A stretch of DNA of 42,936 nucleotides, from positions 1 through 42,936 of the forward strand of contig JADHWM010000010.1 of the NCBI GenBank assembly GCA_016783485.1, read 5' to 3'. Of the stretch, positions 1-42,936 are shown one piece after another; the stretch's first letter is position 1, and every line of letters starts with the position of its first letter. The position numbers and the translations under genes were made by a program. The stretch comes from Candidatus Bathyarchaeota archaeon. Its GTDB lineage: Archaea; Thermoproteota; Bathyarchaeia; TCS64. The notes beneath the pieces were generated by a model. It was not told the DNA's origin and searched no databases. It saw only the letters and a list, made by a program, of their open reading frames with translations.

Positions 1-24
1 AACAACCATAAAACACCGCCAAAA

Positions 25-62
25 CCCCAGAAAACCCCCCAAACCAACCCAACCCCCCCCCC
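25..62 (-). other. G-quadruplex-capable G-tracts (minus strand)
   Basis: The plus strand carries C-tracts at 25-28 (4), 35-40 (6), 48-50 (3) and 53-62 (10). Read on the minus strand these are four G-runs separated by loops of 2, 7 and 6 bases, which meets the usual definition of an intramolecular G-quadruplex motif. The tract lies downstream of the pcc1 stop and its U-tract, so it would be at or beyond the 3' end of that transcript. The run of ten C also makes this an error-prone place for sequencing, and it sits at the window edge. Confidence 0.55.
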
Positions 63-65
63 ACC

Positions 66-93
66 AAAAAAAAGGGGGACCCTAACCCGCCCC
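66..93 (-). terminator. Terminator after pcc1
   Basis: Just beyond the pcc1 stop (minus strand) a G-rich arm (complement of 90-93) can pair with a C-rich arm (complement of 75-78), followed at once by eight T residues (complement of 66-73). Archaeal RNA polymerase terminates efficiently at such T-tracts. This would be the final terminator of the exosome/proteasome gene string. Confidence 0.6.
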
Positions 94-100
94 GGGACCC

Positions 101-355
101 TCACCCGACGGCGTCAACCACATCGAGGATAGCCCCCACCCAACGCAGATAACTGTTCAAAGCCGCCCTCAGAGCCACCACGTCGGAAGCCTCCACGGAA
201 ATGACGACCCGCCCCTCCACCGCAGACACAGCCACACTAGACCGCTCCGAAGTCGGACGCTCAACCTCAGGAGACAGACACTCACCAATGAGACCCGACA
301 CCCCCTCAGGCACATCAACACGGACCTCCGCAACCACCACCCCCGCGAGAACCAT
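101..355 (-). CDS. pcc1: KEOPS complex subunit Pcc1
   Basis: Small protein of about 84 residues resembling Pcc1, the dimerising subunit of the KEOPS complex that makes the t6A37 modification of ANN-decoding tRNAs in the cytoplasm. It starts with a beta strand rich in valine (VVVAEVRVDVP), has a central strand (GRVVISVEA), and ends in a helix containing the family-like ALNSYLRW segment; Pcc1 proteins are usually 75-95 residues. The ATG at 355 is preferred over the in-frame GTG at 364 because a G-rich GTGGGTGG lies directly upstream. It follows rpl37ae in the same direction, a common archaeal arrangement. A hairpin plus T-tract separates the two genes, so it may be transcribed partly from its own TATA-like element (complement of 380-389), which could give a nearly leaderless message. 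The identification rests on length, pattern and context, not on a catalytic motif. Confidence 0.8.
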   Translation of the reverse strand: MVLAGVVVAEVRVDVPEGVSGLIGECLSPEVERPTSERSSVAVSAVEGRVVISVEASDVVALRAALNSYLRWVGAILDVVDAVG

Positions 356-383
356 ACCACCCACTAGGAAACAAAAAGAAGAT

Positions 384-415
384 AAAAAAGGTGTAGATAC
401 CCGCTCTAGGAGCGG
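384..415 (-). terminator. Hairpin plus T-tract between rpl37ae and pcc1
   Basis: Plus-strand 401-406 (CCGCTC) is perfectly complementary to 410-415 (GAGCGG) with a three-base loop, and the rpl37ae stop codon (406-408) lies in this hairpin. About a dozen bases further downstream on the minus strand comes a T6 tract (complement of 384-389) followed by more T-rich sequence. This looks like an intrinsic-type terminator or attenuator inside the operon. The T-rich part could alternatively serve as a TATA element for pcc1. Confidence 0.6.
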
Positions 416-654
416 ATCCTGTGGGAGGCCTGCCCCACCCTCGTGGAGGGGACGTAGGCACCACCGGAGAAGCGGTAGTCACACTTGCGGCAGTCCCAGA
501 CGCCGACGCTGTCCCTCTTCACCGAGGGGCTCGCGCACCTGGGGCACCTGTGGTTCTGCCTCTTAATCTGGGTGATACGGGTCCACTGCTTCCTGACCGA
601 CGTCCCGCCCCGGGTCCTGAGCCTAAGACCGTAGGTCTTCTTCTTCCTCGGCAT
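406..654 (-). CDS. rpl37ae: Ribosomal protein eL43 (L37Ae)
   Basis: Eukaryote/archaea-type large-subunit protein eL43, which binds 23S rRNA through a zinc ribbon. The 82-residue product begins with a basic stretch (MPRKKKTYGL). Its four-cysteine zinc motif is CPRC at about residues 37-40 and CRKC about 18 residues later. The ATG at 654 is preceded by a strong AGGAGG Shine-Dalgarno sequence, and the gene begins only 11 bases after rrp42 ends. Position between rrp42 and pcc1 is typical of the archaeal exosome superoperon. The tail after the zinc ribbon (SGGAYVPSTR) matches the family. Confidence 0.96.
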   Translation of the reverse strand: MPRKKKTYGLRLRTRGGTSVRKQWTRITQIKRQNHRCPRCASPSVKRDSVGVWDCRKCDYRFSGGAYVPSTRVGQASHRIRS

Positions 655-665
655 CAGTTTTCCTC

Positions 666-1460
666 CTAAAGGTGCTTCCTGAGCTCCGCCGCTTTAACCT
701 GGGCGAGTTCGAGCGCTTTGTGGAGTTCCTCGGTAGTGATGCCATCGGAGCCACCCTTCTGGATGGTACAGATGTTGCCGTCCTCGTCGAAGGCAACCGT
801 GAGCCTCGCATCCAGAACCTCCTCCTCATCGGCCGTCGGATCCACCATGAAGGTGTCCCCGATCTTCGCCAGCGTAACAGCCAGCGGGCTCCTCAGGATC
901 TTGAGGGCCTGGGTCTTCTTGGTCAGCGTGATGACGCCGGCCTTGACCGTGTGCACTGGCCTCTTAGCGGTTTTCAATGCTGCTATCGCGGCCAGCGCAG
1001 CTGCGTCGAAGAGGTTCCCGTCGTAGCTCAGCACGTAGATGTCGACGAACACCATGTAGACGGCGCTCCCGTCGATGAGGCTCAGCTTGCCGAAGTCGAG
1101 GATCTCCGCGGAGCGCAGACCTCTGTCGACCACCCTCGCGAGCTCGATGGAGTTCTCCCCGGGACGCCCTGGCTCGAACGTGGGGTGAGCAATGGGGGTG
1201 AACTCGGCGTTGCACATCAGCACTCCCTTCTCTGGCGTGTCCTCGAAGGGGCTGCCGATCTGGACCTTTACGCCCACGAGTACCCTGCTCTTGCCTATGG
1301 TCACCTCGGCGGAGCCCGAGGTCTTTTCCATTGGGCCCGTCTTTAAGGTGATCTCCCTGTACTCATCGAGGGCTCTCCCGTCCATCCTGTTCCCCGCTCC
1401 GAGGACCTCCTGGATCTTTCTCCGCTTGAGTCTCGAAACTATTCCGGATTTACTTGCCAT
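666..1460 (-). CDS. rrp42: Exosome complex component Rrp42
   Basis: Catalytically inactive RNase PH-fold subunit that alternates with Rrp41 in the hexameric ring of the archaeal exosome, a cytoplasmic 3'-5' RNA degradation and tailing machine. The 264-residue length is normal for the family (about 260-275). Visible features are the N-terminal DGRALDEYRE segment common to RNase PH proteins, the central VGVKVQIGSPFEDTPEKG region and the RSAEILDFGKL segment. The catalytic acidic motif of Rrp41 is not evident, as expected. The start codon overlaps the last base of rrp41, indicating tight co-expression. Confidence 0.96.
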   Translation of the reverse strand: MASKSGIVSRLKRRKIQEVLGAGNRMDGRALDEYREITLKTGPMEKTSGSAEVTIGKSRVLVGVKVQIGSPFEDTPEKGVLMCNAEFTPIAHPTFEPGRPGENSIELARVVDRGLRSAEILDFGKLSLIDGSAVYMVFVDIYVLSYDGNLFDAAALAAIAALKTAKRPVHTVKAGVITLTKKTQALKILRSPLAVTLAKIGDTFMVDPTADEEEVLDARLTVAFDEDGNICTIQKGGSDGITTEELHKALELAQVKAAELRKHL

Positions 1461-2215
1461 TACTCTTCAGCCTCCTCGGAGATACCGTACTTCTTCTTGA
1501 GAGCCTCCCGCTGGATCTCGTTGATCTGCAGGCATCCATCGATGGCGAGGTCCACGCAGTCCGTGAAGACCTTGATCGGCAGTATGCCGTCCATCTGGAG
1601 GAGGGTGATCTTCCCCAGCTTTGGCAAGTAAGCCACTGGGACATCGGCCTCCCCCTCCTTGTCCTCGTAGTCTCCGAGATCCAGGACTATCTGGCCATCT
1701 ATCACGCCGGCCGCACAGGACGAGACAAGGTCCCTCATGGGGATCCCCGCGTCGACCAGAGCAACCGTGGCGGCGTTGATGCAGGCGGTGCGGGTTCCCC
1801 CGTCGGCCTCCAGCACCTCGGCGTAGACGTCGATGACGGATCTCGGATACTTCTCGAGGAAGACGGCGGGTTCAATGGCCCAGTTCATCACCATGCCGAT
1901 CTCGGTGTCCCTCCTCGATGGGGCGGGTGACCTCCGCGGATCGACGGAGAAGGGGGACATGTGGTACCTGCACCTCAACGTAGCCTCGTTGGGCTTCGCG
2001 AAGCGTCTAGGATGCATCTCCCGGGGTCCGAAGACCCCGACCAAGATCTTGTTCCTCCCCATCTCGATGTAGGCTGAGCCGTCCGCGTTGGGTAGGACGC
2101 TGCTCTCGATCTTTAAAGGCCTCAGTTCATTGGCCTTCCTTCCGTCGAATCTCGTCTTTTCCTTAGTCTTTTTTGTCGTCGTCTTTTTCTTCGTGGTTAT
2201 CTTCGCTTTACTCAT
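1460..2215 (-). CDS. rrp41: Exosome complex exonuclease Rrp41
   Basis: Active phosphorolytic RNase PH-fold subunit of the archaeal exosome; with Rrp42 it degrades RNA 3' to 5' using phosphate and can also add heteropolymeric tails. The 251-residue protein has a lysine- and threonine-rich N-terminal tail (about 20 residues) before [11 protein letters not shown]. The phosphate-binding arginine pair is in PSRRDTEIG, and the catalytic acidic residues lie in GEADVPVAY. The lysine-rich extension is somewhat longer than usual. Its ATG overlaps the rrp4 stop (ATGA) and has a GGAGGAAAAGAG ribosome binding site. Confidence 0.97.
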
Positions 2216-2904
2216 CTCTTTTCCTCCTTTAATATTCTCAAATATTCTTGCACCCGACTGGTGAGACCCGAGATGTGGGCTTCGTTCTCAACCTTGTTTA
2301 TGACCTTGACGGCCATCTCCTCCTGCTCTCGGGTCCTTCCATGGATAAGGATTCTCCCGTTCTGACCGATGACAACGTTGCATCCTGTCTTGTTCAGGAT
2401 CATGTTAACCATCGACCCTTTCTTGCCAATTAGGCGCGGGATCTTCGAGGGGGTTAACTTCATGAGGAAGCCCTCGTCAACTCGCCCTAAGTCTCTGCCG
2501 AGGATCGAGAGGATGGGAGTCCTTCTCCTGTCCAGGTCGACGATCTTGGCGACCACCGTATCCCCGATGTCGAGTATTCGCGTCATATCGATATCTGGGT
2601 TGAACGGGGCGTCGATCGCGTCGGGGACATTGAGCACGGCTTCCTCGGAGGTGTCGATGTCCACCATCCACCTCCCGAGCTGGATATCCGTCACTTCCCC
2701 TATTACCAGGTCTCCCGTGAGGGGACTGAACCCCGCCTCCAAGGCGATCACTGATACCACGTCCCGGTTGTAGTTGACGAGGCCGATGCGACTCGCGCTC
2801 ACCTTCCCCTCGGATCTGTGGGTGTTGTCGCCGGTCCTGATCCTCCCTTCGTAGAGGACGTCTCCAGGGATCACGAGGTCCCTGCTCTCAAACAGCGCTG
2901 ACAT
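2212..2904 (-). CDS. rrp4: Exosome RNA-binding subunit Rrp4
   Basis: RNA-binding cap subunit of the archaeal exosome that sits on the Rrp41/Rrp42 ring and feeds RNA into the pore. About 230 residues: an N-terminal beta domain ([10 protein letters not shown]), an S1 domain in the middle ([17 protein letters not shown]) and a C-terminal KH domain with the IGKKGS loop. I prefer ATG 2904 (product begins MSALFESRD); an in-frame TTG at 2913 is an alternative. It lies immediately after SBDS and overlaps rrp41 by four bases. No second cap protein (Csl4) or DnaG is in this window. Confidence 0.96.
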
Positions 2905-2916
2905 TTCAATCAACCA

Positions 2917-3606
2917 TCATTTCATTATCTTGGTCTGGAGGTTTCCCTGCGTAGCCTTCCCGAGCCTGTCGATGAGCTCACCATGCATAGCGGCCGAAAT
3001 AGCTACCACAGCTACCCACGAACCGTCCCCGGTCCACTCGTCCCTCTTGATCTCCGCTAGCTCCTTCACTATCCCGTAGGACTTTGATGAGTGCTCGGCG
3101 GGGATCTTGATCGCGATCTCAATGGATTCCATGCTCATCGGGAGGACGGGCCTAAGGGCGTCGACGATATCTTTGAGCTGCTCCTCGGCGTCTTTGAAGG
3201 GGTCTATGTTGACCTTGATCTCCCCGAGGGCGTTCTCTATCCTGAGGGGCGGGTGGGGAAGCTTCGTGGCGGGGTCGACGTAGTTCCTGGAGATGAGGGT
3301 GATGACTTGCCGGAGCGTCTGCTCAGTCATATCCTTCCTCTGTTGAGCGGTGAGCTGGAAGACCCCCTTCTCAAACATTATCTCAGCGACCTCGATAGGG
3401 TCCATCGTCCCAAAGACCTCCTGAAGTTTCGCCTCCGAGGGTTTCGTGCCCTTGTTGGCGTCCGTGAAAATCGTGTCGACCATCAGAACATTAGTGAGGT
3501 CATCCCTGTCTCCGTTCTTGTAGGCCAATCCTTTGTCAGGGTCCACTAGGATCTCAAACTTCTCCCCTTGATGGGTGTAGCGGACCATGGTGTATCTGTC
3601 GCTCAT
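2917..3606 (-). CDS. sbds: Ribosome maturation protein SBDS/Sdo1
   Basis: Archaeal ortholog of the Shwachman-Bodian-Diamond syndrome protein, which in eukaryotes helps release the anti-association factor eIF6 (archaeal aIF6) from the large subunit. The 229 residues fit the family. The N-terminal FYSH domain contains VRYTHQGEKFEILVDPDKGL and KGTKPSEAKLQEVFG, the central helical domain follows (QLTAQQRKDM), and the C-terminal ferredoxin-like domain ends the protein. It lies between psmA and rrp4, the conserved order in archaea, which long suggested a link between ribosome biogenesis, the exosome and the proteasome. Confidence 0.97.
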   Translation of the reverse strand: MSDRYTMVRYTHQGEKFEILVDPDKGLAYKNGDRDDLTNVLMVDTIFTDANKGTKPSEAKLQEVFGTMDPIEVAEIMFEKGVFQLTAQQRKDMTEQTLRQVITLISRNYVDPATKLPHPPLRIENALGEIKVNIDPFKDAEEQLKDIVDALRPVLPMSMESIEIAIKIPAEHSSKSYGIVKELAEIKRDEWTGDGSWVAVVAISAAMHGELIDRLGKATQGNLQTKIMK

Positions 3607-3618
3607 CCCTCGAGCCTT

Positions 3619-4323
3619 CTACGTGAGGTACCTCTCCACCTCTGACTCGGAGAGTTTTCTGAAGACTTTGGTATCTGCGGGGACGACGGCGACCTTTACG
3701 ATCTTCGCTGTCACATCCGCATCAGAGGCCGTCTTTACGGCCTGAACCGCGAGGGCTATCGCCTCGTCGAGGGTGAGCTCCGGATGGTACTCCTCTTCCA
3801 GCAGCTTGTTCCCCTCCTCGTTCTTGCGACCGACTGCGACTGCTTTATACCCCCTGTACGAGCCGCTAGGGTCAGCCATGAACACCCGGCTCCCGGTCGT
3901 GTCCACCCCGGCGAGGATCATGCTAACGCCGTAGGGGCGCACGCCTGCGTGTTGAGTATAAACCTGGGCTTGGTCCCCGATCCTCTTGGTGAGGCTCTCG
4001 AGGTCCACCGGCTCGTCATAAAGTAGCCGGTTGCTCTGGCAATAAACCCTGGACTGCTCGATGAGGACCCTCGCGTCGGAGATCAGGCCTGCTACTGCTG
4101 TTCCCACGTGCTCGTCTAGCTGGAAGATCTTCATGAAGAACCTTGGGTCTTCCAGCCTGCTCTCCGGGGTCTCGTTGGCCACCAGGGCCACGCCTTCGGG
4201 GGAGGATACGCCTACTATCGGGGCGCCTCGTTTAACCAATTCCAGGGCGTATTCGACCTGGTAGAGGCGGCCCTCGGGTGAAAATATTGTTATCGCGCGG
4301 TCGTAGGCTCGCGGCATGAACAA
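3619..4323 (-). CDS. psmA: Proteasome alpha subunit
   Basis: Structural alpha subunit of the archaeal 20S proteasome; seven copies form the outer gating ring that docks ATPases such as PAN or Cdc48. The 234-residue protein carries the diagnostic N-terminal gate and H0 helix region YDRAITIFSPEGRLYQVEYA and the EYHPELTLDEAIALA segment of alpha subunits. Start: a TTG at 4323 lies at good spacing from AGGAGG (complement of 4332-4337), while the in-frame ATG at 4317 is the start expected by homology. It is the first gene of the SBDS-exosome string, with a TATA element about 58 bases upstream. Confidence 0.97.
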   Translation of the reverse strand: MFMPRAYDRAITIFSPEGRLYQVEYALELVKRGAPIVGVSSPEGVALVANETPESRLEDPRFFMKIFQLDEHVGTAVAGLISDARVLIEQSRVYCQSNRLLYDEPVDLESLTKRIGDQAQVYTQHAGVRPYGVSMILAGVDTTGSRVFMADPSGSYRGYKAVAVGRKNEEGNKLLEEEYHPELTLDEAIALAVQAVKTASDADVTAKIVKVAVVPADTKVFRKLSESEVERYLT

Positions 4324-4380
4324 ATCCGAGTCCTCCTATCTCCTATCAGTGATGTTTCGAGATGTTACCTCATTATGGCT

Positions 4381-4388
4381 ATTTAAAC
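4381..4388 (-). promoter_or_regulatory. TATA box for psmA operon
   Basis: The sequence ATTTAAAC (read as GTTTAAAT on the minus strand) lies 58 bases upstream of the psmA start in an AT-rich stretch. It would place transcription initiation near 4357, leaving a leader of about 35 bases that contains the AGGAGG site. A second T/A-rich element at 4395-4403 could be an alternative. Confidence 0.5.
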
Positions 4389-4548
4389 CATACTAGTTTA
4401 AAGATTCCATGTTTCTTGGGCTTTCTCGGATAATTTAGGTTCGTCGATGTGGTTCGATTCAGTTGAGTGGGGCTATTTCACTATGCATTTTCTACAGAGT
4501 TTAGGATAAACAGCTTGAAAAAGGAGTTCTAAGCTTGTTTCATAACCC

Positions 4549-4558
4549 TTAAATTTAT
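4549..4558 (+). promoter_or_regulatory. TATA box upstream of DsrE-like gene
   Basis: TTAAATTTAT lies in the divergent region between psmA and the DsrE-like gene, 50-59 bases before the ATG at 4608. There is no clear Shine-Dalgarno sequence before that ATG, so a shorter leader from a second AT-rich element near 4570-4582 is also possible. The rest of 4324-4607 shows no gene. Confidence 0.4.
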
Positions 4559-4607
4559 TAACGCCGTTAATATTCCATAATACCCTCAAAATAGCGATGT
4601 GTAAATC

Positions 4608-5120
4608 ATGGTTGAAACCAGCACAGATCAAGAACAGGAAGTCGGGTTCGTCCCCCAGTCCGAGGAGAGAAAGAAGCTCCTCATCGTCTGCTCCAAGGGG
4701 ACCCTGGACATGGCCTTCCCACCGTTCATGATGGCGACATCGGCCGCAGCCCTGGACTGGGAGGTCCACCTATACTTCACGTTCTGGGGCATGGATATCA
4801 TCACGAACGCCAAGAGCCTGAAGATATCCCCCCTCGGGAACCCAGCGATGGGCATACCCAACATCCTGAGCATCATCCCCGGGATGACCTCAGTGGCGAC
4901 CTACATGATGAAGAAAAAGATGAGGGAGGCCAACATGCCCACCATCGAGCGCCTCATCAAGATGGCGAAGCAGGGGGGGGTCATTTTCCACGCTTGCTCC
5001 CCCACGATGAAGCTATCGGGGATCACCAAGGATGACCTCATCCCCGAGTGCAACGACATCATAGGAGCCGCGACGTTCATCGACCTCGCCGGGGAGGCAG
5101 AGGTAACCCTCTTCATCTAA
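4608..5120 (+). CDS. DsrE/DsrF-like family protein
   Basis: A 170-residue soluble protein of the DsrE/DsrF/DsrH-like fold (the DsrE2-type group often annotated as 'peroxiredoxin family protein'). It shows the opening strand LLIVCSKGTLDMAFPPFMMA, with a cysteine after the first strand, then WEVHLYFTFWGMDII and a second conserved cysteine in IFHACSPTMKLSG; a third is in PECNDI. Family members act as sulfur (persulfide) carriers in sulfur trafficking or have unknown roles. The protein has a 22-residue charged N-terminal tail. It stands alone, divergent from psmA and convergent with tRNA-Asp, so its substrate cannot be read from neighbours, although the homocysteine cluster at 13966-19011 also needs sulfur carriers. 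An in-frame G8 run at 4973-4980 does not break the frame. Confidence 0.85.
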   Translation: MVETSTDQEQEVGFVPQSEERKKLLIVCSKGTLDMAFPPFMMATSAAALDWEVHLYFTFWGMDIITNAKSLKISPLGNPAMGIPNILSIIPGMTSVATYMMKKKMREANMPTIERLIKMAKQGGVIFHACSPTMKLSGITKDDLIPECNDIIGAATFIDLAGEAEVTLFI

Positions 5121-5137
5121 TCTAGGAATCGCGCGTC

Positions 5138-5143
5138 TTTTTT
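5138..5143 (+). terminator. T6 tract after DsrE-like gene
   Basis: A run of six T followed by CTATTT lies 18 bases after the DsrE-like stop codon, in the short gap before the convergent tRNA gene. It is a likely T-tract terminator. Confidence 0.45.
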
Positions 5144-5162
5144 CTATTTATCCGAGAATAGA

Positions 5163-5241
5163 TGGCGCCCTGGCCGGGATTTGAACCCGGGATCGCTCGG
5201 GTGACAGCCGAGCATACTGGGCCAGACTATACTACCAGGGC
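5163..5241 (-). tRNA. tRNA-Asp (GTC)
   Basis: On the minus strand the gene folds into a complete cloverleaf. The acceptor stem GCCCTGG (complement of 5235-5241) pairs with CCAGGGC (complement of 5167-5173), and the discriminator is G. The D stem is GTAT/GTAT with G-U pairs, and the anticodon stem CTCGG/CCGAG encloses the loop CTGTCAC, giving anticodon GTC for aspartate. The T stem CCGGG/CCCGG holds the loop TTCAAAT. The terminal CCA is encoded (5163-5165). No intron is visible. A TATA-like element lies about 30 bases upstream. Confidence 0.97.
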
Positions 5242-5271
5242 AGGATTTCGAAACAAAGAAATCTCTATAGC

Positions 5272-5279
5272 AAATAAAC
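5272..5279 (-). promoter_or_regulatory. TATA box for tRNA-Asp
   Basis: AAATAAAC (GTTTATTT on the minus strand) ends about 31 bases upstream of the first tRNA nucleotide, a spacing that puts initiation a few bases before the mature 5' end. Confidence 0.5.
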
Positions 5280-5303
5280 GTTGCGCCTAGGATGGCACCT
5301 CGG

Positions 5304-5546
5304 TCACTTGTGCTCCCTTGCGATTATCATCGTCGATGTCATGAAGATGTTGGGTACTGACCTCAACTTCGAAGTGATGAAGTCGTCGAGATCGTTCATG
5401 TCCTTCGCCGCCACTTTGATTATGGCGTCATACTCCCCGTAGATGGTGGCGACCTCCTCCACCGCATCAAACTCGACGAGGGCCTTACTGACCTCGTCCT
5501 CGGTTCCGGTACTCACATTCACTAGTATGTAGGCTTTAACCGTCAT
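5304..5546 (-). CDS. Stand-alone Lrp/AsnC RAM-domain protein
   Basis: An 80-residue protein consisting only of the ligand-binding RAM (ACT-like) domain of Lrp/AsnC regulators, with no helix-turn-helix. The pattern is the usual beta-alpha-beta-beta-alpha-beta: AYILVNVSTGTEDEVSKAL, then EVATIYGEYDAIIKV and the closing strand TSTMIIARE. Such single-domain proteins form dimers or octamers and may sense amino acids or modulate full-length Lrp proteins. A GAGG sequence lies just upstream of the ATG. A TATA-like TTTAAA lies about 30 bases upstream and overlaps the stop codon of the winged-helix gene. A paralog is at 26483-26710. Confidence 0.9.
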   Translation of the reverse strand: MTVKAYILVNVSTGTEDEVSKALVEFDAVEEVATIYGEYDAIIKVAAKDMNDLDDFITSKLRSVPNIFMTSTMIIAREHK

Positions 5547-5576
5547 GGTGCCTCGACCTATCGATGGAAAACCCGT

Positions 5577-6080
5577 TTAAATGTGTTCCGTGTTTGTGCT
5601 CCACGGCTCCAAATAGTCGGCGAGGGTCTGACCCATCTCGGTCAGAGCGACGGGGACCCCCTTGTTCTCTTTATCCCCGGCGAGGATGAGCCCCGCCTCC
5701 CTCAACCCCCGAAGATTCCACCTCACCGTGGACTTTGGTATCCTCTGCTCCTCCGAATAGCGGTCGATGAGCACCGTATAGACACAGAACTCGCCGTCCC
5801 TCCCGGCGATCCATCTCAGGAGCGCATGCTGCTTCTCCGTGAGCCGGCTGGAGGCCGCGGCCATGAGGGCCTGCTCCATGGCGTAAATTTCCTTCGAATG
5901 GAGGACCAGGGACTCCCTGATGGCCTCCAGGCTCTCCATGACCCTGCTGTAGAGGGCCGTGTCTCTTTCTCCAGCCCAGCTCCTGGTTACCACTGAATAC
6001 AGATCATCCGTGGCGTTCAGAACGTTCTTTAACTCAGGAGTGGTGTAGAAGTCGTTTTTATCTGTGGAGGAAACATTCAC
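5577..6080 (-). CDS. Winged-helix transcription regulator
   Basis: A 167-residue protein with a C-terminal winged-helix domain: LTEKQHALLRWIAG leads in, SEEQRIPKSTVRWNLRGLRE is the recognition region and AGLILAGDKENKGVPVALT forms the wing. The N-terminal ~80 residues are helical without recognised motifs. It starts at GTG 6080. It lies on the same strand just upstream of the RAM protein gene and may be co-expressed with it, suggesting a small regulatory unit, though the target is unknown. The upstream gap (6081-6174) contains a TTTAAA element near 6127. Confidence 0.8.
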   Translation of the reverse strand: MNVSSTDKNDFYTTPELKNVLNATDDLYSVVTRSWAGERDTALYSRVMESLEAIRESLVLHSKEIYAMEQALMAAASSRLTEKQHALLRWIAGRDGEFCVYTVLIDRYSEEQRIPKSTVRWNLRGLREAGLILAGDKENKGVPVALTEMGQTLADYLEPWSTNTEHI

Positions 6081-6174
6081 CTGACATTATCTTCACTCCA
6101 AACCACAATCAGTAACCAAGAATTGATTTAAAACCCTTTCCATTCAAAGATTCTGAGTAAAACAGGAAAATGAG

Positions 6175-6192
6175 GCCCCCGTAACTGGGGGC
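6175..6192 (-). terminator. Hairpin terminator of leu operon
   Basis: A perfect six-base-pair GC stem (6175-6180 with 6187-6192) with a six-base loop lies eight bases after the leuB stop on the minus strand. It is followed by a T-rich stretch (CTCATTTTCCTGTTTT). This is the likely end of the leuACDB transcript. Confidence 0.65.
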
Positions 6193-6199
6193 TCTGGGG

Positions 6200-7210
6200 C
6201 TATACGATCTTTTTCTCGATAGCGGCTGCGACCTGCTCCGTTGTGGCCTTGCCACCTAAATCTGGAGTCAGAGTTTTCCCCTCCTTCAGCACATCGATTA
6301 CAGCGGTTTCGATGATCCGAGCGATCCTGGCTTCATCGAGCCACTCCAGCATCATCGAGGCTGAAAGGATCATCGCAATGGGATTGGCGATGCCTTTACC
6401 CGCGATGTCCGGTGCGCTGCCGTGGACGGGCTCGAAGATTCCGTTCTTCTCCCCGATGTTACCCGAGGGGGCCATCCCCAGCCCCCCGACGATGGCAGCG
6501 GCCTCGTCGGAGAGGATATCCCCGAACATGTTGGTGGTCACGAGGACGTCGAACTGCTCAGGGCTCAGGAGGAGCTTCATGGCGCATGCATCCACGATCA
6601 TCTCCTGGTACTCAATTCTGGGATAGAACTCCGCGACCCCCCGGCAGGCCTCAAGGAAGACCCCGCAAGTCAGGTCCAGCACGTTGTTCTTGTGGACGCT
6701 CGTGACCTTGCTCCTCCCGTTCCTGATGGCGTACTCGAAGGCAAACCTGGCAATCCTCTCAGAAGCCTGTCTGGTGATGATTCTGAGGTTGACGCCCCAG
6801 TCGGGCCCCCTGTGCCCCACCATCTTGTAGAGCCCCTCGGTGTTCTCCCTCACCATGACGATGTCCACCCCCTCCCTCAGCGAGGGGACGTTGGGATAGA
6901 CCTTGGTGGGCCGGACGTTGGCATAAAGGTCCAGCTCCTGCCGGAGGGGTATGATCACTTCCTTGGCGGTCTCCCCGACCGCAGCGAAGAGGGCTGCATC
7001 GGACTCTTGGACCGCCTCGATTGTTCCCTGGGGCATTGCAATGCCTGTCCTTGCCTTCAGCTCGTCTCCCACAGGGAGCTCCGTGAACTCGAATGCGATG
7101 TCTCCCTGGCTCTCGGCGAGCATCTCCAGGATCGAGACCGCTGTGGTCATGACCTCAGGGCCGATACCGTCCCCCGGGAGGGTTGCGATCTTGTATTTGG
7201 TCAGATTCAC
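6200..7210 (-). CDS. leuB: 3-isopropylmalate dehydrogenase
   Basis: NAD-dependent beta-decarboxylating dehydrogenase of about 336 residues, converting 3-isopropylmalate to 2-oxoisocaproate in leucine synthesis. Visible motifs are the N-terminal [13 protein letters not shown], the VRENTEGLY substrate loop, the [13 protein letters not shown] metal-binding region and [14 protein letters not shown] near the cofactor site. The reading frame stays open far upstream into leuD, but homology fixes the start at GTG 7210, which shares GTGA with the leuD stop. Related homoisocitrate or isocitrate dehydrogenases share the fold; the leuACD neighbours favour isopropylmalate, though the enzyme may also serve the citramalate route to isoleucine. 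Confidence 0.93.
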
Positions 7211-7704
7211 CAGGTCTCCATGTTCTTCTTCAGGTAGGGGACCAAGCCTCCGTCGTTGAGGACCTCCACCATAAAGTCCGGGAGCGGGGTGAAGCTCAGC
7301 TCGGCACCTGTGCGAGTGTTCTTGACGGTGCCCCCTGTGACGTCCACCTCGACGGTGTCCCCGTCCTCGACCGCATCTGTGACCCCGGGGCACTCCAGGG
7401 CGGGGAGGCCGATGTTTATGGAGTTCCTGTAGTAGATGCGGGCGAACGACTCTGCTATGACAGCGCCTATTCCCGCGTATTTCAGTGCCAGGGGTGCGTG
7501 CTCCCTGCTGGAGCCGCATCCGAAGTTGTTTCCTCCTACGACGATGTCTCCCTTCTGAATCTTCTTAGGGAAGTCGGGGTCGATGCCTTCCATCGCGTGC
7601 TCCGCCATCTCCTCGGGGTCAACGAGCTCCAAGTATTTCCCGGGGATGATTAGATCGGTGTTTACGTCGTCCCCAAACATCCATACTTTGCCTTTCTGCT
7701 TCAC
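7207..7704 (-). CDS. leuD: 3-isopropylmalate dehydratase small subunit
   Basis: Small (swivelling) subunit of the aconitase-family isopropylmalate isomerase; with LeuC it moves the hydroxyl group between carbons. About 165 residues, the archaeal length. Motifs: VWMFGDDVNTDLIIPGKYL at the N terminus, GGNNFGCGSSREHAPLALK (active-site swivel loop), and SFARIYYRNSINIGLP. I chose GTG 7704 because GAGGTGA precedes it by five bases; an in-frame GTG at 7713 overlapping the leuC stop is an alternative. It overlaps leuB by four bases. Confidence 0.93.
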   Translation of the reverse strand: MKQKGKVWMFGDDVNTDLIIPGKYLELVDPEEMAEHAMEGIDPDFPKKIQKGDIVVGGNNFGCGSSREHAPLALKYAGIGAVIAESFARIYYRNSINIGLPALECPGVTDAVEDGDTVEVDVTGGTVKNTRTGAELSFTPLPDFMVEVLNDGGLVPYLKKNMETW

Positions 7705-7709
7705 ATCTC

Positions 7710-8969
7710 TCACCTCAGGTCCCTGGGGTCCGTGATAACTCCCGTTACCGCTGAAGCCGCGGCGACCGCGGGAGAGGAGAGGTAGACAAACGCCTCGGGG
7801 CTTCCCTGCCTCCCCTGGAAGTTCCTGTTGGAGGTCGTCAATCCTACCTCACCCGGCGCCAGGAGCCCTATGTGGCCCCCGAAGCAGGCTCCGCAGCTGG
7901 GGTTGCTGAACATCGCCCCCGCCTCGACGAGGGTCTGGATGACTCCGGCCTCGAGGGCGTCGAGGTAGACGCCCTGGGATGCGGGGACAACGAGGAGCCT
8001 AGTGTCGGGGTTTATCTTCTTACCCTTTAATATCGATGCGGCGACTTGGAGGTCCTCCAGCCGGCCGTTGGTGCACGAGCCTATGAATGACTGGTTGATC
8101 ACGGTGCCTGCGACCTCGCTGATGGGCTTCACGTTGTCCACCTTGTGTGGGCAGGCTATCTGGGGCTCCAGATCGTCCACAGGGACGTCCTGAACCATCC
8201 TGTACGAGGCGTCCTCATCAGCGAAAACGGGATCAAACACCCCGTCGGTCCTCTCCCTAAGATAGGTGTATGTCGTCTCGTCGGGCTCCACGATGCCGGC
8301 CTTTCCTCCGAGCTCGATGGTCATGTTGCACAGGGTCATTCTTCCGGAGACGCTCATATCGGAGATGGTGCCTCCGTGGAACTCGAGGGCGTTATATGTG
8401 GCGCCGTCGGCCCCGATGAGCCCAGCGGTCTTCAGGATAACGTCCTTCGGAGTCACGAGCTCTGGAAGTTTACCTTCTATCTGGACCTTGATGGTCTCGG
8501 GGACTCTGAGCCATATCTTCCCGGTGGCAAGGATTGCCCCCATGTCGGTTGAGCCGACACCTGTGGCGAAGGCGCCGAAAGCGCCATGGGTGCAGGTATG
8601 GGAGTCTGCGCCGATAACGAGATACCCGGGCTTGACGTGCCCTTTCTCGGGTAGCACCTGGTGACAGACTCCGGACTCGACGTCGTAGAAGTTCGTAATT
8701 CCCTGTTCCTTGACAAACGCTCGTATATCGCGGTGGATAGTCGCGGCCATCAATGTTGACGCAGGGGCGACGTGATCCAGAATGGGGACGACCTTGGCGT
8801 TGTCCCAGACCTTCTCCCGCCCCATAGCCTTCATGGCTTTCACTGCCAGGATCGTGGTGAGGTCGGGCATCATCGCGACATCGACCCGAGCCTTCACAAT
8901 TTCCCCGGAAGAAGCCTCCCCTAGTCCGGAGGCTCTGGCGAGGATCTTCTCAGAGATGGTCTTACCCAT
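7710..8969 (-). CDS. leuC: 3-isopropylmalate dehydratase large subunit
   Basis: Large subunit (about 419 residues) of isopropylmalate isomerase, carrying the labile [4Fe-4S] cluster. Three cluster cysteines are visible: in SFIGSCTNGRLEDL and in the CGAC of SNPSCGACFGG. GADSHTCTHGAFGAFATGVG is the characteristic substrate region. Archaeal LeuC proteins (about 420 residues) are shorter than bacterial ones, as here. ATG 8969 is preferred; it is preceded by GGGTGA and lies seven bases after the leuA stop. An upstream in-frame ATG at 8990 would overlap leuA. The same family includes homoaconitase and citramalate-pathway enzymes. Confidence 0.94.
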   Translation of the reverse strand: MGKTISEKILARASGLGEASSGEIVKARVDVAMMPDLTTILAVKAMKAMGREKVWDNAKVVPILDHVAPASTLMAATIHRDIRAFVKEQGITNFYDVESGVCHQVLPEKGHVKPGYLVIGADSHTCTHGAFGAFATGVGSTDMGAILATGKIWLRVPETIKVQIEGKLPELVTPKDVILKTAGLIGADGATYNALEFHGGTISDMSVSGRMTLCNMTIELGGKAGIVEPDETTYTYLRERTDGVFDPVFADEDASYRMVQDVPVDDLEPQIACPHKVDNVKPISEVAGTVINQSFIGSCTNGRLEDLQVAASILKGKKINPDTRLLVVPASQGVYLDALEAGVIQTLVEAGAMFSNPSCGACFGGHIGLLAPGEVGLTTSNRNFQGRQGSPEAFVYLSSPAVAAASAVTGVITDPRDLR

Positions 8970-8976
8970 CCGATTG

Positions 8977-10527
8977 TCACCCGGAGACATGATTTTCCTT
9001 GGAGAGGAGCCTGTTCATCCCTTTTAAGATTGCGTCCACGCTCGCCATCACTGTGTCCCCGCTCACCCCGTTCGCGGTCACGAATTTTTCTCCCCGCTTG
9101 AGGTGAACGGTCACATCGGCTACCGCATCGGTGCCTCCGGTTATCGCCTTCATTGTGAACTTTTCTAATGTGATTTCGGCGAATCCGTTCACGACGTTTC
9201 TGATGGCGTTGATCGCGGAGTCTATGGGGCCGTTGCCCACCCCCGAACCCGTGTGCTCCTTGCCGTCCACGATGAGGGTGACGGAGGCCGTCGGGGTGAT
9301 GGTGTTCCCGCTGACCACGAGGAGCTGCTGGAGCTTGACATAGTCCTCGTCCTTGAGGTCCATTACGTGTTTCGCTATAGCGTAAAGGTCCGCATCCGTC
9401 ACCGCTTTGCCAGAGTCCCCGAGCTTCTTCACCTCGGCCGCAATAGCCTTCAGCTGATCCCTGGAGGGGTCGAGACCCAGGTCCTCGATCATGTTGGAGA
9501 TCCCGTGCCTCCCAGCGTGCTTCCCGGCAACCAGCCTGCTCCTTTTCCCGACAAACTCGGGGCTCAGGATCTCGTAGTTGCCCGAGTGGCTCAGGACCCC
9601 GTGGACGTGGATTCCGGCCTCGTGGGAGAACGCATTATCCCCGATGATGGGAGTGGAAGAGGGCATATATATGCCGCTGAGCCTTTCCACGAGGGCCGAC
9701 GTATCGGCGATCTTCGTGGTGTCGATCCCTGTCTCTATCTCGTACTGGGCTGCGAGGCAGACCACCACCTCCTCGAGGGAGGTGTTCCCCGCTCTCTCCC
9801 CTAAGCCGTTGACGCAGACGTGGGCCTGCTCTGCGCCCGCCTCTATGGCTGCAAGTGTGTTGGCGGTGGCCTGTCCAAGGTCGTTGTGGGCGTGGGCGCT
9901 GAGGGGGACCCGGGTTGAGGCCTTGAGTTCCTTGAAGAACTCGTATGTCATCCGGGGGGTCATGACGCCGACGGTGTCCGGAATGTTCAGCATCTCAGCA
10001 CCAGCGTCCTCCGCTGCTTTGCAGATCTCGATGAGGTAGTCCATGTCGGTGCGGGTGGCGTCTTGGGGGCTGTACTCGACGAAGACGCCGTGCTCTTTGG
10101 CGTACTCGATGCCCTCAACCGTCTGCTTAAGGACTTCTTCTCTCGTGGTCTTCATCATCGTCTCGATGTGGAGGTCGCTGGTCGAGATGAATATGTGAAT
10201 GTAGGGCACATCGCATTTGAGGGCCTTGTCGATGTCCTCCCTGAGGGGCCTAGCGAGGGCCACAATCTGGGCGTCGAGGCCGAGGGCGGCTATCATCTTG
10301 ACGGACTCTGTCTCCCCCTCGGAGGTGATGGGGAATCCCGCCTCGATCCTGGGGACCCTCAACTCGTCGAGCTTCTGTGCTATCAGAATCTTCTCGTCGA
10401 TGGTATATGTGACCCCGGGCATCTGTTCCCCGTCCCTGAGGGTGGTGTCGAATATCCACACTTTGTCAGGGGCGTGACGTTCCAGATCGGACTTGTACTG
10501 GCTCAGATAGAACTTTCCTTTGCTCAT
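8977..10527 (-). CDS. leuA: 2-isopropylmalate synthase (or citramalate synthase)
   Basis: Acetyl-CoA-dependent condensing enzyme of the HMG-CoA lyase-like TIM barrel family, about 516 residues. FDTTLRDGEQMPGV is the catalytic Arg-Asp motif. HAHNDLGQATANTLAAIEAG and NGLGERAGNTSLEEV hold the metal and substrate residues, and SHEAGIHVHG is the linker region. The C-terminal ~130 residues form the LeuA dimer regulatory domain (from about TPTASVTLIVDG), which binds leucine or isoleucine in the family. The start at ATG 10527 has GAGGTG six bases upstream; ATG 10530 is directly adjacent. Substrate choice between 2-oxoisovalerate and pyruvate cannot be decided by eye; gene order with leuC, leuD and leuB supports leucine. 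Confidence 0.92.
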   Translation of the reverse strand: MSKGKFYLSQYKSDLERHAPDKVWIFDTTLRDGEQMPGVTYTIDEKILIAQKLDELRVPRIEAGFPITSEGETESVKMIAALGLDAQIVALARPLREDIDKALKCDVPYIHIFISTSDLHIETMMKTTREEVLKQTVEGIEYAKEHGVFVEYSPQDATRTDMDYLIEICKAAEDAGAEMLNIPDTVGVMTPRMTYEFFKELKASTRVPLSAHAHNDLGQATANTLAAIEAGAEQAHVCVNGLGERAGNTSLEEVVVCLAAQYEIETGIDTTKIADTSALVERLSGIYMPSSTPIIGDNAFSHEAGIHVHGVLSHSGNYEILSPEFVGKRSRLVAGKHAGRHGISNMIEDLGLDPSRDQLKAIAAEVKKLGDSGKAVTDADLYAIAKHVMDLKDEDYVKLQQLLVVSGNTITPTASVTLIVDGKEHTGSGVGNGPIDSAINAIRNVVNGFAEITLEKFTMKAITGGTDAVADVTVHLKRGEKFVTANGVSGDTVMASVDAILKGMNRLLSKENHVSG

Positions 10528-10679
10528 CATGGACACCTCGAATTGACCAAAAAGTCCTCTTCTCACGCTAATAACCGTTGTGAGCAAGGAATGTTACGCA
10601 TGCTGGCTAAATCTAAATTGTGGACGATTTGAAGAAAAACCAAGAAGATTCTATTAAATTGACATCGATAATACGTAGG

Positions 10680-10695
10680 ATATTATAAAAAGGGA
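10680..10695 (-). promoter_or_regulatory. TATA-like element upstream of leuA
   Basis: The minus-strand sequence CCCTTTTTATAATAT lies about 155 bases upstream of leuA and just after the end of the regulator gene. It is the best TATA-like element in the 10528-10711 gap and would give a leader of over 100 bases. No clear attenuator was recognised in that leader. Confidence 0.35.
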
Positions 10696-10703
10696 GGAAA
10701 AGT

Positions 10704-10711
10704 AAAAAAAA
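10704..10711 (-). terminator. T8 tract directly after regulator gene
   Basis: Eight A on the plus strand (T8 on the minus) immediately follow the stop codon of the BlaI-like regulator, followed by more T. This is a likely T-tract terminator separating the regulator from the leu operon. Confidence 0.5.
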
Positions 10712-11080
10712 TTAGACTTTTATTCTCGCTTTGATTTGCTCGGATTGGGGAAAGACTGTTTTTAGTTTCTCGTTGATCGACCCAACGACGTAGGCAGAGT
10801 ACTCGTCTCTGTTCATTTTGGGGAAGTAGACTCTATGGTGACCGCCTTTACCGGTTTTTTCCTCGTATGTTAGTATCTCTTCTTCCACGAGGTCGTTGAG
10901 GAAGAAGATGACTGATGCCCTGGATTTCCTCTCGCTTGTGTCCAGTAGATATTGGTGGGCTTTGTTGGAATTTACTCCTATTCGTTGATGTTCGTTTAGT
11001 TCCCATATCCATTCAAGCAGGAGAGCCTGATATGGCTTGAACAGTGTCTCCAATCCTTCCTGTTTAGTGTCAAATTTCAT
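10712..11080 (-). CDS. BlaI/MecI-like winged-helix regulator
   Basis: A 122-residue protein with a predicted winged-helix domain resembling BlaI/MecI/CopY-type archaeal regulators. LEWIWELNEHQRIGVNSNKAH is the first helix-turn part, RASVIFFLNDLVEEEILTY resembles the recognition helix, and the basic GKGGHHRVYF looks like the wing. The C-terminal helix (EYSAYVVGSINEKL) probably dimerises. It lies upstream of leuA in the same direction. A TATA-like element about 27 bases upstream suggests a leaderless message, and a perfect palindrome lies between that element and the ATG, which would suit autoregulation. Target genes are inferred only from position. Confidence 0.75.
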   Translation of the reverse strand: MKFDTKQEGLETLFKPYQALLLEWIWELNEHQRIGVNSNKAHQYLLDTSERKSRASVIFFLNDLVEEEILTYEEKTGKGGHHRVYFPKMNRDEYSAYVVGSINEKLKTVFPQSEQIKARIKV

Positions 11081-11084
11081 TATA

Positions 11085-11112
11085 CCGAGACTCGGATTTG
11101 CGATAAATAAAC
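11085..11112 (-). promoter_or_regulatory. Promoter with palindromic operator for regulator gene
   Basis: CCGAG-A-CTCGG (11085-11095) is a perfect 11-base palindrome immediately upstream of the regulator ATG at 11080. GATAAATAAACC (about 11101-11112) reads as a TATA-like box on the minus strand, at a spacing typical of leaderless archaeal genes. A protein bound at the palindrome would cover the initiation site. Confidence 0.5.
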
Positions 11113-11228
11113 CTTGTTATTTATTAGTTAATGTTAATATATAATTCATGTAAATTTAGTCTCTATATGTTAAAAGATAGCTAAGTCGATAGAAGAAGCT
11201 TTCGTTTTACAAGGAATTCACACTAATA

Positions 11229-11245
11229 TTTTACAATATGTAAAA
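11229..11245. terminator. 17-base palindrome downstream of acyl-CoA dehydrogenase
   Basis: TTTTACA-ATA-TGTAAAA is a perfect inverted repeat with seven-base arms, 27 bases beyond the acyl-CoA dehydrogenase stop (minus strand). AT-rich arms with flanking T/A tracts suit a terminator, but a regulator site for the gap 11081-11271 is also possible. Nothing else with coding potential is seen in that gap. Confidence 0.4.
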
Positions 11246-11271
11246 AATAAAGGTAAATGAAGAAAACAGGG

Positions 11272-12477
11272 TTATCTCCGGGTCCACTCTCTCCCCAGAG
11301 TCTCCCTGGCGATAACGACCTTCTGGATGTTGGCTGCGCCCTCTGCCCCGATGCAGTAGCTCATTACTCCCCGGATCCCCATCTCGAGGGGGCACTCCTT
11401 GGTGTAGCCGTAGGCTCCCATCCACAGCATCACCCTCCTGAAGGTGTCAAGGGCGTGGTGGGGTGCGAGATACTTGCACATCGAGAGGTATTTGGAGACC
11501 TCGAGCGGTGTGAAGGTTCCGTGCTGGTACTTCTGGTCCATCATCCAAGCCGTCCTGTAGACGAGCATCTTTATGGCCTCGTGGTGAGCGGCCATGTCGG
11601 CGAGGTCGAACTGGACCCCCTGGTACTTGGCGATGGGCTGCCCGAAGACATGGCGCTCCTTTATGTAGTCCATCCCGATCTCCATGGCCCTCTCGGCGGC
11701 ACCGATGCAGCTCGCTGAGACCAGGACCCTTGCGGCGTCGAAGCCCTCCATAGTGAGGTAGAAGCCCCGGCCAGTCTCCCCGAGCTGGTACTCTTCGGGG
11801 ACCTTGACATCTGTCATCTTGAACCCACCTGTGCTGATGGCCATCCTTCCATAGTTGTCGAACCGCTTGGATACCTCGACTCCCTCAAAGTCGAGGGGGA
11901 GGTAAACCGCGGTCATACCCCTGTGCCCTTGAGACCGGTCGTTGAACCCAGTGACGAAGTATCCGCCCCCCATCTCCTGACACTCATGCGTGCCGCTGAT
12001 GTAGGTCTTCTCACCGTTGAGGGTCCAGTTGCCTTCGCCTTTACTGAAGGTGGTCTGGAAGCCTGAGACATCCGAGCCTCCACCCGGCTCCGTGACGCCG
12101 ATCCCGATGAAGCCCTCTCCCCGGGCCGCCTTTCTGAGGCAGATATCCCGGACCACATCCTGGCAGTACTTATCCACGACAAAACCCCAGCTCGCTTGGA
12201 CGAGGAAGAAGACGGGCAGGGAGACAGAGATGTCTGCGTAGCCCAGCTCCTCCGCCGCGATGGTGGCGGTCACCCAGTCCGCCCCGGCGCCCCCGTGGTC
12301 TTCGGGGAGGGTCATGCACAGTAAGCCCAGGTCCCCGAGCCCGCGGATGAGGTCTTTACCAAGCGTGTGGTTGGTGTCGTTTTCCCTCACCCTCTCCATG
12401 GGGAGGTTCTTGGCCAGCCATTCTCGGATGGCCTCCCGGAACAGGTCCTGTTCCTCAGTGAAAGAGAAATCGATCAA
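11272..12477 (-). CDS. acd: Acyl-CoA dehydrogenase
   Basis: FAD-dependent acyl-CoA dehydrogenase of 401 residues, oxidising an acyl-CoA to the 2-enoyl-CoA and passing electrons to ETF (genes at 21777-23530). Domain order is normal: an N-terminal helical domain (DFSFTEEQDLFREAIREWL), a beta domain with IGVTEPGGGSDVSG and the FAD-binding WTLNGEKTYISG, and a C-terminal helical domain. The catalytic base corresponds to the Glu in GAEGAANIQKVVIARE, the position used by medium- and short-chain enzymes. It starts at TTG 12477 with GGTGA six bases upstream. It is divergent from the saccharopine-dehydrogenase-like gene, sharing a symmetric AT-rich promoter element. Chain-length specificity is not readable. 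Confidence 0.93.
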   Translation of the reverse strand: MIDFSFTEEQDLFREAIREWLAKNLPMERVRENDTNHTLGKDLIRGLGDLGLLCMTLPEDHGGAGADWVTATIAAEELGYADISVSLPVFFLVQASWGFVVDKYCQDVVRDICLRKAARGEGFIGIGVTEPGGGSDVSGFQTTFSKGEGNWTLNGEKTYISGTHECQEMGGGYFVTGFNDRSQGHRGMTAVYLPLDFEGVEVSKRFDNYGRMAISTGGFKMTDVKVPEEYQLGETGRGFYLTMEGFDAARVLVSASCIGAAERAMEIGMDYIKERHVFGQPIAKYQGVQFDLADMAAHHEAIKMLVYRTAWMMDQKYQHGTFTPLEVSKYLSMCKYLAPHHALDTFRRVMLWMGAYGYTKECPLEMGIRGVMSYCIGAEGAANIQKVVIARETLGREWTRR

Positions 12478-12511
12478 ATTACTTCACCTATCTCCGGATA
12501 TACTGATACAA

Positions 12512-12525
12512 GCTTTATTAAAAGC
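12512..12525. promoter_or_regulatory. Symmetric bidirectional TATA element
   Basis: GCTTT-ATTA-AAAGC is a perfect inverted repeat containing a TATA-like core readable on both strands. It lies between the divergent acyl-CoA dehydrogenase (start 12477) and dehydrogenase gene (start 12606). Its distance of 35-48 bases from the minus-strand start suits that promoter best; for the plus strand it would give a leader of roughly 55 bases. Confidence 0.45.
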
Positions 12526-12605
12526 CTGATTCCGTCCACGAGATGGCTCGATCTCCACCCGGAAGGTCTTATACAGCTGAGCCACAAGGTTTCCCCGTGA
12601 AGGGC

Positions 12606-13778
12606 ATGAGCAAAATAATGGTCCTAGGATGCGGCCTCATGGGGCCCACCGTCGCTCGAGACTGCGTCGAGAGCGGTGAGGTCTCCAAGGTCGTGATAGG
12701 AGACATCGATGAAAAAAAGCTGGAGAAGGCCAAGAAGAGCATCGCCAACCCGAAGCTCGAGACGGCCAAGCTCAGCGTCACCGATCACGATGGACTCGTT
12801 GAACGTTTGAAGGGATTCGACGTCGTCGTGAACGCCACCGCCTCGAGGTTCGCATTGGGCGTGCTAGAGGCGGCGATGGAGGCGGGCGTCAACGTCGTGG
12901 ATCTCTCAGGCGGCGTGTACCCCCTGGAAGGGGAGATATATGGAAAAGTCGAAGCAGCTGGCATCACTGCGATCCCTGGGTGCGGAGTCGACCCGGGGCT
13001 CATCGACATCGTCTCTGGGTACGGGATGGATCTCATGGACGAGGTGGAGGGGGTCTACTTCGCCTGCGGGGGACTACCCAAGGATCCGGAGCCTCCGTTG
13101 GACTATAAGATCGTGTTCGGGGGGACCCGTATGCCCATCCGCCCCGGGAAGGTCCCCGTGATTCTGGAGGGCGAGAGGGTCCAGGTTGACAGGTATGATG
13201 ACCTGGAGCCGGTCTACCTCGAGGGGTTGAAGGACATGGAGGCGTTCTACGATGGGTTCCCCTCCTCCCTCCTCGTGCTGTGCGAGGAGCGGGGCGTCAA
13301 GACCTTCAAGGCGAAGACCATCAGGTACGAGGGGTTCGTCGACAAGCTCATGTTCCTCCTGGACCTTGGCGTAATAGGAGACGCCCCCGTGGAATATGGG
13401 GGCCAAGAGATCGTCCCCCTCGACTTCTTCCACGAGCTCATATATCCCATCGTAAAGTTCGACGAGGCGGAGGGTGACAGAGACATCACCGTCCTTCTGG
13501 TGAGGGTTGAAGGGAAGAAAGGGGACTCGGAAATCGCCGTCAACTACGAAATGGTGGACTACTACGACGAGGAGAAAGGAGTCACTTCGATGGCCAAGAC
13601 CACGGGATACACCGCCGCTCTCATAGCCCGGATGCTGGCCCGGGGGGACATCAAGGAAAAGGGGATCCACTGGCCTGTGAGGCTGATCCGAGGAGAACTC
13701 TTCGATGAGCTGATGAAAGGCCTAAGGGAGCGGGGAGTGGAGGTCATCGAGAACATCCTCAAAATCACAGACCTCTGA
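12606..13778 (+). CDS. Saccharopine dehydrogenase-like oxidoreductase
   Basis: A 390-residue NAD(P)-binding protein of the saccharopine dehydrogenase / lysine-ketoglutarate reductase superfamily. The N-terminal Rossmann motif is IMVLGCGLMGPTVARDCVES, followed by VVIGDIDEKKLEKAK and VVNATASRFALGVLEAAMEAG. The GCGVDPGLIDIVSGYGMD segment is a family signature. The C-terminal part forms the substrate domain. ATG 12606 is chosen because the Rossmann strand begins at once and GTGAAGG precedes it; the frame is open further upstream. Relatives act on saccharopine, carboxyspermidine or unknown amino-acid adducts, so the substrate is left open. It lies upstream of the homocysteine cluster in the same direction, but 200 bases apart. 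Confidence 0.85.
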   Translation: MSKIMVLGCGLMGPTVARDCVESGEVSKVVIGDIDEKKLEKAKKSIANPKLETAKLSVTDHDGLVERLKGFDVVVNATASRFALGVLEAAMEAGVNVVDLSGGVYPLEGEIYGKVEAAGITAIPGCGVDPGLIDIVSGYGMDLMDEVEGVYFACGGLPKDPEPPLDYKIVFGGTRMPIRPGKVPVILEGERVQVDRYDDLEPVYLEGLKDMEAFYDGFPSSLLVLCEERGVKTFKAKTIRYEGFVDKLMFLLDLGVIGDAPVEYGGQEIVPLDFFHELIYPIVKFDEAEGDRDITVLLVRVEGKKGDSEIAVNYEMVDYYDEEKGVTSMAKTTGYTAALIARMLARGDIKEKGIHWPVRLIRGELFDELMKGLRERGVEVIENILKITDL

Positions 13779-13888
13779 CCAACACCATCAACTAGATGAT
13801 GAGAATACGAGAAGCTGTGGAGATGAAGATTTATACAGAAAATTTCCCATTGCATGAATTTACGGAGCCTCATCTAGAGAAACGCATG

Positions 13889-13915
13889 TGAATGCCCCTT
13901 TCCGGCGGGCATTTA
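13889..13915 (+). promoter_or_regulatory. Leader hairpin upstream of homocysteine cluster
   Basis: AATGCCC (13891-13897) pairs perfectly with GGGCATT (13907-13913), extended by a G-U and a T-A pair, around a nine-base loop. A TATA-like TTTATACA at about 13829-13836 could start a transcript that carries this stem in its 5' leader. No T-tract follows, so it is less likely to be a terminator for the upstream gene. It matches no riboswitch class that I can recognise. Confidence 0.35.
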
Positions 13916-13965
13916 GCAGGAACTCCATGACATGGGCCTCCTCGTTTGTCGCTGAGCCACCAATC

Positions 13966-13983
13966 ATATTCTTTTCGGAATAT
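13966..13983 (+). promoter_or_regulatory. Inverted repeat/TATA region before DUF39 gene
   Basis: ATATTC-N6-GAATAT is a perfect inverted repeat with its centre about 32 bases upstream of ATG 14007. Its right arm continues into AATATTT, at a spacing expected for a TATA box of a leaderless message. A second palindrome, CCATG-A-CATGG, lies at 13925-13935. Together with the hairpin at 13889-13915 this makes the gap a dense candidate control region. Confidence 0.4.
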
Positions 13984-14006
13984 TTGTGCCAGATAATTAT
14001 TTATGT

Positions 14007-15575
14007 ATGAATAAGGGTTACCAGTCTCTGTTTAAGGAGGGAAAAGACCTCAACAAGAAATCATCCGTCGAGCGTAGCGCTCGGACGATTGAAGAGATTA
14101 ACGAAAAGATACGGAACGGGGACGTTCAGGTCCTATCGGTTTCTGAGATGAAAGAACTTGTAGAGAGCAGCGGCGTCCAGGTCGCATTCAAGGACGTCGA
14201 TGTGATTACAACCGGTACCTTCGGGGCGATGTGCTCCTCGGGGGCGGTCATAAACATCGGTCACGCGGACCCACCCATCAAGATAGAGAAGGCGTGGATC
14301 AACGACGTGCCGGTGAGCCACCCCGGAGCCGCTGTCGACCTCTACATTGGGGCAACCCAGATGTCAGAGACTCAGCCGTTCGAGTACGGCGGAGGCCACG
14401 TCATCGAGGACCTCATCAAGGGCAAGGAGGTGGAGTTGAGAGCGACGGCTTATGGGACAGACTGCTACCCCAGAACCAAGCTCGAGGTGACCCTCACAAA
14501 AGATGACCTGAACCAGTTCCAGATGCTAAATTTCAGAAACGGGTACCAAAGATACGCCTGCGCCACCAACGGCAGAGACGAGACCATATACACGTACATG
14601 GGGAAGCTGCTTCCCAAGTACAGGAATTCTACTTACTCGGGATCGGGGGAGCTGAACCCGCTCTCAAACGACCCCGACTACGAGACCATCGGCCTCGGGA
14701 CCCGGATATTCCTCAACGGGGGCGTCGGCTACGTCATCGGCGAAGGGACACAACACAGCCCGGGGAACGGCTTCGGAACCATCATGGTGAAGGGGGACGC
14801 CAAAGCCATGGACCCCAAGTTCATCCGGGGGGCCACGTTCACCAACTATGGCACGACCCTCTACAACGGCATAGGGATACCCATCCCCATACTGAACGAG
14901 GGCATCGTACACAAAGTAGCGGTGCGTGACGAAGATATCTACACGAACATAGTCGACTATGGGGTGCCCCGGAGGGACAGGCCTACTCTGGGAACCGTCA
15001 ACTACAAGACCCTCAAATCGGGCAGGGTCACCATTGATGACAGGTCCGTGAAGGTGAGTTCAGTGTCAAGCCTGAAGAAGGCGTACGCCATCTCGGAGAC
15101 CCTCAAGGAATGGATCGCTGAGGGCCGCTTCTACCTCACGGCGCCCATCGAAAGACAACCCACGGACTCGGTAGCCAACCCCATGAGAAAGCCTAAGGGG
15201 TTGGCCTTCGTCGAGGACGTCGTCCACGATGCGGTCACCTGCACCGAGGACGAGGAGATCGAGGAAGTCGCGAGGCGTCTCATCAACCGGAACATCAACC
15301 ACCTCGTGGTAGTGGATGCCGAGGGAAAGCTCAGCGGTATTGTCACCTCCTGGGATGTCACAAAGTCCATCGCAAACGGTAAAGGGGCCTTGAGCGACTT
15401 CATCGTCAGGGAGGTCCACTCAGCATCCCTCAACGAGCCTCTGGAGACGGCTCTAAGGAGGATGACCGAGCACAACATATCGGCGCTCCCCGTGACCGAC
15501 GGCGAGGGGCGGGTAACCGGCATCGTGACCTCCGAGGATATCTCTAAGCTTCTGGGGGGTGGCCGCTTCGGTTAG
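14007..15575 (+). CDS. DUF39-CBS homocysteine biosynthesis protein
   Basis: Homolog of the COG1900/DUF39 protein (MA1821 in Methanosarcina acetivorans), genetically linked to making homocysteine from aspartate semialdehyde and sulfide. The DUF39 part spans most of the protein ([18 protein letters not shown] through the TAPIERQP region). Two CBS domains close it (from [16 protein letters not shown], with [19 protein letters not shown] and [20 protein letters not shown]). Conserved cysteines lie in GAMCSSG and GTDCYPRT, 77 residues apart. I recall the functional MA1821 cysteines as 54 and 131, the same spacing, plus one in YACATNGR. Start is uncertain: ATG 14007 (522 residues) suits a leaderless message, GTG 13986 is in frame upstream, and homology would begin about 22 residues after ATG 14007, just past an AAGGAGGG with no good start codon after it. 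It is the first gene of a five-gene cluster. Confidence 0.9.
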
Positions 15576-15960
15576 AGTGATACTCAGGTTCTCCAAGGAG
15601 AACGTGGACAGACCCATCACCTCCCAAGTCATCCTGGAGCAGGGAACACCCGTGAACATACTCAGCGCCCGCATGAACCAACAAGGTGGAGAGATTCTTG
15701 TTGAGATCGATGCGGATCACGTCGAGGGAGTCATAAAGGCGTTCAGGGAGAGGGGCGTCACCGTCGATGTCCGCAGACTCATCGAAAAGGACGACGATAA
15801 GTGCGTCGATTGCGGAGCCTGCGTCTCTATCTGCCCCATGGACGCCCTAACCTTCGACGATGACCACTCCGTTATCCTCCTAGAGGACAGGTGCAACGGC
15901 GTCACCTGCGGCCTCTGCGTGGACACATGCCCCCAGAGGGCCATCAGGCTCATCGGCTGA
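15559..15960 (+). CDS. NIL-domain ferredoxin (homocysteine pathway)
   Basis: A 133-residue protein joining an N-terminal NIL domain (about residues 5-78; [20 protein letters not shown]) to a ferredoxin with two [4Fe-4S] motifs: [12 protein letters not shown] at about 90 and [14 protein letters not shown] at about 114. The second motif has an extra residue between the first two cysteines. This is the architecture of MA1822, the partner of the DUF39 protein in homocysteine synthesis, probably supplying electrons or handling sulfur. Start: GTG 15559 overlaps the upstream gene by 17 bases; GTG 15577, two bases after its stop, begins exactly at the domain and is a good alternative. Confidence 0.9.
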
Positions 15961-15970
15961 GTGGGAAACC

Positions 15971-16723
15971 TTGAGCAACGGCTTGGCGGGGCTATACCGG
16001 AGACCCTATTTGATCGGTGAGTCCCAGGGGACGATCGTCTCCGACAGGGAGGAGGCGGTTCAACGGGCTATAGAGGTCATCAGGCATCAGAATGGGGAGC
16101 TTAGGCTCTATATCAGGGAGTTCAAGGAGTTCCAGTTTGCCCTCGATCCCCTGGAAGCACCTGATGGGCCAAGAGTGGCGAAGTTGATGGCGGAGCATTC
16201 CAAGGCGGCTGGTGTCGGGCCCATGGCCGCGGTGGCCGGAGTCCTGGCGGACCTCTCCGTCGAGGAGATGCTCAAGGCGGGGGCCAGCGTCGCCGTGGTC
16301 GAGAACGGTGGAGAGGTCGCGTTCACATCGGACAGGCCCGTGAACATAGCCCTACAAGCCGGTGACGCCCCCCTCTCCAAGCGGATCGGATTCAAATTGG
16401 AGGAGTTTCCGGTGGGCGTTGCTACGAGCTCAGGACTCTTCAGCCACGCACTGAGCTTCGGGGAGGCCGAGGCGGTCACAGTCTTCGCTGAGAGCGCCGG
16501 CCTCGCTGACGCCGCTGCGACCGCCGTCGGGAACGTGGTGAAAGGGGATGACGAGCAGTACGCCTCTAGGCTTGGCGTGGACACTGGCCTCTCCATCGAG
16601 GGCGTCAGGGGGGTCTTCGTGCTTTATAGGGGAGCCGTCGGTATGGGGGGGAGGATGCCGTCCATCATAGGCGTCGACCCTGGCGACCCCAATGAGCTCT
16701 CCATCGAGATAGGGAGGCGATGA
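15971..16723 (+). CDS. UPF0280 family protein (sulfide assimilation)
   Basis: A 250-residue member of UPF0280 (COG2122), a family distantly similar to ApbE. Its Methanosarcina member MA1715 promotes efficient sulfide assimilation for homocysteine and cysteine synthesis. Visible features are LYRRPYLIGESQGTIVSD at the N terminus, the central AAGVGPMAAVAGVLADLSVE, and the glycine-rich SSGLFSHALSFGEAEAVTVF. It starts at TTG 15971, ten bases after the ferredoxin gene, with only a weak G-rich sequence upstream. Its place between the NIL-ferredoxin and aspartokinase genes supports a role in sulfur delivery to this pathway; its biochemical activity is not established. Confidence 0.9.
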   Translation: MSNGLAGLYRRPYLIGESQGTIVSDREEAVQRAIEVIRHQNGELRLYIREFKEFQFALDPLEAPDGPRVAKLMAEHSKAAGVGPMAAVAGVLADLSVEEMLKAGASVAVVENGGEVAFTSDRPVNIALQAGDAPLSKRIGFKLEEFPVGVATSSGLFSHALSFGEAEAVTVFAESAGLADAAATAVGNVVKGDDEQYASRLGVDTGLSIEGVRGVFVLYRGAVGMGGRMPSIIGVDPGDPNELSIEIGRR

Positions 16724-16724
16724 A

Positions 16725-17945
16725 TTGCCCAAGCTTCTCGTAGTCAAGTACGGTGGCTCCGTCTTGGACAGCGGGACGGCGATCAGGAGGGCCGCAGAGG
16801 CGGTCAGGGAGGAGCTGGGGAGAGGGAGCAGGATGGTCATCGTCGTCTCCGCGATGAAGGGAGTGACGGATCAGCTGCTCTCCGCCGCCGGGGAGATCTC
16901 CCCTGACACCCCGAGGGAGGTCGTCGACCACATCCTTGGCCTCGGCGAGGAGCAGAGCGTCAGGCTCATGGCGTCGGCCCTCAAGTCAATAGGCGTCGAC
17001 GCCGTTGAAGTGACACCCCACACTCCTAGCTGGCCCATCGTCACCGACGGCAATTACGGAGACGCCGAGCCGATACTTGAGGAGTGTGAGAGCCGAACCG
17101 AGCAAGGGGTGAAGCCACTCATCGAGAGGGGGCAGGTCCCCGTCGTCTGCGGCTTCGTCGGCAGGAGCCTTGACGGGAGCATCACAACCCTCGGGAGGGG
17201 AGGAAGCGACACGACCGCCACCCTCCTCGCCCGGTGCCTCGGCGCCGACGAGCTGGTGCTCGTCAAGAACGTCAGGGGCATCTACTCGGCGGACCCTCGG
17301 AAGGTGGAGGGAGCCAAGCCCCTGAAGGAGATGAGCGCATGGAAGGCAAGCCTCCTCGCGTCGTCGGGGGCGAAGGTGCTCCACAGTAAGGTCTTCAGGT
17401 ACAAGCCTGACGGCCTCAGGATAAGGCTCGTCTCATACGAGCAGAGTCTGAACGGGAGCGGAACGGTTGTGAGCGGAACAATACCGGGGCTGGAGGTCGA
17501 GATCCACGACGAGAGGGTCGCGAAGCTGACCCTGGTCGGCGAGATTGCGTCTGATCCGGAGGCCCTTGCATGGGTCTTCAAGCTGATAGTCGAGAACGAG
17601 GGGAGGGTTCTCTCCCTCAAGGGGATGAGGGACGCCTCGACGGTGTTCGTCACAGGGGCCCTCGACGACGTTCTCAACGGGGTTCATCCCCTCGTGGTCT
17701 CCACGGAGAGCATCAAGGCAGTCTCTAGCACAAGCGGGCTGGCCCTCATCAGGGTCCGGGGAAGGGCGCTGGATGACGCCGCAGCTAGCTTGCATATAAT
17801 AGGCGAGGCCCTGTCCTCAATGGGCGTCGTATTGAGGGATCTGGTCGTCGGGGAGTCGTCCGTCGACGCCTTCGTCGACTGGGAGAAGCGGTTTGAGGCC
17901 AAGATAGTGATAGAGGAGAGCTTCAGGAGGAATAGAGATGAGTAA
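16725..17945 (+). CDS. lysC: Aspartate kinase
   Basis: Aspartokinase of 406 residues, phosphorylating aspartate to 4-aspartyl phosphate. The amino-acid kinase domain has the KYGGSV phosphate loop at the very N terminus, FVGRSLDGSITTLGRGGSDTTA (aspartate and ATP site, about 144-165) and VLVKNVRGIYSADPRKV. The C-terminal ~140 residues form paired ACT domains (VAKLTLVGEIASDPEAL and TSGLALIRVRG), so feedback control by threonine, lysine or a sulfur amino acid is possible. Start is TTG 16725, with GGAGG seven bases upstream and one base after the UPF0280 stop. Its location in a homocysteine cluster suggests dedicated precursor supply. Confidence 0.95.
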   Translation: MPKLLVVKYGGSVLDSGTAIRRAAEAVREELGRGSRMVIVVSAMKGVTDQLLSAAGEISPDTPREVVDHILGLGEEQSVRLMASALKSIGVDAVEVTPHTPSWPIVTDGNYGDAEPILEECESRTEQGVKPLIERGQVPVVCGFVGRSLDGSITTLGRGGSDTTATLLARCLGADELVLVKNVRGIYSADPRKVEGAKPLKEMSAWKASLLASSGAKVLHSKVFRYKPDGLRIRLVSYEQSLNGSGTVVSGTIPGLEVEIHDERVAKLTLVGEIASDPEALAWVFKLIVENEGRVLSLKGMRDASTVFVTGALDDVLNGVHPLVVSTESIKAVSSTSGLALIRVRGRALDDAAASLHIIGEALSSMGVVLRDLVVGESSVDAFVDWEKRFEAKIVIEESFRRNRDE

Positions 17946-19011
17946 AATGAAGGTAGCGGTACTGGGAGCGACTGGCGCAGCAGGTCAGAACATCGTGGAG
18001 GCCCTCGTGGACCACCCCTGGTTCGGTATAGACTGCCTCGCGGCCTCGGAGAGGTCCGAGGGGAAGAGATACAGGGACGCCGTCGAAGGCGCCGTCTTCT
18101 TCGAGAGGACGCCCGGAGATGACGTCATGGGGATATCGGTGCAGAACACGGACAAGGTGGATCCGAGGGACTACGACCTGGCGTTCAGCGCCCTCCCCGC
18201 ATCGGTGGCGAAGGGCGTCGAGGCACGTTTCGCAGAGCACATCCCGGTATTCAGCACGACGTCCGCGTACAGGTACGAGGATGACGTCCCGGTGCTCATC
18301 CCGGAGGTAAACCCCGGGCACATCGGGCTCGTGAACATCCAGAGGGAGAACCGGGGCTGGGCGGGCTACATCGTGCCGGGCCCTAACTGCACGACGGTGG
18401 GGTTGGTGATGACCCTCAAACCCATCCAGGACGCCTTCGGGGTCAAGACGGTCCGAATGGTCTCTATGCAGAGCCTCTCAGGGGCCGGGGAGAAGGGGCT
18501 GAGGGAGGACTCGCCTTACAGGAAGATGGTGGAGATGAATGTTTACCCTTGGATCGAGGGGGAGGAGGCGAAGGTCGTCGCTGAGACGAACATACTCCTC
18601 GGGAAGTTGGTGGATGGAAGGATAGTTGACGCCGGGATAGACGTCCACCCGACCTGCACGAGGGTCTACGTTGACAGGGTGCACACGGAGGTTGTAGACG
18701 TCGTGACGGAGAGACCCGCGACTCTTGAGGGGGTCAGGGTGGCCCTGGAGGGCTTCAAGCCCCTGCCCCAGGAGTTGGAGCTGCCGACCTGCCCTGAGCG
18801 GCCCATCTTGGTCCTCGATGAGGTTGACATGCCCCAGCCAAAGCTGCATAGCTCCAAGGGGTTCATGGTGACCCTCGTGGGGAGGCTCAGCGAGATCCCC
18901 CGCGTGGGAAACGGGTTCACCTACATCGTGACCAGCGACAACCTGGAGAAGGGGGCCGGTGTGGGGGCGGTCCAGAACGCCGAGTTCATGAAGGCAAAGG
19001 GCTACCTATAG
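17938..19011 (+). CDS. asd: Aspartate-semialdehyde dehydrogenase
   Basis: NADP-dependent enzyme of 357 residues reducing aspartyl phosphate to aspartate 4-semialdehyde, the proposed substrate of the DUF39 system. The Rossmann motif is VAVLGATGAAGQNIVEAL and the catalytic cysteine is in VPGPNCTTVGL. The archaeal-type (malonyl-CoA-reductase-like) segments SGAGEKGLREDSPYRKM and HPTCTRVYVDRVHTE follow. Its ATG overlaps the end of aspartokinase by eight bases, so translation is probably coupled. It is the last gene of the cluster; no homoserine dehydrogenase, methionine synthase or O-acylhomoserine sulfhydrylase follows. Confidence 0.95.
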   Translation: MSKMKVAVLGATGAAGQNIVEALVDHPWFGIDCLAASERSEGKRYRDAVEGAVFFERTPGDDVMGISVQNTDKVDPRDYDLAFSALPASVAKGVEARFAEHIPVFSTTSAYRYEDDVPVLIPEVNPGHIGLVNIQRENRGWAGYIVPGPNCTTVGLVMTLKPIQDAFGVKTVRMVSMQSLSGAGEKGLREDSPYRKMVEMNVYPWIEGEEAKVVAETNILLGKLVDGRIVDAGIDVHPTCTRVYVDRVHTEVVDVVTERPATLEGVRVALEGFKPLPQELELPTCPERPILVLDEVDMPQPKLHSSKGFMVTLVGRLSEIPRVGNGFTYIVTSDNLEKGAGVGAVQNAEFMKAKGYL

Positions 19012-19148
19012 TAGCCCGTTCCACTTCCTGGGTATTTCTTGCAAAGTTTTCTTCACAAAAACGGTATTAAAACCGGGCTCGAATCATTGACTTGGTTTGA
19101 ACCGGAAGCTAAAGATCGGTTTACTGCCGTCTCTGTTGATGGTTTTAA

Positions 19149-19505
19149 TCAGTCAAGCTCGTTCATACTTTTTTCAACGATATCCAATGTTCTATCAAGG
19201 GCGATAGCTGCAGCCTTCAATGATTTCCGCATACGATCTTGCTCTAGTTTTGATTTTACCATCCTAGTTTTCCAGATGGAAGCTGAGTCATCAACGATCT
19301 GTGCGTTCAATTCATCACAAACACGAGCTTCAAATAAGGAGAGTTTTGGGTGAATTATCCCATTCCGTGTTCCTCGGCCATACTCCGTACCAATTCTGCA
19401 TCCTCCACCAACCCCATATTTTTTCATGACATCTGCGATTTCAATCTCATCTCTGACGATCTCAAAGTTTTCAACCCTAGTCTCCAATCTTATTCGCACG
19501 AGCAC
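19149..19505 (-). CDS. Hypothetical protein (doubtful)
   Basis: An open frame of 118 codons in a lower-GC, gene-poor stretch. The predicted product is plausible in composition: a beta-rich start (RIRLETRVENFEIV), a central ADVMKKYGVGGGC region and a charged C-terminal helix (KSKLEQDRMRKSLKAAAIAL). The start would be GTG with no clear ribosome binding site. I recognise no family. An overlapping frame on the other strand (19039-19353) looks less protein-like. The gap 19012-19148 holds nothing else I can identify. Confidence 0.35.
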   Translation of the reverse strand: MLVRIRLETRVENFEIVRDEIEIADVMKKYGVGGGCRIGTEYGRGTRNGIIHPKLSLFEARVCDELNAQIVDDSASIWKTRMVKSKLEQDRMRKSLKAAAIALDRTLDIVEKSMNELD

Positions 19506-20148
19506 GAACCCAATTTGTTATTGGACTAGAACCAGTTCATCTTGGGTTATTATAACGGTTGGCTGTACCCCCGGTGGTGCCCAACCACCTCTGGCTACAG
19601 AGAGCGCGAGCAATCCTGTCGCGTATAGAACATTATGATTGTCTGCTAGCATCAACGCGTCAAGTTATTTTCAGACATTACCTTACGGGCTCTGAATTCT
19701 CCAATCAAATTCTTTTTTAGGGAACTCAGGATATAAGGGCGGTTTCTCTCTGTTTAGCATGTTTTCACCTATTGGATTGTATTTTTTTGAAGTTTTTGAG
19801 TTAGCGCGCATGGAGAAAGTAAAACAATCGCCCAAACTTTGGCGTGCACGGGTTATTTTAATCGTGCGCGCGCTGATTCCTTTGATCACCTTTCATAGGG
19901 GTTTGAACCGCAACTCCTTGTGTGATACGCATAAGTGTATTCAAAGTGTGAGGAATAAGTTCCCACTTACCAAACACTCAAACACCCCTCATGAACACAC
20001 ACGCGGATTGTTTCCTAGAAAAAAGGGGGGGTCTCTCGAGGATGGATGGGAGTCTGATCTCAAGGAAGATTTTCCCCTATCTTTCCTCCGCATTCGCAAG
20101 TCTAATACACATAGAAGTGCTCGAATAATCCACAAGAGGAGATAGAAC
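19506..20148. other. Gene-poor AT-richer interval
   Basis: About 640 bases with no convincing gene. Short frames exist on both strands (for example 19683-19889 minus and 19759-20145 plus), but their products are rich in residues unusual for proteins and lack ribosome binding sites. Base composition is lower in GC than the neighbours. A G7 run follows an A6 run near 20021-20034. The last bases hold GAGGAGATAG, the ribosome binding site of the deacetylase gene, and an AT-rich element near 20101-20108 may be its promoter. Confidence 0.5.
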
Positions 20149-20955
20149 ATGAAATCGAAAACCACTATAACTGATTCTTTCTGGCCTGAAGGTTATAGAT
20201 GCTGCGTGAACATCTCATTCGACTACGACGCCAACAGCGCCCTGATGAGACGCGCGCCCCTCGACATCGTGGCCCAGAGCCGGGGCAGATTCGCCCCCAA
20301 CGTGGCCATCCCCCGGATACTGGACCTCCTCGACAAGCACGAGATACCCGCCACCTTCTTCACACCGGGATGGACCGTGGACCAGTTCACAGAGTCCGTC
20401 GAGAACATCGTGAACAAGGGCCACGAGCTCGCGGCCCACGGATACCTCCACGAGAGGCTCGCCGAGATATCCAAGGAGGCCGAGGAGAGCGTCTTCCAGA
20501 GGGGACTAGCAGCCTTCGAGAAGGTGGGTGTGAAGCCCGTGGGCTTCAGGGCTCCATACTGGCTCATCAGCGACAGGACCCTGGAGCTCGTCCAGAGGCT
20601 GGGGTTCGAGTACGACTCCAACATGATGGACTCCGATATGCCCTACATGCTGAAGTGGAGAGGGAAGGAGACGGGGCTCGTGGAGCTCCCCGTGGAGTGG
20701 ATGCTCGACGACTGGCCCCAGTTCGAGACCCACCGCAGGAGCCCAGAGGAAGCATACGCCGTCTGGAAACCTGAGTTCGAGGGTCTATACGAGCTTGGGA
20801 GATATTTCGGCCTCACATGCCACCCCCAGGCCATCGGACGTATTTCCAGGATCAACATGTTAGACAAGTTGATTACCGAGATGAAGGAGAAGGGCGATGT
20901 CTGGTTCGCCTCATGCAAGGATATCGCCGACTGGACTCGTAAAAAGTTGGCCTGA
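20149..20955 (+). CDS. Polysaccharide deacetylase family protein
   Basis: A 268-residue NodB-homology (carbohydrate esterase 4-like) protein, without a signal peptide, resembling cytosolic PuuE/allantoinase-like members. The first catalytic motif NISFDYDANS supplies the Asp pair. HGYLHERL supplies the metal-binding histidines, VGFRAPYWLIS is motif 3, DSNMMDSDMPYML follows, and LTCHPQAIGR carries the final histidine. It probably hydrolyses an N-acyl or amide bond on a sugar or ureide; the substrate is unknown. GAGGAG lies eight bases before the ATG. Its stop codon abuts the convergent sirtuin stop with no base between. Confidence 0.9.
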   Translation: MKSKTTITDSFWPEGYRCCVNISFDYDANSALMRRAPLDIVAQSRGRFAPNVAIPRILDLLDKHEIPATFFTPGWTVDQFTESVENIVNKGHELAAHGYLHERLAEISKEAEESVFQRGLAAFEKVGVKPVGFRAPYWLISDRTLELVQRLGFEYDSNMMDSDMPYMLKWRGKETGLVELPVEWMLDDWPQFETHRRSPEEAYAVWKPEFEGLYELGRYFGLTCHPQAIGRISRINMLDKLITEMKEKGDVWFASCKDIADWTRKKLA

Positions 20956-21738
20956 CTATCCTAGCCTCTCCTTGAGCCGGGTGACCAGGATCGGCAGCGA
21001 CTCTCCCGAGGGCGCCCTCACCGTCACGTCGCACACCCCACTCAGCTCTGACTCCCTTGGGTTGAACTCGAGAAGGACACCACCACTCCTCTTCACGTTG
21101 AGGGGCAGCGCCGCCGCCGGGAAGACCATCGCGGAGGTCCCGATGACCAGCATGCAGTCAGAGCGCTCCGCCTCGGCCAGGCACATGTTCAGCGTCGGGA
21201 CGGGGATGGGCTCCCCGAACATCACGGTGTCCCCCTTCACGACTCCGCCGCAGGAGGGGCACCTCGGAGGGAGCTCTGAGACCTCGAATCCCTCAACCGG
21301 ATACCTCGTATTGCAGTTCATGCAGCGGAGTTTGTGAGTGTTGCCGTGGATCTCGTGGACGTTGATGCTTCCGGCCGCGATGTGGAGGTTGTCGATGTTC
21401 TGGGTAATCAGGCTCTTCAGGACTCCCATCTCTTCCAACTCAGAGAGGGCGCGATGCCCAGAATTGGGCTGAGCTTCATGCATCGACCTTCCGAGTTCTC
21501 GCCTCCTCTCCGGATCGAGACGCCTCTCCCAGTAGCCCTTCGGGTCCTCCATGAACCGGGTATAACCGTCCATGGGGGGCTCGCCCCTCTCAGTCCAGAG
21601 CCCGCCCGGGCCCCTGAAGGGGCGGATGCCGCTCTCCACGGAGACCCCTGCCCCCGTCAACGCCACAACGTATTCAGCCGAGAGGATCATCTCTGCGGCT
21701 TCATGGATAGCCCTCTCAAAAGCATCGTCCTTGGCCAA
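20956..21738 (-). CDS. cobB: NAD-dependent protein deacylase (sirtuin)
   Basis: Sir2-family deacylase of about 260 residues. The NAD-binding GAGVSVESGIRPFRG (the family's GAGxSxxSGIPxFR, with Arg in place of the usual Pro), TQNIDNLHIAAGS and the catalytic HEIHGNTH are visible. The zinc site is CMNC plus CPSC, and a GTSAMVFPAAAL segment completes the fold. It could deacetylate chromatin or metabolic enzymes such as acyl-CoA synthetases. The open frame extends into etfA, but the family start points to TTG 21738 (LAKDDAFERA), about 20 bases downstream of TTTATA, consistent with a leaderless message. It follows etfA on the same strand, linking it to acyl-CoA metabolism by position. Confidence 0.9.
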   Translation of the reverse strand: MAKDDAFERAIHEAAEMILSAEYVVALTGAGVSVESGIRPFRGPGGLWTERGEPPMDGYTRFMEDPKGYWERRLDPERRRELGRSMHEAQPNSGHRALSELEEMGVLKSLITQNIDNLHIAAGSINVHEIHGNTHKLRCMNCNTRYPVEGFEVSELPPRCPSCGGVVKGDTVMFGEPIPVPTLNMCLAEAERSDCMLVIGTSAMVFPAAALPLNVKRSGGVLLEFNPRESELSGVCDVTVRAPSGESLPILVTRLKERLG

Positions 21739-21776
21739 CTTCGTCGTGTAATATTCTATAAAGGGACAGAAAAGGT

Positions 21777-22733
21777 CTACCCGATCTTTTCTTTGAGGGC
21801 CTTGATCAGGGCGGGGAGCACGGTGTAGAGATCCCCCACGAGGGAGTAATCGGAGATCTCGTGGATGTTGGCATTCGCGTCCTCGTTTATGGAGACGATG
21901 ATCTGCGAGTCCCTGATGCCGGCTACATGTTGAATAGTACCCGAGATACCGCAAGCCAGGTAGAATTTCGGGGAGACCTTCCGGCCGCTGATCCCGATCC
22001 AATCCTCCATCCAACCCAGATCAGCCGAGATGGGCCTCGAGCATCCCACCTTCGCCTCCAAGACACCCGCCAGCTCCTCCAGAAGTTTCAAGTCCTCCTT
22101 AGCTTTGAACCCCCTTCCCGCTGAAACGATGATGGGGGCACCCTCAAGGCCCATGTCCCCCTTCACTTTATCCCTCCTTTCGACGACCTTGACTCTCGGC
22201 TCGGGGATCGACACATCGAGTGTGACAATCTCGCCAACTCCCTCACCTGGCTCCGGCGTCTCGAACGCCCTCGAAGGGATGGTGGCGATGTGAGGAGCCC
22301 TCCTGCTAACCTCGGTGGCTATCGTTGAGCCCGCATAGGTGAGTCGCTCGCCCACTAGATTGCCCTCCTCGTCCACCTCGAGGCTCAGGCATTCAGTCAT
22401 GCAGCCCGTATCAAGAGCAGCGGCCACCCGAGCGGCCAGCTCCTTCCCCCTCTTCGTGGCCCCAATGAGTATTATCCTAGGATCGGAGGCTTCGACTGCC
22501 TTTAAAAAGGCCTCCTTGTAGGCCTCAACGCTGAAATGCTCGAATCCGGGATCATCAGCGACCAATGTTTTCTTGGAACCATATTGAGCCAGTTCTCCAG
22601 AATCAGATATGTTCGAACCCACGAGCAGTACGTTTAATTCTCCACCTAGGCTATCCGCGAGTTCCTTTCCCTTCCCAAGGAGCTGGATTAGTAGGCCTCT
22701 GTCCTCGGAGAATGCCAGAACGTTCTGAGCCAT
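21777..22733 (-). CDS. etfA: Electron transfer flavoprotein alpha subunit
   Basis: ETF alpha subunit of about 318 residues, the FAD-binding half of the electron carrier that accepts electrons from acyl-CoA dehydrogenases. The C-terminal FAD domain is clear: PIIVSAGRGFKAKEDLKLL, then GISGRKVSPKFYLACGISG, QHVAGIRDSQIIVSINED, and SDYSLVGDLYTVLPALI at the end. Start ATG 22733 has GGAGAGGTGA at good spacing; GTG 22742 is also in frame. The etfB stop overlaps this site. A bifurcating versus conventional role cannot be decided from the sequence by eye. Confidence 0.95.
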   Translation of the reverse strand: MAQNVLAFSEDRGLLIQLLGKGKELADSLGGELNVLLVGSNISDSGELAQYGSKKTLVADDPGFEHFSVEAYKEAFLKAVEASDPRIILIGATKRGKELAARVAAALDTGCMTECLSLEVDEEGNLVGERLTYAGSTIATEVSRRAPHIATIPSRAFETPEPGEGVGEIVTLDVSIPEPRVKVVERRDKVKGDMGLEGAPIIVSAGRGFKAKEDLKLLEELAGVLEAKVGCSRPISADLGWMEDWIGISGRKVSPKFYLACGISGTIQHVAGIRDSQIIVSINEDANANIHEISDYSLVGDLYTVLPALIKALKEKIG

Positions 22734-22738
22734 CGCGC

Positions 22739-23530
22739 TCACCTCTCCAGAACTCCCTCGGAGACTATAGCCTCGGCTAGCTGCAATACAGCATCTTCAA
22801 TAGTATCGGCTTTGATGACAATCCGTTTCCTGTCGACCTTGGGGGCCTCGACTTTCAGGACCTCCACGGAGGATGAGGCTTTGACCTCCTCCGCGGATAG
22901 TCCTACAGCCTCGGCGTCCCACTCCTCGGTGGGCTTCCTCTTCGCCTTCATGATGTTCATGAGGGAGGGGATCCTAGGCTCGTTGACCTCCCTCACCACG
23001 GCCACCACCGCGGGGAGGTCAACCTCCACGACTTCGTCAACATCCTCCAGGTCCCTAACGGCCCTGAGAGTCCCCTCTCCGAGCTCGATCTCTTTGACGT
23101 ATGTCACCTGGGGAAGGCCCAGGAGCTCCGCAAGTCTCGGACATACCTGAGCGGAGAGGCTGTCGAGAGCCATCTCCCCCCCGATGATGAGATCATAATC
23201 CCCTAGCTTCTCTACCGCAGCCTTCAGCACCTTGGAGGTCGCCAGAGCGTCTACTCCAGCCAGCGCCTCGTCGTTAATTATGTACGCCGCATCTGCCCCC
23301 ATGGCTAGGGCTGCGAGGAGGGCCGTCCTCGTCCCTGATCCGCCCATGGAGAGGGCTATGACCTCCCCCTCGCCGGACTCTTTGAGCTTGATGGCAGTCT
23401 CGAGGGCCCGCTTGTCGACCTCGCTTATCTTTCTCTTGACGCCCTCGGTCTTGGGCTGCCTCGTTTCGGGATCGACCTTCATCTCTGTAAGATCGACGAT
23501 GTCCTTTAACAGTACGATAATGCGCGCCAA
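22739..23530 (-). CDS. etfB: Electron transfer flavoprotein beta subunit
   Basis: ETF beta subunit of 263 residues. IIVLLKDIVDLTEMKVDPET at the N terminus, VIALSMGGSGTRTALLAALAMGAD and the YDLIIGGEMALDSLSAQVCP nucleotide-binding region are family signatures, and LPAVVAVVREVNEPRIPSL is the characteristic ETF beta segment. It starts at TTG 23530 with AGGAG about nine bases upstream. It is first in an etfB-etfA pair divergent from the 3-hydroxyacyl-CoA dehydrogenase gene, so the intervening 127 bases hold both promoters. Confidence 0.95.
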   Translation of the reverse strand: MARIIVLLKDIVDLTEMKVDPETRQPKTEGVKRKISEVDKRALETAIKLKESGEGEVIALSMGGSGTRTALLAALAMGADAAYIINDEALAGVDALATSKVLKAAVEKLGDYDLIIGGEMALDSLSAQVCPRLAELLGLPQVTYVKEIELGEGTLRAVRDLEDVDEVVEVDLPAVVAVVREVNEPRIPSLMNIMKAKRKPTEEWDAEAVGLSAEEVKASSSVEVLKVEAPKVDRKRIVIKADTIEDAVLQLAEAIVSEGVLER

Positions 23531-23657
23531 TATGTTGTCTCCTGAACAAGTTGAATACTTTGGGGAATATTATTAACATTTATTCGAAAACGCCCTGTTA
23601 ATTCCCTTGATTCTGAAAAATGCTTTAAACATCGGGAGACAACCTCCACAGATTCTA

Positions 23658-24704
23658 ATGGGAACCGAGACGGAAAGAATCACGGTTCTAGGAGCAGGAG
23701 TCATGGGCCACGGGATCGCCCAGATCGCCGCGGCAGCAGGGTTCGATGTCGTCATCCGGGACATCTCCCAAGAGTTCATCGACAAGGCCAGAAACGGGAT
23801 CGAGGGGAATCTGAAGCGCCAGGTCGAGAGAGGGAGGATGGCCGAGGAGGACGCCAAACGGGTCCTTGAGAAGATCTCCTTCACCCTCGACCTGAAGGAC
23901 GCGGTGAGAGAAGCGGACATCATCATCGAGGCGATCCCCGAGAGGCTGGAGCTCAAGAAGCGGGTCTGGGCCGAGGTTTCGAGTCATGCGAGGGAGGACA
24001 CTATCCTCGCCACCAACACCTCCAGCCTGAGCATCTCAGAGATCGCCGAGGCCGTCGCCCGCCCCGAACGCTTCGTGGGCATGCACTTCTTCAACCCCCC
24101 GACGATTATGCGCCTCGTGGAGGTCATCCCGGGGCAAAAGACCGGTAGAGGAACAATTGATACCATCATTTCCGTATCGGAGCGGCTGGGGAAAACGCCC
24201 GTCGAGGTAAAGCGGGACGTGGTCGGGTTCATCGTGAACAGGATCCTGGTCACATACCTCAACGAGGCCACCAAGCTCCTCGAGATAGGAAACTATTCGA
24301 AGGAGCAGATCGATGGAGCGATGCAGCACAATGCCGGGATGCCCCTGGGGCCCTTCATGCTCTCAGACCTCATAGGCATCGACATCGTCCGCCACGTCCT
24401 CAAGGTCTTCGAAGAGAACCTGGGACCCCAGTACAAACCCGCGGACTCGATCGAGAACCTCTTCCAGGAGAAAAACCTCGGGAGGAAGACGGGGAGAGGC
24501 TTCTACAGCTATGCGGAGAGACCTTCAGTCACGCCTCAGGATGGTGAAGGATTCGACGTCGACCTGCTACTGAATCCGTTCATTGCAGAGGCGGAGAAAG
24601 TCGTCGCGGAAGGGATCGCAGACGAGGAGTCTGTTGACACGGCGGTCAAGCTAGGGGGAAATATCCCTAAAGGTCCATTCGAGATGAAGAAGGAAAGAGG
24701 CTAG
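23658..24704 (+). CDS. 3-hydroxyacyl-CoA dehydrogenase
   Basis: NAD-dependent 3-hydroxyacyl-CoA (3-hydroxybutyryl-CoA) dehydrogenase of about 348 residues. The Rossmann motif is VLGAGVMGHGIAQIAAAAGFDV, NTSSLSISEIAEAVARPERF and GMHFFNPPTIMRLVEVIPG carry the catalytic His, and the C-terminal domain holds VGFIVNRILVTYLNEA and KTGRGFYSY. The last ~55 residues form a second small C-terminal repeat seen in archaeal members. ATG 23658 is chosen because the Rossmann strand follows within ten residues. A TTTAAA element lies 30-odd bases upstream. With ACAD, ETF and thiolase it makes most of a beta-oxidation or reverse pathway. Confidence 0.93.
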   Translation: MGTETERITVLGAGVMGHGIAQIAAAAGFDVVIRDISQEFIDKARNGIEGNLKRQVERGRMAEEDAKRVLEKISFTLDLKDAVREADIIIEAIPERLELKKRVWAEVSSHAREDTILATNTSSLSISEIAEAVARPERFVGMHFFNPPTIMRLVEVIPGQKTGRGTIDTIISVSERLGKTPVEVKRDVVGFIVNRILVTYLNEATKLLEIGNYSKEQIDGAMQHNAGMPLGPFMLSDLIGIDIVRHVLKVFEENLGPQYKPADSIENLFQEKNLGRKTGRGFYSYAERPSVTPQDGEGFDVDLLLNPFIAEAEKVVAEGIADEESVDTAVKLGGNIPKGPFEMKKERG

Positions 24705-24728
24705 GCTAAGACCCTACTCTGGAAGCGG

Positions 24729-25115
24729 TTAGACAAGCTTGAAGCAGAGAGCAGTCTTCTCTCCCTCTTTCACGAACTCGGCGACAACCCGGGCACCAAC
24801 GGATAGCGTATCGCCTTCGTCCACATCCAGTACCAGACCAGAGACGCTCGGGCCATCATCGAGCTTCACCACAGCAACCGCGTAGGGCGAGCGCCCCACC
24901 ATGGTGGAGAGGGGCACATGGACAACGGTGAAGGCTCGGATAACTCCATCCCCAGAGACCTCCTCCCATGTCATCTCAGATCCGCCACACTCTGGACAAA
25001 CGGGTCGAGGGGGAAGATGAAGCATACCACATTTCGCACACTTTGAGCCCCGAATCTTACCTTCAGCCAGGGAGTCCGCGTAGTTCTTCGAAGTGAATTC
25101 AGACACACCCGTCAC
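24729..25115 (-). CDS. DUF35 Zn-ribbon/OB-fold protein, thiolase partner
   Basis: A 128-residue protein with an N-terminal rubredoxin-like zinc ribbon (CAKCGMLHLPPRPVCPEC, about residues 26-43) and an OB fold (DGVIRAFTVVHVPLS onward). In archaea such DUF35 proteins bridge thiolase and HMG-CoA synthase in a complex that channels acetoacetyl-CoA. Here the gene follows a thiolase with a four-base overlap, and no HMG-CoA synthase gene is in view, so it may serve only the thiolase or an HMG-CoA synthase elsewhere. It is convergent with the hydroxyacyl-CoA dehydrogenase gene, 24 bases away. Confidence 0.92.
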   Translation of the reverse strand: MTGVSEFTSKNYADSLAEGKIRGSKCAKCGMLHLPPRPVCPECGGSEMTWEEVSGDGVIRAFTVVHVPLSTMVGRSPYAVAVVKLDDGPSVSGLVLDVDEGDTLSVGARVVAEFVKEGEKTALCFKLV

Positions 25116-26347
25116 CTCCCGTAGACCTGGACGGACACCGTCGCCCCTGACGCCCCGACATTGTGGGCCAAGCCAAGCTCCGCCCCCGCGACTTGATGCC
25201 TCTCCGCCTCTCCCCGTAACTGCTTGAACATCTCGTATGCCATAGCCGCCCCCGTCGCCCCCACTGGATGCCCCTTGGCCTTGAGCCCGCCATCGGGATT
25301 CACAGATACTTCCCCGTCCAACCCCGTCCTTCCCTCAACTGCGGCTCTGCCTCCATCCCCCTTCGAGAAGAACCCCAGATCCTCGGTAGCCAGCAGCTCC
25401 GCTATAGTGAAGCAGTCGTGGACATCGGCCACGGCTATGTCGTTCGCCTGGACTCCCGCAATCTTATACGCCTGAGCTGATGCCAACCTGGTTGCCCTGA
25501 GAGAGGTCAGACTCTCCCTGTCGTGGAGAGCCATGGCGTCAGAGGCCTGACCGATCCCACGGATATAAACTGGGGAGTCAGTGAACTCCTGCGCCCTTTC
25601 ACCCGCAGCGAGGATCAAGACCGATGCGCCGTCGGATATGGGGCAACAGTCGAACAAGCGTAGGGGATATGCGACGTACGGATTCAGGGATGATTTGAGG
25701 AACTCGAGCTCATCTCCGAAAGTCAATTGCTCCCGCTCCCCCTGTCTCAAGGCGATATCCATGACCTCCCGCTGGAAATGTGCCTTGGGATTCAACGAGC
25801 CGTTATGATGGTTCTTGATGGTAATTGCAGCCAACTGCTCCCAGTTAGAACCATACTCGGCGAAATGGGCGCTCGCCAGAGCCGCATAGAGCCCCGGGAA
25901 CGTGAACCCGGCGCCTACCTCGTAGATCGCGTCCGCAGCCATCGCGAGGGTGTCCGTGACCCCCTCAGTGGTCAACCCCCTCATCTTCTCCACGCCGCCC
26001 ACCATCACCACGTCGTAGGCCCCCGAAGCGATCGCCATCGCTGCCACGTTGACCGCCACCCCAGAGCTGGCGCAGGCATCCTCGATCCTCGAGGCGGCAA
26101 CGGGGGTTATCCCCAGCCAGTCAGCCATGAGGGCGGCAGTGTGGGACTGCCCCTCAAAGGCGTCGCTAGAGAAGTTCCCGACGAAGAGGGCTTCCACCTC
26201 CTTCAGATCGAATCCGTTGTCCACCGAACCCTTCGCCTCGAGGGCGGCCTCCACGAAGAGTTCCCTACTGGTCCTTTCAGCGTGTATCTTATGGTGGAAA
26301 CGGGTCATCCCCCCTCCGACGACCGCGACATCCCTAGAAAGCCTCAT
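25112..26347 (-). CDS. Archaeal-type thiolase (acetyl-CoA acetyltransferase)
   Basis: Thiolase of about 411 residues of the archaeal/SCP2-like group, condensing or cleaving acyl-CoA with acetyl-CoA. The nucleophilic Cys is in IEDACASSGVAVNVAAMAI. The C-terminal GGLKAKGHPVGATGAAMAYE carries the active-site His, and HNVGASGATVSVQV closes the protein. The second catalytic Cys typical of bacterial thiolases (CGG near the end) is missing, as usual in this archaeal group. ATG 26347 has GAGGGGAAGG immediately upstream; the open frame reaches further to 26425. Pairing with DUF35 supports acetoacetyl-CoA formation; beta-oxidation use is inferred. Confidence 0.92.
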   Translation of the reverse strand: MRLSRDVAVVGGGMTRFHHKIHAERTSRELFVEAALEAKGSVDNGFDLKEVEALFVGNFSSDAFEGQSHTAALMADWLGITPVAASRIEDACASSGVAVNVAAMAIASGAYDVVMVGGVEKMRGLTTEGVTDTLAMAADAIYEVGAGFTFPGLYAALASAHFAEYGSNWEQLAAITIKNHHNGSLNPKAHFQREVMDIALRQGEREQLTFGDELEFLKSSLNPYVAYPLRLFDCCPISDGASVLILAAGERAQEFTDSPVYIRGIGQASDAMALHDRESLTSLRATRLASAQAYKIAGVQANDIAVADVHDCFTIAELLATEDLGFFSKGDGGRAAVEGRTGLDGEVSVNPDGGLKAKGHPVGATGAAMAYEMFKQLRGEAERHQVAGAELGLAHNVGASGATVSVQVYGR

Positions 26348-26404
26348 CCTTCCCCTCGGTTCTTCCTTTGAAGGACCGAAATTAAGAGTTGTGACGAAAT
26401 AAAG

Positions 26405-26420
26405 TTCGACAAACGTCGAA
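26405..26420. promoter_or_regulatory. Inverted repeat between thiolase and RAM gene
   Basis: TTCGAC-AAAC-GTCGAA is a perfect inverted repeat with six-base arms in the 135-base divergent gap. It lies upstream of an AATTAAG element (26379-26385) that fits a TATA box for the thiolase gene, and upstream of a CCTTAAACC element for the RAM gene. It is a candidate operator. Confidence 0.4.
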
Positions 26421-26482
26421 ATCATCTTGGTTTTTTCCTTAGAAAACCTTAAACCGTTTGAAACTATGGATCATGAGATACT

Positions 26483-26710
26483 ATGAACGTAGCCTTCGTT
26501 CTAATCAACACCGACTTGGGAGCCGATGCAGAGGTAGGCGAAGCGCTCCGCAAGATCGATGAGGTCAAGGAGGTCTACGGTGTCTATGGGGTCTATGACA
26601 TCGTCGTGAGGATCGAGGCCGACACCCTCCAGCAGCTCAAGGACACCATCAGCTCCAAGATAAGGACCCTGGAGAACGTGAGATCGACCCTCACCATGAT
26701 CGTAGTCTAA
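26483..26710 (+). CDS. Stand-alone Lrp/AsnC RAM-domain protein
   Basis: A 75-residue single RAM (Lrp/AsnC ligand-binding) domain without a DNA-binding part: strand AFVLINTDLGADAEVGEAL, then VKEVYGVYGVYDIVVRIEAD and the closing strand RSTLTMIVV. It resembles the protein at 5304-5546 in length and pattern. It is divergent from the thiolase/DUF35 pair across a gap with a perfect inverted repeat, so it may sense a metabolite for that unit; this is inference. Such proteins can also form hetero-oligomers with full Lrp regulators. Confidence 0.88.
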   Translation: MNVAFVLINTDLGADAEVGEALRKIDEVKEVYGVYGVYDIVVRIEADTLQQLKDTISSKIRTLENVRSTLTMIVV

Positions 26711-26797
26711 ACTTCTCACGATCCATCCGATTGTTCAACTTCGCGAGACGGCAGATATCCTGTTAAATACTTGTATCCAGTCAGTTGATGGAATCAT

Positions 26798-27331
26798 ATG
26801 AAGGATCAAAGAGGCTTCACGGCGTGGTTCACGGGCCTCCCATGCTCAGGGAAGACAACAGTAGCAGACGCCGTGGCTGAGAGACTCAAGGAGAGAGGGT
26901 ATAGGGTCGAGAGGCTCGACGGGGACACCGTGCGGAAGGGCCTGACGAGCGACCTCGGGTTCTCCAAAGAGGACAGGGACGAGAACATCAAGCGCGTCAC
27001 CTTCGTCGCGAAACTCCTCACAAGGAACGGGGTCGCTGTCCTGGCTACATTTGTCTCCCCTTATCGCGCTAGGAGGGCGAAGTCCCGGGAGGAGATAGGG
27101 GAGTTCGTTGAGGTCTACACGCGCACCCCGGTGGAGGTCTGCATCGAGCGGGATGTCAAGGGCATGTACAAGAAGGCCCTGGCTGGTGAGATATCCAACT
27201 TCACGGGGGTCAACGATCCCTACGAGGAACCCGAGGACCCCGAGCTCGTCCTGGACACAGACAAAGAGTCCATCGATGAGAGTGCTGGGAAAGTCCTAGA
27301 CAAGCTCGTCGAAATGGGATATATCGAGTAG
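26798..27331 (+). CDS. cysC: Adenylylsulfate kinase (APS kinase)
   Basis: APS kinase of 177 residues, transferring phosphate from ATP to adenylylsulfate to give PAPS for sulfation or sulfate assimilation. The P-loop is FTGLPCSGKTTVADAVAERL (residues about 10-29), followed by VERLDGDTVRKGLTSDLGFS and DRDENIKRVTFVAKLL. YRARRAKSREEIGEFVEVYT and KALAGEISNFTGVNDPYEEP are typical substrate-site segments. A TTAAATA element about 33 bases upstream is the likely promoter. No ATP sulfurylase or PAPS reductase is nearby, so sulfonation of glycans or lipids is as likely as assimilation. Confidence 0.94.
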   Translation: MKDQRGFTAWFTGLPCSGKTTVADAVAERLKERGYRVERLDGDTVRKGLTSDLGFSKEDRDENIKRVTFVAKLLTRNGVAVLATFVSPYRARRAKSREEIGEFVEVYTRTPVEVCIERDVKGMYKKALAGEISNFTGVNDPYEEPEDPELVLDTDKESIDESAGKVLDKLVEMGYIE

Positions 27332-27372
27332 CTCTTTCATTTTATTTCATGTGTTTCAGGGCACATGATTTT

Positions 27373-28311
27373 TTATGAGGCAAGCTGTTCGAGTCTAAAT
27401 TTGATTATCTGCGCGATTCCCGCCTGAATACTCCAACAGGGTTCGTATCCGAGGCCTTTTCTGATCTTTTCCAAGTTGTAGCTGAACTCCTTGGTCTCCC
27501 CAGCTCGGGGAGGATGATTGACGATGCTGACTTCTGTGGATTTTCTGAGGGACTGAACGATTCGCTTGGCCAGGACGCCGATCTCCATGGTCTCTCCACC
27601 GACGTTGTAGACCTCACTACCTTTGCCCTTGGATTCGAGGGCGAGGATGAGGGCTCGGGCGATGTCCTCGACGTGTACGAAATCCCTGGTGCTTGAGCCG
27701 TCCCCGTAGACGGTGAGGTCCTCCCCGTTCAGCCCCATCCTAACAAACTTGGGTATCACAGTATCATAGTTAGTGAAGAGGCCCACGCCGAAGACATTCC
27801 CGAAACGGAGGCTTACGGTGGCGATCCCGTGGTTGTCGCTGAAGACATCCATCAACCTCTCCCCCGCGAGCTTCGTGACGCCGTAAAGATTGAGGGGCCT
27901 CAAGGGTATACACTCAGTGACGGGCATCTCGGCAGGCTTTCCGTAGACTGCCGCCGTCGAGCAGAATACCACTTTCCCGATGCCGAGCCTCCTCGCGGCC
28001 TCGAGGACGTTGTAGGTGCCATACACGTTGATGGAGGTGGCTTCGCTGGGCCGCTCCCTGCATTTGACGAGGCCCGGGAGGGCGGCCAGATGGGCTATCG
28101 CGTCACAGCCCTTAAAAGCCTCCACCATGAACTCTAGGTCCCTTATATCACCCTCGAGTAAGTTAGCGGCATCACCTGCTCCAAGGGTCCTCAGGTGGCC
28201 ATAGTCGCCATTCATCAAGTTGTCGATAGATACAACTTTGTTCTTCCCTACAATGAGGCTCTTCACGAGTTTAGATCCGACGTATCCTGCGCCACCCGTT
28301 ACGCCGATTTT
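27373..28311 (-). CDS. NAD-dependent sugar-nucleotide epimerase
   Basis: Extended short-chain dehydrogenase of about 312 residues, most like UDP-glucose 4-epimerase or dTDP-glucose dehydratase relatives. IGVTGGAGYVGSKLV is the NAD motif, FCSTAAVYGKPAEMPVTE supplies the catalytic Ser region, and YGVTKLAGE the Tyr-x-x-x-Lys pair. Further on are RFGNVFGVG, and STRDFVHVEDIARALILA near the substrate site. Starts are both TTG: 28311 begins exactly at the Rossmann strand, and 28323 adds four residues. It probably works in glycan or surface-polymer sugar synthesis; the exact sugar is not readable. Confidence 0.9.
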   Translation of the reverse strand, partial: KIGVTGGAGYVGSKLVKSLIVGKNKVVSIDNLMNGDYGHLRTLGAGDAANLLEGDIRDLEFMVEAFKGCDAIAHLAALPGLVKCRERPSEATSINVYGTYNVLEAARRLGIGKVVFCSTAAVYGKPAEMPVTECIPLRPLNLYGVTKLAGERLMDVFSDNHGIATVSLRFGNVFGVGLFTNYDTVIPKFVRMGLNGEDLTVYGDGSSTRDFVHVEDIARALILALESKGKGSEVYNVGGETMEIGVLAKRIVQSLRKSTEVSIVNHPPRAGETKEFSYNLEKIRKGLGYEPCWSIQAGIAQIIKFRLEQLAS

Positions 28312-28446
28312 CAAGGCGATCAATGGGTTTCATATCTCAGGGGGAATATAAGATGGGTCGATGGCGACAGCTAGGATTGTCGACATAGAATAGGTATTTC
28401 CTGTGAAACTAAAAGGAAACCAAGTATGCGAAAAAGGGGTGAAGAG

Positions 28447-28996
28447 CTACCCCGCGTAGATCTTGAACCTTTCTTTCTTGGCTTTGCATACCGGGCATTT
28501 CTCAGGAGGCTCCCCCTCCATGGTATAGCCGCAGACCTCGCATACCCTAATGGGCCCCAGATCCGGGTCTCGTTCTTCGTCAATACCAGCCTTCGCTTTC
28601 TTGAAGAGCTCGACATGAGTCTTCTCGGCCTCCCAAGCGAATCTGAATGTCACCTCCGCAGCATACTCCTTCTGCATCTTGGCTACATCGCGGTAGGCGG
28701 GGTACATCTCCTCGACCTCGAAGGTCTCCCCATCAATTCCTATCTGGAGGTCTTCGGAGGTGGTCTTGGAGCCAAAAGCGGCCATGGATACGGTCAAAGC
28801 GTCTCCCTCGCTCCTGATGTTCCTGTAGTGGTTGGAGGCGTGAATCCTCTCGGCGTAAGCTATCGCCTTGAAGAGCCTCGCAACGTTCCGGTAACCCCCC
28901 TTCGGCCCGCTGGGAGAAGATGCTGTACCTCATGTGGGCCTGGCTCTCCCCGGCATATGCGCTCTTGAGGTTGCCGTCTGTTATCGGTCTAACCAT
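28447..28996 (-). pseudogene. Rubrerythrin interrupted by a one-base frameshift
   Basis: Two partial frames together make one rubrerythrin of about 182 residues, a diiron peroxidase protecting anaerobes from hydrogen peroxide. The first frame (from ATG 28996) gives NLKSAYAGESQAHMRYSIFS. After the C6 run at 28895-28900 (G6 on the minus strand) the frame shifts, and the homologous sequence continues as GYRNVARLFKAIAYAERIHA, VTFRFAWEAEKTHVELFKKA and the C-terminal rubredoxin knuckles CEVC and CPVC. Ligand motifs E-x-x-H are intact on both sides. Removing one base from the run restores the frame. Either a homopolymer sequencing error or a recent mutation explains this; everything else looks functional. 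The gene is divergent from porG. Confidence 0.9.
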
Positions 28997-29103
28997 CGGT
29001 TTCCACGTGTGGAAGAGTTAGGATGGCGGTTTTTAGCGGTTATTACAAGCCTTTATCTAATAAAGCCAAACGAATACTGGGAATCGTTATTCAGGTGAGA
29101 AAT

Positions 29104-29658
29104 GTGATCGAGATCAGGTTCCACGGAATGGGCGGACAGGGGGCTGTGATGGGCGCCCTGATCCTCGCCGAGGCTGCCTTTTCAGAAGGAAAATTTGCCC
29201 AGAAGATCCCCGTCTACGGTGGGATGCGACGAGGAGGAGATGTCACAGTCTTCCTCAGGCTCGACGACAAACCGATAAGGCGGACCAGCGGCATCTACGA
29301 GCCCGACGCTCTCGTGGTATTGGACCCTGCTTTAGTAGGAAACCCCGCCGTGAAGAAAGGATTGAAAGAGGGGGGCATCGCCGTCCTTAACGAGGAGAGG
29401 GCACCCTCCGACGTTGACTTCGGCGTCGTTCTCGGGAAGACAGCCACGGTGGCTGCAACGGGGGTCTCGGCCCAGTTATTCGGGGTGAGGGCCATTCCCA
29501 TCACCAACACAACGATGCTGGGCGCCATAGCGAAGGTCACGGACTGGATCGAGCTGGGGTCACTCTTCGAGCCGATAAGGCACGCTTTCCCCGGGCGCAT
29601 CGGGGAGCTCAACGTTGAGGCCTGCAAGAAGGGCTACGAGATCGTGAAGGAGTCCTGA
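29104..29658 (+). CDS. porG: Pyruvate:ferredoxin oxidoreductase gamma subunit
   Basis: Gamma subunit (about 184 residues) of the four-subunit 2-oxoacid:ferredoxin oxidoreductase family. EIRFHGMGGQGAVMGALILA at the N terminus, VYGGMRRGGDVTVFLRLDD and the NTTMLGAIAKVTDWI segment are signatures. GTG 29104 is chosen since AGGTGA lies five bases upstream and the domain starts at once; the frame is open upstream. It is the first gene of a porGDAB operon making acetyl-CoA, CO2 and reduced ferredoxin from pyruvate, or the reverse. A 2-oxoisovalerate enzyme is the main alternative. Confidence 0.93.
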   Translation: MIEIRFHGMGGQGAVMGALILAEAAFSEGKFAQKIPVYGGMRRGGDVTVFLRLDDKPIRRTSGIYEPDALVVLDPALVGNPAVKKGLKEGGIAVLNEERAPSDVDFGVVLGKTATVAATGVSAQLFGVRAIPITNTTMLGAIAKVTDWIELGSLFEPIRHAFPGRIGELNVEACKKGYEIVKES

Positions 29659-29660
29659 AA

Positions 29661-29867
29661 ATGAGCCAGATTGTCAGGTCTTTCAGGCCGGTGGTGGACA
29701 TGGAGAAATGTAACAAATGCACTCTATGCCAGATCTACTGTCCGGAGGGGACGGTGATGGTGGTGAACAAGGAAAAGGTGGTCTTCGATTACAGATTCTG
29801 CAAGGGGTGCGGCGTCTGCGCCACGGAGTGCCCGACGGGGGCCATCGGGATGGAGAGGGAGGCATAG
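29661..29867 (+). CDS. porD: Pyruvate:ferredoxin oxidoreductase delta subunit
   Basis: A 68-residue ferredoxin-like subunit with two [4Fe-4S] motifs: CNKCTLCQIYCP at about residues 17-28 and CKGCGVCATECP at about 48-59. It relays electrons from the catalytic subunits to ferredoxin. The ATG lies two bases after the porG stop, and the porA start follows directly after the stop codon. Short for a delta subunit (family usually 80-105 residues) because it lacks an N-terminal extension. Confidence 0.94.
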   Translation: MSQIVRSFRPVVDMEKCNKCTLCQIYCPEGTVMVVNKEKVVFDYRFCKGCGVCATECPTGAIGMEREA

Positions 29868-29869
29868 TT

Positions 29870-31063
29870 ATGTCCGTTACGAGGATGATGGATGGGAATG
29901 AGGCCGCTGCCTGGGGCGCCAAGCTCAGCAGGGCCGAGGTCATACCGGCTTACCCGATCACTCCCCAGACGGAGCTCATCAGTCAGATTGCGGCCCTCAT
30001 CTCCGAGGGGATTATGGACGCTGAATACATCAAGGTCGAGGGGGAGCACACCGCTATGGCTGCGGCTATCGGGGCATCTGTTGCGGGCGCAAGGGTCTTC
30101 ACGGCGTCCGCGTCCCAGGGGATCGCCTTCATGGAGGAAGCTCTCTGGATGCCCCCGGGGCGCAGGCTCCCCATCGTGATGTGCATGGTGAACAGGGCAA
30201 TGGCCCCCATCGGGGGGCTGAGGCCGGACCACAACGACGCACTGATGCAGAGAGATACCGGCTGGATCCAACTCTATTGCGAGAACAGCCAGGAGGTCAT
30301 CGACACGGTCATCCAAAGCTTCAAGATAGGAGAGGACAAACGGGTCTGCCTGCCCGTTGCCCCCTGCTACGATGGCTACTTCGTCTCGGCGACGGCGACC
30401 CCCACGACGATCCCGGATCAATCCGAGGTCGACGACTTTCTGCCGCCCTATGTCCACGAGATGTACAATATCATGCCCGGGGAGCACAAACCCACGGGCG
30501 GGTCATCGGACATCGCTAAGGCTCGTTACGAGGTAGAGAAGGCCCACGAGCGAGCTAGGGGGATTATCGAGGAGGTGGACAAAGAGTTCGGTAAGAGGTT
30601 CGGAAGGTGCTACGACGGACTCATCGAGGAGTATAACTGCGACGGTGCAGAGGCGGTCCTCGTGACCATGGGCTCCATGACGGGCACGGCGAGGGATGTG
30701 ATCGACGAGATGAGGGGGAAGGGGAAGAGCATCGGGCTGGTGAAGCTGAAGGGCTTCAGGCCGTTCCCAACCGAGGAGTTCAGGAAGCTTGGTAAGAAGT
30801 ACAACGCCATCGCCGTCGTGGACAGGAACAACAGCTACGGCTCCGCAGGCGGAGGAATCGTCTCCATGGAAGTAGCGAGAGCCCTTTATGCCCTCGACGA
30901 CAGGCCCCTCCTCGTTAACTTCCAGGTGGGCCTAGGCGGTAGCGACGTCACGATGCGCCAGATCGAGTACATGGCTGAGGAGACCCTCGAGGCCGTGGAG
31001 ACGGGTAAGGTCAAGAGCGTCGTGGACTGGGTTGAGCTCCACGACCTAGGAGAGGTGATGTAA
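29870..31063 (+). CDS. porA: Pyruvate:ferredoxin oxidoreductase alpha subunit
   Basis: Alpha subunit of about 397 residues. MDGNEAAAWGAKLSRAEVIP and AYPITPQTELISQIA at the N terminus are diagnostic of the thiamine-pyrophosphate-interacting pyrimidine domain, including the EGEHTAMAAAIGASVAGARV segment that holds the conserved Glu. The C-terminal domain follows (VLVTMGSMTGTARDVIDEM). The frame is open upstream through porD, but ATG 29870, two bases after the porD stop, is the natural start. RPDHNDALMQRDTGWIQLYC resembles pyruvate-type enzymes. Confidence 0.95.
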   Translation: MSVTRMMDGNEAAAWGAKLSRAEVIPAYPITPQTELISQIAALISEGIMDAEYIKVEGEHTAMAAAIGASVAGARVFTASASQGIAFMEEALWMPPGRRLPIVMCMVNRAMAPIGGLRPDHNDALMQRDTGWIQLYCENSQEVIDTVIQSFKIGEDKRVCLPVAPCYDGYFVSATATPTTIPDQSEVDDFLPPYVHEMYNIMPGEHKPTGGSSDIAKARYEVEKAHERARGIIEEVDKEFGKRFGRCYDGLIEEYNCDGAEAVLVTMGSMTGTARDVIDEMRGKGKSIGLVKLKGFRPFPTEEFRKLGKKYNAIAVVDRNNSYGSAGGGIVSMEVARALYALDDRPLLVNFQVGLGGSDVTMRQIEYMAEETLEAVETGKVKSVVDWVELHDLGEVM

Positions 31064-31942
31064 ATGGAACTGAACAAACTCTTCGACGAGTACTATGAGA
31101 AAAGCTACATCCAGGGCGGCACCACCTGCTGCCCCGGCTGCGGGGGACCCCTCTTCTGGAGGCTTGCCCTGGAGGTCCTGGGAGCCAACACGATTCTCTA
31201 CGGCGACGGCCCCTGCGCATACTGCGCAATAAGGAACATAAAGCTGCCCACCTTTGGTATTCACTTCTCGTTCGCAGCCGACGGCGCGACGGGGATCGCA
31301 GCGGCTTTGAGGGTGAAGGGAAGGAAGGACATCACCCTCGTCTCCTCGGCTGGCGACGGTGCCACCGGTGATATCAGCTTCGGGAAGGTCTCGGCAGCCG
31401 CGGAGAGGAACGAGAACATGATCCAGATCTGCGTGGATAACGAGGCCTACATGAACACGGGGGTTCAGAAAAGCGGGCTAACCCCATTCGGCGCCTGGAC
31501 AACCACGACACCCCTGGGCAAGGAGGCTCCCAAGAAGGAGATCCCCATGATCCTGGCCCAGCACAAGATTCCCTATGTGGCAACCGCTTCAGTCGCGTAT
31601 CCCAAGGATTTCCAGAAAAAGATCATTAAGGCGAAGGGCATCGAGGGCTTCAAGTATTTCCACTCGGTGATCCCCTGCCCCACTGGGTGGAGGTTCGACC
31701 CGGCGAAGAGCATCGAGGTGATACGCCTCGGGGTTCAGACCTGGGCTTGGCCCCTCTACGAGATCGAGGGCGGGATCTTGAAGCTGACAATGAAGCCCAA
31801 GAGGAGGCCCATCGAGGACTACCTCAAAGCCCAGAACAGGTTCAGGCATCTGACGGATGATCAGGTGAAGCACATCCAGGCCATGACGGACCAGAAGCGG
31901 GAGAGACTCCTCCAACAGGACGGCAAGAGGATCATCTTCTAA
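31064..31942 (+). CDS. porB: Pyruvate:ferredoxin oxidoreductase beta subunit
   Basis: Beta subunit of 292 residues carrying thiamine pyrophosphate and a [4Fe-4S] cluster. Cluster cysteines are in TTCCPGCGG and GPCAYCAIRN. The TPP-binding motif runs from SSAGDGATGDISFG to ICVDNEAYMNTGVQKSG, which is strongly pyruvate-type. The C-terminal part contains the SVIPCPTGWRFDPAKSIEV segment with a further conserved cysteine. Its ATG follows the porA stop directly. A T-rich stretch (31947-31962) just after the gene is a probable terminator. Confidence 0.95.
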   Translation: MELNKLFDEYYEKSYIQGGTTCCPGCGGPLFWRLALEVLGANTILYGDGPCAYCAIRNIKLPTFGIHFSFAADGATGIAAALRVKGRKDITLVSSAGDGATGDISFGKVSAAAERNENMIQICVDNEAYMNTGVQKSGLTPFGAWTTTTPLGKEAPKKEIPMILAQHKIPYVATASVAYPKDFQKKIIKAKGIEGFKYFHSVIPCPTGWRFDPAKSIEVIRLGVQTWAWPLYEIEGGILKLTMKPKRRPIEDYLKAQNRFRHLTDDQVKHIQAMTDQKRERLLQQDGKRIIF

Positions 31943-31999
31943 CCTTCTTTCTCTTTTTCACCCCTAAACTATTTGTACATTCAAGCAAACCTTCTTCCG

Positions 32000-32884
32000 A
32001 TGACGAAGATCGCGGTCATCGGGCACATAGCGATCGACAAGGTCATTGATGAGACTGGGCAGAGGGTCCAGCTCGGGGGCCCACCGGCTTACACTGCTCT
32101 CTCCTTCGGGCTTTTAGGAGATAGAATCCATGCGGTTTCCAAGGTTGGAGATGATATCTCAAAGAATTTCCTTCGGCAGCTAACGGACCTCGGTATGGAT
32201 GCCGGTAATATGGTTGTAGAGGGGGCGGAGACCACCAGGTTCGTCCTCGACTATACCCAGGAAATAAGAGTATTAGGTGTAGAGAGTGTCTGCGAAAAGA
32301 TCTGCTCTAATGACATCGAGGACCTTCCCGATGCCGCGCTGATAACGCCTATAATCGGGGAGCTCACAGACTGCGCAGTTGAAGCCATCCAGTCGGACGT
32401 CTTGGCTTTAGATCCCCAAGGGTTTCTGAGGAGGCGCCTGGAGGATGGTTCGATTCAGCTCCAGCCTTGGCGTGATAGAGAGTTAATGGGCAGGTTGGAC
32501 GTGTTGAAAGCCTCCGCTGATGAGGTGAAGCTCATCACCGGGGACTCCGACCCACGGAGAGGGACTGAGAAGATCAGGAAGTTCGGGGCGAGTGTGGCGG
32601 TCACCACTTTGGGTCAGAACGGTTCGCTTGTCGCCATGGGAGGAAGGCCATCCCAGGTGCCGGCTTACGATAGCGATGTGCGGGACTCCACGGGAGCTGG
32701 GGATGTCTTCCTCGGCGCTTTCATGTCGGAATACCTCCGGGGCGATGACCCAGTTTGGTGCGCCTGCGTGGGATCGGCTATGGCTTCTCGGGTCATTGAA
32801 ACTAATGGAGCAAGGATAGATTCTACGAAGAGGGATGTAATTAGCCGCGCAGAAGAGCTGCTCGACTGTGTCGTGAGAGTCTAG
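32000..32884 (+). CDS. PfkB-family carbohydrate/nucleoside kinase
   Basis: Ribokinase/PfkB-family kinase of about 294 residues. The N-terminal IGHIAIDKVID, the two-glycine LGGPPAYTAL signature and the C-terminal DSTGAGDVFLGAF motif (anion hole and catalytic Asp) are all present. The substrate could be a sugar, nucleoside or another alcohol; the family does not allow a choice by eye. ATG 32000 fits the family start, with no Shine-Dalgarno sequence and an AT-rich element about 26-30 bases upstream, suggesting a leaderless message. Its TAG stop shares the tetranucleotide CTAG with the stop of the convergent gene. Confidence 0.88.
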   Translation: MTKIAVIGHIAIDKVIDETGQRVQLGGPPAYTALSFGLLGDRIHAVSKVGDDISKNFLRQLTDLGMDAGNMVVEGAETTRFVLDYTQEIRVLGVESVCEKICSNDIEDLPDAALITPIIGELTDCAVEAIQSDVLALDPQGFLRRRLEDGSIQLQPWRDRELMGRLDVLKASADEVKLITGDSDPRRGTEKIRKFGASVAVTTLGQNGSLVAMGGRPSQVPAYDSDVRDSTGAGDVFLGAFMSEYLRGDDPVWCACVGSAMASRVIETNGARIDSTKRDVISRAEELLDCVVRV

Positions 32885-33237
32885 GAGAACCTGCGTCTGG
32901 CGATAAAGTAGACTCCGAGGGCGAAGAGCAGGTTGACGCTCCAGGTTCCGAAGATGGATATCACCAAGTTACCAGAGCCGCCTCCAGCTGCTAGGACGTC
33001 TCCTTGAGCTTCCGCAGCATCTCCTGAAAACGTTCTATCTGACTCGGTTGCTGGGGCAGATGCACCCTCAGTTGGAGTCTCCGCATGCTCCGGTCCGGGT
33101 GCCTTCACTAGCTCAGAGTCTACTGCGGACTCGCTGAACATGGGAGGGGCCAACTGGCTGGGGACCGCTGCTACCAAGAGGTAGCCCAGGGATATCGCGA
33201 GCACTGCGTAGACTAGAACCTTGTTCTCCATCGTCAT
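32881..33237 (-). CDS. Small surface protein with two membrane segments
   Basis: A 118-residue protein of unknown family. It has an N-terminal hydrophobic segment (VLVYAVLAISLGYLLVAA, about residues 7-24), a roughly 60-residue Pro/Ala/Glu/Ser/Thr-rich linker and a Gly-rich GGGSGN. A C-terminal hydrophobic helix (about 92-113) follows, and it ends in ARRRFS. The design, a signal or anchor, then a flexible linker, then a transmembrane helix followed by arginines, resembles archaeal CTERM-type sorting tails, but I see none of the defined tripeptide motifs. It lies downstream of the membrane-anchored regulator at 33341-33781 and may be co-regulated with it. Confidence 0.75.
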   Translation of the reverse strand: MTMENKVLVYAVLAISLGYLLVAAVPSQLAPPMFSESAVDSELVKAPGPEHAETPTEGASAPATESDRTFSGDAAEAQGDVLAAGGGSGNLVISIFGTWSVNLLFALGVYFIARRRFS

Positions 33238-33340
33238 TTACCATCCGCAGCGTCGGTCTTAATACCACAGTTTAGAACAATGAAAGTCTCCTCGTGGAGG
33301 GGCTGTTCGAGTAGTAGAACAAAACTTGGCGAGAATTTAT

Positions 33341-33781
33341 TCACCGCGGTCTGTCCCTCCATAGTCGGAACGTTTCGTACCACAATATCACGAGGGGTAC
33401 GAGCCCGAAGATCACCGTCGTGATATACAGCTCCGTAGGATTGAACGGATTCTGGAGCAGAAAAGTTGCCAGCATCGTGGTCACGAGCACGGCGTAGAAG
33501 AGGTAGCGGGGGAGCATCACCCCTCCGACTGAGACGAACTGCTTCAGGACGCCCACCCGAATCTCCCGGATGAGGCTGTAATCGCCCCTGATGCTCTCGA
33601 CGAGCCCCATGTCCTTGAGCTTGTTGAGGTGGTAGGATGAGACGCTGGGGCTGCTGAACCTAAGGGCCCGTTGGATCTCCCTGACCCCTACAGAGGATTC
33701 TTTCGATTTGAGGATGTGCATGTAGACGAGGAGCGTCTTCCCCTTGAGCTCCGATTCGATGATTTCCTCGTCTGAAGCCAA
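33341..33781 (-). CDS. Membrane-anchored winged-helix regulator
   Basis: A 146-residue protein joining a winged-helix domain to two transmembrane helices. The DNA-binding part occupies about residues 10-75 (LVYMHILKSKESSVGVREIQ, SSPSVSSYHLNKLKDMG as recognition helix, LVESIRGDYSLI as wing). The helices are at about 88-108 (LPRYLFYAVLVTTMLATFLL) and 118-137. Such membrane-tethered regulators are common in archaea but their signals are largely unknown. It is 103 bases upstream of the small surface protein gene on the same strand, so the two may form a sensing pair. Confidence 0.85.
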   Translation of the reverse strand: MASDEEIIESELKGKTLLVYMHILKSKESSVGVREIQRALRFSSPSVSSYHLNKLKDMGLVESIRGDYSLIREIRVGVLKQFVSVGGVMLPRYLFYAVLVTTMLATFLLQNPFNPTELYITTVIFGLVPLVILWYETFRLWRDRPR

Positions 33782-33832
33782 TTTGAAACCTCTTTACACT
33801 AGGCTGATGTTTGAAATAAAACCGTTGGGTCC

Positions 33833-34678
33833 TCAGCGGAGCATTCCGATGAGGGCTAGGGCGGCACCCAGGACCTCCTCGGTTCTCACGGTCACGCTCC
33901 CAGGGTCCGGGATCACGTTCGCCGTGAAGTCGAAGACCTCGCTCATTTCCAAACCGTCCCTTGATAGTATCTCTTGGAGCCTGGCTCTGGGTGAGCTGAA
34001 AGCGATCAAGGCACTCTTGGCCTCAGCAATTCGGGCTCCTAACTCAGGTTCTAGGTCCCTGAAAGGAGGGGCAAGCCTTGAAGCCGCCAGCTTTAGATCG
34101 AAGTCGCCCCTCGATGCGAACTTTCCCAGTCCCCCGCCCGTTAGGTGGATGCCGTACCCCCAATAAGATTTTACGTCTCTTTTTTTGGCGAATCTCCCGG
34201 TGAGCATTGGTTGGACGCTGGTGATTCGTACAGTCGTCCGCCCGCCAATGGAGGGCCCAGGCCCTGTCACTCTGGCAGGAGTCTCGACGCCTACGTCGAC
34301 GAGATATTCTCCGTTATCCTCCGAGAGCACGACTCCCTCCCTGAACTCACCTGTCTCGAGTCTGCTAGAGTTCCGCTCCAAGGGGTGGTGGGGGGTCCTG
34401 AGGGGCGGGAGGACACCGACGTATCTCAGCTCCTCCATCATTCCAAATAGGTTCTTCCGCAGATACTGGGGAGTCTCAATATAGTTTAAGATGAGCCGGA
34501 GTAGCCTGGACTCGTCCGGGACGTCCCGGTAAACATAGATATCCTCGACCCTGTGGATGGCCGCAATCCTGGCGATCTGGCCGATGACAACAGTCTTCTC
34601 CCTCTGGTGGGGAACCTCGGAGACGAGGGAAGAGGGGATAGCTATTGAAAGCTTGTAGTCCCTCCGATTCGAAGTCAT
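33833..34678 (-). CDS. SPOUT-class RNA methyltransferase (COG2106)
   Basis: A 281-residue member of the COG2106/DUF171 family, predicted trefoil-knot (SPOUT) RNA methyltransferases with an inserted OB-like domain. The N-terminal segment (LSIAIPSSLVSEVPHQREKT, then IARIAAIHRVEDIYVYRD) and LRLILNYIETPQYLRKNLF are family-typical. The knot region toward the C terminus includes SKSALIAFSSPR-like packing, then DFTANVIPDPGSVTVRTEEV and GAALALIGML. Eukaryotic relatives (SPOUT1/C9orf114) act in RNA biology. It overlaps the unknown gene at 34675-35124 by four bases. Confidence 0.88.
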   Translation of the reverse strand: MTSNRRDYKLSIAIPSSLVSEVPHQREKTVVIGQIARIAAIHRVEDIYVYRDVPDESRLLRLILNYIETPQYLRKNLFGMMEELRYVGVLPPLRTPHHPLERNSSRLETGEFREGVVLSEDNGEYLVDVGVETPARVTGPGPSIGGRTTVRITSVQPMLTGRFAKKRDVKSYWGYGIHLTGGGLGKFASRGDFDLKLAASRLAPPFRDLEPELGARIAEAKSALIAFSSPRARLQEILSRDGLEMSEVFDFTANVIPDPGSVTVRTEEVLGAALALIGMLR

Positions 34679-35124
34679 TGGGGTGCCCTTCCTTCTCTCA
34701 ATCTAGGCCAAGATGTCCAGCCGGTCTTAACGAAACGCTCCCTCTCCTCGAGATTCTCGTGCACCCATGCGAGGAATGAGTTGAAGCTCCGCATCGAAGC
34801 GACTATGGTCATATCTCCGATCCCGAGGCGGACGAGGCTCTTAAGGAATTCCCTCTCAGCCAGCTCCTGGGTCGGGCCCACAATCTTGACACCCTCCACG
34901 GTGTAGCCCTCCTCGATCAACGCCTCCCTGGCCTTCGAGAGGATATACCCGGTGCAGATATGGATGGGCTCAACTTGGGAGACGCGAAGCCTCTCCATAC
35001 CCTCCGCCACCACCTTGAGAGACTCGACGAGATACGCTTTAGTCTTGAATACACCGCCCTGGAACAGATCCAGGGATATCTCTCCAGAGTGGGATTCCCC
35101 CGTCTCGACTCGGCGCATCACCAC
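34675..35124 (-). CDS. Conserved-looking protein of unknown function
   Basis: A 149-residue soluble protein that I cannot assign. It has an alternating pattern with a strand ISLDLFQGGVFKTKAYLVES, a possible nucleotide or RNase-H-like segment IHICTGYILSKAREALIEEG, then KIVGPTQELAEREFLKSLVR and a C-terminal amphipathic part ending WTSWPRLREG. The frame starts with GTG 35124, and an ATG at 35118 is equally possible. It is translationally coupled (ATGA-type overlap) to the SPOUT methyltransferase, which suggests a role in the same RNA process; this is inference. Confidence 0.65.
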   Translation of the reverse strand: MVMRRVETGESHSGEISLDLFQGGVFKTKAYLVESLKVVAEGMERLRVSQVEPIHICTGYILSKAREALIEEGYTVEGVKIVGPTQELAEREFLKSLVRLGIGDMTIVASMRSFNSFLAWVHENLEERERFVKTGWTSWPRLREGRAPQ

Positions 35125-35431
35125 AACGGCGCCGCCTAACAGGTCGCCCCAGCCTGATTAACGCCCGCATCGCCGGGTATCGTCCACCTCGACGACCATG
35201 ACACTCCGCAGAAGAGGTTGCGTGCGCTTAATAAAAAAGGGAACCCCCGCCTTGAGGCCTAAGGTCAAGGAACTCGGTTTCAGGCTGTCGATTATCCCTG
35301 ATCACAGCAGCTGGAGGCTAACTTCGTTTTCCGCAACGACACCCTCATTAGGCTTCCAGAAAGTGCGAAAAAACTCGGTGATAGCGAGAGTATTTGAGAT
35401 GGAATGAGGGGATAGCGAGCCGAAAAAATTC
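35125..35431. other. Intergenic stretch without recognised gene
   Basis: About 300 bases between the phosphoglucose isomerase gene and the unknown gene. One 69-codon plus-strand frame (35198-35407) lacks a ribosome binding site and has an implausible product. The CTTAATAAAAAAGG stretch near 35227-35240 is AT-rich and could hold a terminator or promoter element. No RNA gene is recognised. Confidence 0.45.
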
Positions 35432-36487
35432 TCATATTTGTTTCAGCTTATCAATAGACAAGTTGGAGCTGGGATCATGGCCATAGAGGAGCCCCAGATA
35501 CGTTGAAACATAATCCCCGAAATAGACGAGGGAAAGAATCCGGGCGAGCCTTCCCGAGCCCCTCGCCTCCAGCTCGATTATATCACCGACTCTGGGAGTG
35601 AAGAGCCCTTTGAATCTCTCGATCTTCCTTTTCACTCCCTCATCATCTCCACTGTCCCTGAGCAACAGCAAAGCCAGAGTTCCCAGAGCCTCCGAATGCC
35701 ACTCGCTACCAAGAACCGCGTTGTGGAAGGCCTCCGGGAAACTCCCCGATCCCGACGGGACCTTGCTGTTCTCGTTCAACTGGGACCCTAACCTGTAGGC
35801 CACACCCTCAAGGAGCGAGGACCCGTAAACCAGCGGAATCTTGCCGAGGAGCCTCAATGCAACCTTCTTCGCCAAATTTTCATCTGTAGGCACGTCCATC
35901 GAGACTTCGTCTCTAATGGCTTCCAGGATCGACAAAGCCTCTGGGACCTCCCCCCACGAGGTCCCCACGAGATCCAACTCGTGCATCGCTGTAGCCAGGC
36001 TGAAGAACTGATGGGAAATCGCGGCCCTCGGCCTGTATCCGCCTGGTAGAGATATCAAGGGAAGACCATTGTCCATCGCCATATTGCCCATGGCGCCCCC
36101 TGAGGTCACCGTGATGGTAGGAGCTCCCACTCTCAAAGCTTCCGCGAGCATATTCAGAGTCTCCTCCGTGTTCCCCGAGTAGCTAACCGTAAAGACCAAG
36201 GTCTCATCGTCGACAAAAGCGGGAAGATGATACCCCCGGGAAAGCACCAACGGAACAGTGCACTCTCTCCAGAGCCAGTCAATAACGAGCTTCCCACCGA
36301 TGGATGAGCCACCCACTCCCGCGAACACGACTTTGTTGAATCGCTTGTGGGAGATGCCCTCTAGCGAGACTTTGTTAACTCGTTTTATTGCAGAGCGGCA
36401 ATCCTCCGGAAACCTCTTCAGAACCAGTAGCATACCGGATTCATCCAGAGCCTTGATATGCCTGAGATCGTCGAGGGAGTTGTCCAT
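35432..36487 (-). CDS. Bifunctional phosphoglucose/phosphomannose isomerase
   Basis: SIS-domain sugar isomerase of 351 residues, interconverting glucose-6-phosphate or mannose-6-phosphate with fructose-6-phosphate. Two SIS domains are visible: FAGVGGSSIGGKLVIDWL and TVSYSGNTEETLNMLAE in the first, and SKVPSGSGSFPEAFHNAVLG (with active-site Glu and His) in the second. The archaeal bifunctional enzymes are 300-350 residues, as here. It supports gluconeogenesis and mannose donor synthesis for glycans, matching the epimerase at 27373-28311. Start ATG 36487. Confidence 0.92.
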   Translation of the reverse strand: MDNSLDDLRHIKALDESGMLLVLKRFPEDCRSAIKRVNKVSLEGISHKRFNKVVFAGVGGSSIGGKLVIDWLWRECTVPLVLSRGYHLPAFVDDETLVFTVSYSGNTEETLNMLAEALRVGAPTITVTSGGAMGNMAMDNGLPLISLPGGYRPRAAISHQFFSLATAMHELDLVGTSWGEVPEALSILEAIRDEVSMDVPTDENLAKKVALRLLGKIPLVYGSSLLEGVAYRLGSQLNENSKVPSGSGSFPEAFHNAVLGSEWHSEALGTLALLLLRDSGDDEGVKRKIERFKGLFTPRVGDIIELEARGSGRLARILSLVYFGDYVSTYLGLLYGHDPSSNLSIDKLKQI

Positions 36488-36583
36488 CAGCTATGGTTAG
36501 GTCTTGATCGAGATAAAAACTCTTCATGCAGACTGGAGAACCGTAGATGGCAAAGATAAGCTCCAGCTTGGAATGGATATCGG

Positions 36584-36766
36584 TTAATCCTCGACCACTA
36601 TCGACCCCGAGGGACATGTGGCCTCGCATGCCCGGCAGATGATGCACTGATTCGGCTCAACAACGGCGATCACGTCCCCCTGCTCCGCGAAAACTCCCAT
36701 CGGGCAGGCCTTGAGGCAGTTCTGGCAGGCAGTGCATGTGTCGAGATTCAAGGTCACATAGGGCAT
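36584..36766 (-). CDS. Two [4Fe-4S] ferredoxin
   Basis: A 60-residue bacterial-type ferredoxin with two cluster motifs: CTACQNCLKACP at about residues 10-21 and CIICRACEATCP at about 40-51. It is a likely electron carrier for Por or other ferredoxin enzymes. It is encoded alone, with an AT-rich element about 45 bases upstream. The gap 36488-36583 shows no gene. Confidence 0.94.
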   Translation of the reverse strand: MPYVTLNLDTCTACQNCLKACPMGVFAEQGDVIAVVEPNQCIICRACEATCPSGSIVVED

Positions 36767-36836
36767 TTTTTTCGCCTCGATGGAATCCTGTGTACTTTTG
36801 ACCTACGATATTAAAAGATTGAGGTGACGGGTTTTC

Positions 36837-38501
36837 TCAGCCGCCCAGGGATTCAATGGCTTTCTCGATCTTCTTGATCGCGAGGCCTCTCCTGCGGATC
36901 CTGTCCCTCTTGCGCCTCTCGTAGTCTCTCCTGGAGACCCGTCGGGTTCTCAGCCTCACCTCTAGGTTCCGAAGGTCTGAAGCGATCCGGGTGAACTCCC
37001 CCTCCGCCTGCTTAATCTCCTTTAAGGGCTCGGAGAGCTCGGGCTCATCAGCGAGTTCTCTCTCTAACTGCTTAAGGGAGTCGGCGAGTTTGCTCACGCC
37101 TCGACTGTGCTCAGCCGCAAGCCTCTCGTATTGATCCTTCTCTATCTTCCCCTCCTCGAGCTCCTCCTCGAGGGACTCTAGCGCCTTAAGGTGGCCGATC
37201 CTTTCGCGCTGCTTCTCGATGAACTCTTTGAGGGTAGGAACCTCGGCTTCGAGGGTCACCTCCACCCTGGCGGGCTTTTCCCGTCGCCTCAGGAAGACTA
37301 TAGCAGCGACGACCAACCCGAACGCCGCGACGATGGCGATTGGCCTTAGGGAAGGCATGATGGATCCGGATGGGATCTCGGCCTCGATGGCGGGCCTCTC
37401 CGATTGGAGCGTGGCACCATACGTGAGGCGGACGACATCGCTCTCAACCCTGCTGACTGTCGCCTCGAGGCCCCGGATGAAATGAGGCAGCTCGATGTTG
37501 GGGTAAGAGAGGTGAGATGAACCTCCTGCAGTCGAGACGTGCTCTCCGTTCTCCGTGGTGTACGTTACACTGAAGACCCATCTGTCTCCGGGCATAATGG
37601 GAGACCGAGGGAAAACAGCCACCTCTTTCGACTCATCTGACTCCGTGGCTATGGTCTCTAGTGTGCCAACCCCGTCTCTCGCCTTGATGTTGGATGCGTC
37701 TGGGGGGAGCTCGAGAGGGAACCCGAAGAGGATGGGTCCCTTGTTGGTGAGAGAGTAGGAGTCTTCGACGACTAGGATGCTTGACTTGACCGTGATGCTC
37801 CGAGACACATCATCTACTACCAACAGAAGCTCGTCGTCCGTCGAATGGGTGTACAGGATGCTTGCGTAAACCCCGGAGTCAGCGACGATATTCTCCCCCA
37901 GATATATCACATTCCAGTGATCGCCAACCTCGATTTGGGTCATGTTTATCGGGGAGATGACTTGGTCGAAAATGGCGCCGGGAGGTAGCTCCACCTCCAG
38001 CTGATACCGGGAGATATTGTAATCGATGACGGGGAAAACGGGCAAGATAGCAGCATAGGCAGTGCTAGTACCGCTTACGCTATCCAGAGAGAGATATGAT
38101 GCCCTAAGTGTCAGGGACGTTCCGGCTCTCAAGGTTATCGGGACGGTGAACTCGATGCGGGAGCCCTGGATTCCCTGAATATCAAGGCCCGACGCATCTA
38201 CCTGCCTCCAGCTATCAAACTCCCACACCTCGAAGATCGACCTCTCAGGGGTGAGGGTGTCAGAGAACCCCATCCAGAAATCTGTGACAATGGCTTCAGA
38301 GCCCTCGGGGGCGGAGAGGGTGAATGTATCATTCAGGAAAACGATGCCTCCTCTGACGATCTTCACACTCCTATCTATATCGACGAAAAGTTGCTCCGTT
38401 TCACCGCTGGCCATGTAAGCATAGGACGACAGCATTGAGGCACAGAGCAGAGCCATGAGAGTCAGCGTTTTAACCTTGGATATCTTCATCGAGGACATCA
38501 T
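36837..38501 (-). CDS. Signal-anchored protein with ribophorin-I-like repeats
   Basis: A protein of about 554 residues with a signal peptide (TLTLMALLCASMLSSYAYMA) and a long beta-rich extracytoplasmic part of about 350 residues. A single transmembrane helix follows (IAIVAAFGLVVAAIVFLRRR), then about 145 charged, coiled-coil and Arg-rich cytoplasmic residues (from TLKEFIEKQRERIGHL). Two similar segments stand out in the outer part: VDIDRSVKIVRGGIVFLNDT near the start and VDDVSRSITVKSSILVVEDS in the middle, each leading into a strand and a 'NKGP/PEGS' turn. This resembles the duplicated layout of ribophorin I/Ost1 of the oligosaccharyltransferase; the likeness is by eye only. The start is one of clustered ATGs (38501, 38498, 38489), about 25-30 bases after a TATA-like element. 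Confidence 0.7.
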   Translation of the reverse strand: MMSSMKISKVKTLTLMALLCASMLSSYAYMASGETEQLFVDIDRSVKIVRGGIVFLNDTFTLSAPEGSEAIVTDFWMGFSDTLTPERSIFEVWEFDSWRQVDASGLDIQGIQGSRIEFTVPITLRAGTSLTLRASYLSLDSVSGTSTAYAAILPVFPVIDYNISRYQLEVELPPGAIFDQVISPINMTQIEVGDHWNVIYLGENIVADSGVYASILYTHSTDDELLLVVDDVSRSITVKSSILVVEDSYSLTNKGPILFGFPLELPPDASNIKARDGVGTLETIATESDESKEVAVFPRSPIMPGDRWVFSVTYTTENGEHVSTAGGSSHLSYPNIELPHFIRGLEATVSRVESDVVRLTYGATLQSERPAIEAEIPSGSIMPSLRPIAIVAAFGLVVAAIVFLRRREKPARVEVTLEAEVPTLKEFIEKQRERIGHLKALESLEEELEEGKIEKDQYERLAAEHSRGVSKLADSLKQLERELADEPELSEPLKEIKQAEGEFTRIASDLRNLEVRLRTRRVSRRDYERRKRDRIRRRGLAIKKIEKAIESLGG

Positions 38502-38525
38502 ACCAGAGTAATGACACATATCCCA

Positions 38526-38535
38526 GATTTAAAAA
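38526..38535. promoter_or_regulatory. Divergent TATA element
   Basis: ATTTAAAAAG sits in the divergent gap between the ribophorin-like gene and gcvPA. Its distance of about 25-35 bases to the minus-strand ATG cluster suits a leaderless message there. For gcvPA it would give a leader of about 65 bases. Confidence 0.4.
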
Positions 38536-38626
38536 GTGGGGCATGGTCCAGCCTGAACACCGTGATAAGCTAACATTATTAAAGAGGATAGGAAAGATGA
38601 ATCGTGTTCAACAGGAGAAGCGAATA

Positions 38627-40009
38627 ATGAACAAGCCTCATCCGTATATGCCCAACAGCGTCCCCGACATCAAGGAGAAGATGATAGAGGAGATGGGGAT
38701 CAAGTCCATCGACGACCTCTACGTCGATATCCCAGTGGGCCTCAGATTCGAAAGAGAGCTGGATGTACCCGGACCATTCACCGAGGCCGAGGTGAAGAAG
38801 CACGTCTCGGGCCTCCTAGAGAGGAACTGGGGTTTTGCGGCCCCTCCCTTCCTCGGGGGAGGTGTCTGGCCCCACTACGTCCCGGCTGTAGTCGACGAGA
38901 TCGTTCACAGGGCCGAGTTCCTTACCAGCTACACCCCTTACCAGCCCGAGATCAGCCAGGGTATACTCCAGTCTATCTTCGAGTACCAAAGCCTGATCTG
39001 CGAGCTCGTGGGCATGGATGTCGCCAACGCCTCGATGTATGACTGGGCCACCGCCCTCGGAGAAGCCTCCCGCATGGCTTGCCGCCTCACACGGAGGAGC
39101 AGGGTTCTGGTGCCCAGCATAATCAGCCCCCGCAGACTCTCCGTCCTCAGGTCATACACTGAGCCTGTGGACATCGAGATAACCCAGGTGGATTACGATA
39201 AGACAAGCGGTCAGCTTGACCTAGAAGACCTCAAAGAGAAGATCGGGAGCGATTCCGCATCCGTCTATATCGAGAATCCCTCCTACCTTGGCTTCGTCGA
39301 GGAAGGAGTCGAGGCGATAGCCGAGATTGCCCATGACTCCAAGGCCCTTTTCGTGGTCGGCGTGGACCCCATCTCCCTGGGCTTAATTAAGCCTCCAGGC
39401 GAGTACGGGGCCGATATAGTCATCGGCGAGGGTCAGCCCCTTGGCAATCACATGAATTTCGGGGGTCCCCTTCTCGGTATGTTTGCCTGCAAGAGTGATA
39501 CCAAGGTCATCAGGCAGATGCCGGGGAGGCTAATCGGTGTGACCCAGACCCTCGAGGATGATAGACGGGCCTTCACGATGACCCTCCAGACAAGGGAGCA
39601 GCACATCAGGAGAGAGAAGGCGACTAGCAACATCTGCTCCAACCAGGCTCTCAATGCCCTAGCGAGCGCCGTGTACCTATCCCTAATGGGGCCCCAGGGG
39701 ATCAAGGACCTGAGCGAGCTCGTGTCGGGAAGGGCACACTACGCCATAAGGCGACTGGGGGAGCTGCCCGGGGTCAGGGCTCCGGTGTTCAGCAGCTTCC
39801 ACTTTAAGGAGTTCACAGTCCAGTTCAGGGATAAGACAGTCGAGGAGGTCAACCAGAGCCTCCTCGATAACAGGCTCCACGGTGGTAAGTCGATTGTAGG
39901 AGAGTTCCCCGATCTTGGGGAAACGGCGCTTTTCTGTGTCACAGAGAGCCATACGAAGGAGGATATTGACCGATTGGCATACGCCCTCGAGGAGGCACTG
40001 GAGGGATGA
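38627..40009 (+). CDS. gcvPA: Glycine dehydrogenase (decarboxylating) subunit 1
   Basis: N-terminal half of the two-subunit P-protein of the glycine cleavage system, about 460 residues. HPYMPNSVPDIKEKMIEEMG at the start, YTPYQPEISQGILQSIFEYQ and NASMYDWATALGEASRMACR are signatures; YLSLMGPQGIKDLSEL follows later. ATG 38627 (MNKPHPYMPN) fits the family start and has GGAG upstream; ATGs at 38597 and 38543 are in frame. It is followed directly by gcvPB. The T, H and L proteins are not in this window. The pathway supplies one-carbon units or, reversed, makes glycine. Confidence 0.95.
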   Translation: MNKPHPYMPNSVPDIKEKMIEEMGIKSIDDLYVDIPVGLRFERELDVPGPFTEAEVKKHVSGLLERNWGFAAPPFLGGGVWPHYVPAVVDEIVHRAEFLTSYTPYQPEISQGILQSIFEYQSLICELVGMDVANASMYDWATALGEASRMACRLTRRSRVLVPSIISPRRLSVLRSYTEPVDIEITQVDYDKTSGQLDLEDLKEKIGSDSASVYIENPSYLGFVEEGVEAIAEIAHDSKALFVVGVDPISLGLIKPPGEYGADIVIGEGQPLGNHMNFGGPLLGMFACKSDTKVIRQMPGRLIGVTQTLEDDRRAFTMTLQTREQHIRREKATSNICSNQALNALASAVYLSLMGPQGIKDLSELVSGRAHYAIRRLGELPGVRAPVFSSFHFKEFTVQFRDKTVEEVNQSLLDNRLHGGKSIVGEFPDLGETALFCVTESHTKEDIDRLAYALEEALEG

Positions 40010-40011
40010 CC

Positions 40012-41541
40012 ATGAGGAAGTTCAGGCAGGCTCAATGGGAGGAGCCAATCATCTTCGAGCTTAGCCGAGAGGACCGGGTAGGCTTCAGCGTCCCTGCCTT
40101 GGAGCCCGAGATAGCAGATGCCATGGACGACATCGCGGGTCTAGTCCCCAACGGGATGCTGAGAGAGAAGCCCCCTGGGCTCCCTGAGGTCTCGGAGCTG
40201 GAGGTCCTCCGCCACTTCATCCACTTATCCCAGATGAACTACGGCGTGAACTCAGGCAGATTCTATCCCCTCGGCAGCTGCACCATGAAATACAACCCAG
40301 TCATCAACGAGGTCCTCGCAGGCCACCCTAAGGTCACGGGGATCCACCCCGACCAGGATGAGGCGTCTATCCAGGGGCTCCTCGCGATGCTCCACGAGCT
40401 AAAGCAGGGATATCTCGAGATAACGGGGATGGACGACGCGAGTCTCCAGCCCGCAGCGGGAGCCCACGGAGAGTACCTGGGAGTACTCTTGATAAGAGCA
40501 TACCACGCAGACAGGGGCGACCTGGAAGGACGGACAGAGATCATCATCCCCGACTCGGCCCATGGCACCAATCCAGCGACAGCGATCATGGCGGGATTCA
40601 AAACCATCGAGGTTCCATCTAACGAGGACGGGGGCGTCGATCTGGAGGCCCTCGCGAGCGTCGCTGGCCCCCAGACCGCGGGTCTGATGCTCACCAACCC
40701 CAACACCCTGGGGATCTTCGACAGCAACATCTCCAAGATAGCTGGAATCGTCCACGACGTGGGGGGGCTCATGTACTACGACGGTGCGAACCTCAACGCC
40801 ATCATGGGGAAGTGCCGCCCAGGGGACATGGGATTCGACGTGGTCCACGTCAATCTTCACAAGACCTTCAGCACACCCCACGGCGGTGGGGGCCCAGGAT
40901 CCGGGCCGGTTGGCGTAAAGTCGTTCCTGGCGGACTATCTGCCAGTACCCGACATCGTCGAGAGCGCTGGAGTCTACAGCCTTGACTGGGATCGATCCAA
41001 GACCGTCGGGAAGATCCACGGATACCATGGGAACGTGGGCCCCATGCTCAGAGCATATACCTACATGGTAACCATGGGTGGGGAGGGCCTCAAGGAGGCC
41101 TCGGAGCTATCGGTGCTCAACTCGAATTACATCGCTGCGAAGCTCAAGGACGTCAAGGGTTATTCCCTGCCTTTCGCAGAGGGGAAGCCCAGGATGCACG
41201 AGGCTGTGCTGAGCGCCGAGAAGATGAGCGAGGAGACCGGTGTACGGGCCCTCAACGTCTCTAAGAAGCTCCTTGACTACGGGCTCCACGCTCCCACGAC
41301 CTACTTCCCCCTCATCGTCCCCGAGGCCCTCATGATAGAGCCCACGGAGACGGAGCCCGTGGAGGTCCTCGACGAGTTCATCGAGGCGATGAAGGAGATC
41401 TCGGATTTGGCATACTCTGATCCGGACGACGTCCTCGGCGCCCCGAGGATGACCGTGGTAGGGAAGCTCGACGAGGCGCGTGCGGCCCACCCGAGGACCA
41501 TCTGCCTGAGCTGGAAGACCTATTGTAGGATGATCCCCTAG
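40012..41541 (+). CDS. gcvPB: Glycine dehydrogenase (decarboxylating) subunit 2
   Basis: PLP-binding half of the glycine cleavage P-protein, about 509 residues. FYPLGSCTMKYNPVINE, PAAGAHGEYLGVLLIRAYH and PDSAHGTNPATAIMAGFK lead to the Lys-bearing VNLHKTFSTPHGGGGPGSG that binds PLP. ATG 40012 is preferred because GGAGG precedes it by seven bases; ATG 40006 overlaps the gcvPA stop. A T-rich stretch (41551-41559) after the stop is a probable terminator. Confidence 0.96.
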   Translation: MRKFRQAQWEEPIIFELSREDRVGFSVPALEPEIADAMDDIAGLVPNGMLREKPPGLPEVSELEVLRHFIHLSQMNYGVNSGRFYPLGSCTMKYNPVINEVLAGHPKVTGIHPDQDEASIQGLLAMLHELKQGYLEITGMDDASLQPAAGAHGEYLGVLLIRAYHADRGDLEGRTEIIIPDSAHGTNPATAIMAGFKTIEVPSNEDGGVDLEALASVAGPQTAGLMLTNPNTLGIFDSNISKIAGIVHDVGGLMYYDGANLNAIMGKCRPGDMGFDVVHVNLHKTFSTPHGGGGPGSGPVGVKSFLADYLPVPDIVESAGVYSLDWDRSKTVGKIHGYHGNVGPMLRAYTYMVTMGGEGLKEASELSVLNSNYIAAKLKDVKGYSLPFAEGKPRMHEAVLSAEKMSEETGVRALNVSKKLLDYGLHAPTTYFPLIVPEALMIEPTETEPVEVLDEFIEAMKEISDLAYSDPDDVLGAPRMTVVGKLDEARAAHPRTICLSWKTYCRMIP

Positions 41542-41592
41542 CAGGGGCATCTTTTTATTTCATTGATGCGATTGAGGGCTGAAGGTAGCCAA

Positions 41593-42108
41593 ATGTTGAG
41601 CGCGATCGGAAGTCTCGTATCCATGAACATCGATTTCCTGCAGCAGCCCCCCTGGGCCACATTGTTCATCCTGGTGCTCACTACAGCGATCAACTTGGTG
41701 ATGAGCTACGCCAACAAGAGGTCTATGGATCTTGACGCCTACCGGAAGATGATGGTGGAATCCGCGAAAGCTCGCAAGGAGGTTATGGAGGCAATGAAGT
41801 CGGGGAACCAGAGGAGGATCTCCAAGGCGCAGAACAGGCAGAGCGAGCTCATGAAGGAGCAGAATAAAGCGTCCATGGGGAGGATGAAGCTCACAATGTA
41901 CGTCTTTATCCCGTTCATACTCATCTGGCAGGTCCTCAACGGGTTCTTCGGACAGACCATTATCGCCTATATGCCATTCAACGCTCCCTTCTTCCCTGAG
42001 GAGCTCACCATCGGAAACTGGTATATCCTATGCTCCATCTCAGTGAACATCGTCCTCTCCAGGATTATAGGGCTCACCTTCGAGATCGACCCTGATGAAA
42101 GCGAATAA
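41593..42108 (+). CDS. DUF106 membrane protein (Emc3/YidC-like)
   Basis: A 171-residue member of DUF106, the archaeal branch of the Oxa1/YidC/Emc3/TMCO1 insertase superfamily that helps insert membrane proteins. Three hydrophobic segments are seen: about 18-38 (PWATLFILVLTTAINLVMSY), about 95-118 (LTMYVFIPFILIWQVLNGFF) and about 140-162 (WYILCSISVNIVLSRIIGL). A cytosolic coiled coil rich in Lys and Gln (AKARKEVMEAMKSGNQRRIS) lies between the first two. ATG 41593 has GAAGGTAG upstream. The neighbourhood with cytidylate kinase and eL14 is the usual archaeal one, normally downstream of secY and adk. Confidence 0.93.
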   Translation: MLSAIGSLVSMNIDFLQQPPWATLFILVLTTAINLVMSYANKRSMDLDAYRKMMVESAKARKEVMEAMKSGNQRRISKAQNRQSELMKEQNKASMGRMKLTMYVFIPFILIWQVLNGFFGQTIIAYMPFNAPFFPEELTIGNWYILCSISVNIVLSRIIGLTFEIDPDESE

Positions 42109-42120
42109 CAGTGCTTCAAT

Positions 42121-42681
42121 ATGACGGGGAAACCCAAAAAATTCGAAGAACTCGTGATAACGGTCAGCGGATATCATGGCTCCGGGCGGTCAACTCACGC
42201 GATAAGGCTCGCCGAAACCTTCGGCCTGAGATACGTCTCATCGGGAACCATCTTCAGGCAGTTAGCCCAGGAAAGAGGCCTCAGCCTCGAGGAGATGTCC
42301 AAGCTCACCGAAGAGGACTCTGAGATCGACAGGATGATCGACGAGAGAGCAAAGGAGGAGTCCAAGAAGCCGGGGGTCGTGATCGACGCCACCCTTGCGG
42401 GGTGGATGGCCGAAGACCCTGACATACGCATATTCCTGTTGACCTCCTTCGAGGAGAGGATCAGGAGGATTGCGGACAGGGAGGATACCTCGTTCGAGGA
42501 AGCCGAGAAGGAGACCGTGGCGAGGGAGGAGAGCGAGAAAGAGAGGTTCCGTATATACTACAACGTCAAAATAGAGGACCTCTCGATATACGATGCGGTC
42601 CTCAACACCGAGCTCTTCGAGGAGGATGCGACGGCGCGAATCCTTAAAAGCGTTGTCGAGGAATACTGCTCGGCGAGGTAA
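42121..42681 (+). CDS. cmk: Cytidylate kinase
   Basis: Archaeal-type cytidylate kinase of 186 residues, phosphorylating CMP or dCMP with ATP. The P-loop is VSGYHGSGRSTHAIRLAETF at about residues 15-34. YVSSGTIFRQLAQERGLSLE binds the nucleotide monophosphate, VVIDATLAGWM follows, and the lid arginines are in SFEERIRRIADRED and SEKERFRIYYN. It lies 12 bases after the DUF106 gene and six before eL14. No Shine-Dalgarno sequence is obvious, so translation may be coupled. Confidence 0.94.
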   Translation: MTGKPKKFEELVITVSGYHGSGRSTHAIRLAETFGLRYVSSGTIFRQLAQERGLSLEEMSKLTEEDSEIDRMIDERAKEESKKPGVVIDATLAGWMAEDPDIRIFLLTSFEERIRRIADREDTSFEEAEKETVAREESEKERFRIYYNVKIEDLSIYDAVLNTELFEEDATARILKSVVEEYCSAR

Positions 42682-42686
42682 TTCTG

Positions 42687-42920
42687 TTGTCAGCAATGGA
42701 CGTTGGTCGGATCTGCGTGAAACTGAAAGGGCGCGAGGCGGGGAGCCGTTGCGTCATCGTGGACGTCGTCGACAGGAACTACGTGATCGTCACGGGGCCC
42801 CCCGAGGTCACGGGAGTTAGACGCAGGCGGGTGAATATGAGCCACCTGCAGCCCCTCGATGAGGTCGTTGAAATAAGCAGGAACGCCTCCGACGAAGAGA
42901 TTGCCGAGTTATTGCCCTAG
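42687..42920 (+). CDS. rpl14e: Ribosomal protein eL14
   Basis: Archaeal/eukaryotic large-subunit protein eL14 of 77 residues, a KOW-domain RNA-binding protein: MDVGRICVKLKGREAGSRCV and IVDVVDRNYVIVTGPPEVTG form the SH3-like barrel, and RRRRVNMSHLQPLDEVVEIS matches the family tail. TTG 42687 has GAGGT about seven bases upstream; ATG 42696 is in frame. It follows cmk closely, the classical archaeal order that usually continues with the pseudouridine synthase Cbf5, which would lie just beyond this window. Confidence 0.95.
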   Translation: MSAMDVGRICVKLKGREAGSRCVIVDVVDRNYVIVTGPPEVTGVRRRRVNMSHLQPLDEVVEISRNASDEEIAELLP

Positions 42921-42936
42921 CTATAATTTATTTTTA

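Follow-up and report, generated by a model that had tools for sequence, protein, structure and literature searches.

The stretch of DNA analysed here, referred to below as the window, comprises 42,936 nucleotides of a Bathyarchaeota MAG (2.13 Mb, 116 contigs, 70% complete). On its minus strand, at 36837..38501, the window contains an open reading frame of 554 aa (ATG 38501, stop 36837), described in this work as an OST1/ribophorin I homolog. The reading frame is a real, conserved gene. Within the genus, the encoded protein is 89, 61 and 43% identical to its counterparts, the closest of which is encoded in JAOZHO010000015.1 of Candidatus Bathyarchaeota archaeon isolate QDN_3 (89%), and it is matched over its full length throughout the class, so that its conservation lies far above chance. 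The frame remains open upstream to another ATG at 38519, and in an alignment of 29 homologs the N-terminal methionine of most of them falls on residue 5 of the protein (nt 38489). The short divergent gap between OST1 and gcvPA holds a sole TATA-like element, CTTTTTAAAT (38536-38527, minus strand), which on the letters of the DNA is a possible promoter. Since its position fits a transcript start near 38505, a start at 38501 or 38489 is likelier than one at 38519, and the protein is probably 550-554 aa long.

The divergent neighbours of OST1 are gcvPA and gcvPB, encoding glycine dehydrogenase subunits 1 and 2 (38543..41541, plus strand). They are followed by a gene for an EMC3/TMCO1-like (DUF106) membrane insertase (41563..42108, plus strand; PF01956, 9e-17). 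We know of no functional reason that would connect glycine dehydrogenase with the oligosaccharyltransferase (OST). The adjacency of gcvPA to OST1 recurs in other genera, as well as in family f27, and this recurrence supports the orthology of the OST1 genes, as a marker and not as a part of the OST machinery. The insertase gene lies about 3 kb from OST1 and keeps its position in four other genomes examined. The divergent layout as a whole, with OST1 on one side and gcvPA-gcvPB-EMC3(DUF106)-cmk on the other (36837-42681), is conserved in several genera. Downstream of OST1 are a small ferredoxin gene and a gene for a PGI/PMI-type isomerase.

The anatomy of the protein was examined with an AlphaFold2 model (mean pLDDT 86). 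The signal peptide (residues about 5-34; 38400..38489, minus strand) is modelled as a hydrophobic helix at residues 6-28, with low confidence after it; it is found in nearly all OST1 homologs in the alignment and would be cleaved. Two extracytoplasmic beta domains follow. The first (residues 36-222; 37836..38396, minus strand) is all-beta in the model, with a pLDDT of about 87-96, and it aligns with residues 1-255 of human RPN1 in a profile search. The second (residues 224-375; 37377..37832, minus strand), also delimited in the model, carries the core of the Ribophorin_I match (PF04597, positions 259-337), and its G279 is invariant among the homologs. A preliminary description, made from the DNA letters, had noticed two similar extracytoplasmic segments, FVDIDRSVKIVRGGIVFLNDTFTL (about residues 39-62) and VVDDVSRSITVKSSILVVEDSYSL (about residues 228-251), and this observation is confirmed at the scale of whole domains. 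A profile-profile alignment of domain 1 with domain 2 (taken here as residues 224-372) extends over 167 columns with a score of 85.8 (P 7.8e-16), against a best score of 11.0 in 40 column-shuffled control runs. Judged by their sequence profiles, the two beta domains are a real duplication and are homologous to each other. A single TM helix (residues 382-406; 37284..37358, minus strand), followed by RRREK, is given by the model and the sequence, in agreement with the one helix described before. The cytoplasmic tail of about 137 aa is likewise as highly charged as had been stated, with 33 K+R (20 Arg) and 32 D+E, and its net charge is nearly neutral. The long coiled coil that had been expected there is not what the model gives. 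The tail instead forms a four-helix bundle (residues 422-553; 36843..37238, minus strand), consistent with a match to 8WHN, whose helices at 422-449, 455-483, 487-518 and 524-553 have 28-32 residues each.

As a single protein, the homolog matches PF04597 with 37.3 bits (E 2.3e-9), above the curated cut-off of 25 bits, and the same family is matched by 26 of the 29 archaeal homologs. A profile of these 29 homologs (A1) was searched against all PDB sequences. It reaches human RPN1 (6s7o_E) with an E-value of 6.5e-32, spanning residues 1-255 and 276-607, the cytosolic domain of Lokiarchaeal OST1 (8whn_A, 'Ribophorin 1 superfamily protein') with 2.3e-17, and yeast Ost1 with 8.3e-14, while the coiled-coil background begins at 0.022. 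Restricted to the luminal part, the profile still retrieves human RPN1 (7.9e-24) and yeast Ost1 (2e-13), with every other chain at E 0.3 or above. In a Foldseek search against the PDB, the eight leading hits are without exception human or yeast OST1 chains, from 9.2e-26 (human 8b6l_O) to 1.3e-15. The TM-scores of these matches are modest (0.41-0.52), probably owing to a different arrangement of the domains about the hinge between them. The features of OST1 membership found in the protein include the profile match, the two luminal beta domains, the single TM helix and the fold, and the Bathyarchaeal protein is almost certainly a genuine ribophorin I/OST1 homolog. The early proposal of a ribophorin-I-like protein has therefore held. 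Its layout of signal, duplicated beta domain and TM helix, as in Ost1, is reproduced by the model and by the full-length match to RPN1, and the structural comparison on which the proposal had been made to depend is headed by OST1.

The distribution of the gene was counted with the luminal profile, since tail-only matches in ORFs of 250-290 aa from some families (1e-8 to 1e-4), which have no luminal match, look like coiled-coil noise (CdvA-like). By this recount, 117 of the 299 genomes sampled in the phylum, belonging to 64 of 129 genera, carry OST1, as do 48 of 56 in the class; for most of the class the match takes in the full model, tail included. It is absent from all 14 genomes of genera g2 and g6 in family f1 (G004, G008, G011, G013, G015, G017, G019-G026), several of which are 93-94% complete. 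Most of these still have STT3 and the OSTC-like gene treated below, and OST1 has been lost in these two genera of the family to which the source genome itself belongs. In family f27 the protein is only 415-434 aa long (415-429 aa in L135, L136, L137 and L138), with both luminal domains and the TM helix, a short Pro/Lys/Arg-rich tail and no bundle, and its gene is divergent from gcvPA in three of four loci examined. The f27 proteins had been considered as one-domain forms, which was rejected when the alignment showed that it is the tail that is missing. Homologs without the first luminal domain do exist (L021:1477-2694 and L026:1477-2691, about 405 aa), and these retain the signal peptide, domain 2, the TM helix and the tail. 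With g2 and g6 lacking OST1 and f27 lacking the tail, neither OST1 nor its tail is indispensable. As a separate observation, residues 347-384 of L026, in the OST1 tail, match the Pfam family GvpG (gas vesicle protein G) with 36.5 bits against a cut-off of 30.6, which is probably a false positive of helical composition.

In mammals, ribophorin I is among the subunits by which OST-A is anchored to the ribosome-translocon. A profile of the tail only (A2) reaches 8WHN with an E-value of 2.2e-18 across the entire domain. A coiled-coil artefact was considered here, as A2 also draws tropomyosin and keratin, yet these come with E-values of at least 0.003, the best unrelated coiled coil standing at 0.003. 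The 8WHN entry is the crystallised OST1 cytosolic domain of Ca. Prometheoarchaeum syntrophicum MK-D1 (WP_147663064.1); this tail and the human tail bind ribosomes, and the MK-D1 tail binds human ribosomes (Carilo 2024, PMC11417166). The MK-D1 protein shares with the present one the family, the domain order, an alignment over the whole length of the tail and the four helices. It differs in belonging to Asgard archaea, in being accompanied by TRAP subunits, and in that ribosome binding was measured there, whereas it is a prediction here. Comparison of the Bathyarchaeal tail alone with the human RPN1 tail yields a weak sequence signal (hhalign probability 5%, P 0.0078), so that the link to the human tail rests on the full-length match, on 8WHN and on the topology. 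The tail is the counterpart of the cytosolic four-helix bundle of metazoan RPN1 and Lokiarchaeal OST1. The statement that it would be unlike eukaryotic Ost1 thus stands with respect to yeast, whose Ost1 has no bundle, and falls with respect to metazoan RPN1, given the 8WHN match. The contact with ribosomes that had been suggested for it is better founded than first thought, because the tail has these counterparts.

Positions 434 and 455 of the tail are conserved as Arg/Lys, and so are 511, 518, 521, 524, 532, 536 and 537. The latter group surrounds the helix 3-4 turn and is kept basic across the class, and the tails of many members carry a net charge of +8 to +15. By analogy with its Lokiarchaeal and human counterparts, the Bathyarchaeal tail would dock on the ribosome. 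An alternative is that the protein is a true OST1 subunit whose bundle serves dimerisation, membrane organisation or a non-ribosomal partner, ribosome docking then being an invention of Asgard archaea and eukaryotes on a pre-existing bundle. Such a role would suit the balance of 33 K+R against 32 D+E in this tail, its non-significant similarity to the human tail on its own and the survival of the entire family f27 without a bundle, but binding to human ribosomes is documented for its Lokiarchaeal homolog (PMC11417166), and both the class-conserved basic residues at the helix 3-4 turn and the positive charge of many tails argue against it; we regard it as improbable.

The search for partner subunits, which had been recommended for STT3/AglB and Ost3-like genes, found both in the genome. 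STT3/AglB is encoded at G000:C4, in the region of 9450-10634 (PF02516, 4.9e-47, plus STT3-PglB_core). A search of the genome with PF04756 gave three weak matches, among them a thioredoxin-like match in a 76-codon frame on C105 and one on C13 that was set aside as a stand-alone thioredoxin-like ORF and not OST3. The protein at G000:C80:3738-4136 (= L068:1501-1899, minus strand) has 133 aa, consists of TM helices only and contains the motif GGGIYNQINKPP. It scores under the curated cut-off of PF04756 as a single protein, and 21 of 23 relatives match this family. A profile of the 23 reaches human OSTC/DC2 with 1.7e-9 and MAGT1 with 3.8e-6, and in Foldseek ranks 1-5 are OSTC or MAGT1, with weak E-values of 0.02-0.1 and a probability of 1.00. 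It has the same TM domain as human OSTC/DC2 and MAGT1/TUSC3 (PF04756) and is without a thioredoxin domain, like OSTC and unlike MAGT1/Ost3/Ost6. It is thus a member of the OST3/6 family without thioredoxin, and OSTC/DC2 is its nearest match. Of 61 genomes, 45 have a relative of it; the gene adjoins STT3 in G044 and G053, and the two are no more than about 4-9 kb apart in seven more class genomes. DC2 is an OST-A subunit connecting to Sec61 (review PMC7226087). With an RPN1-type bundle and a DC2-like protein both present, the genome has both of the mammalian OST-A links to the translocon. For DAD1/Ost2 and Ost5/TMEM258 no match over the cut-off was obtained in 41 genomes, and PF05251 matches at E 0.003-0.09, the same level as controls, were discounted.

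An OST1-STT3 operon was considered and dismissed, STT3 being on another contig here and distant where both share one contig. It could be supposed that the OST1 homolog no longer works with STT3, or did not yet do so, and is a chaperone-like or S-layer-associated membrane protein that was later recruited into the eukaryotic OST. The gene is indeed unlinked to STT3, which is more widespread among the relatives (54 of 61) than OST1 (37 of 61), and loss of OST1 with STT3 retained does occur; preservation of the OST1 fold with its complete domain order, and the presence of a second OST subunit family, the OSTC-like one, in most of the same genomes, nevertheless make such a role quite unlikely. Finally, the similarity to ribophorin might be fortuitous, the protein being a coiled-coil-bearing surface protein of an unrelated Ig-like or M1-peptidase-like kind. 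This reading is scarcely credible and was ruled out: the Foldseek list does continue after OST1, from 1.6e-7, with GPI transamidase, inter-alpha-inhibitor and M1 aminopeptidases (M1 N-terminal domains, integrins and a GPI transamidase subunit fall between 1e-7 and 1e-4), but the M1-peptidase, integrin and GPI transamidase matches trail OST1 by at least 8 orders of magnitude, the luminal-only sequence profile is specific for OST1/RPN1, and among non-noise chains the tail matches OST1 only.

In all likelihood, then, the product of the gene serves an archaeal OST as its OST1/ribophorin I subunit, with the architecture observed. In the mechanism that we propose for this subunit, the beta domains and the TM helix would pack extracellularly against STT3 and keep hold of the acceptor or the glycosylated chain. 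The bundle would dock next to SecY on the large subunit of the ribosome, and this would couple N-glycosylation with co-translational translocation in the manner of mammalian OST-A. Such a ribosome-coupled, OST-A-like function in the source organism is a serious possibility, if not quite a likely one. Tentatively, and with somewhat less than even confidence, we suggest that a minimal OST-A-like complex, made of STT3, a bundle-bearing ribophorin I and a thioredoxin-less OSTC/DC2-like subunit, may act co-translationally at the plasma membrane in Bathyarchaeia and other Thermoproteota.

In comparison with human RPN1 of OST-A and OST-B (6S7O, 8B6L), the archaeal protein shares the duplicated luminal domains, the TM helix and the four-helix cytosolic bundle, in the same order. 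The differences lie in the membrane, which is that of the ER in human cells and the plasma membrane in the archaeon, in the divergent sequence of the tail, and in the far larger human complex, whose DAD1 and Ost5 were not found in the archaeal set. Yeast Ost1 (6EZN, 6C26) shares the luminal domains and the TM helix (2e-13) and differs in having no cytoplasmic bundle; archaeal family f27 independently has the same short form.

The archaeal history of ribophorin I has so far been told mostly as an Asgard story. OST1 and OST3 have been reported from Asgard archaea, judging by the citing passages in PMC10307638 and PMC8813620, and Eme 2023 names Asgard only for OST1 (PMC10307638), whereas one sentence in Carilo 2024 (PMC11417166) places OST1 and OST3/6 in TACK and Asgard archaea. 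OST1 in TACK is thus already known, and to this the present work adds the tail, the OSTC-like partner and the variants. Among the openly accessible papers searched, none was found on Bathyarchaeal OST1, the TACK tail, the nature of the OSTC-like partner or the variants. The present findings correct a statement that ribophorin occurs in mammals only (PMC8993221), as well as a report in which no archaeal candidates for non-catalytic OST subunits looked promising (PMC4973528). That OST1 occurs in much of a second archaeal phylum, with its tail complete and accompanied by an OSTC-like protein, moves the likely origin of ribosome coupling deeper and suggests that co-translational glycosylation is older than Asgard archaea. 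If the minimal OST-A-like complex is real, ribosome-coupled N-glycosylation would predate the Asgard archaea, and the tail-less Ost1 of the yeast type and the thioredoxin-bearing Ost3/6 would be later variations. By comparing close relatives in which the tail, one domain or the whole protein is missing, the contribution of each part can be tested.

Elsewhere in the window, two genes encode conserved small proteins of 149 aa (34675-35124) and 118 aa (32881-33237), with no Pfam match over the cut-off. They keep their order beside a gene for a SPOUT-type putative RNA methyltransferase and a gene for a winged-helix membrane protein.
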